A DNA stretch of 34,641 nt from Pseudomonadota bacterium (GTDB taxonomy: Bacteria > Pseudomonadota > Alphaproteobacteria > Rickettsiales > UBA3002): positions 1-34,641 of the forward strand of contig CAUJIC010000012.1 of the NCBI GenBank assembly GCA_963205305.1, in the 5' to 3' direction. Below the pieces are notes generated by a model. The model saw nothing but the letters and a program-made list of their open reading frames with translations, was not told the DNA's origin and did no database searches. The position numbers were made by a program, and so were the translations under genes. Positions 1 through 34,641 of the stretch are shown here, in pieces (within the stretch, counting starts at the first letter, position 1; each line of letters starts with the position of its first letter).

Positions 1-120
1 ATGCCCACCTTCCACACCCACTCCATCACCAATGTGGGTAGTGGTGAACTCGTCACCCTCTTCTGGGCGCACGAATTGTTCGACCCCCAAAACCCCGACA
101 CATTCGCAGAGGCCGTATGA
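1..120 (+). CDS. capF: CapF-like C-terminal cupin end (5' partial)
   Basis: The frame is open from base 1 and ends at TGA 118-120, leaving 39 residues; the true start lies upstream of the window. The tail carries the ending usual in CapF/FnlB/WbjC proteins (THSITNVGSGEL, then TLFWAHELFDP and PDTFAEAV), which is the C-terminal cupin domain. CapF is a bifunctional epimerase/reductase that makes UDP-N-acetyl-6-deoxy-L-talosamine on the route to UDP-N-acetyl-L-fucosamine, a precursor of capsule and O-antigen. The following gene is the expected next enzyme, CapG, and its ATG overlaps this stop (ATGA). The family call rests on the short tail plus this neighbour. Confidence 0.8.
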   Translation: MPTFHTHSITNVGSGELVTLFWAHELFDPQNPDTFAEAV

Positions 121-1250
121 AAAAACTCAAAGTGATGACCATCGTCGGCACCCGCCCTGAGATTATTCGCCTCAGCCGCGTGCTCGCGAAGCTCGATGCA
201 ACGTGCGAGCATATTCTGGTGCATACAGGTCAGAATTACGACTACGAACTGAACCAGATTTTCTTCGAGGGGTTAGGGCTTCGCGCGCCCGACCATGTGC
301 TTGATGCGGCGGGTGAAAGTGCCTGCGAAACCATTGGCAACATCATTGCGCGGATTGACCCGCTGCTAGCGAAAGTGGCGCCCGATGCGGTGCTGGTGCT
401 GGGCGATACCAACTCGTGCCTTGCGGTGATTGCCGCCAAGCGCCGCAAGATTCCCATCTTCCATATGGAGGCAGGCAACCGCTGCTTCGATGCCCGCGTA
501 CCCGAAGAAATCAACCGCAAGATAGTCGACCAACTGGCCGATATCAACATGCCCTACAGCGATATTGCGCGCGAATATTTGCTACGCGATGGCTTGCCGC
601 CCGATCGCATCATCAAAACTGGCAGCCCCATGGCCGAGGTACTGGCGCATTATAAGCCGCAGTTTGCTGCATCCGATGTGCTCACCCGCCTCAACCTAAA
701 ACCTGAAGGCTATTTTGTGGTGAGCTGCCACCGCGAGGAAAATATCGATAACCCCACGAATTTTGCGGGGCTGATAGCAGTGCTTGATGGGCTGGTGAAG
801 CAGTATAACCTGCCTATCATTTTCGCCGCCCACCCACGCACCCGCAAACGCATCGAGGAGCAAAAGGTCGCGCTCGACCCCCGCATCCAGCTGATGAAAC
901 CACTCGGCTTTGCCGATTATGTGCGCCTGCAGATGGATGCGAAAGCAGTGCTATCCGATAGCGGCACCATCAGCGAGGAATCTTCCATCCTCAATTTCCC
1001 CGCTCTCAACATCCGCGAGGCGCACGAGCGGCCCGAGGCGATGGAGGAAGCCAGTGTGATGCTCACCGGTCTCTCGCTCGAACGCGTGCTGCAAGCCATG
1101 GCGATTTTGGAAACCCAGCCGCGCGGCGCCACCCGTGCCTTACGCCAAGTGGCGGATTATGCCATGCCCAACGTCTCCGACAAAGTGGTGCGGATTATCC
1201 TGAGCTATGTCGATGTCATCAACCGTACCGTATGGCGCAAAGATGCTTAA
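117..1250 (+). CDS. capG: UDP-N-acetyl-L-fucosamine-forming 2-epimerase (CapG/FnlC/WbjD)
   Basis: This is a 377-residue non-hydrolysing UDP-HexNAc 2-epimerase of the WecB/MnaA fold, full length for the family. Visible motifs are GTRPEIIR at the N-terminus, HTGQNYDYE (about 36-44), LGDTNS (about 95-100), FHMEAGNRCFD (about 115-125), PEEINRK, SCHREENID (about 203-211), HPRTRKRIEE and LSDSGTISEES (about 281-291). Within this superfamily the CapF neighbour points to CapG/FnlC/WbjD, which epimerises UDP-N-acetyl-L-talosamine-type sugars to UDP-L-FucNAc in the cytoplasm, rather than WecB making UDP-ManNAc. The start ATG overlaps the capF stop, with an AGAGG site just upstream inside capF. Its end overlaps apt by 8 bases, so sugar and purine genes share a transcript. 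The exact substrate is inferred from context. Confidence 0.85.
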   Translation: MKKLKVMTIVGTRPEIIRLSRVLAKLDATCEHILVHTGQNYDYELNQIFFEGLGLRAPDHVLDAAGESACETIGNIIARIDPLLAKVAPDAVLVLGDTNSCLAVIAAKRRKIPIFHMEAGNRCFDARVPEEINRKIVDQLADINMPYSDIAREYLLRDGLPPDRIIKTGSPMAEVLAHYKPQFAASDVLTRLNLKPEGYFVVSCHREENIDNPTNFAGLIAVLDGLVKQYNLPIIFAAHPRTRKRIEEQKVALDPRIQLMKPLGFADYVRLQMDAKAVLSDSGTISEESSILNFPALNIREAHERPEAMEEASVMLTGLSLERVLQAMAILETQPRGATRALRQVADYAMPNVSDKVVRIILSYVDVINRTVWRKDA

Positions 1251-1752
1251 TCTACGTAACTACATCGCCGATGTTCCCGATTTCCCGAAGGCGGGCATCC
1301 TGTTTCGTGATATTTCGCCGCTGCTGCGCGAACAATTCTCCGAGACTATTTCACAATTAGCCGCGCTCTATACCGACGAGGAATGGGCGAAGATTGATGT
1401 CATCGGCGGCATCGAATCACGTGGGTTCATTCTCGCGGCGGGGCTGGCGGTGGCCAAAAACAAAGGTTTTGTCAAAATCCGCAAGGCGGGCAAACTCCCT
1501 GGAAAGATCGAACATCAGCGCTATGGGCTGGAATATGGCGCGGACGCGCTTGAAATGCACCACGGCATTGGCCGCATGCTGATTGTAGATGATGTACTGG
1601 CCACCGGTGGCACACTTCAAGCCGCCGCAGATCTTGCCAAGCGCACAGGCCACACCGTGCAGGCACTATGCTGCCTCATCAACCTCACCTTCCTGAATAA
1701 CTTTAGCTGGAATGGGCTAGCCCCGCGCACGCTCATCGACTACGAGGCCTAA
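1243..1752 (+). CDS. apt: adenine phosphoribosyltransferase
   Basis: Apt makes AMP from adenine and PRPP in the cytoplasm. The 169-residue protein has the family N-terminus (DVPDFPKAGILFRDISPLL), GGIESRGFILA, the basic loop RKAGKLPG, LEYGADALEMH and the PRPP-binding motif MLIVDDVLATGGT (about 111-123). I chose the ATG at 1243 because it gives the usual short leader before the conserved IADVPDFP block; an in-frame ATG at 1207 would add 12 unconserved residues encoded entirely within capG. The gene overlaps the end of capG by 8 bases, and its TAA shares one base with the next ATG (TAATG), so it is translationally coupled to the nucleosidase gene that should supply adenine. Confidence 0.93.
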   Translation: MLNLRNYIADVPDFPKAGILFRDISPLLREQFSETISQLAALYTDEEWAKIDVIGGIESRGFILAAGLAVAKNKGFVKIRKAGKLPGKIEHQRYGLEYGADALEMHHGIGRMLIVDDVLATGGTLQAAADLAKRTGHTVQALCCLINLTFLNNFSWNGLAPRTLIDYEA

Positions 1753-2327
1753 TGCAAACACCCCTGATTGTGATGGCGCTCGAAAGCGAAAGCCAAGGCA
1801 AACTCGAAGCCCTTGGCGTCGAGGTGCTCTATTGCGGCGTGGGCAAGGTCAATGCTGCCTACCATCTCACGCGGCGGCTACACGAATTGGCGCGTGCGGG
1901 GCAAACGGTGCCCTATGTGCTCAATCTAGGCTCGGCGGGCAGCCACCATTTCAACACTGGCACACTGGTCGAAATCGACCGTTTTGTGCAGCGGGATATG
2001 GATGCGGTGGCGCTGGGCTTTGCCTATGGCCAAACCCCGTTCGATACCACGCCCGCCACCATCAGCGTGCCGCGCCGCTTCCACCATTTACCTGCGGGCA
2101 TGTGTGGCTCGGGCGATTCGTTTGTCGAGGGCGCACCACCCATCCCCTGCGATGTGGTCGAGATGGAAGCCTTCGCCATGGCCAAAGTGTGCCTACACGA
2201 GGGGGTTTCGTTCACGAGCGTCAAATACATCACCGATGGGGCGGATGGCAACGCCTCGCGCGATTGGCAAGCCAACCTCGCCGCCGCCGCCCAATGTTTC
2301 CACGAGCTGCTAACCACCAAGGGCTAA
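1752..2327 (+). CDS. MTA/SAH-type purine nucleosidase
   Basis: This 191-residue protein belongs to the purine nucleoside phosphorylase/MTAN superfamily. It has an N-terminal strand with acidic residues (VMALESESQ), CGVGKVNAA (about 28-36), NLGSAG (about 58-63), the ribose-binding EMEAFAMAKV (about 137-146, E139 equivalent to the MTAN glutamate) and YITDGAD (D162 as general acid). It is about 40 residues shorter than E. coli MtnN, with a compact middle. The expected reaction is hydrolysis of methylthioadenosine, S-adenosylhomocysteine or 5'-deoxyadenosine to adenine. The one-base overlap with apt fits a two-step adenine recycling unit. Substrate choice cannot be read from sequence; an inosine or AMP nucleosidase is an alternative. 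The gene ends 14 bases before a convergent gene. Confidence 0.8.
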   Translation: MQTPLIVMALESESQGKLEALGVEVLYCGVGKVNAAYHLTRRLHELARAGQTVPYVLNLGSAGSHHFNTGTLVEIDRFVQRDMDAVALGFAYGQTPFDTTPATISVPRRFHHLPAGMCGSGDSFVEGAPPIPCDVVEMEAFAMAKVCLHEGVSFTSVKYITDGADGNASRDWQANLAAAAQCFHELLTTKG

Positions 2328-2341
2328 CCTGTCACGGTCAC

Positions 2342-4090
2342 TTACGGGTTCAATGTTGGGGCCTGCGCGTCGTGCTGCTGCACATCTTCCAGGCGCTTGG
2401 TCCATGTAGGGGCATGGCGATTTTTTTGTTTTTCAGCGGCGCGTTCCATGGCTTTTTCATCGACACCAAAAACTTTACCAATGGTTTTGCTAGCGGGAAG
2501 AAACACTTTCTCGCTCGTCACTGCATCCCATTTCTGAGCAGCGGCAGGTGCAACCATCCGCCCACCGATCAGGATACCGTTGCTTACGATTGCACCCACC
2601 AGTTTGCTTTTAAATATCTCGGGGTAGCTGCGGCCATGTCCGCCCATTTTCTGCGCGACTGCCCCAAGCGGATAAGCAAACATGTTCCACACTACTGCCT
2701 GCGGCAAGTGCGAGACTTCGTGCTGGTAAATTTCCTCGGCATGCGCTTTTACCTCGGGTGCATCGGCTGTTAACCCTTGCTGCTGACCCCAGTGACGGGC
2801 AGTGCGATTCGCGCCACTGCGAAACGCCCAACCAAACAGTGGATCGGTGATTTTACGAATACCATTCATAAAATCAGGGAAAAGGCGCTGCACAGCAATC
2901 GTGAGTGGCACCGCCGCAAAATCACCAACGATTTCGCCTTTCAAATAATGCCCTGCCTCGTGCGCAAAAGTGCTGAGGGTGAGTTTAGGCTTTGGGTGGT
3001 GATGCGGCTCAGCGATTGCTCTGCACGTATAACGTTTATATCCGCATATCTCATGTTCGTGATGCTCGTGGCTGTGGTCATGTTTATGGTCGTGGCTAGA
3101 ATCACCGCAGCCTACATTCACCCCAAACGCCGCCGCTATCAGCGGCTGCAACACCACATCCGTGGTGCCACAGGAAAGCGCATGGTTGATGGTGTAGGCC
3201 ACATCCTCGGCGCGCTGATTCGCATTCTTCTCTTTTTCATGGGCACGCGCTGATAGTTCTTTTTCAAGTCGCGCGGCGTGAACGGTCGTGGCGGGCGTTA
3301 CCGTCGCAAGGGGTGCATCATGCGGTTGCCGATGCCACTCGGTCGATTGGCGCACCGCCTCACGGTAGGCCGCGCCATCATTCGCCGAAAGCTCGGAAGT
3401 CAGCTTCGCTGCCGCTTCACGCGTGCCTAGCCACTGTTTAGCAATGCTATCAATCTGTTGCTTATCCATCGCAGGAAGTGCGGCAGCCAATCCCTTCGTT
3501 AGCGCATCACGAAGCGCTCCATCGGGCGCAAATACCGCTGCTAGTGCATCATGGCCCAGCATGGCGCCTTTCGCCGTTGCATCAATATGCGCGATGACTT
3601 GTGGTTTCCCATTCTCCAAATGCAGCAAATCGTCCAACACTTCGCTCATTTTCACATCACGCAAAGGCGGCACCGCTGCATCTGCCTCGGCGGGCGTTAG
3701 CGCTGCAAGGCTGGCCACATAATTAGGCTGCGAAAGTAAATCTGCAAAGTGGTTCGCCTCCGCCGCGCGCCGATGCATAATCTGATGCATTGCTTCGCGC
3801 GCCTGTTCGGGCGTGCTGTGGTAGCGCGCATTGCTAGTGATGGTTGTTTGCGCTTTCAGCAGCGCATCACCTGCAACATCGATCAACGCGGGATCCGTGA
3901 TGGTGCTAGCAAGGGCGCGTTGTTCGGCAGCAATGCTGGCCGCTACCTGCTCTGGTCGTTGGCCACGTGATTTTTCACTATCCATACGGCGCACCACCAT
4001 CGCACGGAAAGCAGCATCGCGGTAGGATTCCATCGTCAATGGCGTGGGTGCTTGGGTAAGGTTCTGGGGCGATGCGTGTAGTATGTTCAT
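2342..4090 (-). CDS. unknown protein with His-rich loop and two HEXXH motifs
   Basis: I do not recognise the family. The 582-residue protein has a long, mostly helical, Ala/Gln/Glu-rich N-terminal part (1-320) and a C-terminal metal-site-rich part. The latter holds a His/Asp/Glu/Lys stretch (about 333-346), cysteines near 328, 349 and 356, HHH near 363-365, a zincin-like FAHEAGHYLKGE (HEAGH at about 377-381) and a second HEXXH (HEVSH, about 457-461). A hydrophobic, glycine-rich segment follows (about 497-520). No signal peptide is evident. HEXXH binds catalytic zinc in many metallopeptidases, so a zinc-dependent protease is possible but not shown. I took the ATG at 4090, preceded by AGGA, over upstream non-ATG starts that would add 18 residues. 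It lies downstream of recJ and tRNA-Glu, with its own 200-base leader. Confidence 0.6.
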   Translation of the reverse strand: MNILHASPQNLTQAPTPLTMESYRDAAFRAMVVRRMDSEKSRGQRPEQVAASIAAEQRALASTITDPALIDVAGDALLKAQTTITSNARYHSTPEQAREAMHQIMHRRAAEANHFADLLSQPNYVASLAALTPAEADAAVPPLRDVKMSEVLDDLLHLENGKPQVIAHIDATAKGAMLGHDALAAVFAPDGALRDALTKGLAAALPAMDKQQIDSIAKQWLGTREAAAKLTSELSANDGAAYREAVRQSTEWHRQPHDAPLATVTPATTVHAARLEKELSARAHEKEKNANQRAEDVAYTINHALSCGTTDVVLQPLIAAAFGVNVGCGDSSHDHKHDHSHEHHEHEICGYKRYTCRAIAEPHHHPKPKLTLSTFAHEAGHYLKGEIVGDFAAVPLTIAVQRLFPDFMNGIRKITDPLFGWAFRSGANRTARHWGQQQGLTADAPEVKAHAEEIYQHEVSHLPQAVVWNMFAYPLGAVAQKMGGHGRSYPEIFKSKLVGAIVSNGILIGGRMVAPAAAQKWDAVTSEKVFLPASKTIGKVFGVDEKAMERAAEKQKNRHAPTWTKRLEDVQQHDAQAPTLNP

Positions 4091-4294
4091 GGATCCTAAT
4101 TTGTAGTGAACCATTACCCTATTGCGAACCACTCTTAACAACAAGTGACAGTTTTATGACAATTGCTACCCTGAGCACCTGATTTTCTACCTTTTTAGCG
4201 ATAATGCCCGCCCTGACCATTCGCCGTGGTCATCATTCATCGACATTTTTGGGGCGAACCGGCTTTTTGTGGAAACCTAACCTATTGTAATTTA
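4091..4294. other. intergenic region between tRNA-Glu and the HEXXH gene
   Basis: These 204 bases are more AT-rich than the flanking genes. They hold the leader of the minus-strand HEXXH gene. I see no convincing -35/-10 pair, no stable terminator after the tRNA and no small gene with a ribosome binding site. Confidence 0.4.
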
Positions 4295-4369
4295 TGGTGA
4301 CCCCTACGAGATTCGAACTCGTGCTACCTCCGTGAAAGGGAGGCGTCCTAACCACTAGACGAAGGGGCC
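4295..4369 (-). tRNA. tRNA-Glu (anticodon TTC)
   Basis: Read on the minus strand, the 75 bases fold as a cloverleaf: acceptor GGCCCCT pairs with AGGGGTC (one G-U), the anticodon loop is CTTTCAC with anticodon TTC, the T arm contains GTTCGAATC, and the 3' CCA is encoded at 4295-4297. It lies between recJ and the HEXXH gene and has its own promoter. Confidence 0.97.
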
Positions 4370-4402
4370 ACGGGCTTTGGGCAAGCCCAAAACAGGCGGG
4401 GA

Positions 4403-4431
4403 GATACACCACGGGCGCGAACCCAAGTCAA
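4403..4431 (-). promoter_or_regulatory. sigma70-type promoter of tRNA-Glu
   Basis: On the minus strand there is TTGACT (4431-4426), a 17-base spacer and TGTATC (4408-4403), placing a transcription start near 4396, about 27 bases before the tRNA. The -35 matches five of six consensus bases and the spacing is ideal. Found by eye only. Confidence 0.6.
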
Positions 4432-4461
4432 GCAGTTTATAACGCCCTTAGGCTGGTTTGC

Positions 4462-4531
4462 GAAGCCTTCCATGGTGAGCCGCTTTAGCGGCGGGGGTTT
4501 GGTGGCAAGACCCCCATCAAGCGCGAAGCGC
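4462..4531. repeat. cluster of short palindromes after recJ
   Basis: Consecutive inverted repeats fill the end of recJ and the next 70 bases: GAAGCCTTC (4462-4470), CCATGG (4470-4475), GCCGC-TTTA-GCGGC (4479-4492), GGGGGT-11-ACCCCC (4493-4515) and GCGC-GAA-GCGC (4521-4531, reaching into the recJ stop). No T-run follows, so a classical intrinsic terminator is not clear. It resembles a repetitive extragenic palindromic unit; only one copy was noticed in the window. Confidence 0.5.
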
Positions 4532-6279
4532 TAAATAGCCTTTGCAGCGTCATCAATCATGAATTGCGCCGTTTCCTTGCCCTGCCAGCTATTACGCTTC
4601 AGTTCGCCTAGAATATGCAGGGTTTTCTCGGCCATCAGCCATTCACCGAGCACGGTGCCCACCGCGCCAAACGCCACGGCATTAAGGCGGGCGCTACCCG
4701 AATCGTCTGTCAGGGTCACCCGCAGATGTTTTTCCTTCATCACCGCCACATGAGCAATGCGGGCATTGGCTATCACAAAGCGCGGCGCAGGGTTGCCAAT
4801 GCCAAACGGCCCCACGCGGGCAATATCCTCGAGAGTGTCAAGGTTCGCACCACTGGCCGAGAGCAGCCCGTCATACGTCACCACCCGCCCTTCCGTATAG
4901 GCCGCCACATCCGCCGCCATGCGGGCGATAAGGAACTGGTGCAGGGCATCAATTTTCTCCGCTGCCACGCTGAAGCCCGCTGCCATCGCATGGCCGCCCC
5001 CTTTTTCGAGCAACCCAACGGCTACCGCAGCATGAATCGCCGCGCCCATATCGACGCCCGTTACGGAGCGACCCGAGGCTTTGCCCATACCATCCTCCAG
5101 AGCCACCACAAAGGCGGGGCGGCTGAAGCGCTCCTTGATGCGCCCTGCCACGATGCCAATCACCCCTTGGTGCCACCCCTCGGCCGCAACGAGTATCACA
5201 GGCATGTTGCGCTGCTGTTCGGCGAGCGCAAGCGCTTGCTCCAGCACCCCTGCTTCAATCGCTTGGCGCTCTTGGTTGTGTAAATCCAGAGTAGCCGCCA
5301 CCCCACGTGCGCGCGTCTCATCTGTTGCCGTCAGCAGCTCCACCCCAAGGCCGGATTTACCGACACGCCCGCCCGCATTGATGCGCGGGCCCAGCAAAAA
5401 GCCGAGATGATAGACATTGGGCGATTCATCCATCCGCGCCACGTCGGCAAGCACGTTCAGGCCAAGCCTGCGCCGCTGCGCCATTACCTTTAACCCTTGC
5501 GAGACAAATGCGCGGTTGAGACCAGTGAGCGGCATCACATCGCACACGGTGCCAAGGGCCACCACATCGAGCAGCGCGAGGAGATTGGGCGCAGCGTTAT
5601 GTGCAAAAAAACCCGCATCGCGCAAGCGCTGGTTCAATGCCACCAGCGTAAGAAACGTCACCCCCACCGCCGCGAGATTCGTGTGCGGCGAGGTTTCATC
5701 GACGCGGTTGGGGTTCACGATTGCGTGGGCATTGGGTAGCGCACCGCTGCTGAGGTGGTGGTCGAGCACCAGCACATCCACCCCTCGCCCCTGCGCCAGT
5801 GCAATCGGTGCATGTGCCAGTGTACCGCAATCCACGCTGATAATGAGCTTCGCACCGCCCTCCATCAGCTTCTCAAATGCGGCCTCGGTGGGGCCATAAC
5901 CTTCCAGCATACGGTCAGGGATATAGGGCACCACATCAGCGCCCATCGCGCCCAAATACTCCATCAGCAGCGTGGTGCTGGTTGCGCCATCGACATCGTA
6001 ATCACCAAAGATGGCAATGCGCTCCTTGCCTTCCACCGCGCGGATGATGCGCGCGACGGCTTTTTCCATATCGAGCAGGTGAAACGGGTCGGGCAGATAA
6101 TCGCGCAAAGTGGGGTTCAAAAATTGCGGCACCTCATCGACCGCCACATTGCGACCAACTAAAATACCCGCCACTAGCTCACTCACCCCATGCTGTTGGG
6201 CAATGGCGAGCGTGCTGCGCGCATCCTCGCGGCGCAAACGCCATGGCAGGGCAGAGGCGGTGTGGGTGGGTTGTTGCAT
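4531..6279 (-). CDS. recJ: single-stranded-DNA exonuclease RecJ
   Basis: The 582-residue protein is a full-length RecJ, the 5'-3' single-strand DNA exonuclease of recombination and mismatch repair. It shows the DHH-family motifs in order: FGDYDVDGATS (about 91-101), ISVDCGT (about 147-153), VLDHHL (about 171-176, the DHH), NLAAVGVTF and the C-terminal DHHA1 motif GGGHAMAAGFS, with PRINAGGR between them. The aspartates and histidines that bind the two metals are present. The ATG at 6279 gives the expected N-terminus, although I see no strong Shine-Dalgarno. It is the last gene of the conserved alaC-hom-glpX-recJ run, here separated from glpX by an extra gene. Confidence 0.95.
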   Translation of the reverse strand: MQQPTHTASALPWRLRREDARSTLAIAQQHGVSELVAGILVGRNVAVDEVPQFLNPTLRDYLPDPFHLLDMEKAVARIIRAVEGKERIAIFGDYDVDGATSTTLLMEYLGAMGADVVPYIPDRMLEGYGPTEAAFEKLMEGGAKLIISVDCGTLAHAPIALAQGRGVDVLVLDHHLSSGALPNAHAIVNPNRVDETSPHTNLAAVGVTFLTLVALNQRLRDAGFFAHNAAPNLLALLDVVALGTVCDVMPLTGLNRAFVSQGLKVMAQRRRLGLNVLADVARMDESPNVYHLGFLLGPRINAGGRVGKSGLGVELLTATDETRARGVAATLDLHNQERQAIEAGVLEQALALAEQQRNMPVILVAAEGWHQGVIGIVAGRIKERFSRPAFVVALEDGMGKASGRSVTGVDMGAAIHAAVAVGLLEKGGGHAMAAGFSVAAEKIDALHQFLIARMAADVAAYTEGRVVTYDGLLSASGANLDTLEDIARVGPFGIGNPAPRFVIANARIAHVAVMKEKHLRVTLTDDSGSARLNAVAFGAVGTVLGEWLMAEKTLHILGELKRNSWQGKETAQFMIDDAAKAI

Positions 6280-6322
6280 CCACGCAATCTAGGGAGAAAC
6301 GGGTAAAGAATCCAGCAGTGAG

Positions 6323-7057
6323 TTAGCGCCCAGTACCACGCACAGGCCGTTGCATCGCTGAGCTTGTCTGCGGTGCTGTGCCTTGCTGCACCTCGATAGA
6401 GCCACCCAACAGCTTGCGCGCGTTCGCAATTTCCTGTGACTGATCGGGGGTAAAACTCATTGGCTTCCCATGCGCTCCTGCGTTAGGGGCCTCAGGCACA
6501 AGCATCCGCTTCGCCTCATCGAGCATACCCATCAACGTATTATTAAGAAGCGCTGGACTCATCTGATCACTTACTGCTTGAGCTGCTTTGGCATAGGCCG
6601 CGTTGGTCGCTTTCTCATTCTCTAGAATCGTGTTGCGTGTTTGATTCCACTGCTTCTGCGACATCGTACCTTTGGGTACTTCACCGTCCTCGTCAGGCGT
6701 GGCGATACGAGTTTCGTCGAGCCGCTTAAGCTGTTTGCGCGTGGCTTCGGACATCGTGCGCTGCGCTTGCTCGGTTAGGCCACCCTTATCACTCACCATC
6801 GCACCAAATGCCGCAGCAAATTTGCCCGCAGCATTGGAGGCTGCAATATCGGCCTTCATGCGTTCAATTCCTTCTGACAATGCTGCTGCGCTTTGTGCCT
6901 TGCCTTTTGTCCCCAGCATCTCGCCAAGTAATGCGGTGAATGCAGCCTCGGCCTGAGGTGGTATCGCGTGACCTTCTGCCACAGCGTCCTGCTTGATCTT
7001 CGCCAGCATCTGGTGCGGCGTGAATTGTGCATTGTTATCTTGCGTATCTGCAGCCAT
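6323..7057 (-). CDS. hypothetical helical protein, 244 aa
   Basis: I do not recognise this protein. It is rich in Ala, Gln, Met, Lys and Glu, has no cysteine, no signal peptide and no membrane segment, and is predicted by eye to be mostly helical with a disordered Ser/Gln/Arg C-terminus ending RPVRGTGR. The start at 7057 is supported by AGGAG six to seven bases upstream. It lies between glpX (57 bases after its end) and recJ (43 bases before its start), on the same strand, and interrupts a gene order that is usually contiguous. A cytoplasmic or secreted lineage-specific protein is equally possible. Confidence 0.6.
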   Translation of the reverse strand: MAADTQDNNAQFTPHQMLAKIKQDAVAEGHAIPPQAEAAFTALLGEMLGTKGKAQSAAALSEGIERMKADIAASNAAGKFAAAFGAMVSDKGGLTEQAQRTMSEATRKQLKRLDETRIATPDEDGEVPKGTMSQKQWNQTRNTILENEKATNAAYAKAAQAVSDQMSPALLNNTLMGMLDEAKRMLVPEAPNAGAHGKPMSFTPDQSQEIANARKLLGGSIEVQQGTAPQTSSAMQRPVRGTGR

Positions 7058-7114
7058 AGTGCACTCCTGCTTTATGGGTATTTACAGCACCAAGGTTAAG
7101 GATCGACAATCCGC

Positions 7115-8122
7115 CTAGATCTCGGTTTTCATGCCGAAATTATGCTGCGCCTCGATCCAGCGGACAGTACCTGTCGCTGACCTCATCACGATAGAATGCG
7201 TCGAGGCACCACCCGCCCAGCGCCGCACGCCTTTGAGCATGCTGCCATCGGTCACGCCGGTGGCCGCGAACATCACATCGCCTTTGGCGAGTTCGTTCAG
7301 GTTATATTTACGGGTGAAATCGGTGATGCCCATGCGCTTCGCGCGTTCTTTCTGTTCATCTTCACCATCGAACAACAAGCGGCCTTGCATTTGCCCGCCA
7401 ATGCATCGCAGCGCAGCAGCCGCCAGCACACCCTCAGGCGCACCACCAATGCCCAAATACATATCAATGCCCGTCATCGCGGTTGCAGTCGCAATCACGC
7501 CCGCCACATCCCCATCGGGGATAAGTTGCACGCGGCAACCCGCCTCGCGCAGCTTGGCAATTTTCTCGGCGTGGCGGTCGCGCTTCAGCACCACCACCGT
7601 CAGGTCGGCAACATCCTTGCCTTTCGCTTTCGCGAGGTTCTTCAGGTTCTCAGCAATCGTCGCGTCGATATCCACCACGCCTTCGGGCAGGCCACCGCCG
7701 ACGGCAATTTTATCCATATACACATCGGGTGCATGCAGGAAGCTGCCATGTTCACCCATTGCCACCACGGCGAGTGAGTTCGGGCCCGAATGGGCGCACA
7801 ACGTGGTGCCTTCGAGTGGGTCGAGCGCAATATCAATCTGCGGGCCTTCACCCGTGCCCACTTTCTCGCCAATGTAAAGCATCGGCGCCTTGTCGCGCTC
7901 ACCTTCGCCAATCACCACCGTGCCATCAATCGTCAGGCCATTCAGTGCCTCGCGCATGGCGTTCACCGCGGCTTGGTCAGCGGCTTTTTCTTGCCCGCGC
8001 CCTGTCCAGTGGCTGCTCGCCAGCGCGGCAGCTTCCGTCACTCGCACCGCCTCAAGCGCGAAGTTACGATCCATGATCCAGCTTTTGTTGGGGGCATCAG
8101 TGTTGTATGCGGTGGCAGTCAT
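7115..8122 (-). CDS. glpX: class II fructose-1,6-bisphosphatase
   Basis: GlpX removes the 1-phosphate from fructose 1,6-bisphosphate in gluconeogenesis. The 335-residue protein has the class II signatures: VIGEGERDKAPMLYIGE (about 73-89), the metal and substrate motif DPLEGTT (about 104-110), the lysine and arginine block VVLKRDRH, IPDGDVAG (about 194-201) and GIGGAPEGVLAAAA (about 217-230). It lacks class I FBPase motifs. The ATG at 8122 follows AGGAGAG at good spacing. It starts 9 bases after the hom stop, so it is co-transcribed with hom and alaC. In some bacteria class II enzymes also cleave sedoheptulose 1,7-bisphosphate; that cannot be judged here. Confidence 0.95.
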   Translation of the reverse strand: MTATAYNTDAPNKSWIMDRNFALEAVRVTEAAALASSHWTGRGQEKAADQAAVNAMREALNGLTIDGTVVIGEGERDKAPMLYIGEKVGTGEGPQIDIALDPLEGTTLCAHSGPNSLAVVAMGEHGSFLHAPDVYMDKIAVGGGLPEGVVDIDATIAENLKNLAKAKGKDVADLTVVVLKRDRHAEKIAKLREAGCRVQLIPDGDVAGVIATATAMTGIDMYLGIGGAPEGVLAAAALRCIGGQMQGRLLFDGEDEQKERAKRMGITDFTRKYNLNELAKGDVMFAATGVTDGSMLKGVRRWAGGASTHSIVMRSATGTVRWIEAQHNFGMKTEI

Positions 8123-8131
8123 AACTCTCTC

Positions 8132-9421
8132 CTAATTTTCAATCCGCAGCACCACAGGTGCAGCGACACTAATGGGCAATTCAGCAATGCGTTTGGCGGC
8201 GCGCGCCACAGCGGCTTCATTCGTTTGGTGCGTCAGCACAATCACCTGCGCGCTGGCATCCGCCGCAATCGCGCGTTGGGTAATGGAATGCACCGAGATT
8301 TTTTCTGCCGCAAACGCGCGGGTAAATTCGGCCAGCACCCCTGGCTCATCCTTCAAGCTCAGGCGTAAATAATAGCTGCCTTGGTGTGCATCGAGCGGTG
8401 CAGGCGTTGCTTGCAGCAACTGGTTGGTTGCAACCGTGAAGGGCGGGTAGCTATCACCGCGGGCGATGGCCAAAATATCCGCCACAATAGCCGAACCCGT
8501 CGGCCCACCGCCCGCGCCGCGGCCCTCGAACACCACGCGCCCCACTGCATCGCCCTCGACCTGCACAGCATTGAAAGGCCCATCAATCACGCCCAGTGGC
8601 GATGCGCTTGGCACAAGGCACGGGTGCACCCGTTGCAGTAATTTGCCGTCTTCCATCGTCGCGATGCCGAGCAGTTTAATGCGGTAGCCAAAGCTCGCTG
8701 CGTATTCAATATCCGCGATGCTGATGCGGCGGATGCCTTCCACATGCACGGCCGAAACATTCGGCGCGGTGCCAAACGCAAGGCTGGTGAGGATGGCCAC
8801 TTTGTGCGCGGTATCAATCCCATCGACATCGAAGCTAGGGTCAGCCTCGGCATAGCCAAGTTTTTGTGCATCGGCGAGCACATCCGCAAAGTCGCGTTGC
8901 TCGCGTTGCATCGTCGTTAAAATGTAATTGCAGGTGCCATTGAGGATGCCAGCGATACGCAGAATTCTGTTCGCAGCTAAACCCGAGCGCAACGCACCAA
9001 TGATAGGAATACCACCCGCCACTGCCGCCTCGAACGCCAGCACCACACCTTGTTTTTCGGCAAGCGCGGCGAGCGCCAAGCCATGTTTGGCAATGAGTGC
9101 TTTGTTGGCCGTCACCACGTGTTTTTTGTTGTTCAGCGCCGCTTCCACCATCTCGCGGGCGATGCCTTCATCGCCGCCGATAGTCTCGACCACCACATCC
9201 ACATCGCTGGCGCTAGCAAGCGCGCGCGCATCTTTTTCAACGCGGATACCATCAAGTTTTACGTCGCGCTTTTTGTTCGCATCGCGCATCGAAACGGCGA
9301 CCACTTCAATCGCCCGCCCGCCGCGCGCCGCCAGCAATGCGGCATTTTGCTGCACAATTTTCAGCGTGCCTGCACCTACGGTGCCAAGGCCAGCAATGGC
9401 AATGCGAAGGGGGCTACTCAT
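8132..9421 (-). CDS. hom: homoserine dehydrogenase
   Basis: This enzyme reduces aspartate semialdehyde to homoserine, the branch to threonine and methionine. The 429-residue protein is the monofunctional form without an aspartokinase domain. It has the N-terminal NAD(P)-binding GLGTVGAGT (11-19), VVTANKALIAKHG (about 99-111), the catalytic-domain signature GILNGTCNYILT (about 158-169), ADPSFDVDGIDTAHKVAIL (about 193-211) and a C-terminal ACT domain from about residue 347 (YYLRLSLKDEPGVLAEF), expected to sense threonine. Its ATG overlaps the alaC stop in ATGA, so the two genes are translationally coupled. Confidence 0.95.
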   Translation of the reverse strand: MSSPLRIAIAGLGTVGAGTLKIVQQNAALLAARGGRAIEVVAVSMRDANKKRDVKLDGIRVEKDARALASASDVDVVVETIGGDEGIAREMVEAALNNKKHVVTANKALIAKHGLALAALAEKQGVVLAFEAAVAGGIPIIGALRSGLAANRILRIAGILNGTCNYILTTMQREQRDFADVLADAQKLGYAEADPSFDVDGIDTAHKVAILTSLAFGTAPNVSAVHVEGIRRISIADIEYAASFGYRIKLLGIATMEDGKLLQRVHPCLVPSASPLGVIDGPFNAVQVEGDAVGRVVFEGRGAGGGPTGSAIVADILAIARGDSYPPFTVATNQLLQATPAPLDAHQGSYYLRLSLKDEPGVLAEFTRAFAAEKISVHSITQRAIAADASAQVIVLTHQTNEAAVARAAKRIAELPISVAAPVVLRIEN

Positions 9422-10629
9422 GCCGCGGCCTTTAGTTTTGCTTTAATCGCTTCGGCATCCTTGGCCATAAACGCCTTGATGTTACGCACCGCTTGACGCA
9501 GGCGGTGTTTGTTTTCCACCAGCGCAATGCGCACATGGCCGTCGCCATATTCACCAAAGCCAATGCCAGGGGCAACGGCCACCTCGGCTTGATCGAGCAA
9601 GAGGCGGGCAAATTCGAAGCTACCGAGTTCCTTATATTGCTCGGGTATCGGCACCCAGATGAACATGCTAGCCGTTGGGCTTGGCGTTGGCCAGCCTGCT
9701 TCGTTCAAGCCCTTCACCAAAATATCGCGGCGCTCTTTGTACATGGCGCGCATGTCATTGATATAATCCTGCGGGCCGTTAATCGCCGCCGTTGCCGCCA
9801 CTTGCGCGGGCGTAAACATGCCATAATCGAGGTACGATTTAATGCGGGTGAGCGCATAGACCAGCTTTTTGTTGCCCGCAGCAAACCCCACGCGCCAGCC
9901 TGCCATCGAATAAGTTTTGCTAAGGCTGGTGAATTCAATCGCAATATCCTTCGCGCCCTCCACCTGCAAAATGCTGGGCGGTGGGTTGCCATCGAAATAA
10001 ATTTCGCAATAGGCCAGATCGGAAATGATATAGACGCCGTATTGCTTACACAGCGCGACGAGCTTTTCGTAGAATGCAAGGTCGACCACCTCTGCCGTTG
10101 GGTTGCCAGGGTAATTAACAATCACCGCCACAGGTTTGGGCGTCATGTTTTTAATCGCGCGCTCCAGCAGTTCCAAAAAGTCACCGCCATCATCCATTTT
10201 AATATAGCGAATCGAGGCACCCGCAATCACAGGGCCAAACGCATGGATGGGATAGCATGGGTTCGCCGTAACAATCACATCCCCGGGCCCCGTAATGGCC
10301 TGAATGAAATTATAGAGGCCTTCTTTGCTACCAATCGTTGCCGTAATTTCGGTATCAGGATCGAGATCAACACCAAAGCGACGTTTATAGTAGCCCGCTT
10401 GCGCCTTACGTAAGCCATGGATACCGCGGCTGACAGAATAGCCATGCGCGGTCTCATCAAGCGCCACTTCGCGCAGTTTTTCGATGACATGCTTGGGCGG
10501 CGCCGAGTCAGGGTTACCCATGCCAAGGTCGATAATGTCGCGGCCAGCGGCGCGGTGCGCGGCCTTCACTTTGTTCACCTCCGCAAAAACATACGGTGGC
10601 AAGCGAGAAATGCGGTAAAATTCTTCCAT
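9418..10629 (-). CDS. alaC: AlaC-like PLP-dependent aminotransferase
   Basis: This is a class I/II aminotransferase of 403 residues, close in sequence to E. coli AlaC, which interconverts glutamate and pyruvate with 2-oxoglutarate and alanine. Landmarks are RLPPYVFAEVN and DLGMGNPD near the N-terminus, GYSVSRGI, IGSKEGLYNFI, NPCYPIH, VNYPGNPTA, SDLAYCEIYFDG and the PLP lysine in SLSKTYSMAGWR (K238). I chose ATG 10629 because MEEFYRISRLPPYVF is the usual start; a GTG four codons upstream is possible. It heads the alaC-hom-glpX group, and ATGA joins it to hom. Related enzymes are often labelled LL-diaminopimelate aminotransferase; the substrate is inferred. Confidence 0.9.
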   Translation of the reverse strand: MEEFYRISRLPPYVFAEVNKVKAAHRAAGRDIIDLGMGNPDSAPPKHVIEKLREVALDETAHGYSVSRGIHGLRKAQAGYYKRRFGVDLDPDTEITATIGSKEGLYNFIQAITGPGDVIVTANPCYPIHAFGPVIAGASIRYIKMDDGGDFLELLERAIKNMTPKPVAVIVNYPGNPTAEVVDLAFYEKLVALCKQYGVYIISDLAYCEIYFDGNPPPSILQVEGAKDIAIEFTSLSKTYSMAGWRVGFAAGNKKLVYALTRIKSYLDYGMFTPAQVAATAAINGPQDYINDMRAMYKERRDILVKGLNEAGWPTPSPTASMFIWVPIPEQYKELGSFEFARLLLDQAEVAVAPGIGFGEYGDGHVRIALVENKHRLRQAVRNIKAFMAKDAEAIKAKLKAAA

Positions 10630-10685
10630 AATGCGCTGCACTCTACGTGTGCGGGCGCGGCTATGTCAACCAATACGCTGTATTT

Positions 10686-11789
10686 TTAGTTGCGTATCGA
10701 CGAATAACGCGACGGTGCAATGTAGCGATTGCTTGCATAGGACGACGACAAGATAACACGCGACGAGGTCTTTGTCGTCACAACAGGTGCATTATCAGCT
10801 ACAGCAAGCGGGTCAAAATCACCTGCACGCACGTGTGGGACAGCAGCATTAGCTGCAAGTGCAGGCGACGGGGCAGCCAGCGGTTGTGCGGTAATGGTAG
10901 CAGGTTCACTTGGTGTTAAGTCGACCTTAAACGAGTTGGGCGCCGCCGAAGCTGTAACGGTAGGCGCGGATGCGGGCTTCACCACAGCGCCAACGGGCTC
11001 TGGCTTAGCGGCAGTAACCACGGCAGGCTTTACTACGGCCGCTTTCAACGGTGCAGGTGGCGCAAATGCAGGAATATTGGGCAAACTGCTAGCCACTACC
11101 GTCTGCGCGGGAGCCTCGATAGGCGTTGCAACGCTTGCCAATGGCTTCACCTCAGCCGTAGGGGCGCTGATAGATGATTGCGGCGCGGCTTTTGCAGGCG
11201 CGGCCTGTTTTGTTTCGGACGTAACAGGCGCAACGTTAATTGGGTCATTCACGGGGACAACGCCATCAATTTTTGGCAATTCGGAGAGCATCGATGGCTC
11301 AGCTGCAGCATCCTTGGCCAAGGTTTCTGTGGCGGCTACAGCGTTGCTGCGGTCGGCCTCAAGTTCAGCTTTAGTCGCATTCAACTGCGATTGCGCGCTG
11401 TCGGGGCCTGTCGTCACAGGCATTGGCGGCACCGAATGAATAGGCGGGTAACCATTCGAGCTTACTTGGAATTGCGCATTCTCGACAGGCATACGACGAT
11501 CTGAGTTCTGAATGATGGCCTCTGCACGCTGCTGCGTAGCATTATCGACGGGCGGCAGGGCTGCCTGCTTTACCGGCGCGACTGGCGCTGCGTTGGGCAG
11601 CTCGTCTGGGGTCAGCGCGCTGCGCTTGCCGCTAGAAGTAGGATTGTTAATAGGTTTACGAATTTCGCCCTGCACCGTATTGTTGCGCGGCTCATTCGGC
11701 GATGGGGGAATGATGTACGCACACGCAGAAAGCGTGCCGCCCAGCAATGCTGCAGTGAACCAACGGGTGTAAGAATGTGTAAGTCGCAT
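10686..11789 (-). CDS. proline/alanine-rich lipoprotein
   Basis: The 367-residue protein has a lipoprotein signal peptide: basic and aromatic N-terminus, hydrophobic core FTAALLGG and lipobox LSAC with the acylated cysteine at position 23. The rest is low-complexity, rich in Ala, Pro, Val, Thr and Ser, with no recognisable domain, ending in a Ser/Tyr/Arg-rich tail (SSSYASNRYIAPSRYSS). It is probably an envelope-anchored, extended protein; its function is unknown. The stop lies 56 bases before alaC on the same strand. Its 5' side faces phaC across 135 bases, so the two are divergently transcribed. A reading frame on the opposite strand here is also long, but it is Ala/Gly/Thr-rich and antisense. 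Confidence 0.75.
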   Translation of the reverse strand: MRLTHSYTRWFTAALLGGTLSACAYIIPPSPNEPRNNTVQGEIRKPINNPTSSGKRSALTPDELPNAAPVAPVKQAALPPVDNATQQRAEAIIQNSDRRMPVENAQFQVSSNGYPPIHSVPPMPVTTGPDSAQSQLNATKAELEADRSNAVAATETLAKDAAAEPSMLSELPKIDGVVPVNDPINVAPVTSETKQAAPAKAAPQSSISAPTAEVKPLASVATPIEAPAQTVVASSLPNIPAFAPPAPLKAAVVKPAVVTAAKPEPVGAVVKPASAPTVTASAAPNSFKVDLTPSEPATITAQPLAAPSPALAANAAVPHVRAGDFDPLAVADNAPVVTTKTSSRVILSSSYASNRYIAPSRYSSIRN

Positions 11790-11924
11790 AGCGTGCCTAT
11801 CGATGCTTAAGATGTTCTTAGTCTATTTCGGGCCACGCTAATGCCATACGGGGGTTTTGTCCAGCAACCGCAAAAGTAATCCACAGATTGCATCCTTAGG
11901 CGATATGCTCTACGTAAGGCCTCC

Positions 11925-13742
11925 ATGAGCACAGGCCACAAAAAAACTATGAACAACCGCACAGAACAGCCCATCGACGCGCAAGCTTTCGCCGATAACC
12001 TCGCACGCGCCACCGATATTTGGCAACGCATTGCGCAAGCGGCGATGGCCAACCACGTCAACAACCCCGCCACCCTCGGCCACTCCGACCCTATGAGCAT
12101 GGCGGAATCTGCTATCCATGTGATGAAAAATGTCACCATCGACCCTGATCGCATGGTGCAATCGCAAATGGCGCTGATGAACGATCACCTCAAACTCTGG
12201 GGCTGGTGGACGAACAAACTGCTGGGCAAAGAACAAGCACCGTTTGTGGAGGCCGCTGCGCGCGACAAGCGCTTCGCCGATGCGACATGGACGAGTAGCG
12301 CGGTGTATGATTTCATCAAGCAGCAATATCTCGTCAACGCCCGCTGGCTGCAGGATATGGTGAGCAATGTCGATGGCCTAGATGACCACGAACGCCAGAA
12401 GCTCGGCTTCTTCACCCGTCAATTTATCGATGCGGTGTCACCCAGCAACTTCGCCCTCACCAACCCCGAGGTGATGAAGACCATGCTCGAGACCAACGGC
12501 GAAAGCTTGGTGGCAGGGCTTAGCAACATGCTGGCCGATATGGAAAAGAACGGCGGCAAATTCAGCATCTCGATGACCGATGAGACGAAGTTCAAACTGG
12601 GTGAGAACATTGCCACCACCCCAGGCAAAGTGGTCTACGAAAACGACCTGATGCAGCTGATTCAATACGCACCCATCACCGAGCAGGTATACAAAACGCC
12701 GCTGCTGCTCATCCCCGCATGGATTAACAAATACTACATCTTCGACCTCACGGGCGAGCGCAGCTTCATTCATTGGCTGACCGAAAAAGGCTACACCGTG
12801 TTTGTGGTGTCGTGGGTGAACCCCGACGAAAAACTCGGCCGCAAAAATTTCGAGGATTACTTGCAGGAAGGCCCGCTCGCCGCGCTCGATGTGATTGAGG
12901 ATATTTGCGGCGTGAAGCAAACCGCCATCATTGGCTATTGCTTGGGCGGCACGCTTTCCTCCATCGCGCTATCCTATTTGAAATCCATTAAGGAAGATAA
13001 ACGCGTCGCCTCCATTACCTACCTCACCACGCTGGTTGATTTTGCCGAGGCGGGCGAGATATCGGTATTCATCGATGATACGCAACTCGAAGCACTCGAA
13101 AACCGCATGAGCGAGCGCGGGTTTTTGGATGCCTCCGAGATGGCGACCACCTTCAACATGCTGCGCGCGAACGATCTCATCTGGTCGTTTGTCATCAATA
13201 ATTATTTGCTGGGCAAGCAGCCCTTCCCGTTCGATTTACTCTATTGGAATTCTGATTCCACCCGCATGCCCGCCACCATGCACGCCTTCTATTTACGCAA
13301 CATGTACCAAAAGAATTTGCTGATTAAACCGAACGGCATCAGCCTGCTCAACACGCCCATCAACCTCACCAAAATCACTACGCCGAGCTATATTTTGGCC
13401 ACGAAGGAAGACCATATCGCGCCGTGGATGTCGGCTTATATCGCCACCCAGACGTACGATGGCGAAGTGGTGTTCACGCTGGCCGATTCAGGCCATATCG
13501 CAGGGGTCGTCAACCCGCCGAAGAAGAAAAAATACTGCTACTGGGTGAACAACAAACTGCCCCCCAAGGCCGAGGACTGGTTCAAAACCGCGAAGGAACA
13601 CCCCGGTAGCTGGTGGGAGCATTGGCACCAGTGGCAAAGCAAGCGCGCAGGCACCAAAGTGGCTGCACGCAAACGCCTTGGCAACACGCGCTACAAACCC
13701 CTCGAACCCGCCCCAGGGCGCTATGCCAAGGTGAAGGGGTAG
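11925..13742 (+). CDS. phaC: class I poly(R)-hydroxyalkanoate synthase
   Basis: PhaC polymerises (R)-3-hydroxyacyl-CoA into storage polyester on the granule surface. The 605-residue length fits class I, which works without PhaE or PhaR subunits. The N-terminal PhaC domain is followed by an alpha/beta hydrolase fold with the lipase-like box GYCLGG (nucleophile C339), a catalytic aspartate in TKEDHIAPW (D496) and the catalytic histidine in DSGHIAG (H524). The conserved PLLLIPAWINKYYIFDL block (about 259-275) and WNSDSTRMP are present. The start at 11925 follows AAGGCCTCC. It stands alone, with no phaA, phaB, phasin or depolymerase nearby, so precursor supply is encoded elsewhere. It is divergent to the lipoprotein gene and convergent with the immunity gene. 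Confidence 0.96.
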   Translation: MSTGHKKTMNNRTEQPIDAQAFADNLARATDIWQRIAQAAMANHVNNPATLGHSDPMSMAESAIHVMKNVTIDPDRMVQSQMALMNDHLKLWGWWTNKLLGKEQAPFVEAAARDKRFADATWTSSAVYDFIKQQYLVNARWLQDMVSNVDGLDDHERQKLGFFTRQFIDAVSPSNFALTNPEVMKTMLETNGESLVAGLSNMLADMEKNGGKFSISMTDETKFKLGENIATTPGKVVYENDLMQLIQYAPITEQVYKTPLLLIPAWINKYYIFDLTGERSFIHWLTEKGYTVFVVSWVNPDEKLGRKNFEDYLQEGPLAALDVIEDICGVKQTAIIGYCLGGTLSSIALSYLKSIKEDKRVASITYLTTLVDFAEAGEISVFIDDTQLEALENRMSERGFLDASEMATTFNMLRANDLIWSFVINNYLLGKQPFPFDLLYWNSDSTRMPATMHAFYLRNMYQKNLLIKPNGISLLNTPINLTKITTPSYILATKEDHIAPWMSAYIATQTYDGEVVFTLADSGHIAGVVNPPKKKKYCYWVNNKLPPKAEDWFKTAKEHPGSWWEHWHQWQSKRAGTKVAARKRLGNTRYKPLEPAPGRYAKVKG

Positions 13743-13752
13743 TGAGGCCTGA

Positions 13753-14094
13753 TCAGTTTAACACTTCAATTATTTCCTGAGCGCTTGATAAAGAAAGTGG
13801 CACTGTAAGCAGTGGGTTTGCCAATTGGTGAATCACCTCACTCAGAACATCCTCGTAGCCGGTTTCATACTTTATGTCTTCTCTACCTTCGATAGCGTTT
13901 GCCCAGTTCTCCACTACCTCTGCGGCCAATTTGCCTTCAAAATATTGCGTTAGTAATCGCAACACATCTGGTCGGGTTAAGGTCGCGAGGGCAACTTGCG
14001 AATCCCACGGCAACGCACTCAAAGCAGACACAGTAGCTCCCACGTCGCCAGATGCTTCTACGAGGCTCACTAATAATTTTTCACGTGTGCTCAT
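13753..14094 (-). CDS. probable immunity protein for the MuF-linked toxin
   Basis: I do not recognise a named family. The 113-residue protein is small, acidic, Leu-rich and cytoplasmic, with no cysteine or membrane segment; landmarks are LPWDSQVALATL, LTQYFEGKLA and YETGYEDVLSEVI. It lies directly downstream of the toxin-like gene and overlaps its end region, the usual position of an immunity gene. Two ATGs are close together (14100 and 14094); GGAG at 14106-14103 leaves seven bases before 14094 but only one before 14100, so I take 14094. The gene is less GC-rich than phaC and alr. The immunity role is inferred from order, overlap and size. It ends 10 bases from the convergent phaC stop. Confidence 0.6.
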   Translation of the reverse strand: MSTREKLLVSLVEASGDVGATVSALSALPWDSQVALATLTRPDVLRLLTQYFEGKLAAEVVENWANAIEGREDIKYETGYEDVLSEVIHQLANPLLTVPLSLSSAQEIIEVLN

Positions 14095-14096
14095 TA

Positions 14097-14780
14097 TCAT
14101 TCTCCGAACTTCACTTTTACATGAACAATGTTACCATTAGAACCATATGTTGTTTTTGTGTAGGAAACTGTATTACCTGCCTTATCAACAATTTTTTCAT
14201 AGCGCGCATAGGAGCCAGGTATATTTTTGGCGGGAACGTCTGAGCGAAATATACGCTGCCCATTTGAGCCTTCAGTTATTGTTATCTCGCCCGCATCTTT
14301 CGGCAATTTTTTATCAAAGCGATTTAAGTTTCTTGCCTGTGCAGGAGTCAGTGTATCTGTACTGAAGGCTCGAATTCCTCTAACGACCGCAGATAATATT
14401 CTTCCCAATCGGAAAAGTGGAAAAAACAATAATTCGGGATAGACTGGGTCGAGTCCAGGCTCGGCGGGTATAGGCTCAGGCTTTGGTTTAGGCGCAATGC
14501 CGTGATACGGCTCCGCCCAGCACCTGCACCCAAAATCCTCGCCAGGGTTGCCTGTCGCAGGCGGCTTATCCCACGCAAAAATCCTGCCTTCATTCGCTGC
14601 ATGGCTGGGGCGTACTTTGCCATCGCCTTGGGTGTGCCAAATATAGAACGCTGTAGTGTGACTGGCCGCAGTCTCGGCTTTTTGCAGTAGCGTTTTGATG
14701 GAAACATCCATCAGCGTGCCCTTACGCAGATACTGCTCGAATGCTTTTTGGTAGAGTGGAGAATCAGGGGTAATGGTCAT
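14097..14780 (-). CDS. MuF-type phage head fragment fused to a probable toxin C-terminus
   Basis: The 227-residue protein reads as a modular polymorphic toxin. Residues about 45-93 match the C-terminal signature of Mu F/SPP1 gp7-type minor head proteins ([20 protein letters not shown], then [14 protein letters not shown], with C85 and C87). A Pro-rich linker (94-112) and a short hydrophobic stretch (116-134) follow. The C-terminal domain (about 165-227) contains [19 protein letters not shown] and [17 protein letters not shown], a compact basic, Tyr/Thr-rich module resembling small toxin tips. The N-terminal bulk of a real head protein is missing. ATG 14780 has GAGG just upstream. Toxin modules fused to MuF proteins are known from temperate phages; the activity of this tip is unknown, with a nuclease the likeliest guess. 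Confidence 0.65.
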
Positions 14781-14913
14781 GCGGCCTCATGTTCGTTTGC
14801 GCCACTATCCAACAAGCGCGCCCTACCAGGAAGATGCCACCCCTCAAATCCCCCGTTGTGCCTACGCTAACTAGCTGCTAGCTAAATGCTACCAACCACC
14901 ACACACACGGCTC

Positions 14914-16005
14914 ATGTTCACCACCCCCACCCTCACCGTTTCGCTGCCTGCCATTGTTGCCAACTGGCAAACGCTGCGCGCGCGCTTCACGGGCGATGAG
15001 TGCGCGGCCGTGGTGAAGGCCGATGCCTATGGGCTTGGTGCGTTGGAAGTATCACACGCGCTGGCGGATGCGGGTTGCCACACGTTTTTTGTCGCCACAC
15101 TGGAGGAAGCCATCGAGCTGCGCGCGGCATTGCCCGATGTGCGTATTCTGGTGTTCCACGGCGTGCTGGCGGGCGAGGAATTTGCCTTTGCTGCCCACCG
15201 CCTCATTCCCGTGCTCAACTCCCTCCCGCAAATCGAACGTTGGAAGCCTGTCGCCGCCGAGCATGTGCATGCCGTAAGCGCACTGCATATCGATACCGCG
15301 ATGGGGCGCATGGGCTTGCAGGTAGGTGAATTTGCTGCACTCATGAAAGAGAATCCGCAGATACTCGAACAATGTCGCACTGGCCTCATCCTCAGCCATT
15401 TCGCCTGCGCGCCTGAGGTAGAGAATCCACTCAATACCGAGCAGCGTAGACTCTTCCAACAAGCCCTCGCCCTCGCGCCTGAAATTCCTGCCAGCTTGTG
15501 TAATTCGGGTGGGATTTATTTGCCGAAGGAAAATCACTTCCAACTCGCCCGCCCAGGTTGCTCGCTCTATGGCATCGCGCCGCAAAGCAACGCCACCAAC
15601 CCCATGCAGCAAGTGGCCACGTGGAGCGCTCCAATCCTGATGACGCGCACGCTGGAGCGTGACCAAACCATTGGTTATGGCGCCACTGTTTCGGCCAGTA
15701 AGGGCACGCGCATCGCCACCATCGCGAGTGGCTATGCCGATGGCTATTTGCGCCACCTAACGGGCAAGGCCATCGGCTATATCGGCGACCACGCCGTCCC
15801 CCTCATCGGCCGAGTGACGATGGATATGTTGTGCTTCGATGTATCTAGCGTGCCCGAAGCATTGGCGCACGATGGTGCTTCCATCACCTTGCTGGGCGAT
15901 AAAGATGGCATACGCGTCGATGACGTCGCCGAAAAAGCTGGCACCATTGGCTACGAGATCCTCACCCGCATCGGCCCGCGCGTGAAGCGCGTGTATGTTA
16001 AATAA
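14914..16005 (+). CDS. alr: alanine racemase
   Basis: Alr converts L- to D-alanine for peptidoglycan, using PLP. The 363-residue protein has the PLP-lysine motif AAVVKADAYGLGA (K35), HIDTAMGRMGL (about 130-140), GLILSHFACA, the GCSLYGIAP block, the second catalytic tyrosine region TIGYGATVSASKGTRIATIA with SGYADGYLRHL, and LIGRVTMDMLCFDV near the C-terminus. The order and length are standard. ATG 14914 gives the expected N-terminus, though the ribosome binding site is weak. It follows the toxin/immunity island across 133 bases, and in related bacteria it lies close to mlaE-mlaF; here one gene separates them. Confidence 0.95.
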   Translation: MFTTPTLTVSLPAIVANWQTLRARFTGDECAAVVKADAYGLGALEVSHALADAGCHTFFVATLEEAIELRAALPDVRILVFHGVLAGEEFAFAAHRLIPVLNSLPQIERWKPVAAEHVHAVSALHIDTAMGRMGLQVGEFAALMKENPQILEQCRTGLILSHFACAPEVENPLNTEQRRLFQQALALAPEIPASLCNSGGIYLPKENHFQLARPGCSLYGIAPQSNATNPMQQVATWSAPILMTRTLERDQTIGYGATVSASKGTRIATIASGYADGYLRHLTGKAIGYIGDHAVPLIGRVTMDMLCFDVSSVPEALAHDGASITLLGDKDGIRVDDVAEKAGTIGYEILTRIGPRVKRVYVK

Positions 16006-16078
16006 ATAGCGTTTTTCCTTTACACCCAGGGCGATGCATGATGGATGCGGGTCAATTCTCTATCGTCCACTCACAAGC

Positions 16079-16091
16079 ATTCCGAAGGAAT
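16079..16091 (+). promoter_or_regulatory. small hairpin overlapping the ribosome binding site
   Basis: ATTCC-GAA-GGAAT (16079-16091) is a perfect 5-bp inverted repeat whose right half and loop include the GAAGGA ribosome binding site, ending four bases before the ATG at 16096. It could modulate translation, but the stem is short and may be chance. Confidence 0.3.
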
Positions 16092-16095
16092 ATCT

Positions 16096-16851
16096 ATGCG
16101 TAAACTTTTCACTGCCGTCACTGTTGCTCTGCTTGCCACCAGCGCCCACGCGCAAAGCGTTCCCACCTGCGCCGATCTGCCCGATCAGGCAGCACTTAAA
16201 GCTGCCCTCAAGGCCGCAACCTCTGCTCAAAATGGTGGCTTTGCATTGCCAATGTGGGGCACCATTGTGGATCGTAGCGGCACCGTGTGCGCCGTTGCCT
16301 ATAGCGGGGACACGGTCGATGCCCAATGGCCAGGCAGCCGCGTGATTTCGGCACAAAAAGCTAACACTGCAAACGCGTTCAGCCTCGTTGGCCTCGCGCT
16401 TTCAACTGCCAACCTCTACTCCGCTGTTCAACCTGGCGGCAGCCTGTTCGGCCTGCAAGAGAGCAACCCTGTGAACACCGCCGTTGCCTATGCAGGCAAC
16501 ATGAAAGATTTCGGCACCGCCGCTGACCCCATGGCGGGCAAGCGCATTGGTGGCGTGAACGTGTTCGGCGGCGGCTTGGCACTTTACAATGCAAAAGGCG
16601 CCATCATCGGTGGCCTCGGCGTCAGCGGCGATAGCTCGTGCGCCGACCACAACATTGCATGGCGTACCCGCAACAGCCTGAAGCTAGATTTTGTTCCAGC
16701 AGGCGTTGCGAAGGATAAAACCGACCAAATCATCTACGATATTGCTGCGGGCAAAAGCGCAGGCGGCTTTGGCCATCCTGTTTGCGCCGGCACCGAGAAC
16801 ACATTGGTGAAAGACCTGCCCGCAGTCACAAAAGTCGCTGCTGCGAAATAA
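16096..16851 (+). CDS. secreted GlcG/HbpS-family (DUF336) protein
   Basis: The 251-residue protein has a clear Sec signal peptide (MRKLF, hydrophobic core, cleavage after AHA at residue 19), so it acts in the periplasm or outside. The mature part matches the GlcG/HbpS fold: a helical start (AALKAALKAATSAQ), FALPMWGTIVDRSGTVCAV, an ISAQKANTANAFS helix, NPVNTAVAYAGN and a glycine-rich core VNVFGGGLALYNAKGAIIGGLGVSGDSSCADH. Some members of this family bind haem and act as sensors or stores; others have unknown ligands. Two cysteines in the core could form a disulphide. ATG 16096 is chosen over an upstream ATG at 16045 because of GAAGGA and the signal peptide. A terminator follows. Confidence 0.85.
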   Translation: MRKLFTAVTVALLATSAHAQSVPTCADLPDQAALKAALKAATSAQNGGFALPMWGTIVDRSGTVCAVAYSGDTVDAQWPGSRVISAQKANTANAFSLVGLALSTANLYSAVQPGGSLFGLQESNPVNTAVAYAGNMKDFGTAADPMAGKRIGGVNVFGGGLALYNAKGAIIGGLGVSGDSSCADHNIAWRTRNSLKLDFVPAGVAKDKTDQIIYDIAAGKSAGGFGHPVCAGTENTLVKDLPAVTKVAAAK

Positions 16852-16871
16852 GTTTTTAGCCTCTATTTTTT

Positions 16872-16905
16872 GCGCCGCCTCTCGTTATTGGGGGGCGGCG
16901 CTTTG
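16872..16905 (+). terminator. rho-independent terminator
   Basis: GCGCCGCC (16872-16879) pairs with GGCGGCGC (16894-16901) across a 14-base loop, followed by TTTG. The strong GC stem 20 bases after the GlcG-like stop separates that gene from mlaE. Confidence 0.75.
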
Positions 16906-16930
16906 TATGTAAGAGATACTCTGGACTCTT

Positions 16931-17749
16931 TTGTTTAATCGCATTATAGCCTTAGGTATGAGCTCTATCATTCGTTCCAATCCGCTGGCCACGATCGGCC
17001 ATGTTGTGTCGTTGTTTCTGGCTTCAGTCGGACGTCTTGTGCTGTTCACGGGTAGCATTATCGGCCAGGGTATTCGCCCGCCTTATTACCCCAAACAACT
17101 TGGCCGCATGATTATCGAGATTGGCTATTACTCGCTGCCCGTGGTTGGCCTCACCACCTTGTTCACAGGCGCGGCACTGGCACTGCAATCCAACTCGGGC
17201 TTTGCCGATATGGGTGCCGAAAATTCCATCCCGCTCATTGTCGCGCTTGCTATCACGCGCGAACTTGGGCCTGTCATGGCTGGCCTCATGGTCGCGGGTC
17301 GCATTGGTGCCGCGTTTGCTGCTGAAATTGGTACCATGCGCGTAACGGAACAGGTCGATGCGCTCGTCACCCTCTCCACCAATCCCTTCAAATACCTCCT
17401 CTTCCCACGCCTGCTTGCCGCCACACTTATGCTGCCATGCCTTGTGTTCGTGGGCGATGTTATTGGTATTTTTGGTGGTTACGCCGTAAGCGTGAAAGCA
17501 CTTGGATTTTCGCCCATCCCCTACATCAATAACACATGGAACTTCCTCACATGGTACGATGTGAATACAGGGTTGGTGAAGGCTGCAGTGTTCGGCTTCA
17601 TTGTCGCGCTGATGGGCTGCTACCACGGCTATCACAGCAAGGGCGGCGCACAGGGTGTAGGCACCGCAACCACCAACGCAGTGGTGTCTGCGTCGATTCT
17701 CATTCTGCTCTCAAACTATCTCATCACCGAAGCCTTTTTTGGGATGTAA
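16931..17749 (+). CDS. mlaE: MlaE-type ABC transporter permease
   Basis: MlaE is the inner-membrane permease of the Mla phospholipid transport system that keeps the outer membrane asymmetric. The 272-residue protein has the MlaE domain: an amphipathic N-terminus, IEIGYYSLPVVGLTTLFTGAALALQ (about 59-83), ALAITRELGPVMAGLMVAGRIGAAFAAEIGTMRVTEQVDAL (about 104-144, the coupling region) and four to five membrane segments. A TTG at 16931, with a weak GGA site, gives the full amphipathic helix; ATG 16958 is the alternative. It ends four bases before mlaF. No mlaD, mlaC or mlaB is seen next to it, so the remaining parts are encoded elsewhere. Confidence 0.9.
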   Translation: MFNRIIALGMSSIIRSNPLATIGHVVSLFLASVGRLVLFTGSIIGQGIRPPYYPKQLGRMIIEIGYYSLPVVGLTTLFTGAALALQSNSGFADMGAENSIPLIVALAITRELGPVMAGLMVAGRIGAAFAAEIGTMRVTEQVDALVTLSTNPFKYLLFPRLLAATLMLPCLVFVGDVIGIFGGYAVSVKALGFSPIPYINNTWNFLTWYDVNTGLVKAAVFGFIVALMGCYHGYHSKGGAQGVGTATTNAVVSASILILLSNYLITEAFFGM

Positions 17750-17753
17750 CGCG

Positions 17754-18533
17754 ATGACCGAAACCCCAAAAATCAAACTCACCAACATCCATAAAAAATT
17801 CGGTTCCAAAGTCGTGCTTGATGGGGTGGATTTAAGTGTCATGCCGGGTGAATCGCTGGTTATCATTGGCGGTTCCGGTTCTGGCAAATCAGTCACCATC
17901 AAAAGCGTGCTTGGCCTTGTGAAGCCTGATTCAGGCACCATCGAGGTGGATGGCGAGGATGTGACCCACTACAACTTCAACCAGCGCGCACCCATGTTGC
18001 AAAAAGTTGGCATGCTGTTCCAAGGCGGCGCGCTGTTCGATTCGCTGCCTGTGTGGAAAAATATCACCTTTGGCAGCCGCGAACGCGGGCAACATTTAAG
18101 CAACGAAACCGCGCACGAACTTGCCATCGAAAAACTTGAGGCGGTTGGCCTCAAGCCCGAAGTGGCGGATATGCTACCTTCCGAACTCTCAGGCGGCATG
18201 CAAAAACGCGTCGGCCTCGCCCGCGCCATTGCTTCAAACCCTGATATTCTGTTCTTCGATGAACCCACCACTGGCCTCGACCCGATCATGTCCGATGTCA
18301 TCAACGAGCTGATCAGTTCGTGCGTGAAAAAACTTGGCTCCACCGCCGTAACGATTACGCACGACATGAGCTCGGTGCGCAAAATCGCGAGCCGTGTGGC
18401 CATGATTTACCAAGGCAAAATCATCTGGGATGGCCCCGTCAGCAAAATTGACAATTCAGGTAATCCCTACGTCGACCAGTTCGTACACGGTAAGGCCGAA
18501 GGCCCAATCACCAACGATTTCAAGCGGGCTTAG
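17754..18533 (+). CDS. mlaF: MlaF-type ABC transporter ATPase
   Basis: The 259-residue ATPase has Walker A GGSGSGKS (39-46), a Q-loop (MLFQGGALFDSL), the signature LSGGMQKRVGLARA, Walker B ILFFDEPTTGLDP and a switch histidine in ITHDMSS. The FQGGALFDSL and GGMQKRV variants are typical of MlaF rather than general importers. It powers MlaE in phospholipid transport. I use ATG 17754 instead of an in-frame TTG at 17739 that overlaps mlaE. The two genes form a pair; the next gene begins 56 bases later. Confidence 0.92.
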   Translation: MTETPKIKLTNIHKKFGSKVVLDGVDLSVMPGESLVIIGGSGSGKSVTIKSVLGLVKPDSGTIEVDGEDVTHYNFNQRAPMLQKVGMLFQGGALFDSLPVWKNITFGSRERGQHLSNETAHELAIEKLEAVGLKPEVADMLPSELSGGMQKRVGLARAIASNPDILFFDEPTTGLDPIMSDVINELISSCVKKLGSTAVTITHDMSSVRKIASRVAMIYQGKIIWDGPVSKIDNSGNPYVDQFVHGKAEGPITNDFKRA

Positions 18534-18589
18534 GCCAATCTTCATATAATCTTCATATTTCTTGCCGGTTATGCTAGTATAGTGTCAGC

Positions 18590-21115
18590 ATGGGTAACAT
18601 CCGACATTATATTGATTATAATCAGCTTTACAGCCTCTCCCTTCATTATGATGCTGGCAACAGACAGCTAAAGGTAGCGATTGATACGGGCGGCGATGCG
18701 CCACGGCTCAATCAAGCGCTGGCACGCGCATTAAATCTAGGCCCACAGGAATCAAAACCGAAACGCGCGGGCAATGTATTAACCTACCCTAACGTTAGCC
18801 GTGAATTTACATTATACTTGGGAAGTGAACCCATTGGTGAATACACCATTGATGCCGCAGCCACCCTTTCTCCCACCATGCGTCGCCCCCTCACGGTCGA
18901 CGAGACACGCCGTATGGGTACCTTCCATGACTGCGACCCCTACCCGCAGCTACGACCAACCCTCGATACTGGCGAACAGCAGACCCTTCTCAAAACTGCA
19001 AAAAGCGCCGTCTTCACCGACATTCACACCCACAGCTCTGGCCAAATTAGTGCCCGCGGCCTGCTCGAGGTGGCGATGCGTCACAAACCCTATTTTTACC
19101 CAACCGAACTGCTGCGTGAAGCAGGTATCAGCACGAGCACCTACGACATCCCTAGTAAAAAAGATCGCAGCAGTATCAAACGTATTCCCTTTCCACCACT
19201 CGAGCGCAAAGGCGAAGTATACCCCGATGAAGTAGATGCCATTAACCTGCACGCACTACCCGAGGCGGATCTTAGTAAGCTCGCCGCGCGAATGGCACTG
19301 CCTGCCGATCGCCAATCCACCTTCACGCAGCTCGAATATAACGGCAACCGCTTCCGTTACCCCTTCAGTAAGGATACCAAGCTCACCAAAGAAATTCGTA
19401 AGAAGGAAGCGCAGGAATATGCCGCACAGGGCGTTAATTTTGCCCTCACTGCCTATGTCGGACTCGACAACCCCGATACCTTACGCACCATTCACGAAGC
19501 CGTGGATGAACTGAAAGCCGACCCGCAGACACAAAACTTTGCTCAGCGCTACATGATTGGCATTCCACGCAAATTATCGTCGGAACAGCTCAAGGAAAAA
19601 CTCGATAAAGCACAAATTCTCCTCGATAGCCCCTACATCATGGGCGTCGATATTCTGGGGTACGAGGCCAACAAAACGAAAGAATTCGTAGAGCGACTCG
19701 ATGAATATGCTAAATGGGCGAACGAGCACAAACCTGGCTCATTCATCCGCGTGCATGCAGGCGAGAACGACAAGAACCACGACAACGTTAAAGACTTCCT
19801 CAAGATTGCGGTGAAATACCCCAACCTCAAATTCCTTGTGGGTCACGGGGTCTATGGCATGGACGAGGAAACGATCCGGCTCGCCAAAAAGCTTTGTAAG
19901 GACCCAAAGACCCCGCAACTCACCATCGAGTTCAATCCCTCTTCAAACATTGCACTGAACAACGTCGATGATTTAAGAAAAATACCGTTCGCCAAAGCCA
20001 TCGAGAACGGCATCCCCTTCACCGTCAGTTCCGATTCCGCTGGCATGTACCAGACCGACGCCAAACAGCTGGGCCTTGCTGCCTATTATGCGGGGCTCGA
20101 TGGCAAGGGTTTCGCAGCGCTGCACCACCACCAGCAGCGTCTTGTTTCCCATATGCAAGATTACTCGAAACGCGTTGCCGCAGCAATTCCACAGTGGAAT
20201 ACGACCGAGGGAAAACAGGCGCATTTTGACGCTATGTTTAAGCGCCTTGCTGCAGTGCAACGCGCTCCTGCCCCACCGAGCGAGGCCGTGGATGAAGCGC
20301 AGGTGGCTGACAAATTAACTGCCGAGCAAGTCACCCTCATTCACTCCCCCAAAGAGCGCGTCCCCGAATTCGAAGGCAAATTCCCCATCACGATTGTTGG
20401 CGCATCAGGCAGTAGCTGGAACAGCCTAAGTAAAGGCCAGCAACGCGAGAATGCCATTGCGGTCGATATGCTCATCCATGCGGTGGGCGACAAATGTTAT
20501 ATTGTGCAGGGACGCAACAAAAAAACTGGCTTAAGCAAAGTCATCAACCAAGCCCTGCGCGAGGCTAATACAACACGCAAACAAGCCGGAAAGCACGAGC
20601 TTTACAATGTCGGCTTGCTGGTGAACCCCAGCTTCGATGATGCAATAAGCCACAAGCATCTCACGCATATGGTGCGCATCGATGGCGAACCCCTCGTGCT
20701 AGCCGATGCCGTCGTCGACCACACCTTTGATCATCACGGCGTGCTGATTGCAGTCGGTGGCGCACAATATACGCGCGATATTATCCATGTTGCCGATCAG
20801 CGCGGTATCCACGCCAAAGAGCCCAACAATCGCAAAATGATGCTTTTGCTTGCCAATACCGAAGGCGCTTCTGCCGAGAAATCCACCGTACTTCACCCCG
20901 ATTATGCGGCTAGGGATGGCTGCCAGCTCTTAAGCAAACTCTACAAAAACCGACCTGATTTGTTTGCCTCAACCTTCAGAGCCAATGATATCAACACCCT
21001 TTACAGAGAATCCGCCGCGAGAGTTGCAAGCTATGGCTATAACAGCGTCGCCGAAACAGTGATTACCGGCCCACGCGAACTTGTGCCCACCAAAGCCGCT
21101 GGCCGCGCACCTTAA
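18590..21115 (+). CDS. adenosine-deaminase-like protein with a C-terminal LOG/SLOG-like domain
   Basis: The 841-residue protein has three parts. Residues 1-135 are unrecognised. Residues about 140-560 form an amidohydrolase domain of the adenosine deaminase type: FTDIHTHSSGQ (H146, H148), RVHAGEN (H389, E392), VGHGVYG (H419), IEFNPSSN and TVSSDSAGMY (D482), so all zinc ligands and the catalytic Glu are present. The second Asp of the usual DD pair is Ser483. Residues about 597-760 look like a Rossmann-type LOG/SLOG domain: ITIVGASGS, YIVQGRNKKTGLSKVINQALREA and VLIAVGGAQYTRDIIHVA. LOG enzymes cut N-glycosidic bonds of nucleotides. No signal peptide. It sits between mlaF and radA, normally close neighbours. 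Purine nucleoside or nucleotide processing is inferred; the deaminase fold is firm. Confidence 0.7.
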   Translation: MGNIRHYIDYNQLYSLSLHYDAGNRQLKVAIDTGGDAPRLNQALARALNLGPQESKPKRAGNVLTYPNVSREFTLYLGSEPIGEYTIDAAATLSPTMRRPLTVDETRRMGTFHDCDPYPQLRPTLDTGEQQTLLKTAKSAVFTDIHTHSSGQISARGLLEVAMRHKPYFYPTELLREAGISTSTYDIPSKKDRSSIKRIPFPPLERKGEVYPDEVDAINLHALPEADLSKLAARMALPADRQSTFTQLEYNGNRFRYPFSKDTKLTKEIRKKEAQEYAAQGVNFALTAYVGLDNPDTLRTIHEAVDELKADPQTQNFAQRYMIGIPRKLSSEQLKEKLDKAQILLDSPYIMGVDILGYEANKTKEFVERLDEYAKWANEHKPGSFIRVHAGENDKNHDNVKDFLKIAVKYPNLKFLVGHGVYGMDEETIRLAKKLCKDPKTPQLTIEFNPSSNIALNNVDDLRKIPFAKAIENGIPFTVSSDSAGMYQTDAKQLGLAAYYAGLDGKGFAALHHHQQRLVSHMQDYSKRVAAAIPQWNTTEGKQAHFDAMFKRLAAVQRAPAPPSEAVDEAQVADKLTAEQVTLIHSPKERVPEFEGKFPITIVGASGSSWNSLSKGQQRENAIAVDMLIHAVGDKCYIVQGRNKKTGLSKVINQALREANTTRKQAGKHELYNVGLLVNPSFDDAISHKHLTHMVRIDGEPLVLADAVVDHTFDHHGVLIAVGGAQYTRDIIHVADQRGIHAKEPNNRKMMLLLANTEGASAEKSTVLHPDYAARDGCQLLSKLYKNRPDLFASTFRANDINTLYRESAARVASYGYNSVAETVITGPRELVPTKAAGRAP

Positions 21116-21153
21116 CGGTTGCGCTCCTGCCTATGGCTCTCTAAAACAGTGCC

Positions 21154-22506
21154 ATGGCCAAAAATTCCAACCAATATGTCTGCCAAGCCTGCGGTGCCGT
21201 CAGCCACAAATGGGCAGGGCGGTGCGATTCTTGCGGCGAGTGGAACACGATTGTCGAGGAATCCATCACCGTCACCCCCAAGGGCATGAAGCCCGGAAAA
21301 TCCAAGGGTCTCGAGATTGCCAGCCTCGCCGATACAGTGGCACCCCATGCGCGCGAATCGACAGGCATTGCCGAGCTTGACCGTGTGCTGGGCGGTGGTC
21401 TCGTCGAAGGTTCCGCCATTCTTCTCGGCGGCGATCCTGGCATCGGAAAATCTACCCTACTGCTACAAGCTGCATCCACCCTCGCCCGTGGTGGGCGCGA
21501 TGTGCTATATGTGAGTGGCGAGGAATCGCTCGCGCAAATTCAACTCCGCAGCCAGCGCCTTGGGCTTGCCAATGCCCCCCTCAAACTCGCCACCGCCACC
21601 AGTGTGCGTGAAATTTTGGCCAGCATCGATAGTGGCCAAGCACCCGATGTGGTGGTGATCGATTCCATCCAGACCATGTTCGTCGATTCGCTGGATTCCG
21701 CGCCAGGCACCGTCGCCCAAGTGCGTGCCTCCACGCACGAGCTCATCCGCGCGGCCAAAAAGCGCGGCTTCTCGCTCATCCTCGTCGGGCACGTTACTAA
21801 GGATGGCCAAATCGCCGGCCCACGCGTGCTCGAGCATATGGTCGATACCGTGCTCTATTTCGAGGGTGACCGTGGGCAATATTACCGCATCCTGCGCGCG
21901 GTGAAAAACCGCTTCGGCGCGACGGATGAAATCGGCGTGTTCGCCATGAGCGATACAGGGCTCGAGGAAGTCAAAAACCCATCTGCCCTTTTCCTCCACG
22001 CACGCGAAAACCCCGTCAGCGGTGCCGCCGTATTTGCGGGTATGGAGGGTACACGCCCACTACTCGTCGAAATTCAAGCCCTCGTTTCCCCCTCCACCAT
22101 GTCCACCCCCCGCCGCGCCACGGTGGGCTATGACGGCGCGCGACTCTCCATGATTCTCGCCGTGCTCGAAACCCGCGCTGGCATGCGCTTTTCGGATAAA
22201 GAAGTGTTCCTCAATGTCGCGGGCGGCCTCAAAATCAGCGAGCCCGCGGCCGATGTGGCCGTCGCCATGGCGCTGCTTTCGGCGCTACTCGATAAACCGC
22301 TGCCCAACAGCCTTGTGGGGTTTGGTGAAATTGGCCTCACGGGTGAAATCCGCTCCGTCAGCCGCACGGATACTCGGCTTAAGGAGGCGCTAGCCCTTGG
22401 TTTCACCAAAGCCATCATCCCCACCAGCAGCCCTGAAAAATTAAACGCCGGCGAGCGTGTCGCCCATGTAGACGCGCTTGTGCGTTTTATGCTAGAGAAC
22501 GGCTGA
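21154..22506 (+). CDS. radA: DNA repair protein RadA
   Basis: RadA is a RecA-like, hexameric branch-migration ATPase of recombination repair. The 450-residue protein has the N-terminal C4 zinc finger (C10, C13, C24, C27), Walker A GDPGIGKST (93-101), YVSGEES, Walker B VVIDSIQTM, the RadA-specific KNRFG motif (KNRFGATDEIGVF) and the C-terminal Lon-like domain (AVLETRAGMRF, then GGLKISEPAADVAVAMALLSAL and FGEIGLTGEIRSV). Length and order are canonical. It begins 38 bases after the deaminase-like gene, without a strong ribosome binding site, and is followed closely by cvpA. Confidence 0.96.
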   Translation: MAKNSNQYVCQACGAVSHKWAGRCDSCGEWNTIVEESITVTPKGMKPGKSKGLEIASLADTVAPHARESTGIAELDRVLGGGLVEGSAILLGGDPGIGKSTLLLQAASTLARGGRDVLYVSGEESLAQIQLRSQRLGLANAPLKLATATSVREILASIDSGQAPDVVVIDSIQTMFVDSLDSAPGTVAQVRASTHELIRAAKKRGFSLILVGHVTKDGQIAGPRVLEHMVDTVLYFEGDRGQYYRILRAVKNRFGATDEIGVFAMSDTGLEEVKNPSALFLHARENPVSGAAVFAGMEGTRPLLVEIQALVSPSTMSTPRRATVGYDGARLSMILAVLETRAGMRFSDKEVFLNVAGGLKISEPAADVAVAMALLSALLDKPLPNSLVGFGEIGLTGEIRSVSRTDTRLKEALALGFTKAIIPTSSPEKLNAGERVAHVDALVRFMLENG

Positions 22507-22541
22507 CCCCTTACTGCTAACCACAAATAGCTAGGCTTTCC

Positions 22542-23243
22542 ATGGTTGAAACATCGATGAATATCTTCGATTTGGGCGTGCTGATTATTGTCGGCTTGTC
22601 GGCGCTGTTATCGTTCTTCCGTGGCTTTGTGCGCGAAATTCTCTCGCTCGGCGCGTGGATGGGCGCCACCATCATCACCCTCTACATGTTCCCCAGCGCC
22701 ACCAAATTCATCGAGCCACATGTGGGCAGTGCGGTAATTGCCAGCGGCCTTGCCTCCATCGGCCTGTTCTTTGTCGCACTGATTTCTATCTCGATCATCA
22801 CCAGCCTCGTGCTCAAATTCCTCAAAACCGGTTCCGAGGTCGGCGTCCTCGATAACCTTGTCGGCCTGTGTTTTGGTGTAGCACGCGGAGTTCTAATTGT
22901 GGCGATTGCCTATTTCATCATGAGTGTGATGCTGGTCGAGAAAGATTACCCTGATTGGGTGATGGAAGCAAAAACCCAGCCCTTCATTGCGAAAGCGGCG
23001 AAGCTTGTGGGCACCCTCACCCCCAGCTACCTCGATACCATCACCGATAAAGACAAAGAAAAATCCGACGATACAGATATAAAAGATACCAAAAAGCAAA
23101 TGAACGAAATCATCCAGAAATGGGACAAAAAAGCCAAAGATAAACTCGATGATCTCGCGACCGAAGAAGAACTACCCGCTTCGTCGCTACCCTCGATCGA
23201 GGATTTGCAAAAACGCATCAAAGAAGAGAACAGGAACCGCTAA
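22542..23243 (+). CDS. cvpA: CvpA family membrane protein
   Basis: The 233-residue protein has the CvpA domain: an N-terminal membrane segment (LGVLIIVGLSALLSFFRG), the GFVREILSLGAWMGA signature, and further segments around 60-80 and 105-130, followed by a charged Lys/Asp/Glu tail (about 165-233). CvpA is linked to colicin V production and envelope integrity in E. coli; it commonly precedes purF, as here. ATG 22542 follows TAGG; an ATG at 22557 is a close alternative. Its TAA shares a base with the purF ATG (TAATG), so the two are coupled. Confidence 0.88.
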   Translation: MVETSMNIFDLGVLIIVGLSALLSFFRGFVREILSLGAWMGATIITLYMFPSATKFIEPHVGSAVIASGLASIGLFFVALISISIITSLVLKFLKTGSEVGVLDNLVGLCFGVARGVLIVAIAYFIMSVMLVEKDYPDWVMEAKTQPFIAKAAKLVGTLTPSYLDTITDKDKEKSDDTDIKDTKKQMNEIIQKWDKKAKDKLDDLATEEELPASSLPSIEDLQKRIKEENRNR

Positions 23244-24679
23244 TGTTCGATAAATTCAACGATGAATGTGGCGTCTTTGGCATCTTCGGCTCGACCAGCG
23301 CTGCCGCCCACACGGCACTCGGCCTTCACGCGCTACAACATCGCGGACAGGAAGCCGCAGGTATTGTCAGTTGCCTTGATGGTCAGTTTTTCTCGCACCG
23401 CGCCATGGGCTTGGTGGGCGATAATTTCTCCGATGCGGCGGTGATGAACCGCCTGCAAGGCGCATCCGCCATCGGCCATAACCGTTACTCCACCACGGGC
23501 GAAACGCTGCTGCGCAACGTGCAACCGTTCTATGCTGATTTGGCGCTTGGCGGGTTCGCACTGGCCCATAACGGCAACCTCACCAACGCCATCACCCTGC
23601 GCCGTGAGCTTATCGCGCGTGGTTCGCTGTTCGCCTCTACGTCCGATACCGAGGTCATTGTCCACCGCGTCGCCCTCTCGCGCAGCGCCGCGATTGAAGA
23701 CCGCGTGATTGATGCACTCAAATTGGTTGAGGGTGCTTATTCACTGGTCATCCTCGCGCCCAAATCGCTCATCGGCGTGCGCGACCCCAACGGCGTGCGC
23801 CCATTGGTGCTGGGCAAACTTGGTGATGCCCACATCATCACCTCGGAAACCTGTGCGCTCGATATCATCGGCGCTGAACATGTGCGCGATGTCGAGCCAG
23901 GTGAAATGATTATTGTCGATGAAAGCGGCGTGCGGAGTCTGTTCCCCTTTGCTGCACAACCACCGCGCTTCTGCATTTTCGAATATGTCTATTTCGCGCG
24001 GCCCGATTCGGTGATGCAGAACACTAGTGTCTATGCGGTGCGTAAACGTATCGGCGCCGAGCTCGCGCGTGAGTTTGGCGTGGCGGCCGATGTGGTCGTC
24101 CCCGTGCCCGATTCGGGCGTACCTGGCGCCATTGGCTATGCCGAAACTGCGGGTATACCGTTCGATTTAGGCATCATCCGCAACCATTATGTTGGCCGCA
24201 CCTTTATCGAACCATCGGAATCGGTGCGTCACCTTGGTGTTAAACTCAAGCACAATGCCAACAGCGCATTGCTGAAAGGCAAGCGGGTTATTTTGGTCGA
24301 TGACTCCATCGTGCGCGGCACCACTTCGAAAAAAATTGTCACCATGGTGCGCGAGGCAGGCGCAAGCGAAGTGCATATGCGTATCGCGAGCCCACCGACC
24401 ACCAACCCCTGTTTTTATGGAGTAGATACACCCGAAAAATCGCAACTCATGGCCGCGAACCACACGATCGATGAAATGGCCAAAATCATCGGTGTTGACT
24501 CGCTCGCATTCCTTACCATGGATGGCCTCTACCGCGCCGTGGGCGAAGCGAAGCGCAACAACGAACTGCCGCAATATTGCGACGCGTGCTTTAGCGGCGA
24601 ATACCCCATTGCGCTGACGGATAACGCCTCAGGCATCAGCGGTAACCAGAAGGATCTCTTCGTGAAAGACGTGGCGTGA
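23243..24679 (+). CDS. purF: amidophosphoribosyltransferase
   Basis: PurF makes 5-phosphoribosylamine from PRPP and glutamine, the first step of purine synthesis. The 478-residue protein begins with an eight-residue propeptide, after which Cys9 (ECGVFGI) becomes the N-terminal nucleophile of the glutaminase domain. HNRYSTTGE, HNGNL and SDTEVI belong to that domain. The phosphoribosyltransferase half has the PRPP motif VILVDDSIVRGTTSKK (about 349-364). Cysteines at 244, 390, 446 and 449 match the 4Fe-4S ligands of the B. subtilis-type enzyme, so it is probably oxygen-sensitive and processed. Its stop overlaps a GTG start of the next gene. Confidence 0.96.
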   Translation: MFDKFNDECGVFGIFGSTSAAAHTALGLHALQHRGQEAAGIVSCLDGQFFSHRAMGLVGDNFSDAAVMNRLQGASAIGHNRYSTTGETLLRNVQPFYADLALGGFALAHNGNLTNAITLRRELIARGSLFASTSDTEVIVHRVALSRSAAIEDRVIDALKLVEGAYSLVILAPKSLIGVRDPNGVRPLVLGKLGDAHIITSETCALDIIGAEHVRDVEPGEMIIVDESGVRSLFPFAAQPPRFCIFEYVYFARPDSVMQNTSVYAVRKRIGAELAREFGVAADVVVPVPDSGVPGAIGYAETAGIPFDLGIIRNHYVGRTFIEPSESVRHLGVKLKHNANSALLKGKRVILVDDSIVRGTTSKKIVTMVREAGASEVHMRIASPPTTNPCFYGVDTPEKSQLMAANHTIDEMAKIIGVDSLAFLTMDGLYRAVGEAKRNNELPQYCDACFSGEYPIALTDNASGISGNQKDLFVKDVA

Positions 24680-25860
24680 CGCTAACGCGGCGCACCACCA
24701 ACTCAGCCCCCGCTCGCCTTCCTTCCATCATCCTCTGGTGCGCGTTTGCTGCACTGGTTGCACTCACTCTTAACAACCTCGCTGCTGCAGCATTTCCGTT
24801 TACCGCCATCGATGAGCACGGTCATCTTTCCTACACACTCCACCTCATCAACACCCATCGCTGGTGGCCTGATTTTTCGCAGTTCCCCATGGTGGATGTT
24901 GCAACAAACAAAGCACTTTCCACCCCCAACTACATCAACCACCCGCCCATGTTTTATTGGTTCATGAAACTCGCGCATGTGGCAATACCATCCTTGCATC
25001 CCATCCAATTTCGCTTGTTTAGCCTTGCGTTATCGCTGCTCGCTATGTGGCTCTACACACGTTTTGGCACCCGCCTTGGCTTGTCGGTGGGTGGCTCCAT
25101 CCTCTATGCGCTGTTTCCCTTCATGCTCTATCTACAGCTGCAAATGGGGTTCTATAGTAACGATGCTATGGCGCTGCTGGGTGGCGTCATCACTACCTAC
25201 GCCAGTTTACATTGGCTGAAAGGGGAGCGCCCACACCGCTCTATTTTCTGGATGGGTGCTGGCGTGCTGCTTGCCAGCGTCAAACTCACCGCGCTGCTGT
25301 TGGTCGGGCTCTATGCACTATTCTGCCTTGGGCTGCGCGCGCAGCAAGTGCGCGTTTTGCCGCGCCGTTTTTTCTTGTTTGGCTTGCTCATCGCCGCCAT
25401 CAGCGCCGCGCCCTTTGTCTATTTTTTGCTCACCTTCGATAGCCCCGCACCCACCACGCTTGGCCAACTTGCACAACTCAAAGCATGCCTGAATTGCACC
25501 CATACCAACATGAATTTTCTCACATGGCTTGGTTTTTTTCTCAGTCAATTCGCCAATCAACTCTCGGTGCCCGAGGCGACCTTCTTTCCCATCCTCGCCT
25601 ATGCGGCGGCGCTTCTCGCCCTGTTCTGGCCACGCATGAACCAGCCTTCAAGCCCCATGCGCGCCATGGCCATTGCCTCAGCCGCTGCAACACTCATCAC
25701 GCTTGGCATCCACGCCACGTTCTCGTGGCAGCGCTACCACGAATATGGCTGGATTTTTGATAGCCTTGTGCGCTATTACTTACCCCTCATCGGCGCCTAT
25801 GCAGCCATTACCTGCCACGCGCTGAACCCGCGAACAACGATGCCAGACGAGACCCCATGA
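24676..25860 (+). CDS. polytopic membrane protein, GT-C glycosyltransferase-like
   Basis: The 394-residue protein has about nine to ten hydrophobic segments and, after the first one, an acidic periplasmic motif (AIDEHGHLSYTLHLI, about 47-61) followed by NYINHPPMFYWFMKL (about 90-104). This layout matches GT-C glycosyltransferases of the PMT/ArnT or DUF2142 type, which use lipid-linked sugars; the Asp-Glu pair in the first loop would be catalytic. The family assignment is by pattern only. It starts at GTG within the purF stop (GTGA) and its stop overlaps the SDR start (ATGA), so it is in the purF operon although its role seems unrelated. Confidence 0.65.
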   Translation: MTLTRRTTNSAPARLPSIILWCAFAALVALTLNNLAAAAFPFTAIDEHGHLSYTLHLINTHRWWPDFSQFPMVDVATNKALSTPNYINHPPMFYWFMKLAHVAIPSLHPIQFRLFSLALSLLAMWLYTRFGTRLGLSVGGSILYALFPFMLYLQLQMGFYSNDAMALLGGVITTYASLHWLKGERPHRSIFWMGAGVLLASVKLTALLLVGLYALFCLGLRAQQVRVLPRRFFLFGLLIAAISAAPFVYFLLTFDSPAPTTLGQLAQLKACLNCTHTNMNFLTWLGFFLSQFANQLSVPEATFFPILAYAAALLALFWPRMNQPSSPMRAMAIASAAATLITLGIHATFSWQRYHEYGWIFDSLVRYYLPLIGAYAAITCHALNPRTTMPDETP

Positions 25861-26564
25861 AACGCCTCGACCAAAAAATTGCCCTCATCACGGGTGCCAG
25901 CCGTGGCATTGGCGCGGCGGTAGCCAAACGCTTTGCGGCCGAGGGTGCACATGTCATTCTCACGGGGCGCACCATCGGCGGGCTCGAGGCGGTGGATGAC
26001 GAAATCCAGAAAATCACTGGCACCCCCGCCACCATCGTGCCGCTCGATTTGCGCCAGTCGGATATGATTGATGCACTCGGCGCACAGATTTATGAGCGCT
26101 TCGGCAAGCTCGATATTCTCGTCGGCAATGCCGCCACGCTTGGCACGCTTTCGCCGCTTGCCCATGCCAGCCCAAGTGAGGTGGAGGATGTGTTCGTCAT
26201 CAACACCATCGCTAATGCGCGCCTGCTGCGCGCATGCGACCCGTTACTGCGCCTTGCCAAAGCAGGCCGCGTCATCATGGTCACCTCGGGCGCGGCCATC
26301 GCCCCCATCGCCTATTGGGGCCCGTATGCTGCAAGCAAAATCGCGCTCGAGCACCTTACCCTCACCTATGCCGCCGAGATGGCGATGACCACCGTACGCA
26401 CCAACCTGCTCGACCCTGGTGCCACCCGCACCGCCATGCGCGCCAAAGCCTTCCCAGGGGAAGACCCGATGACACTGCCCACGCCCGAATCCATCACCGA
26501 ACTTTTTGTACGTCTGAGTGAGGCCGATGCACCAAACGGCAAACGCGTTAAAGTAACCGTATGA
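25857..26564 (+). CDS. short-chain dehydrogenase/reductase
   Basis: The 235-residue protein is a classical SDR: NAD(P)-binding TGASRGIG (12-19), NAAT (91-94), catalytic Ser144 and the pair Y157/K161 (YAASK). The arginines after TGA and at the end of the second strand (LTGR) favour NADPH. The substrate is unknown; SDRs of this group downstream of purF are common in Alphaproteobacteria and are usually annotated without a substrate. Start and stop both overlap the neighbouring genes by four bases. Confidence 0.9.
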   Translation: MKRLDQKIALITGASRGIGAAVAKRFAAEGAHVILTGRTIGGLEAVDDEIQKITGTPATIVPLDLRQSDMIDALGAQIYERFGKLDILVGNAATLGTLSPLAHASPSEVEDVFVINTIANARLLRACDPLLRLAKAGRVIMVTSGAAIAPIAYWGPYAASKIALEHLTLTYAAEMAMTTVRTNLLDPGATRTAMRAKAFPGEDPMTLPTPESITELFVRLSEADAPNGKRVKVTV

Positions 26565-27724
26565 AGCAGTTGGTTCGCCACCTCACCGAACATGCGCGGC
26601 ACTTTCTGCTGCTCGAATCGGCAGGCGGCATTGTTATGCTGGCGTTTGCTGCCCTTGCAATTGTGCTGGCTAACTCACCCTTATCCGACAGCCATACCGC
26701 ACTCATCCACGCCCCATTAGTTGCTGAATTTACCCTCAGCCACTTCACCAATGATGTGCTGATGGTCATCTTCTTTTTCGCCGTGGGTATGGAACTGAAA
26801 CTGGAAATGTGCGAAGGCGCACTGAGTGAAAAAGGCCAAAAAATATTACCCCTCATTGCAGCACTCGGCGGCATTGCGGTGCCCGCCTTGCTCTATCTTT
26901 TCATCACCCGCAACCAGCCCGAACTCCATGCTGGCTGGGCCATCCCCACCGCAACAGATATTGCCTTCGCCATGTGCGTGCTACGTCTAGTCGGCGGCTC
27001 TGTCCCCGCGCCTGCGAAAATATTCCTCCTCGCCATTGCTATCTATGATGACCTCGCCGCCATTCTTATCATTGCCATTTTCTACTCCAGCGGCCTTGCC
27101 CTTCTACCCCTTGCTGCAATAGCCATCTTGGGTGTCGCGCTCTATGCGCTCAACCGTGCGAATGTCAGCCATCTTCTGCCCTATCTCGCCATTGGCGTTG
27201 CCCTGTGGTTCGCCCTCCACGCAGCGGGCATCCACACCACCGTGGCGGGTGTCATGGTCGGCATTGCCATCCCGCTACGCACCCGCAGCGGCGATGCTCT
27301 GCTAAGCCATACGCTGCACAGCATCCACCCCGCTGTGGCTTTTCTCATCCTCCCCCTGTTCGCCTTCACCAGCGCAGGGGTCGACCTTCGCACCGTGCCC
27401 ATTGCCCAAGCGCTCTCCGCCCTGCCTGTGGGCATTGCTCTCGCGCTATTTTTTGGCAAACAGGTTGGGATTTTGGGGGCTACCTACGCCGCGGTGAAGC
27501 TCGGCCTCTCACCCTTGCCCAAGGGCGTGAACTGGCCGCTGGTCTACGGAATCTCTATCCTTGCGGGCATTGGATTCACCATGAGCCTGTTTATTGGCAA
27601 ATTGGCCTTTTCGGATGCCATTTTGCTCGATGAAGTAAAAATTGGCGTCCTCGCAGGCTCGCTTCTATCCACGCTTTGGGGCATCCTCTACCTTCGTGCC
27701 CGCTGCGCGAGTCCCCTGCCCTAA
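26561..27724 (+). CDS. nhaA: Na+/H+ antiporter NhaA
   Basis: NhaA exchanges two protons for one sodium ion across the inner membrane. The 387-residue protein matches the E. coli length, with about twelve membrane segments. The key residues fall at the same numbers as in E. coli: D133 in PTATDIAFA, and D163 and D164 in AIYDDLAA. The N-terminal helix HFLLLESAGGIVMLA, FFFAVGMELK and the late ILAGIGFTMSLFIGKLAF are also typical. It is the last gene of the overlapping purF operon and is followed by tRNA-Ile. Confidence 0.96.
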   Translation: MKQLVRHLTEHARHFLLLESAGGIVMLAFAALAIVLANSPLSDSHTALIHAPLVAEFTLSHFTNDVLMVIFFFAVGMELKLEMCEGALSEKGQKILPLIAALGGIAVPALLYLFITRNQPELHAGWAIPTATDIAFAMCVLRLVGGSVPAPAKIFLLAIAIYDDLAAILIIAIFYSSGLALLPLAAIAILGVALYALNRANVSHLLPYLAIGVALWFALHAAGIHTTVAGVMVGIAIPLRTRSGDALLSHTLHSIHPAVAFLILPLFAFTSAGVDLRTVPIAQALSALPVGIALALFFGKQVGILGATYAAVKLGLSPLPKGVNWPLVYGISILAGIGFTMSLFIGKLAFSDAILLDEVKIGVLAGSLLSTLWGILYLRARCASPLP

Positions 27725-27745
27725 ACCGCCTGTTGCCACTATCAC

Positions 27746-27774
27746 TTGACAACCGCCCCCCCAATCCCTAAAAG
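27746..27774 (+). promoter_or_regulatory. sigma70-type promoter of tRNA-Ile
   Basis: A perfect TTGACA (27746-27751), a 17-base spacer and TAAAAG (27769-27774) place the start about 17 bases before the tRNA. The strong -35 and ideal spacing fit a tRNA promoter; found by eye. Confidence 0.65.
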
Positions 27775-27797
27775 ACGGCCTCCTTACCGCAGGAAAT

Positions 27798-27874
<77 letters not shown>

Positions 27875-27947
27875 TTTCCCGAGTAGCAGTCTCATATTTC
27901 GAGAGATAATCGCCCTGTGCGGCGCTTTCTGGGCCACTCACTACCCA

Positions 27948-28033
27948 AAACGACACCCGAGAAACCGATTCCGAGCTATTTTACAGCCACATTCACCCCG
28001 TTCTCTCTACGGGCCAATTTCGGCGTGTCGTTT
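27948..28033. repeat. inverted repeat between tRNA-Ile and the recombinase gene
   Basis: AAACGACAC at 27948-27956 is repeated inverted as GTGTCGTTT at 28025-28033; allowing one inserted base, both arms continue with CGA on the inner side. The arms are 68 bases apart, in the non-coding stretch right after the recombinase stop. This is where a recombinase site could lie, but no second att copy is within the window to confirm it. Confidence 0.45.
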
Positions 28034-28043
28034 AAGGGAAATA

Positions 28044-29696
28044 TTAGTCGCTGAAGCCGAGCGCGCGGCGTTGTGCTTGCCAGTCGAGCGGGATGTCAAT
28101 CTGGCGAATCAGCATCTGGGTCGTAAGATGAGCGGGCTGCTTACCTGCCATAATGGCCTCTAAAATATCCGGCGCCAAGAATGCCAAGGGCATGATTTTC
28201 TTCACATAGCTGTCGCTCACATTATGCTGAGATGCGATCTCCGCCATTGTAGCGACGCTCCCGGATAGCAGCGCTTCGCTCCATGCATGGGCACGGGCGA
28301 TGGCGTTGACGAGAGTAGAATCGATGGTAGCAGTAGCTGCCATTCCGCCTTCGATGATTAACCGCATCTCATGGCCGCGCCGCCTAATTTGCATCGGCGT
28401 ATCACGCGTCATGGAGATGGCATCGTCATCAGCTTGTAAAGATACGAGCGATGCCAACGACAGTTGGATCTGCACCCTATCCTGCTGCAGCTCTACCCGC
28501 CTCACAAATGTCCCAAAAACATAACCTTGATACTGAGCTACCTCATGAGCTTTGGCTAACAAGGCTGGAATATGATGCGATGGTACATTTGCTGCCTGCA
28601 AGGCATCTACGATAGCATCGCGGTCAATTAGCATGGCTTGGGTAATGCCGAAGATGGTGGTTTCGATGGCTTTACCAGGCAGACGCCAGCCATTCGGGGC
28701 ATCCTCTTTCATGCCCGTCTTTAAAGATTGGGAGATGTAATAGCGATACCGTCGTCCCTTTTTGTTCGCATGCACGACAACCAACGCTTCACCGGTTGCA
28801 GCATCGAACAACTTACCATTGAGGCATACGTCTTCAGTTTTTCGCGATTGTTCAACGATGCCAGACCGATTACTGGCTAACTTTTGCTGCACTCGATCCC
28901 ATAGCTGCGGGTCAATAATACCCTCATGCTGCCCTACATGGCAGGTGCCTTTAAAGCGTATCTTCCCCGCATAGAGTGGGTTGGATAACAGATGGTACAG
29001 AGACCCACGCGAGAATACCATCCCGCCAGGACGCGTATCGCTATCACGTGCTTTGGAGTAGATGCCATTCGCACGTAGATCATCGCATAGCTGGCGGACG
29101 CCGCCCAACTCCAAATACCGTGCAAAGATATAACGGATAGTTAACGCCTCGGCCTGATTGATGACCAGCTTCTTCTCCACAATGTCATACCCCAACGGTG
29201 CATAGCCGCCCATCCACATGCCTTTCTTTTTAGAGGCAGCGATCTTATCGCGGATACGCTCGCCCGTGACCTCGCGCTCGAACTGGGCGAAAGAGAGCAA
29301 AACGTTAAGTGTTAGGCGCCCCATGGAGCTGGTAGTATTAAACTGCTGTGTCACCGATACAAATGACACGCCGCGCTTATCGAACACCTCCACCATCTTC
29401 GCGAAATCATGCAGCGAGCGTGAGAGTCGATCCACCTTATAGACGACGATCACATCTATCTTACCTGCCTCGATATCCTGCATTAGCAGCTGCAACGCTG
29501 GGCGATTCATGGTCCCGCCACTATACCCCCCATCGTCGTAGGCCGTTTTTACCAACTGCCATCCCTCGTGTTTCTGACTTTTGATGTATGCTTCACTGGC
29601 TTCACGCTGCGCATGCAGAGAGTTAAAATCTTGCTCCAATCCATCTTCTGAGGATTTGCGGGTATAGATAGCACAGCGGATGATCTTGCTGGTCAT
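28044..29696 (-). CDS. large serine recombinase
   Basis: The 550-residue protein is a site-specific serine recombinase. The resolvase domain (1-150) has YTRKSSEDG (catalytic Ser15), SLHAQREA, YDDGGYSGGTMNRP and VVYKVDRLSRS; a recombinase domain (about 165-260) and a C-terminal DNA-binding part follow. The region normally forming a Cys4 zinc ribbon reads NGKLFDAATGEALVVVHANKKGRRYRYYIS, without cysteine pairs, as in many alphaproteobacterial relatives. ATG 29696 overlaps the DUF2924 stop (ATGA) and follows AAGGTG; a start at 29738 would add 14 residues. It probably integrates or excises the element, perhaps with DUF2924 and DUF3489 as partners. Confidence 0.9.
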   Translation of the reverse strand: MTSKIIRCAIYTRKSSEDGLEQDFNSLHAQREASEAYIKSQKHEGWQLVKTAYDDGGYSGGTMNRPALQLLMQDIEAGKIDVIVVYKVDRLSRSLHDFAKMVEVFDKRGVSFVSVTQQFNTTSSMGRLTLNVLLSFAQFEREVTGERIRDKIAASKKKGMWMGGYAPLGYDIVEKKLVINQAEALTIRYIFARYLELGGVRQLCDDLRANGIYSKARDSDTRPGGMVFSRGSLYHLLSNPLYAGKIRFKGTCHVGQHEGIIDPQLWDRVQQKLASNRSGIVEQSRKTEDVCLNGKLFDAATGEALVVVHANKKGRRYRYYISQSLKTGMKEDAPNGWRLPGKAIETTIFGITQAMLIDRDAIVDALQAANVPSHHIPALLAKAHEVAQYQGYVFGTFVRRVELQQDRVQIQLSLASLVSLQADDDAISMTRDTPMQIRRRGHEMRLIIEGGMAATATIDSTLVNAIARAHAWSEALLSGSVATMAEIASQHNVSDSYVKKIMPLAFLAPDILEAIMAGKQPAHLTTQMLIRQIDIPLDWQAQRRALGFSD

Positions 29697-30136
29697 GCGG
29701 CACCTTTCTTCAAGCCGAAGAACAGGGGGCCGGACCATTTAGCACCAGTGATTTGCTGCGCGACTTGCGACAGTGAACGATAGCGCTGACCTTTATAGTG
29801 CACCCCATCGTCGAGTACCGTCACCTCATGGCTTACCCCGTGCCATTCACGCAGCAGCCGCGTGCCTGACTTAACTTGTGTAACCGGAATTGCCGCACGA
29901 GATGCATGACCATCTTCAGCAATTTTCATGAGATAGCGTTGCATGGATGATTTCAATCCGCCCAGTGCTTGTGCTTGCATGCGATAGGCTAGCGCACGCA
30001 GCATTAGCGGTTGGCTGATATTGCGTGGCAGCTCAGCACCATAGGCCGTTTTCCACGCGGCAATCAGCGCAGACCGGTCCAAGCTTGGCAGCCTCGCCAA
30101 CTCATCGGCGAGGCTGCTGTTGGTGCGACGTTTCAT
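29693..30136 (-). CDS. DUF2924 domain protein
   Basis: The 147-residue protein matches the DUF2924 pattern: LADELARLPSLDRSALIAAWK near the N-terminus, ISQPLMLRALAYRMQ (about 40-54), GTRLLREWHG and VTVLDDGVHYKGQRYRSLSQVAQQITGAKWSGPLFFGL at the C-terminus. The C-terminal part resembles a small DNA-associated module often found beside serine recombinases. It is coupled at both ends: TAATG with DUF3489 upstream and ATGA with the recombinase downstream. The function is unknown; its constant pairing with recombinases suggests an accessory role. Confidence 0.85.
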   Translation of the reverse strand: MKRRTNSSLADELARLPSLDRSALIAAWKTAYGAELPRNISQPLMLRALAYRMQAQALGGLKSSMQRYLMKIAEDGHASRAAIPVTQVKSGTRLLREWHGVSHEVTVLDDGVHYKGQRYRSLSQVAQQITGAKWSGPLFFGLKKGAA

Positions 30137-30477
30137 TACCGCGCATCCGCGATGCGATAGGTGCGCCCGTGCTCACCGTACTCAGTGATGAGCGGCAAGC
30201 CGAGGCGCTTTTTCAGCACACCTGACATGGTGCCGTGCACGCTGTGGCGCTGCCAGCCCGTCGCTTCCATCAACTCTTCAATAGCTGCACCCTTGGGGCG
30301 TTTTAGCAGGCTGATCAGGATTTGCTGTTTGGATGCCGCAGGTGCTGGGGGCTGTGGCAACTTCGGTTTTGATTTGCCGATGATGATTTCGACCGGCGCA
30401 GCGGCGGGTTTCGCAGCGCGCTGTTTCGGTGTTTCCGATTCAGCGGTTTCGATGCGTTTAGATTTTGCTTTCGACAT
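30136..30477 (-). CDS. DUF3489 domain protein
   Basis: The 113-residue protein has a disordered Lys/Ala/Pro-rich N-terminal half and a C-terminal winged-helix-like domain (about 49-110: KQQILISLLKRPKGAAIEEL, then ATGWQRHSVHGTMSGVLKK) typical of DUF3489. This suggests DNA binding. AGGAGA lies six bases before ATG 30477. The gene leads into DUF2924 and the recombinase through overlapping stops and starts. Confidence 0.85.
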   Translation of the reverse strand: MSKAKSKRIETAESETPKQRAAKPAAAPVEIIIGKSKPKLPQPPAPAASKQQILISLLKRPKGAAIEELMEATGWQRHSVHGTMSGVLKKRLGLPLITEYGEHGRTYRIADAR

Positions 30478-30533
30478 GGGATTCTCCTTCAGGTTATAGC
30501 CGCAGCGGAATGCTGGTGCTTGTACTGCCTGAA

Positions 30534-30548
30534 GCCCGCATTGCGGGC
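30534..30548. repeat. hairpin in the DUF3489 leader
   Basis: GCCCGC-ATT-GCGGGC (30534-30548) is a perfect 6-bp inverted repeat between the 73-aa gene and DUF3489. It may be a regulatory or attenuating hairpin; no T-run follows on the minus strand. Confidence 0.4.
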
Positions 30549-30595
30549 TGGGAGAGTTGTAGGGCGTCTGAAGCGCAGGTATAGGTCTCTATCTT

Positions 30596-30817
30596 CTAGG
30601 CGTATTCTCCTTCGCGGAAGATGCGGTCGTAGATTTGTTGCAAGGCTGCTTCGATACTTTTTGCGTCACCCGCATGCCCCCAATGTAGCTCTCCCGTGGT
30701 GGGTGTAAGTTCAGTGTCCACTCCCATCTGCAACCGTGCGAGCAATTCATGGATGCGCGTCATCGACGCTTGGTGGGCAACCTGTGCGTTAGTAGCTTCG
30801 TTACGGTGTAGTTGCAT
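30596..30817 (-). CDS. small conserved-looking hypothetical protein, 73 aa
   Basis: The 73-residue protein (MQLHRNEATNAQVAHQ at the start, GELHWGHAGDAKSIEAAL and FREGEYA at the end) has no recognised domain. AGGAG seven bases before the ATG at 30817 makes this start clear over an upstream one at 30904. It lies 118 bases before DUF3489 on the same strand and probably belongs to the recombinase cassette. It is soluble, with a helical central part. Confidence 0.65.
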   Translation of the reverse strand: MQLHRNEATNAQVAHQASMTRIHELLARLQMGVDTELTPTTGELHWGHAGDAKSIEAALQQIYDRIFREGEYA

Positions 30818-31118
30818 GCGCGTTCTCCTGTTGTTCCCCACAGCAATGCTTGCCGTGCGCGCGAAGTCGAGTACTTTCTCGTCAGATACGGGAACGCATT
30901 CCATGATAGCCCCCGACCTACGACATCCATCATGTCACTGAATTGTCCTGCACCGAAATACAGGGAGATTTCAGTGCCGCATATGGACGTTAGTAGCAGC
31001 GCCATTATTTAGTGAGCGCGGTGCCTCCGTCAGCGTATGATTTACCGAGCAATATTATTGCTCGTATCCTGTATATTTTGTATTCAGGTTATTATTCTTG
31101 ATAGAAAAGCGAGTTTTC
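30818..31118. other. divergent intergenic region of the mobile element
   Basis: About 300 bases lie between the leftward recombinase cassette and the rightward phage module. The left part is GC-rich, the right part AT-rich. It holds the 19-nt palindrome and must contain promoters for both directions, but I see no unambiguous -35/-10 pair and no gene. Confidence 0.5.
31046..31064. promoter_or_regulatory. 19-nt palindrome, operator-like
   Basis: CGAGCAATA-T-TATTGCTCG is a perfect inverted repeat of nine bases around one central base, 55 bases before the ATG of the next gene. No T-run follows, so an operator for a dimeric repressor is likelier than a terminator. The binding protein is not known. 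Confidence 0.5.
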
Positions 31119-32018
31119 ATGAAGAACGTCACTAAGAAAAAGACAGGGGAGAAAACCCGCTCATTGACGCCTCCAAAAAATTATCTAGCCTATAACAATC
31201 TTTCGGGCGACGGCTTGAATATTTTCAAAGCGGCAAAGTTGCATTACTATCTGCAGTACGCTGAGGATAATTTTTTTCCAAGCCAGAATAAAAACTGGCA
31301 CATAGATTTATCCTCAGACCGTCTTATTTACAATGAAGCTGCTTTATCGTTTATTAACGCGCGCGTAGCTTATGCTCTTGGTCTTATTGGCCTACATTGT
31401 AACGAGCGATTTGGTGCGACACCTCAGGATCAGCACAAGTTTTTCCAAAGAATTCATGAACAAGGGTGCTTTTTTTCTTATCTCTATGCGGCGGTCCAAA
31501 AGAAAAAAGCAGAAGAGGTTAAAAATAAGTTTCCTCAATCTACAAAGGTTGAACACCCTTATGTGGGTAATACCTATCTCGAACTAGAAAAACAAAGATG
31601 CAAAACAAACTGCTTCTATATAGGGAAGGAACAGATCAAGGAGAAAGACATCTACATAGCGGCTATTTTTTATGTTATAAATTTTATGTTTGATGCTGTT
31701 TTAAAAAATGACGCGGCACGACTAAGTCAATTAAACGCAGAACTTCTTTATGTTGGTCTAGGAACCTCATATCACGCGGTTCATGGTAAAAAGGGTGGCG
31801 ATAAAAGAGTGGGTCCATATAGGACCAATCACAACAAAGCCTATGCAATATTTGTTGAAAACAATATCCAAGAAAAGTTTGGAAGTAAAAATCTCGCTAT
31901 GGCCGAAGAATTGCATCGACTATTAAAAATGAAAAAAATTGACGTCAAAATATCGACGCTTGAAGTAAAATGGATCCCTGAATTTATCAAAAGACAAGAT
32001 ATTGATATGCAATATTAA
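31119..32018 (+). CDS. unknown AT-rich phage-element protein, 299 aa
   Basis: I do not recognise this protein. It is basic and Lys/Asn/Tyr-rich, with no signal peptide; landmarks are PPKNYLAYNNLSGDGLNIF near the start, SFINARVAYALGLIGLH, IYIAAIFYVINFMFDAVL (hydrophobic but probably buried) and YHAVHGKKGGDKRVGPYR. Two sampled 60-base lines are about 34% GC, far below the neighbouring chromosome, which points to recent transfer. I use ATG 31119, preceded by a GAG-containing stretch, over a TTG at 31098. It is followed 116 bases later by the methyltransferase gene on the same strand. Confidence 0.6.
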   Translation: MKNVTKKKTGEKTRSLTPPKNYLAYNNLSGDGLNIFKAAKLHYYLQYAEDNFFPSQNKNWHIDLSSDRLIYNEAALSFINARVAYALGLIGLHCNERFGATPQDQHKFFQRIHEQGCFFSYLYAAVQKKKAEEVKNKFPQSTKVEHPYVGNTYLELEKQRCKTNCFYIGKEQIKEKDIYIAAIFYVINFMFDAVLKNDAARLSQLNAELLYVGLGTSYHAVHGKKGGDKRVGPYRTNHNKAYAIFVENNIQEKFGSKNLAMAEELHRLLKMKKIDVKISTLEVKWIPEFIKRQDIDMQY

Positions 32019-32134
32019 TAAGGTTACTGAAGCTAGCTTGGGTAACAAGCATCGAATTCAATGAAGGCAATTCTCTGCTATAAATGAATGCCGGCGATAA
32101 CAGAGCCGTTTGTATTCATTTTGGGAGACAAGAG

Positions 32135-33469
32135 ATGCATCAAGACCCGACTTCAGCAGGAAATATCTTTAATCCGATCGTACTGGAACACATCGAAACA
32201 GATAAGCTGCAAATATACCCACGGCTACTAAGGAAACACTCCCAAAGTAAAACGACGCGCTTGGCGCGATTCATAGAGAAATCCGGTGTTATCACCCCTC
32301 TTGTTATAGACAAAAATAACTTTGTTGTTCTCGGGAATGCCCGTCTTGGCGCGTTGAAGATCCTTGGCTTAACGTCGATCCCTGTTATCCGTGCCGACCA
32401 CCTTGATGACATCATGATCAAGGCTCTCATTCTGGCGGACAATCAATTCACCTTGAATGCAGAGTGGTACAAAGATGCTTTGCGCGAAGAACTAATCTAT
32501 TTATCCTCACACACGACAGAAATAGGTCTCGAGCTTGTAGATCTTGGTTTTGAGACGCCCCAGCTGGATATTATTATCGGAGAGCAAGACTATATTGGCG
32601 GAGATATGCCAATTCCAGTAGCAAACGAGTTCGCTGTAACAAAAACGGGCGATATTTGGTCTTTGGGTAGACATAAGCTCATATGCGGCGACGCCAGAGA
32701 TCATAACGTCTATGTTGCTCTAATGGGCGATGCGCGCGCGGAAATGGTATTTGCGGACCTCCCTTACAATGTCCCGATCTCTGGTCACGTGTGCGGAAAT
32801 GGCAGCATACAACATCATGAATTTGTTATGGGTTCTGGTGAGATGGACCCTTCAGAATTCATAAGTTTTATGGCCTCTATATTCAATCAGTTGCGTGTTT
32901 TTTCTACGGAGGGTTCTGTACACATGCAATGCATGGACTGGCGACATAGTTTGGAAATACTAACCGCAGCGCAACAGGCTGGATATACTTATTTAAACAT
33001 GGCGTGCTGGGTAAAGCATTCCGGCGGCATGGGTTCATTTTACAGGAGCCAGCACGAGCTGATTCATATCTTTAAATCAGGCGCATCCGGTCATATTAAT
33101 AACATCATGTTAGGAAAGCACGGAAGAAACAGAACAAATGTCTGGCAGTATGAGGGCGCAAACAGCTTCAGCAGCGCCCGTAAAGGAGACCTTGCTCTTC
33201 ACTCTACGACAAAGCCGGTTGATATGATCGCAGATGCCATCAAAGACTGCAGTCACCGGTCTGCCATTATTCTTGATCCATGCGGGGGATCCGGAACAAC
33301 TCTGATCGCTGCAGAGCGCACTAATCGTATGGCTCGCCTCATCGAGATAGATCCGCGTTATTGTGACGTGATTGTAAGACGGTGGGAACAGTGCACTGGA
33401 AAAAAAGCTTGCCTGTTACCTCCAGATATCACTGAAACCCAACACTTTCCCGATCTCGTGCTGAGATGA
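32135..33469 (+). CDS. ParB-like/DNA methyltransferase fusion
   Basis: The 444-residue protein has an N-terminal ParB/sulfiredoxin-like domain (about 20-115: PRLLRKHSQSKT, FIEKSGVITPLVIDKNN, VLGNARLGALKILG, ILADNQFTL) and a C-terminal adenine-N6 or cytosine-N4 methyltransferase of beta order: catalytic motif FADLPYN (DLPY at 208-211, a DPPY variant) first, then STTKPVDM and the SAM-binding DPCGGSGT (381-388). Such fusions are common in prophages and may protect phage DNA or mark packaging sites. No restriction enzyme is adjacent. ATG 32135 follows GGGAG; an in-frame ATG at 32084 has no such site. Its stop overlaps the DUF5681 start. Confidence 0.88.
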   Translation: MHQDPTSAGNIFNPIVLEHIETDKLQIYPRLLRKHSQSKTTRLARFIEKSGVITPLVIDKNNFVVLGNARLGALKILGLTSIPVIRADHLDDIMIKALILADNQFTLNAEWYKDALREELIYLSSHTTEIGLELVDLGFETPQLDIIIGEQDYIGGDMPIPVANEFAVTKTGDIWSLGRHKLICGDARDHNVYVALMGDARAEMVFADLPYNVPISGHVCGNGSIQHHEFVMGSGEMDPSEFISFMASIFNQLRVFSTEGSVHMQCMDWRHSLEILTAAQQAGYTYLNMACWVKHSGGMGSFYRSQHELIHIFKSGASGHINNIMLGKHGRNRTNVWQYEGANSFSSARKGDLALHSTTKPVDMIADAIKDCSHRSAIILDPCGGSGTTLIAAERTNRMARLIEIDPRYCDVIVRRWEQCTGKKACLLPPDITETQHFPDLVLR

Positions 33470-33843
33470 AAGAGGAAGCCATTAGCCACAATCAGAACAG
33501 GTCTGTGAAGACACGTTTCAAACCGGGGCAATCAGGCAACCCCAAAGGCCGTCCGAAAGGATCCAAAAGCCGTGCTCGCATTATTGAAGATGAGCTGAAT
33601 GCGCTCATTACAGTTAGCGAAAACGGAAAACGGATCCGGATTACAAAATTACAAGCTGCTATAAGACAGCAAGCAAACAAAGCCGCAGGTGGAGATCTCT
33701 CGGCTCTTAAGGCTATAAGCGATTTTATGTTGCGTTTTTCACATCAGAACCCGTCCGAACCGTTGGAGGTCGAAAATAAAGTAGACTTCCCGTCAACGCC
33801 TGAAGATGCTTACTATATTTATATGGAGATGATCAAAAAATGA
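33466..33843 (+). CDS. DUF5681 domain protein
   Basis: The 125-residue protein carries the DUF5681 signature FKPGQSGNPKGRPKGSKSR (about 18-36), a basic glycine-rich strand, then a helical part (ITKLQAAIRQQANKAAGGDLSALKAISDFML). Such proteins usually sit directly before a phage terminase large subunit, as here, and may act as the small terminase or a DNA-binding partner; that role is inferred. ATGA overlaps join it to both neighbours. Confidence 0.85.
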   Translation: MKEEAISHNQNRSVKTRFKPGQSGNPKGRPKGSKSRARIIEDELNALITVSENGKRIRITKLQAAIRQQANKAAGGDLSALKAISDFMLRFSHQNPSEPLEVENKVDFPSTPEDAYYIYMEMIKK

Positions 33844-34641
33844 CGGTCGATAAGCCTATCTGGCCTCCGGATTATCATGCCGCATTTTTGAATCGCGTCA
33901 GTAACATCCGTGCATGCCAGCATAACCTTACGCTTCAAAAAGCCCTCATGATTCACTATCGGAGTCATCCGGTCGATTGGATCAATGATTGGGTTATCAC
34001 CTATAACCCGAGAGAGGAAGGCATCAAGATTTTACCGTTCCTTCTTTTTGAAAGACAAGTTGAATTTCTTGAATTTCTACATAGCTGCGTTACAGAAAAA
34101 TCTTGTGGTCTCATCGAAAAGTCTCGTGATGTTGGCGCTACATGGTTATGCTGCGCCTATTCTGTATGGTTATGGCTATTCGTGCCGAGATCATCGATTG
34201 GTTGGGGTTCTCGTAAAGAAATATTGGTCGACCGTCTGGGCGTTCCGGATAGTATCTTCGAGAAGATGCGTATGATTATAGATTACCTACCGTCGTGGAT
34301 GAGGCCTGCAGGCTTTGATTTTAGAAAACATGCCACACATATGAAGATCATTAATCCGGATAATGGTTCCTCTATCACGGGTGAGGCCGGAGATAATATT
34401 GGACGCGGTGGGCGTACCACTGTTTATTTTAAAGATGAATCTGCTCACTATCGCCATCCGGAACATATAGAAGCGGCACTTGGGGACAATACAGACGTTC
34501 AGATTGATATCTCCTCTGTTAATGGAAGCGGAAACGTTTTTTATCGCCGCAGACAAGCTGGAGAAGAATGGGCGCCTAGCAAAGCTATTGCCAAAGGTAA
34601 AACGCGGGTTTTTATTTTTGACTGGCGACAGCATCCCGGAA
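33840..34641 (+). CDS. terminase large subunit (3' partial)
   Basis: The ATG at 33840 overlaps the DUF5681 stop, and the frame stays open to the window end, giving 267 codons. The ATPase part of a phage packaging motor is visible: an adenine-binding-type region (LPFLLFERQVEFLEFL), a Walker A-like KSRDVGATW (about 94-102), then GRGGRTTVYFKDESAHY with the Walker B Asp199 and Glu200. The nuclease domain lies beyond the window. The protein cuts concatemeric phage DNA and drives it into the capsid. Its presence shows that the element is a phage or phage-derived particle rather than only a recombinase island. Confidence 0.9.
   Translation, partial: MTVDKPIWPPDYHAAFLNRVSNIRACQHNLTLQKALMIHYRSHPVDWINDWVITYNPREEGIKILPFLLFERQVEFLEFLHSCVTEKSCGLIEKSRDVGATWLCCAYSVWLWLFVPRSSIGWGSRKEILVDRLGVPDSIFEKMRMIIDYLPSWMRPAGFDFRKHATHMKIINPDNGSSITGEAGDNIGRGGRTTVYFKDESAHYRHPEHIEAALGDNTDVQIDISSVNGSGNVFYRRRQAGEEWAPSKAIAKGKTRVFIFDWRQHPG

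Follow-up and report, generated by a model that had tools for sequence, protein, structure and literature searches.

Within the window, that is, the whole 34,641-nucleotide stretch of DNA that was analysed, the gene at positions 2342–4090 was found to lie on the minus strand; the plus-strand frame over the same interval was interrupted by stops. A first-pass annotation had given these coordinates with no strand, and they were borne out. The open frame extends upstream of the ATG at 4090, as far as 4144. The encoded protein consists of two modules, referred to as A and B:

3287..4051, minus strand: module A, residues about 14–268, modelled as all-helical; in other loci encoded next to B as its own gene, or fused behind it
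2345..3268, minus strand: module B, residues 275–582, modelled as all-helical, an order-wide family
2342..4090, minus strand: whole gene for modules A and B (582 aa; interval includes the stop; ATG at 4090)
3041..3109, minus strand: His-rich loop linking helix 1 and helix 2, residues 328–350 (low model confidence; length and His count variable)
2996..3004, minus strand: HHH (residues 363–365), within the same variable loop region
2948..2962, minus strand: HEAGH (residues 377–381), 3/35 homologues, unconserved
2708..2722, minus strand: HEVSH (residues 457–461), ExxH in 30/35 and HExxH in 22/35 homologues

Both HEXXH motifs, the His-rich stretch at 333–346 and the HHH were present where the first-pass annotation had placed them, and the several cysteines it mentioned were four, at residues 307, 328, 349 and 356. 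In 20,000 composition shuffles of the window protein, a 15-residue stretch with eight His arose in 0.01% and at least two HExxH motifs in 0.5%, so that the His cluster greatly exceeds chance expectation and the HExxH pair does so modestly. No relative of the window protein was obtained in Pfam, NCBIfam or PDB sequence searches, in agreement with the earlier remark that no named family could be recognised. A G6PD_N match (E 0.07) was below the cut-off and was taken as chance.

Several other genes of the window were observed. The ORF at 14097–14780 (minus strand), between the genes of PHA synthase and alanine racemase, combines a Phage Mu F-like domain (Pfam, 3.6e-11) with a match to SPP1 gp7 below threshold, and is a phage-derived gene in a housekeeping stretch. 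At 16045–16851 (plus strand), upstream of a MlaE-type lipid transport permease, there is an HbpS-like domain of the haem-degrading family (Pfam, 9e-13). Just downstream of tRNA-Ile (27798–27874), genes for a serine recombinase (Resolvase + Recombinase), DUF2924 and DUF3489 lie at 28044–30477 (minus strand); together with a ParB-N/N6_N4 methylase gene at 32084, they look like an integrated mobile element.

The two-module make-up came to light when 90 related genomes, among them that of the window, were searched; 22 gave matches. With a module B profile of 25 rows (A1), 343 genomes of the order, probably uncultured Rickettsiales, were searched and 34 had B; in a class-wide sample of 385 it was present in two, namely the window's own and another of the same order. 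The B loci with named records (n = 20) were from MAGs of uncultured Rickettsiales, of Alphaproteobacteria and, once, of Pseudomonadota. Module A (profile A4, 9 rows) was found in 9 of the 343 genomes, always fused to or beside B and in either order: the fusion is A-B in the window and L075 and B-A in L089, L090 and L100, and the two are neighbours in one direction in L081 and L083 and divergent neighbours in L071 and L073. Because the order is exchanged yet the company is constant, A and B point to a physical or functional pair. They are unrelated to each other by profile (hhalign probability 0.1). The module B family is unnamed in Pfam and NCBIfam and undescribed; no literature on it or on zinc regulons of Rickettsiales was found in a scope that included passages of PMC9817125, PMC4176598, PMC4771312, PMC9352585 and PMC6103462. 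A possible link to the family Athabascaceae could not be confirmed, a single passage on UBA6187 being all that bore on it.

Further arrangements of B were noted. A third small family lies directly upstream of B at L083:7470-7928, L084:6729-7766 and L093:6604-7545; its members have two short hydrophobic stretches, the ends are His-rich in two of the three, and the L084 member has no Pfam match. This family is possibly another partner of B. At L061:1060-2706, module A is replaced by a different N-terminal part, in which there are two additional clusters rich in His/Cys and a hydrophobic stretch rich in Gly/Ala, and at L074:7839-9983 B is followed by a C-terminal part of ~430 residues with no Pfam match.

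Residue conservation in B was counted over an alignment of 35 homologues. The conserved elements outside the two HEXXH motifs, and that of module A, are:

3158..3187, minus strand: helix 1 motif N302-H303-xxx-C307-xxx-D311 (H 32/34, C 34/34, D 34/34)
2921..2935, minus strand: helix 2 motif E386-xxx-D390 (both 35/35)
2546..2560, minus strand: invariant R511 ... P515, helix 5 (35/35)
3551..3589, minus strand: module A invariant helix H168 ... G175 ... H180 (9/9 members)

In the A alignment, whose numbering starts 13 codons upstream of the ATG, the last three residues are H181, G188 and H193. It was found that the most conserved residues of B (H303, C307, D311, E386, D390, R511 and P515) all fall outside both HEXXH motifs; D296 was also kept in 32 of 33 letters. 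The HEAGH site reads HExxH in the window protein and its two nearest relatives, L061 and L062. At the HEVSH site, the first His is replaced (by Y, F, R, K or Q) in 13 of the 35 homologues. Four members with the Fur-type promoters described below (L088, L089, L090 and L100) have no ExxH and L086 has lost its His, which shows that the site is not essential to the family. Thus, of the two motifs singled out by the first-pass annotation, HEVSH is conserved as ExxH whereas HEAGH is not conserved; the refuting outcome that this annotation had named, a motif without conservation, applies to HEAGH but not to HEVSH. The His-rich loop holds from 0 to 26 His across the B rows. None of the ten core residues tabulated for B, and none of the residues invariant in A, is missing from the window protein.

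The AlphaFold model of B (35 rows; mean pLDDT 82.8, pTM 0.76) showed helices only, with no strands. The His-rich loop (model residues 48–97) was of low confidence and lay between helix 1 and helix 2, and HEVSH was on a helix. Within helices 1, 2 and 4 the conserved residues were spaced 3–4 apart, as a metal site in the predicted bundle would need. Foldseek searches of PDB and of viral models with B yielded no match at E ≤ 0.001, and the VIA-align rows peaked at Z 3.7; no known fold was recognised, and there was no zincin among the structure rows, which excludes nothing. The model of module A (9 rows; pLDDT 86.3, pTM 0.80) was nearly all helical, and again nothing was obtained from Foldseek against PDB at E ≤ 0.001. 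Its VIA-align structure rows were mostly globins, the best being 4zvb_A (rmsd 4.8, 144 aligned of a 150-residue chain), with a Z of 6.7 that is within the range the tool calls common for helical models and is taken as a lead only. No globin profile was among the matches of the nine A members, nor was a globin found by sequence in PDB.

An inverted-repeat scan upstream of B revealed two kinds of palindrome. One, called Fur-type here, follows the 7-1-7 Fur consensus as TGATAATnATTATCA, with close variants (TGAG and TGCG arms). The other, Zur-type, is TGTTATAnTATAACA, with the same core as the Zur site of Vibrio zrgABCDE, which is printed as TGAGTGTTATATTATAACACCCG in a passage of PMC9817125. Allowing up to two mismatches, a Zur-type box was found in 8 of 36 A/B upstream regions and in 6 of 440 other genes from those loci (p 1e-6; shuffles 0/492), and a Fur-type box, with variants picked after the promoters were seen, in 16 of 36 and 5 of 440 (p 5e-16; shuffles 5/492), the p-values being indicative only, since the B rows are related and independence is overstated. 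The classical Fur box alone was present in 7/32 regions and 4/460 other genes. Taken together, 24 of the 36 A/B upstream regions had a Zur- or Fur-type box at this threshold, and never both in one region. In the scan that used the classical Fur box, eleven other genes had Zur-type boxes (≤2 mismatches), all of them in loci holding a Zur-like gene. The promoter of the window gene itself had no clear box (best Fur 3 mismatches, best Zur 6); a Zur box was sought and was absent, and one feature remained:

4123..4137, minus strand: sole Fur-like palindrome near the start of the window gene (3 mismatches of 14; background level, as 37/440 other genes are within 3)

The neighbouring genes pointed in the same direction. 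A Zur-like gene was present in 8 of the 35 B loci, including 7 of the 8 Zur-box loci and 0 of the 16 Fur-type loci (p 2e-5, rows related). Four Zur-like genes were run against NCBIfam, and Zur was the best match of all four, below its cut-off. In L063, the layout is zur-aztA-aztB-B-aztC: zur is followed by an ABC ATPase, an AztB permease (3.4e-74), B and an AztC binding protein (2.5e-93; Pfam ZnuA 1.7e-86), and the stop of B overlaps the start of aztC. L065, L067 and L070 hold genes for an ABC ATPase, an FtsX/MacB permease and DUF3299. In L065, B is accompanied by an SbmA/BacA-like ABC gene, the DUF3299-FtsX/MacB-ATPase set and a zur-ATPase-permease-AztC set, with Zur-type boxes preceding B, the SbmA-like gene, the ATPase of the DUF3299 set and zur; in L067 and L070, B is divergent from zur and the ATPase-permease-DUF3299 set is present. 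The Fur-type loci scanned adjoin housekeeping rather than uptake genes (e.g. penicillin-binding protein, ammonium transporter, alanyl-tRNA synthetase, secA), so these B genes look like single regulon genes. On the evidence of the operator sequences and neighbours, B is very probably part of how these bacteria respond to zinc and iron starvation, which is the firmest result of this analysis.

SbmA/BacA-like ABC genes divergent from B and with Zur-type boxes were observed at L065:6168-7850 and L068:4624-6342; a zinc-starvation importer of peptides or metallophores is a possible role for them. In the window, L082 and L098, B lies beside recJ-glpX-homoserine dehydrogenase-aminotransferase. A functional tie between B and recJ was rejected, and the arrangement was taken as a shared site.

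L063, with B inside the aztA-aztB-[B]-aztC operon behind zur, resembles the AztABCD zinc importer of Paracoccus. The window protein matches no NCBIfam model, however; the extra component of that system, AztD, is a secreted periplasmic chaperone, whereas B, from a reading of its sequence, has no obvious signal peptide. The second likeness is to the zrg zinc uptake system of Vibrio, in which, according to a passage of PMC9817125, ZrgC, ZrgB and ZrgE are the ATPase, the permease and the DUF3299 protein: the same three kinds of gene neighbour B in L065, L067 and L070, and the Zur-type boxes share their core with the zrg site. However, no ZrgA was among the neighbours scanned, except for a sub-threshold ZrgA match inside the L067 permease, and B has no Pfam match.

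The Zur-type and Fur-type members were found to differ in the protein as well. The median His count of the loop was 13.5 in Zur-type rows (n = 8) vs 2.5 in Fur-type rows (n = 16; p 0.007, rows related), with the Fur-type L082 (23 His) and L098 (26 His) as very His-rich exceptions. The full HExxH, with its first His, was present in 8/8 Zur-type vs 6/16 Fur-type members (p 0.006, rows related). Module A occurred in 7/16 Fur-type vs 0/8 Zur-type loci (p 0.054), and 7 of the 9 A loci were Fur-type. On the B tree, the labels require 7 changes for Fur and 5 for Zur, at least 4 and 3 by well-supported branches; the backbone is poorly supported and rows with no recognised box also count as changes. 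By this count, the regulator seems to have been swapped on several occasions. The window's B falls in a clade (100/100) with L062 and L061; in the latter (MAG UBA6189), a Zur-type box is present and zur is divergent. Because this B clade is Zur-linked and A occurs mostly with Fur-type promoters, the window protein appears to unite a zinc-branch B with such an A.

From the computed family, modularity, promoter boxes, operon context and residue conservation, we infer metal binding, a relay role, a location and, for this member, zinc as the metal. The reading that we favour, by a modest lean, is that B is a metal-starvation protein that binds scarce metal and passes it on, the metal being zinc in this clade. 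When zinc (sensed by Zur) or iron (by Fur) drops, the repressor would leave the promoter and B would be made together with, or parallel to, metal uptake systems. H303/C307/D311, E386/D390 and E458/H461, on helices 1, 2 and 4, may together make up one metal site, or a series of sites, in the helical bundle, and the His-rich loop between helices 1 and 2 may, chiefly in the zinc branch, capture metal as it comes in and buffer it. B would receive the scarce metal at or near the inner membrane and hand it on, with module A as a helical partner domain, only found with B and mostly with Fur-type B genes. It is the conserved H/C/D/E sets and the His loop that suggest binding and relay; the starvation control argues against a store for excess metal. 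Counting against this reading are the lack of a clear box at the window gene and of a Zur found in its genome, the very His-rich loops of two Fur-type members, the members without ExxH and the housekeeping neighbours of the Fur-type loci scanned. The earlier suggestion of a metal-binding protein with a His-rich loop and one meaningful motif is probably right; its catalytic part is not supported.

Alternatively, B could be an integral inner-membrane metal permease, with helices 1, 2, 4 and 5 crossing the membrane, conserved polar residues lining the path and a cytoplasmic His-rich loop such as ZIP and CDF transporters have; we regard this as possible, though rather doubtful. Four family-averaged hydrophobicity peaks coincide with the four helices, the conserved polar residues are one-faced over up to 15 residues, and the metal-uptake operon context would suit a permease. 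But the peaks are low (0.82–1.30), and the member maxima of KD19 (0.97–2.02, mostly 1.2–1.7) overlap those of soluble proteins of the window (1.31–2.06) and stay below a permease (2.16), so that the hydrophobicity of the sequences seems insufficient for calling membrane helices, yet its pattern speaks against dismissing them. ZIP transporters (PF02535) have a His-rich loop between helices and an HE-type motif within a helix, as B does, and 3 of 35 B members touch the PF02535 model (best E 0.038); nevertheless, the motif order of B differs, and hhalign of profile A3 against seven alphaproteobacterial ZIP proteins showed no similarity (probability 0.1).

Less probable is a metal-dependent helical-bundle enzyme, diiron or ferritin-like, i.e. 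a starvation paralogue using whichever metal is available. Proteins of that sort have two carboxylate-ExxH half-sites in a four-helix bundle; the B alignment shows one ExxH, one ExxxD and one HxxxCxxxD, of which ExxH and ExxxD sit on different helices, and the exchange between Fur and Zur fits a metal-sparing enzyme. The weak structure rows include a desaturase and R2-like oxidases; however, these lack significance (E 3.5 at best, TM at most 0.13), one Ferritin_2 match was obtained in 35 members (E 0.07), and four members have no ExxH.

It is slightly less probable again that the window gene is a decaying or constitutive relic, an iron-branch A and zinc-branch B chimera in a genome that lost Zur. 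No box was found upstream of the gene, and no Zur was found in the window genome (95% complete, 80 contigs), which has one ZnuA-family gene and one Fur-family gene, Fur-like by E-value strength; the B clade is Zur-linked while A elsewhere is in Fur-type loci (7/9). The open frame is nevertheless intact over 582 codons, and the complete set of B core and invariant A residues argues against decay. Finally, a zincin metallopeptidase in which HEAGH or HEVSH would be catalytic, as the first-pass annotation had proposed, is very improbable: the window protein has the HExxH letters twice, which is unusual for its composition, and two Reprolysin models each gave matches in 2/35 members (best E 0.017, for Reprolysin_5, and 0.086), but the idea fails with the conservation of HExxH, since B conserves ExxH, ExxxD and HxxxCxxxD sets instead, no peptidase family was over the cut-off for the window protein in Pfam or NCBIfam, and the starvation-operon context speaks against it.

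If B is indeed a starvation protein that binds and relays metal, a wider proposal can be made tentatively, and we hold it with less confidence than the relay role itself: B would be a new class of metal-acquisition protein, whose metal has switched repeatedly between iron and zinc via the exchange of Fur and Zur operators and the tuning of the protein, zinc members gaining the His-rich loop and the first His of HExxH, and iron members losing them and partnering with module A. The window protein would then be a chimera that arose in nature, joining an A of the iron branch to a B of the zinc branch. Environmental Rickettsiales would thus own a metal-starvation family, unnamed in the profile libraries searched, that lies within operons for zinc import and is also controlled by iron. 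Its members would form a compact natural series, with regulator choice, His-loop length and one core-site histidine co-varying, making metal specificity testable by single-residue swaps, and would give a functional handle on proteins that annotation would leave hypothetical or mislabel as proteases.

What the first reader, a model, noticed from the sequence alone, without database searches (positions are those of the whole stretch)
18590..21115. Adenosine-deaminase-like domain fused to a LOG/SLOG-like domain
The 841-aa protein has all ADA zinc ligands (H146, H148, H389, D482) and E392, and a C-terminal Rossmann-type block with IVGASGS, GRNKKTGLSKVIN and VGGAQYTRDI, matching the layout of LOG phosphoribohydrolases. 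A single protein that could deaminate and cleave purine nucleosides or nucleotides would be unusual. It is inserted between mlaF and radA.
Basis: partly seen in the sequence, partly recalled or inferred. Interest (0 to 1): 0.75.

Follow-up and report, generated by a model that had tools for sequence, protein, structure and literature searches.

The report
Deaminase fused to nucleotide-binding SLOG domain
A family of proteins in Rickettsiales-like bacteria joins a zinc nucleotide-deaminase barrel to a LOG/TRPM-type nucleotide-binding domain and sits in a fast-changing slot between two housekeeping genes, which looks like a new way of building a sensor-controlled enzyme that alters purine nucleotides.

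Summary
Window 18590-21115 (+) encodes an 841-aa protein. Its predicted structure (pLDDT 88) has a small N-terminal beta domain, an adenosine-deaminase barrel (126-528; Z up to 29.9) and a C-terminal LOG/SLOG-type Rossmann domain (590-790; Z 16 to TM1055 and TRPM2/TRPM4, 14.8 to LOG). All homologues found (30 in the tree) carry both parts.

The reading is partly right. The ADA zinc set is invariant. Two Asp that contact adenosine in canonical ADA (Asp19, Asp296) are lost in every member, the same two lost in the CRISPR deaminase Cad1, which deaminates ATP rather than adenosine. The C-terminal domain lacks the LOG catalytic motifs (MHxRK, PGGxGTxxE) and has no detectable LOG sequence similarity, so 'deaminate and cleave' is not supported; a ligand-sensing SLOG is more likely.

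The gene lies between mlaF and radA in 12 of 14 genomes of its family, as two non-monophyletic versions on opposite strands (p-AU 1.6e-6). A thirteenth genome has an ITPase-LOG fusion in the same slot. Best model: a single-protein, SLOG-controlled deaminase of phosphorylated purine nucleotides, working like Cad1. No activity is shown. No ADA-SLOG fusion was found described in the paper library.

The parts
18590..21115 (+). ADA-SLOG fusion gene, 841 aa
   Evidence: AlphaFold2 model pLDDT 87.9, pTM 0.88
18590..18883 (+). N-terminal beta-rich domain, residues 1-98; no fold assigned; mean identity 27% between members
   Evidence: DSSP of the model
18965..20179 (+). adenosine-deaminase-type metal TIM barrel, about residues 126-530
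   Evidence: Pfam A_deaminase E=3e-12; VIA Z 29.9 to 8qch_G, 27.0 to 1add, 25.8 to Cad1 9of1_B
19025..19033 (+). H146-T-H148 zinc ligands; the Asp19 position of mouse ADA is S150 (S or T in 22/22)
19754..19765 (+). H389-A-G-E392: zinc ligand and catalytic Glu
   Evidence: invariant H and E
19841..19846 (+). G418-H419: H238 equivalent of mouse ADA
   Evidence: H419 invariant
20030..20044 (+). S481-D482-S-A-G485: zinc Asp kept; the Asp296 position is S, G or A in 22/22
20372..20959 (+). LOG/SLOG-type Rossmann domain, about residues 595-790
   Evidence: own AF2 model pLDDT 91.6; VIA Z 16.1 to TM1055, 16.0 to TRPM2 and TRPM4, 14.8 to LOG 5zbl
20399..20410 (+). GAS(G) loop 604-607
   Evidence: G604 and A605 invariant
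20510..20530 (+). GRxKxxG loop 641-647, likely phosphate-contacting (inference)
   Evidence: G641, R642, G647 invariant, K644 21/22
20756..20779 (+). GGxx[YF]xx[DE] loop 723-730, at the place of LOG PGGxGTxxE
   Evidence: the position match is inferred from strand/loop order
16931..18533 (+). flank: mlaE and mlaF (lipid-transport ABC permease and ATPase)
   Evidence: Pfam
21154..24679 (+). flank: radA, cvpA, purF
   Evidence: Pfam; same order in L022, L033, L039, L078

Best explanation
The protein is a single-chain, ligand-controlled purine-nucleotide deaminase. The barrel removes the 6-amino group from a 5'-phosphorylated adenine nucleotide (ATP or dATP most likely), giving the inosine nucleotide. 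The C-terminal SLOG domain binds a nucleotide-like ligand (AMP-, ADP-ribose- or cADPR-like) through its GAS, GRxKxxG and GGx[FY] loops and controls the barrel, as CARF does in Cad1 and SLOG does for the sirtuin in ThsA. Shown: both folds (predicted), the invariant metal site, the loss of the two adenosine-contacting Asp, the conserved SLOG loops, universal fusion, and the fast-changing slot. Inferred: substrate, ligand, direction of control, and that the outcome is a change of the nucleotide pool, in defence or in stress control.
For: The ADA barrel with all metal ligands is conserved. Asp19 and Asp296 of canonical ADA are both lost in 22/22; TaqCad1, which deaminates ATP and lacks adenosine activity, has lost the same two (Gly264, Asn549; PMC12669630). 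Cad1 is a weak sequence relative of this ADA part (PADLOC CARF_ADA in 10 of 22 members, best 9e-12; PDB profile 2e-5). The C-terminal fold is nearest TM1055, the MHR1/2 region of TRPM2/4/8 and the molybdenum-cofactor carrier, and lacks LOG catalytic motifs. SLOG domains are described as sensors of cADPR variants in ThsA (PMC9503650; PMC11204291 abstract). The genes flanking the slot are 60-85% identical between genomes while the slot gene is mostly 29-59%, and it has been swapped in place.
Against: No activity or ligand is shown. In Cad1, restoring the two Asp did not restore adenosine activity, so their loss does not fix the substrate. Presence in 12 of 14 family genomes at one locus is more regular than a typical defence gene, and no partner gene, CRISPR operon or mobile element was seen beside it. 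An acidic residue persists at the LOG Glu position in 21 of 22 members, so some catalysis by the SLOG part is not excluded.
Confidence: 0.45

Rival explanations
1. Housekeeping purine enzyme: a constitutive deaminase for salvage of (host-derived) adenine nucleotides. The SLOG domain is a metabolite-sensing or structural part without any role in conflict.
For: One copy per genome at a fixed place in 12 of 14 family genomes; it is the only A_deaminase in the window's genome; purF lies three genes downstream; no phage or plasmid carries it.
Against: Fast divergence and in-place replacement by a non-orthologous version and by an unrelated fusion; absent from most of the order (found in about 22 of 344 genomes); substrate residues of canonical salvage ADA are not kept.
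Confidence: 0.27
2. Bifunctional enzyme: the barrel deaminates and the SLOG domain cleaves the N-glycosidic bond, releasing hypoxanthine.
For: LOG-type fold; an acidic residue at the LOG Glu position in 21/22; in the same order LOG domains with intact motifs are fused or adjacent to HAM1, DeoC, CDA-like and ADA enzymes, so nucleotide breakdown by linked enzymes probably exists there.
Against: The MHxRK motif is absent and PGGxGT is changed in all members, while the order's other LOG fusions that were read keep them. No sequence similarity to LOG.
Confidence: 0.15
3. Effector delivered into a eukaryotic host cell (for instance by the type IV secretion system) that changes host adenine nucleotides.
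For: VirB4 in all 11 tested genomes, two or more copies in most; fast evolution; one copy forms the N-terminus of a giant ORF of more than 5,280 aa.
Against: No signal peptide was seen by eye, and the C-terminal tails are short with no consistent positive charge (net -1 to +5). The fixed place next to housekeeping genes is not typical of effectors.
Confidence: 0.08

Closest known systems
Cad1 / CARF-ADA (type III CRISPR ATP deaminase)
   Same: ADA barrel fused to a Rossmann-type nucleotide-binding domain; both Asp19 and Asp296 equivalents lost; measurable though distant sequence similarity.
   Different: CARF is N-terminal and of another fold class; here a SLOG-type domain is C-terminal and a beta domain N-terminal; no CRISPR genes beside it in the neighbours read.
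ThsA (SIR2-SLOG effector of Thoeris)
   Same: An enzyme domain followed by a C-terminal SLOG domain in one chain (PMC7272460).
   Different: The effector is a sirtuin NADase, not a deaminase; there is no TIR partner next to it here; ThsA SLOG is of the STALD family, while this one is nearest TM1055/TRPM by fold.
LOG phosphoribohydrolases (Pfam PF03641)
   Same: Fold (Z 14.8 to 5zbl), same order of nucleotide-binding loops.
   Different: Catalytic motifs missing; no sequence similarity found.
TRPM channel MHR1/2 region and TM1055 (LSDAT-type SLOG)
   Same: Best fold matches of the C-terminal domain (Z 16); TRPM2 structures hold ADP-ribose-type ligands.
   Different: No sequence similarity found; whether the ligand pocket is the same was not tested.
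RADAR RdrB (ATP deaminase)
   Same: Large bacterial ADA-fold protein acting on nucleotides.
   Different: No adjacent RdrA ATPase; the RdrB-like L045 keeps the SDDP motif; no SLOG domain.

Membership tests
zinc adenosine deaminase superfamily (PF00962) | metal TIM barrel fold | tested here: met
   Z 26-30 over about 315 residues; Pfam over cut-off
zinc adenosine deaminase superfamily (PF00962) | HxH, HAGE His/Glu, GH, Asp295 metal and catalytic set | tested here: met
   all invariant in 22/22
canonical adenosine deaminase (EC 3.5.4.4) | Asp19 and Asp296 (HxHLD and SDDP) that contact adenosine | tested here: not met
   S/T and G/S/A in 22/22
canonical adenosine deaminase (EC 3.5.4.4) | deamination of adenosine | not testable with these tools
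   needs an assay
SLOG superfamily | Rossmannoid fold of the Smf/DprA-LOG kind | tested here: met
   TM1055, TRPM, LOG, PpnN and DprA in Foldseek; TM1055, TRPM and LOG at Z 14-16 in VIA
SLOG superfamily | match to a Pfam SLOG family model | tested here: inconclusive
   no hit in 21 members; fold-level relation only
LOG phosphoribohydrolase | PGGxGTxxE and MHxRK catalytic motifs | tested here: not met
LOG phosphoribohydrolase | sequence-profile similarity to LOG | tested here: inconclusive
   hhalign probability 0.3-0.7% against LOGs of the same order; shallow alignments
LOG phosphoribohydrolase | release of the base from a nucleoside monophosphate | not testable with these tools
   needs an assay
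Cad1 (CARF-ADA) | CARF domain fused to ADA | tested here: not met
   the other domains are an N-terminal beta domain and a C-terminal SLOG; the PADLOC match covers only the ADA part
Cad1 (CARF-ADA) | ATP-to-ITP activity switched on by a nucleotide signal | not testable with these tools
   needs an assay
RADAR | RdrA ATPase next to the deaminase | tested here: not met
   the neighbours are mlaF and radA

The most novel reading that the evidence does not exclude
A one-gene immune or stress switch: a SLOG domain senses an NAD- or ADP-ribose-derived signal and turns on a barrel that converts ATP/dATP to ITP/dITP. It is kept in a dedicated chromosomal slot whose occupants (two ADA-SLOG versions, an ITPase-LOG fusion) are exchanged between lineages and all act on the purine-nucleotide pool.
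Probability: 0.2. Interest if true: 0.85.

Novelty: new variant of a known kind. Interest (0 to 1): 0.6.

Why it matters
It would be a third way, beside Cad1 and RADAR, of controlling an ATP-type deaminase, with a SLOG domain in the place of CARF. It would link the deaminase and ADP-ribose/SLOG signalling worlds in one protein. Because it sits in one swappable slot of Rickettsiales-like genomes, it also gives a testable question: what pressure keeps a purine-nucleotide enzyme there and renews it? The protein is soluble-looking and self-contained, so substrate and ligand can be tested directly.

Tried and rejected
Single-protein scan of genome contigs found nothing; the alignment scan found 23 loci. 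No relatives in viral contigs, phages or plasmids. LOG homology by sequence profile: none. LSDAT_prok (PF18171) search to obtain a comparison set: only one sub-threshold hit in 249 genomes. Type IV secretion tail signal: tails are not consistently basic. ATP/ADP translocase (TLC) not found, but the control also rang nowhere, so this is uninformative. RdrB: L045 (G952) is an RdrB-like ADA, not a member. The second full-length-looking hit, L044, is an ordinary ADA in an open frame that runs on upstream. Viral fold library: no match at E <= 0.001. The gag-asp protease hit at 24-58 is sub-threshold. The N-terminal beta domain was not folded alone, so its fold stays unassigned. CRISPR arrays were not searched for genome-wide.

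Full report
OBSERVATION. The ORF at 18590-21115 (+) is real and intact: ATG start, 841 aa, 56 bases after mlaF and 38 before radA. Across 22 aligned homologues H146, H148, H389, E392, H419 and D482 never vary.

FOLD. With a 22-sequence alignment of window and genome-contig homologues, AlphaFold2 gives a confident model (pLDDT 87.9, pTM 0.88). Residues 126-528 are an adenosine-deaminase barrel (VIA Z 29.9, rmsd 3.4, 317 aligned to 8qch_G; 27.0 to 1add; 25.8 to Cad1 9of1_B). Residues 590-790 folded alone (pLDDT 91.6) match the SLOG class: TM1055 1rcu Z 16.1 (rmsd 2.7, 158 aligned), TRPM2 9jje Z 16.0 (rmsd 2.6, 183 aligned), TRPM4 9mt8 Z 16.0, molybdenum-cofactor carrier 2iz5 Z 15.3, LOG 5zbl Z 14.8. 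At sequence level the C-terminal domain is an orphan: no Pfam LOG/SLOG hit in any member, no convincing PDB sequence relative, no profile similarity to LOGs of the same order.

ACTIVE SITES. In the ADA part the metal and catalytic set is complete, but the two Asp that hold adenosine in canonical ADA are gone in all members: Asp19 is Ser/Thr150, and Asp296 is Gly/Ser/Ala483 (ungapped motif alignment, mouse numbering from general knowledge). The Cad1 literature reports the same double loss in an enzyme that lacks adenosine activity and converts ATP to ITP (PMC12669630; PMC11645235). That paper also shows that putting the Asp back does not restore adenosine activity, so the parallel is suggestive only. 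In the SLOG part the three nucleotide loops are conserved (GAS, GRxKxxG, GGx[FY]), but the LOG motif MHxRK is absent and PGGxGTxxE is altered, keeping only an acidic residue at its end (18 D, 3 E, 1 A). Canonical LOGs of the same order, and the other LOG fusions that I read, keep the motifs. A binding or sensing role is therefore better supported than N-glycosidic cleavage.

DISTRIBUTION. Full-length homologues occur in 12 of 14 genomes of the window's family, in two further families of the order, and in two families elsewhere in the class, orders not determined. A 398-genome phylum sample held none besides the window's own genome. Named records are Rickettsiales and other Alphaproteobacteria MAGs, with two titled Deltaproteobacteria. 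The C-terminal domain was not found without the ADA part in 344 genomes, apart from one weak partial hit. One genome (G262) has three copies, one of them the N-terminal module of a giant ORF of more than 5,280 aa.

THE SLOT. In all 12 family genomes the gene lies beside mlaF, and between mlaF and radA wherever the contig reaches. In four (G000, G001, G003, G009) it is on the strand of its neighbours; in eight it is on the opposite strand. The slot genes are not one clade (best tree 81 log units better; p-AU 1.6e-6): the window's version groups with a homologue from another family of the order. G000 and G002 are of one genus with mlaF 84% and radA 85% identical, yet their slot genes are 29% identical and inverted. 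A replacement in place is the simplest reading. In G005 the same slot (alr-mlaE-mlaF-X-radA-cvpA-purF) holds a 940-aa protein with HAM1 (ITP/XTP pyrophosphatase family) and LOG domains. G012 is unresolved: only a radA fragment was found.

MECHANISM. The best-supported reading is a SLOG-controlled deaminase of phosphorylated purine nucleotides, by analogy with Cad1 (sensor plus ADA) and ThsA (enzyme plus SLOG; PMC7272460; PMC9503650). Domains, metal site, substitutions and slot behaviour are shown; substrate, ligand and biological role are inferred. A housekeeping salvage role is the strongest rival, because the gene is so regular in its family.

NOVELTY. Word searches of the paper library for ADA with SLOG or LOG fusions found no such description. 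That covers only the held open-access papers. I rate it a new variant of a known kind: a new sensor-deaminase combination built of known folds.

Noticed in passing
L078:7389-10211 (-) (G005): A 940-aa HAM1 (ITPase-like) plus LOG fusion occupies the same mlaF-radA slot that holds ADA-SLOG in the other family genomes; its LOG motifs look catalytically complete.
   Followed up: partly
L079:1434-9063 (G020, contig 47): Cluster of nucleotide enzymes: two CDA-like deaminases, two LOG-domain proteins and a separate ADA-like gene, in part overlapping like an operon.
   Followed up: partly
L080:5538-7790 (-) (G006): LOG domain fused to a DeoC-type aldolase domain (750 aa), suggesting breakdown of deoxynucleotides in one protein.
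   Followed up: no
L055:15146 to L057 end (G262, contig 4): Giant ORF of more than 5,280 aa with a complete ADA-SLOG module at its N-terminus; 3,699 aa of the remainder have no Pfam match.
   Followed up: partly
L028, L042: MAGs titled Deltaproteobacteria carry versions close to those of MAGs titled Proteobacteria (L024, L023, L027); either misnamed bins or transfer.
   Followed up: no
L045:324-2774 (+) (G952): RdrB-like (RADAR) deaminase, 816 aa, in another class of the phylum.
   Followed up: no
eleven genomes incl. G000: VirB4 (type IV secretion) in all eleven tested genomes, two or more copies in nine.
   Followed up: no
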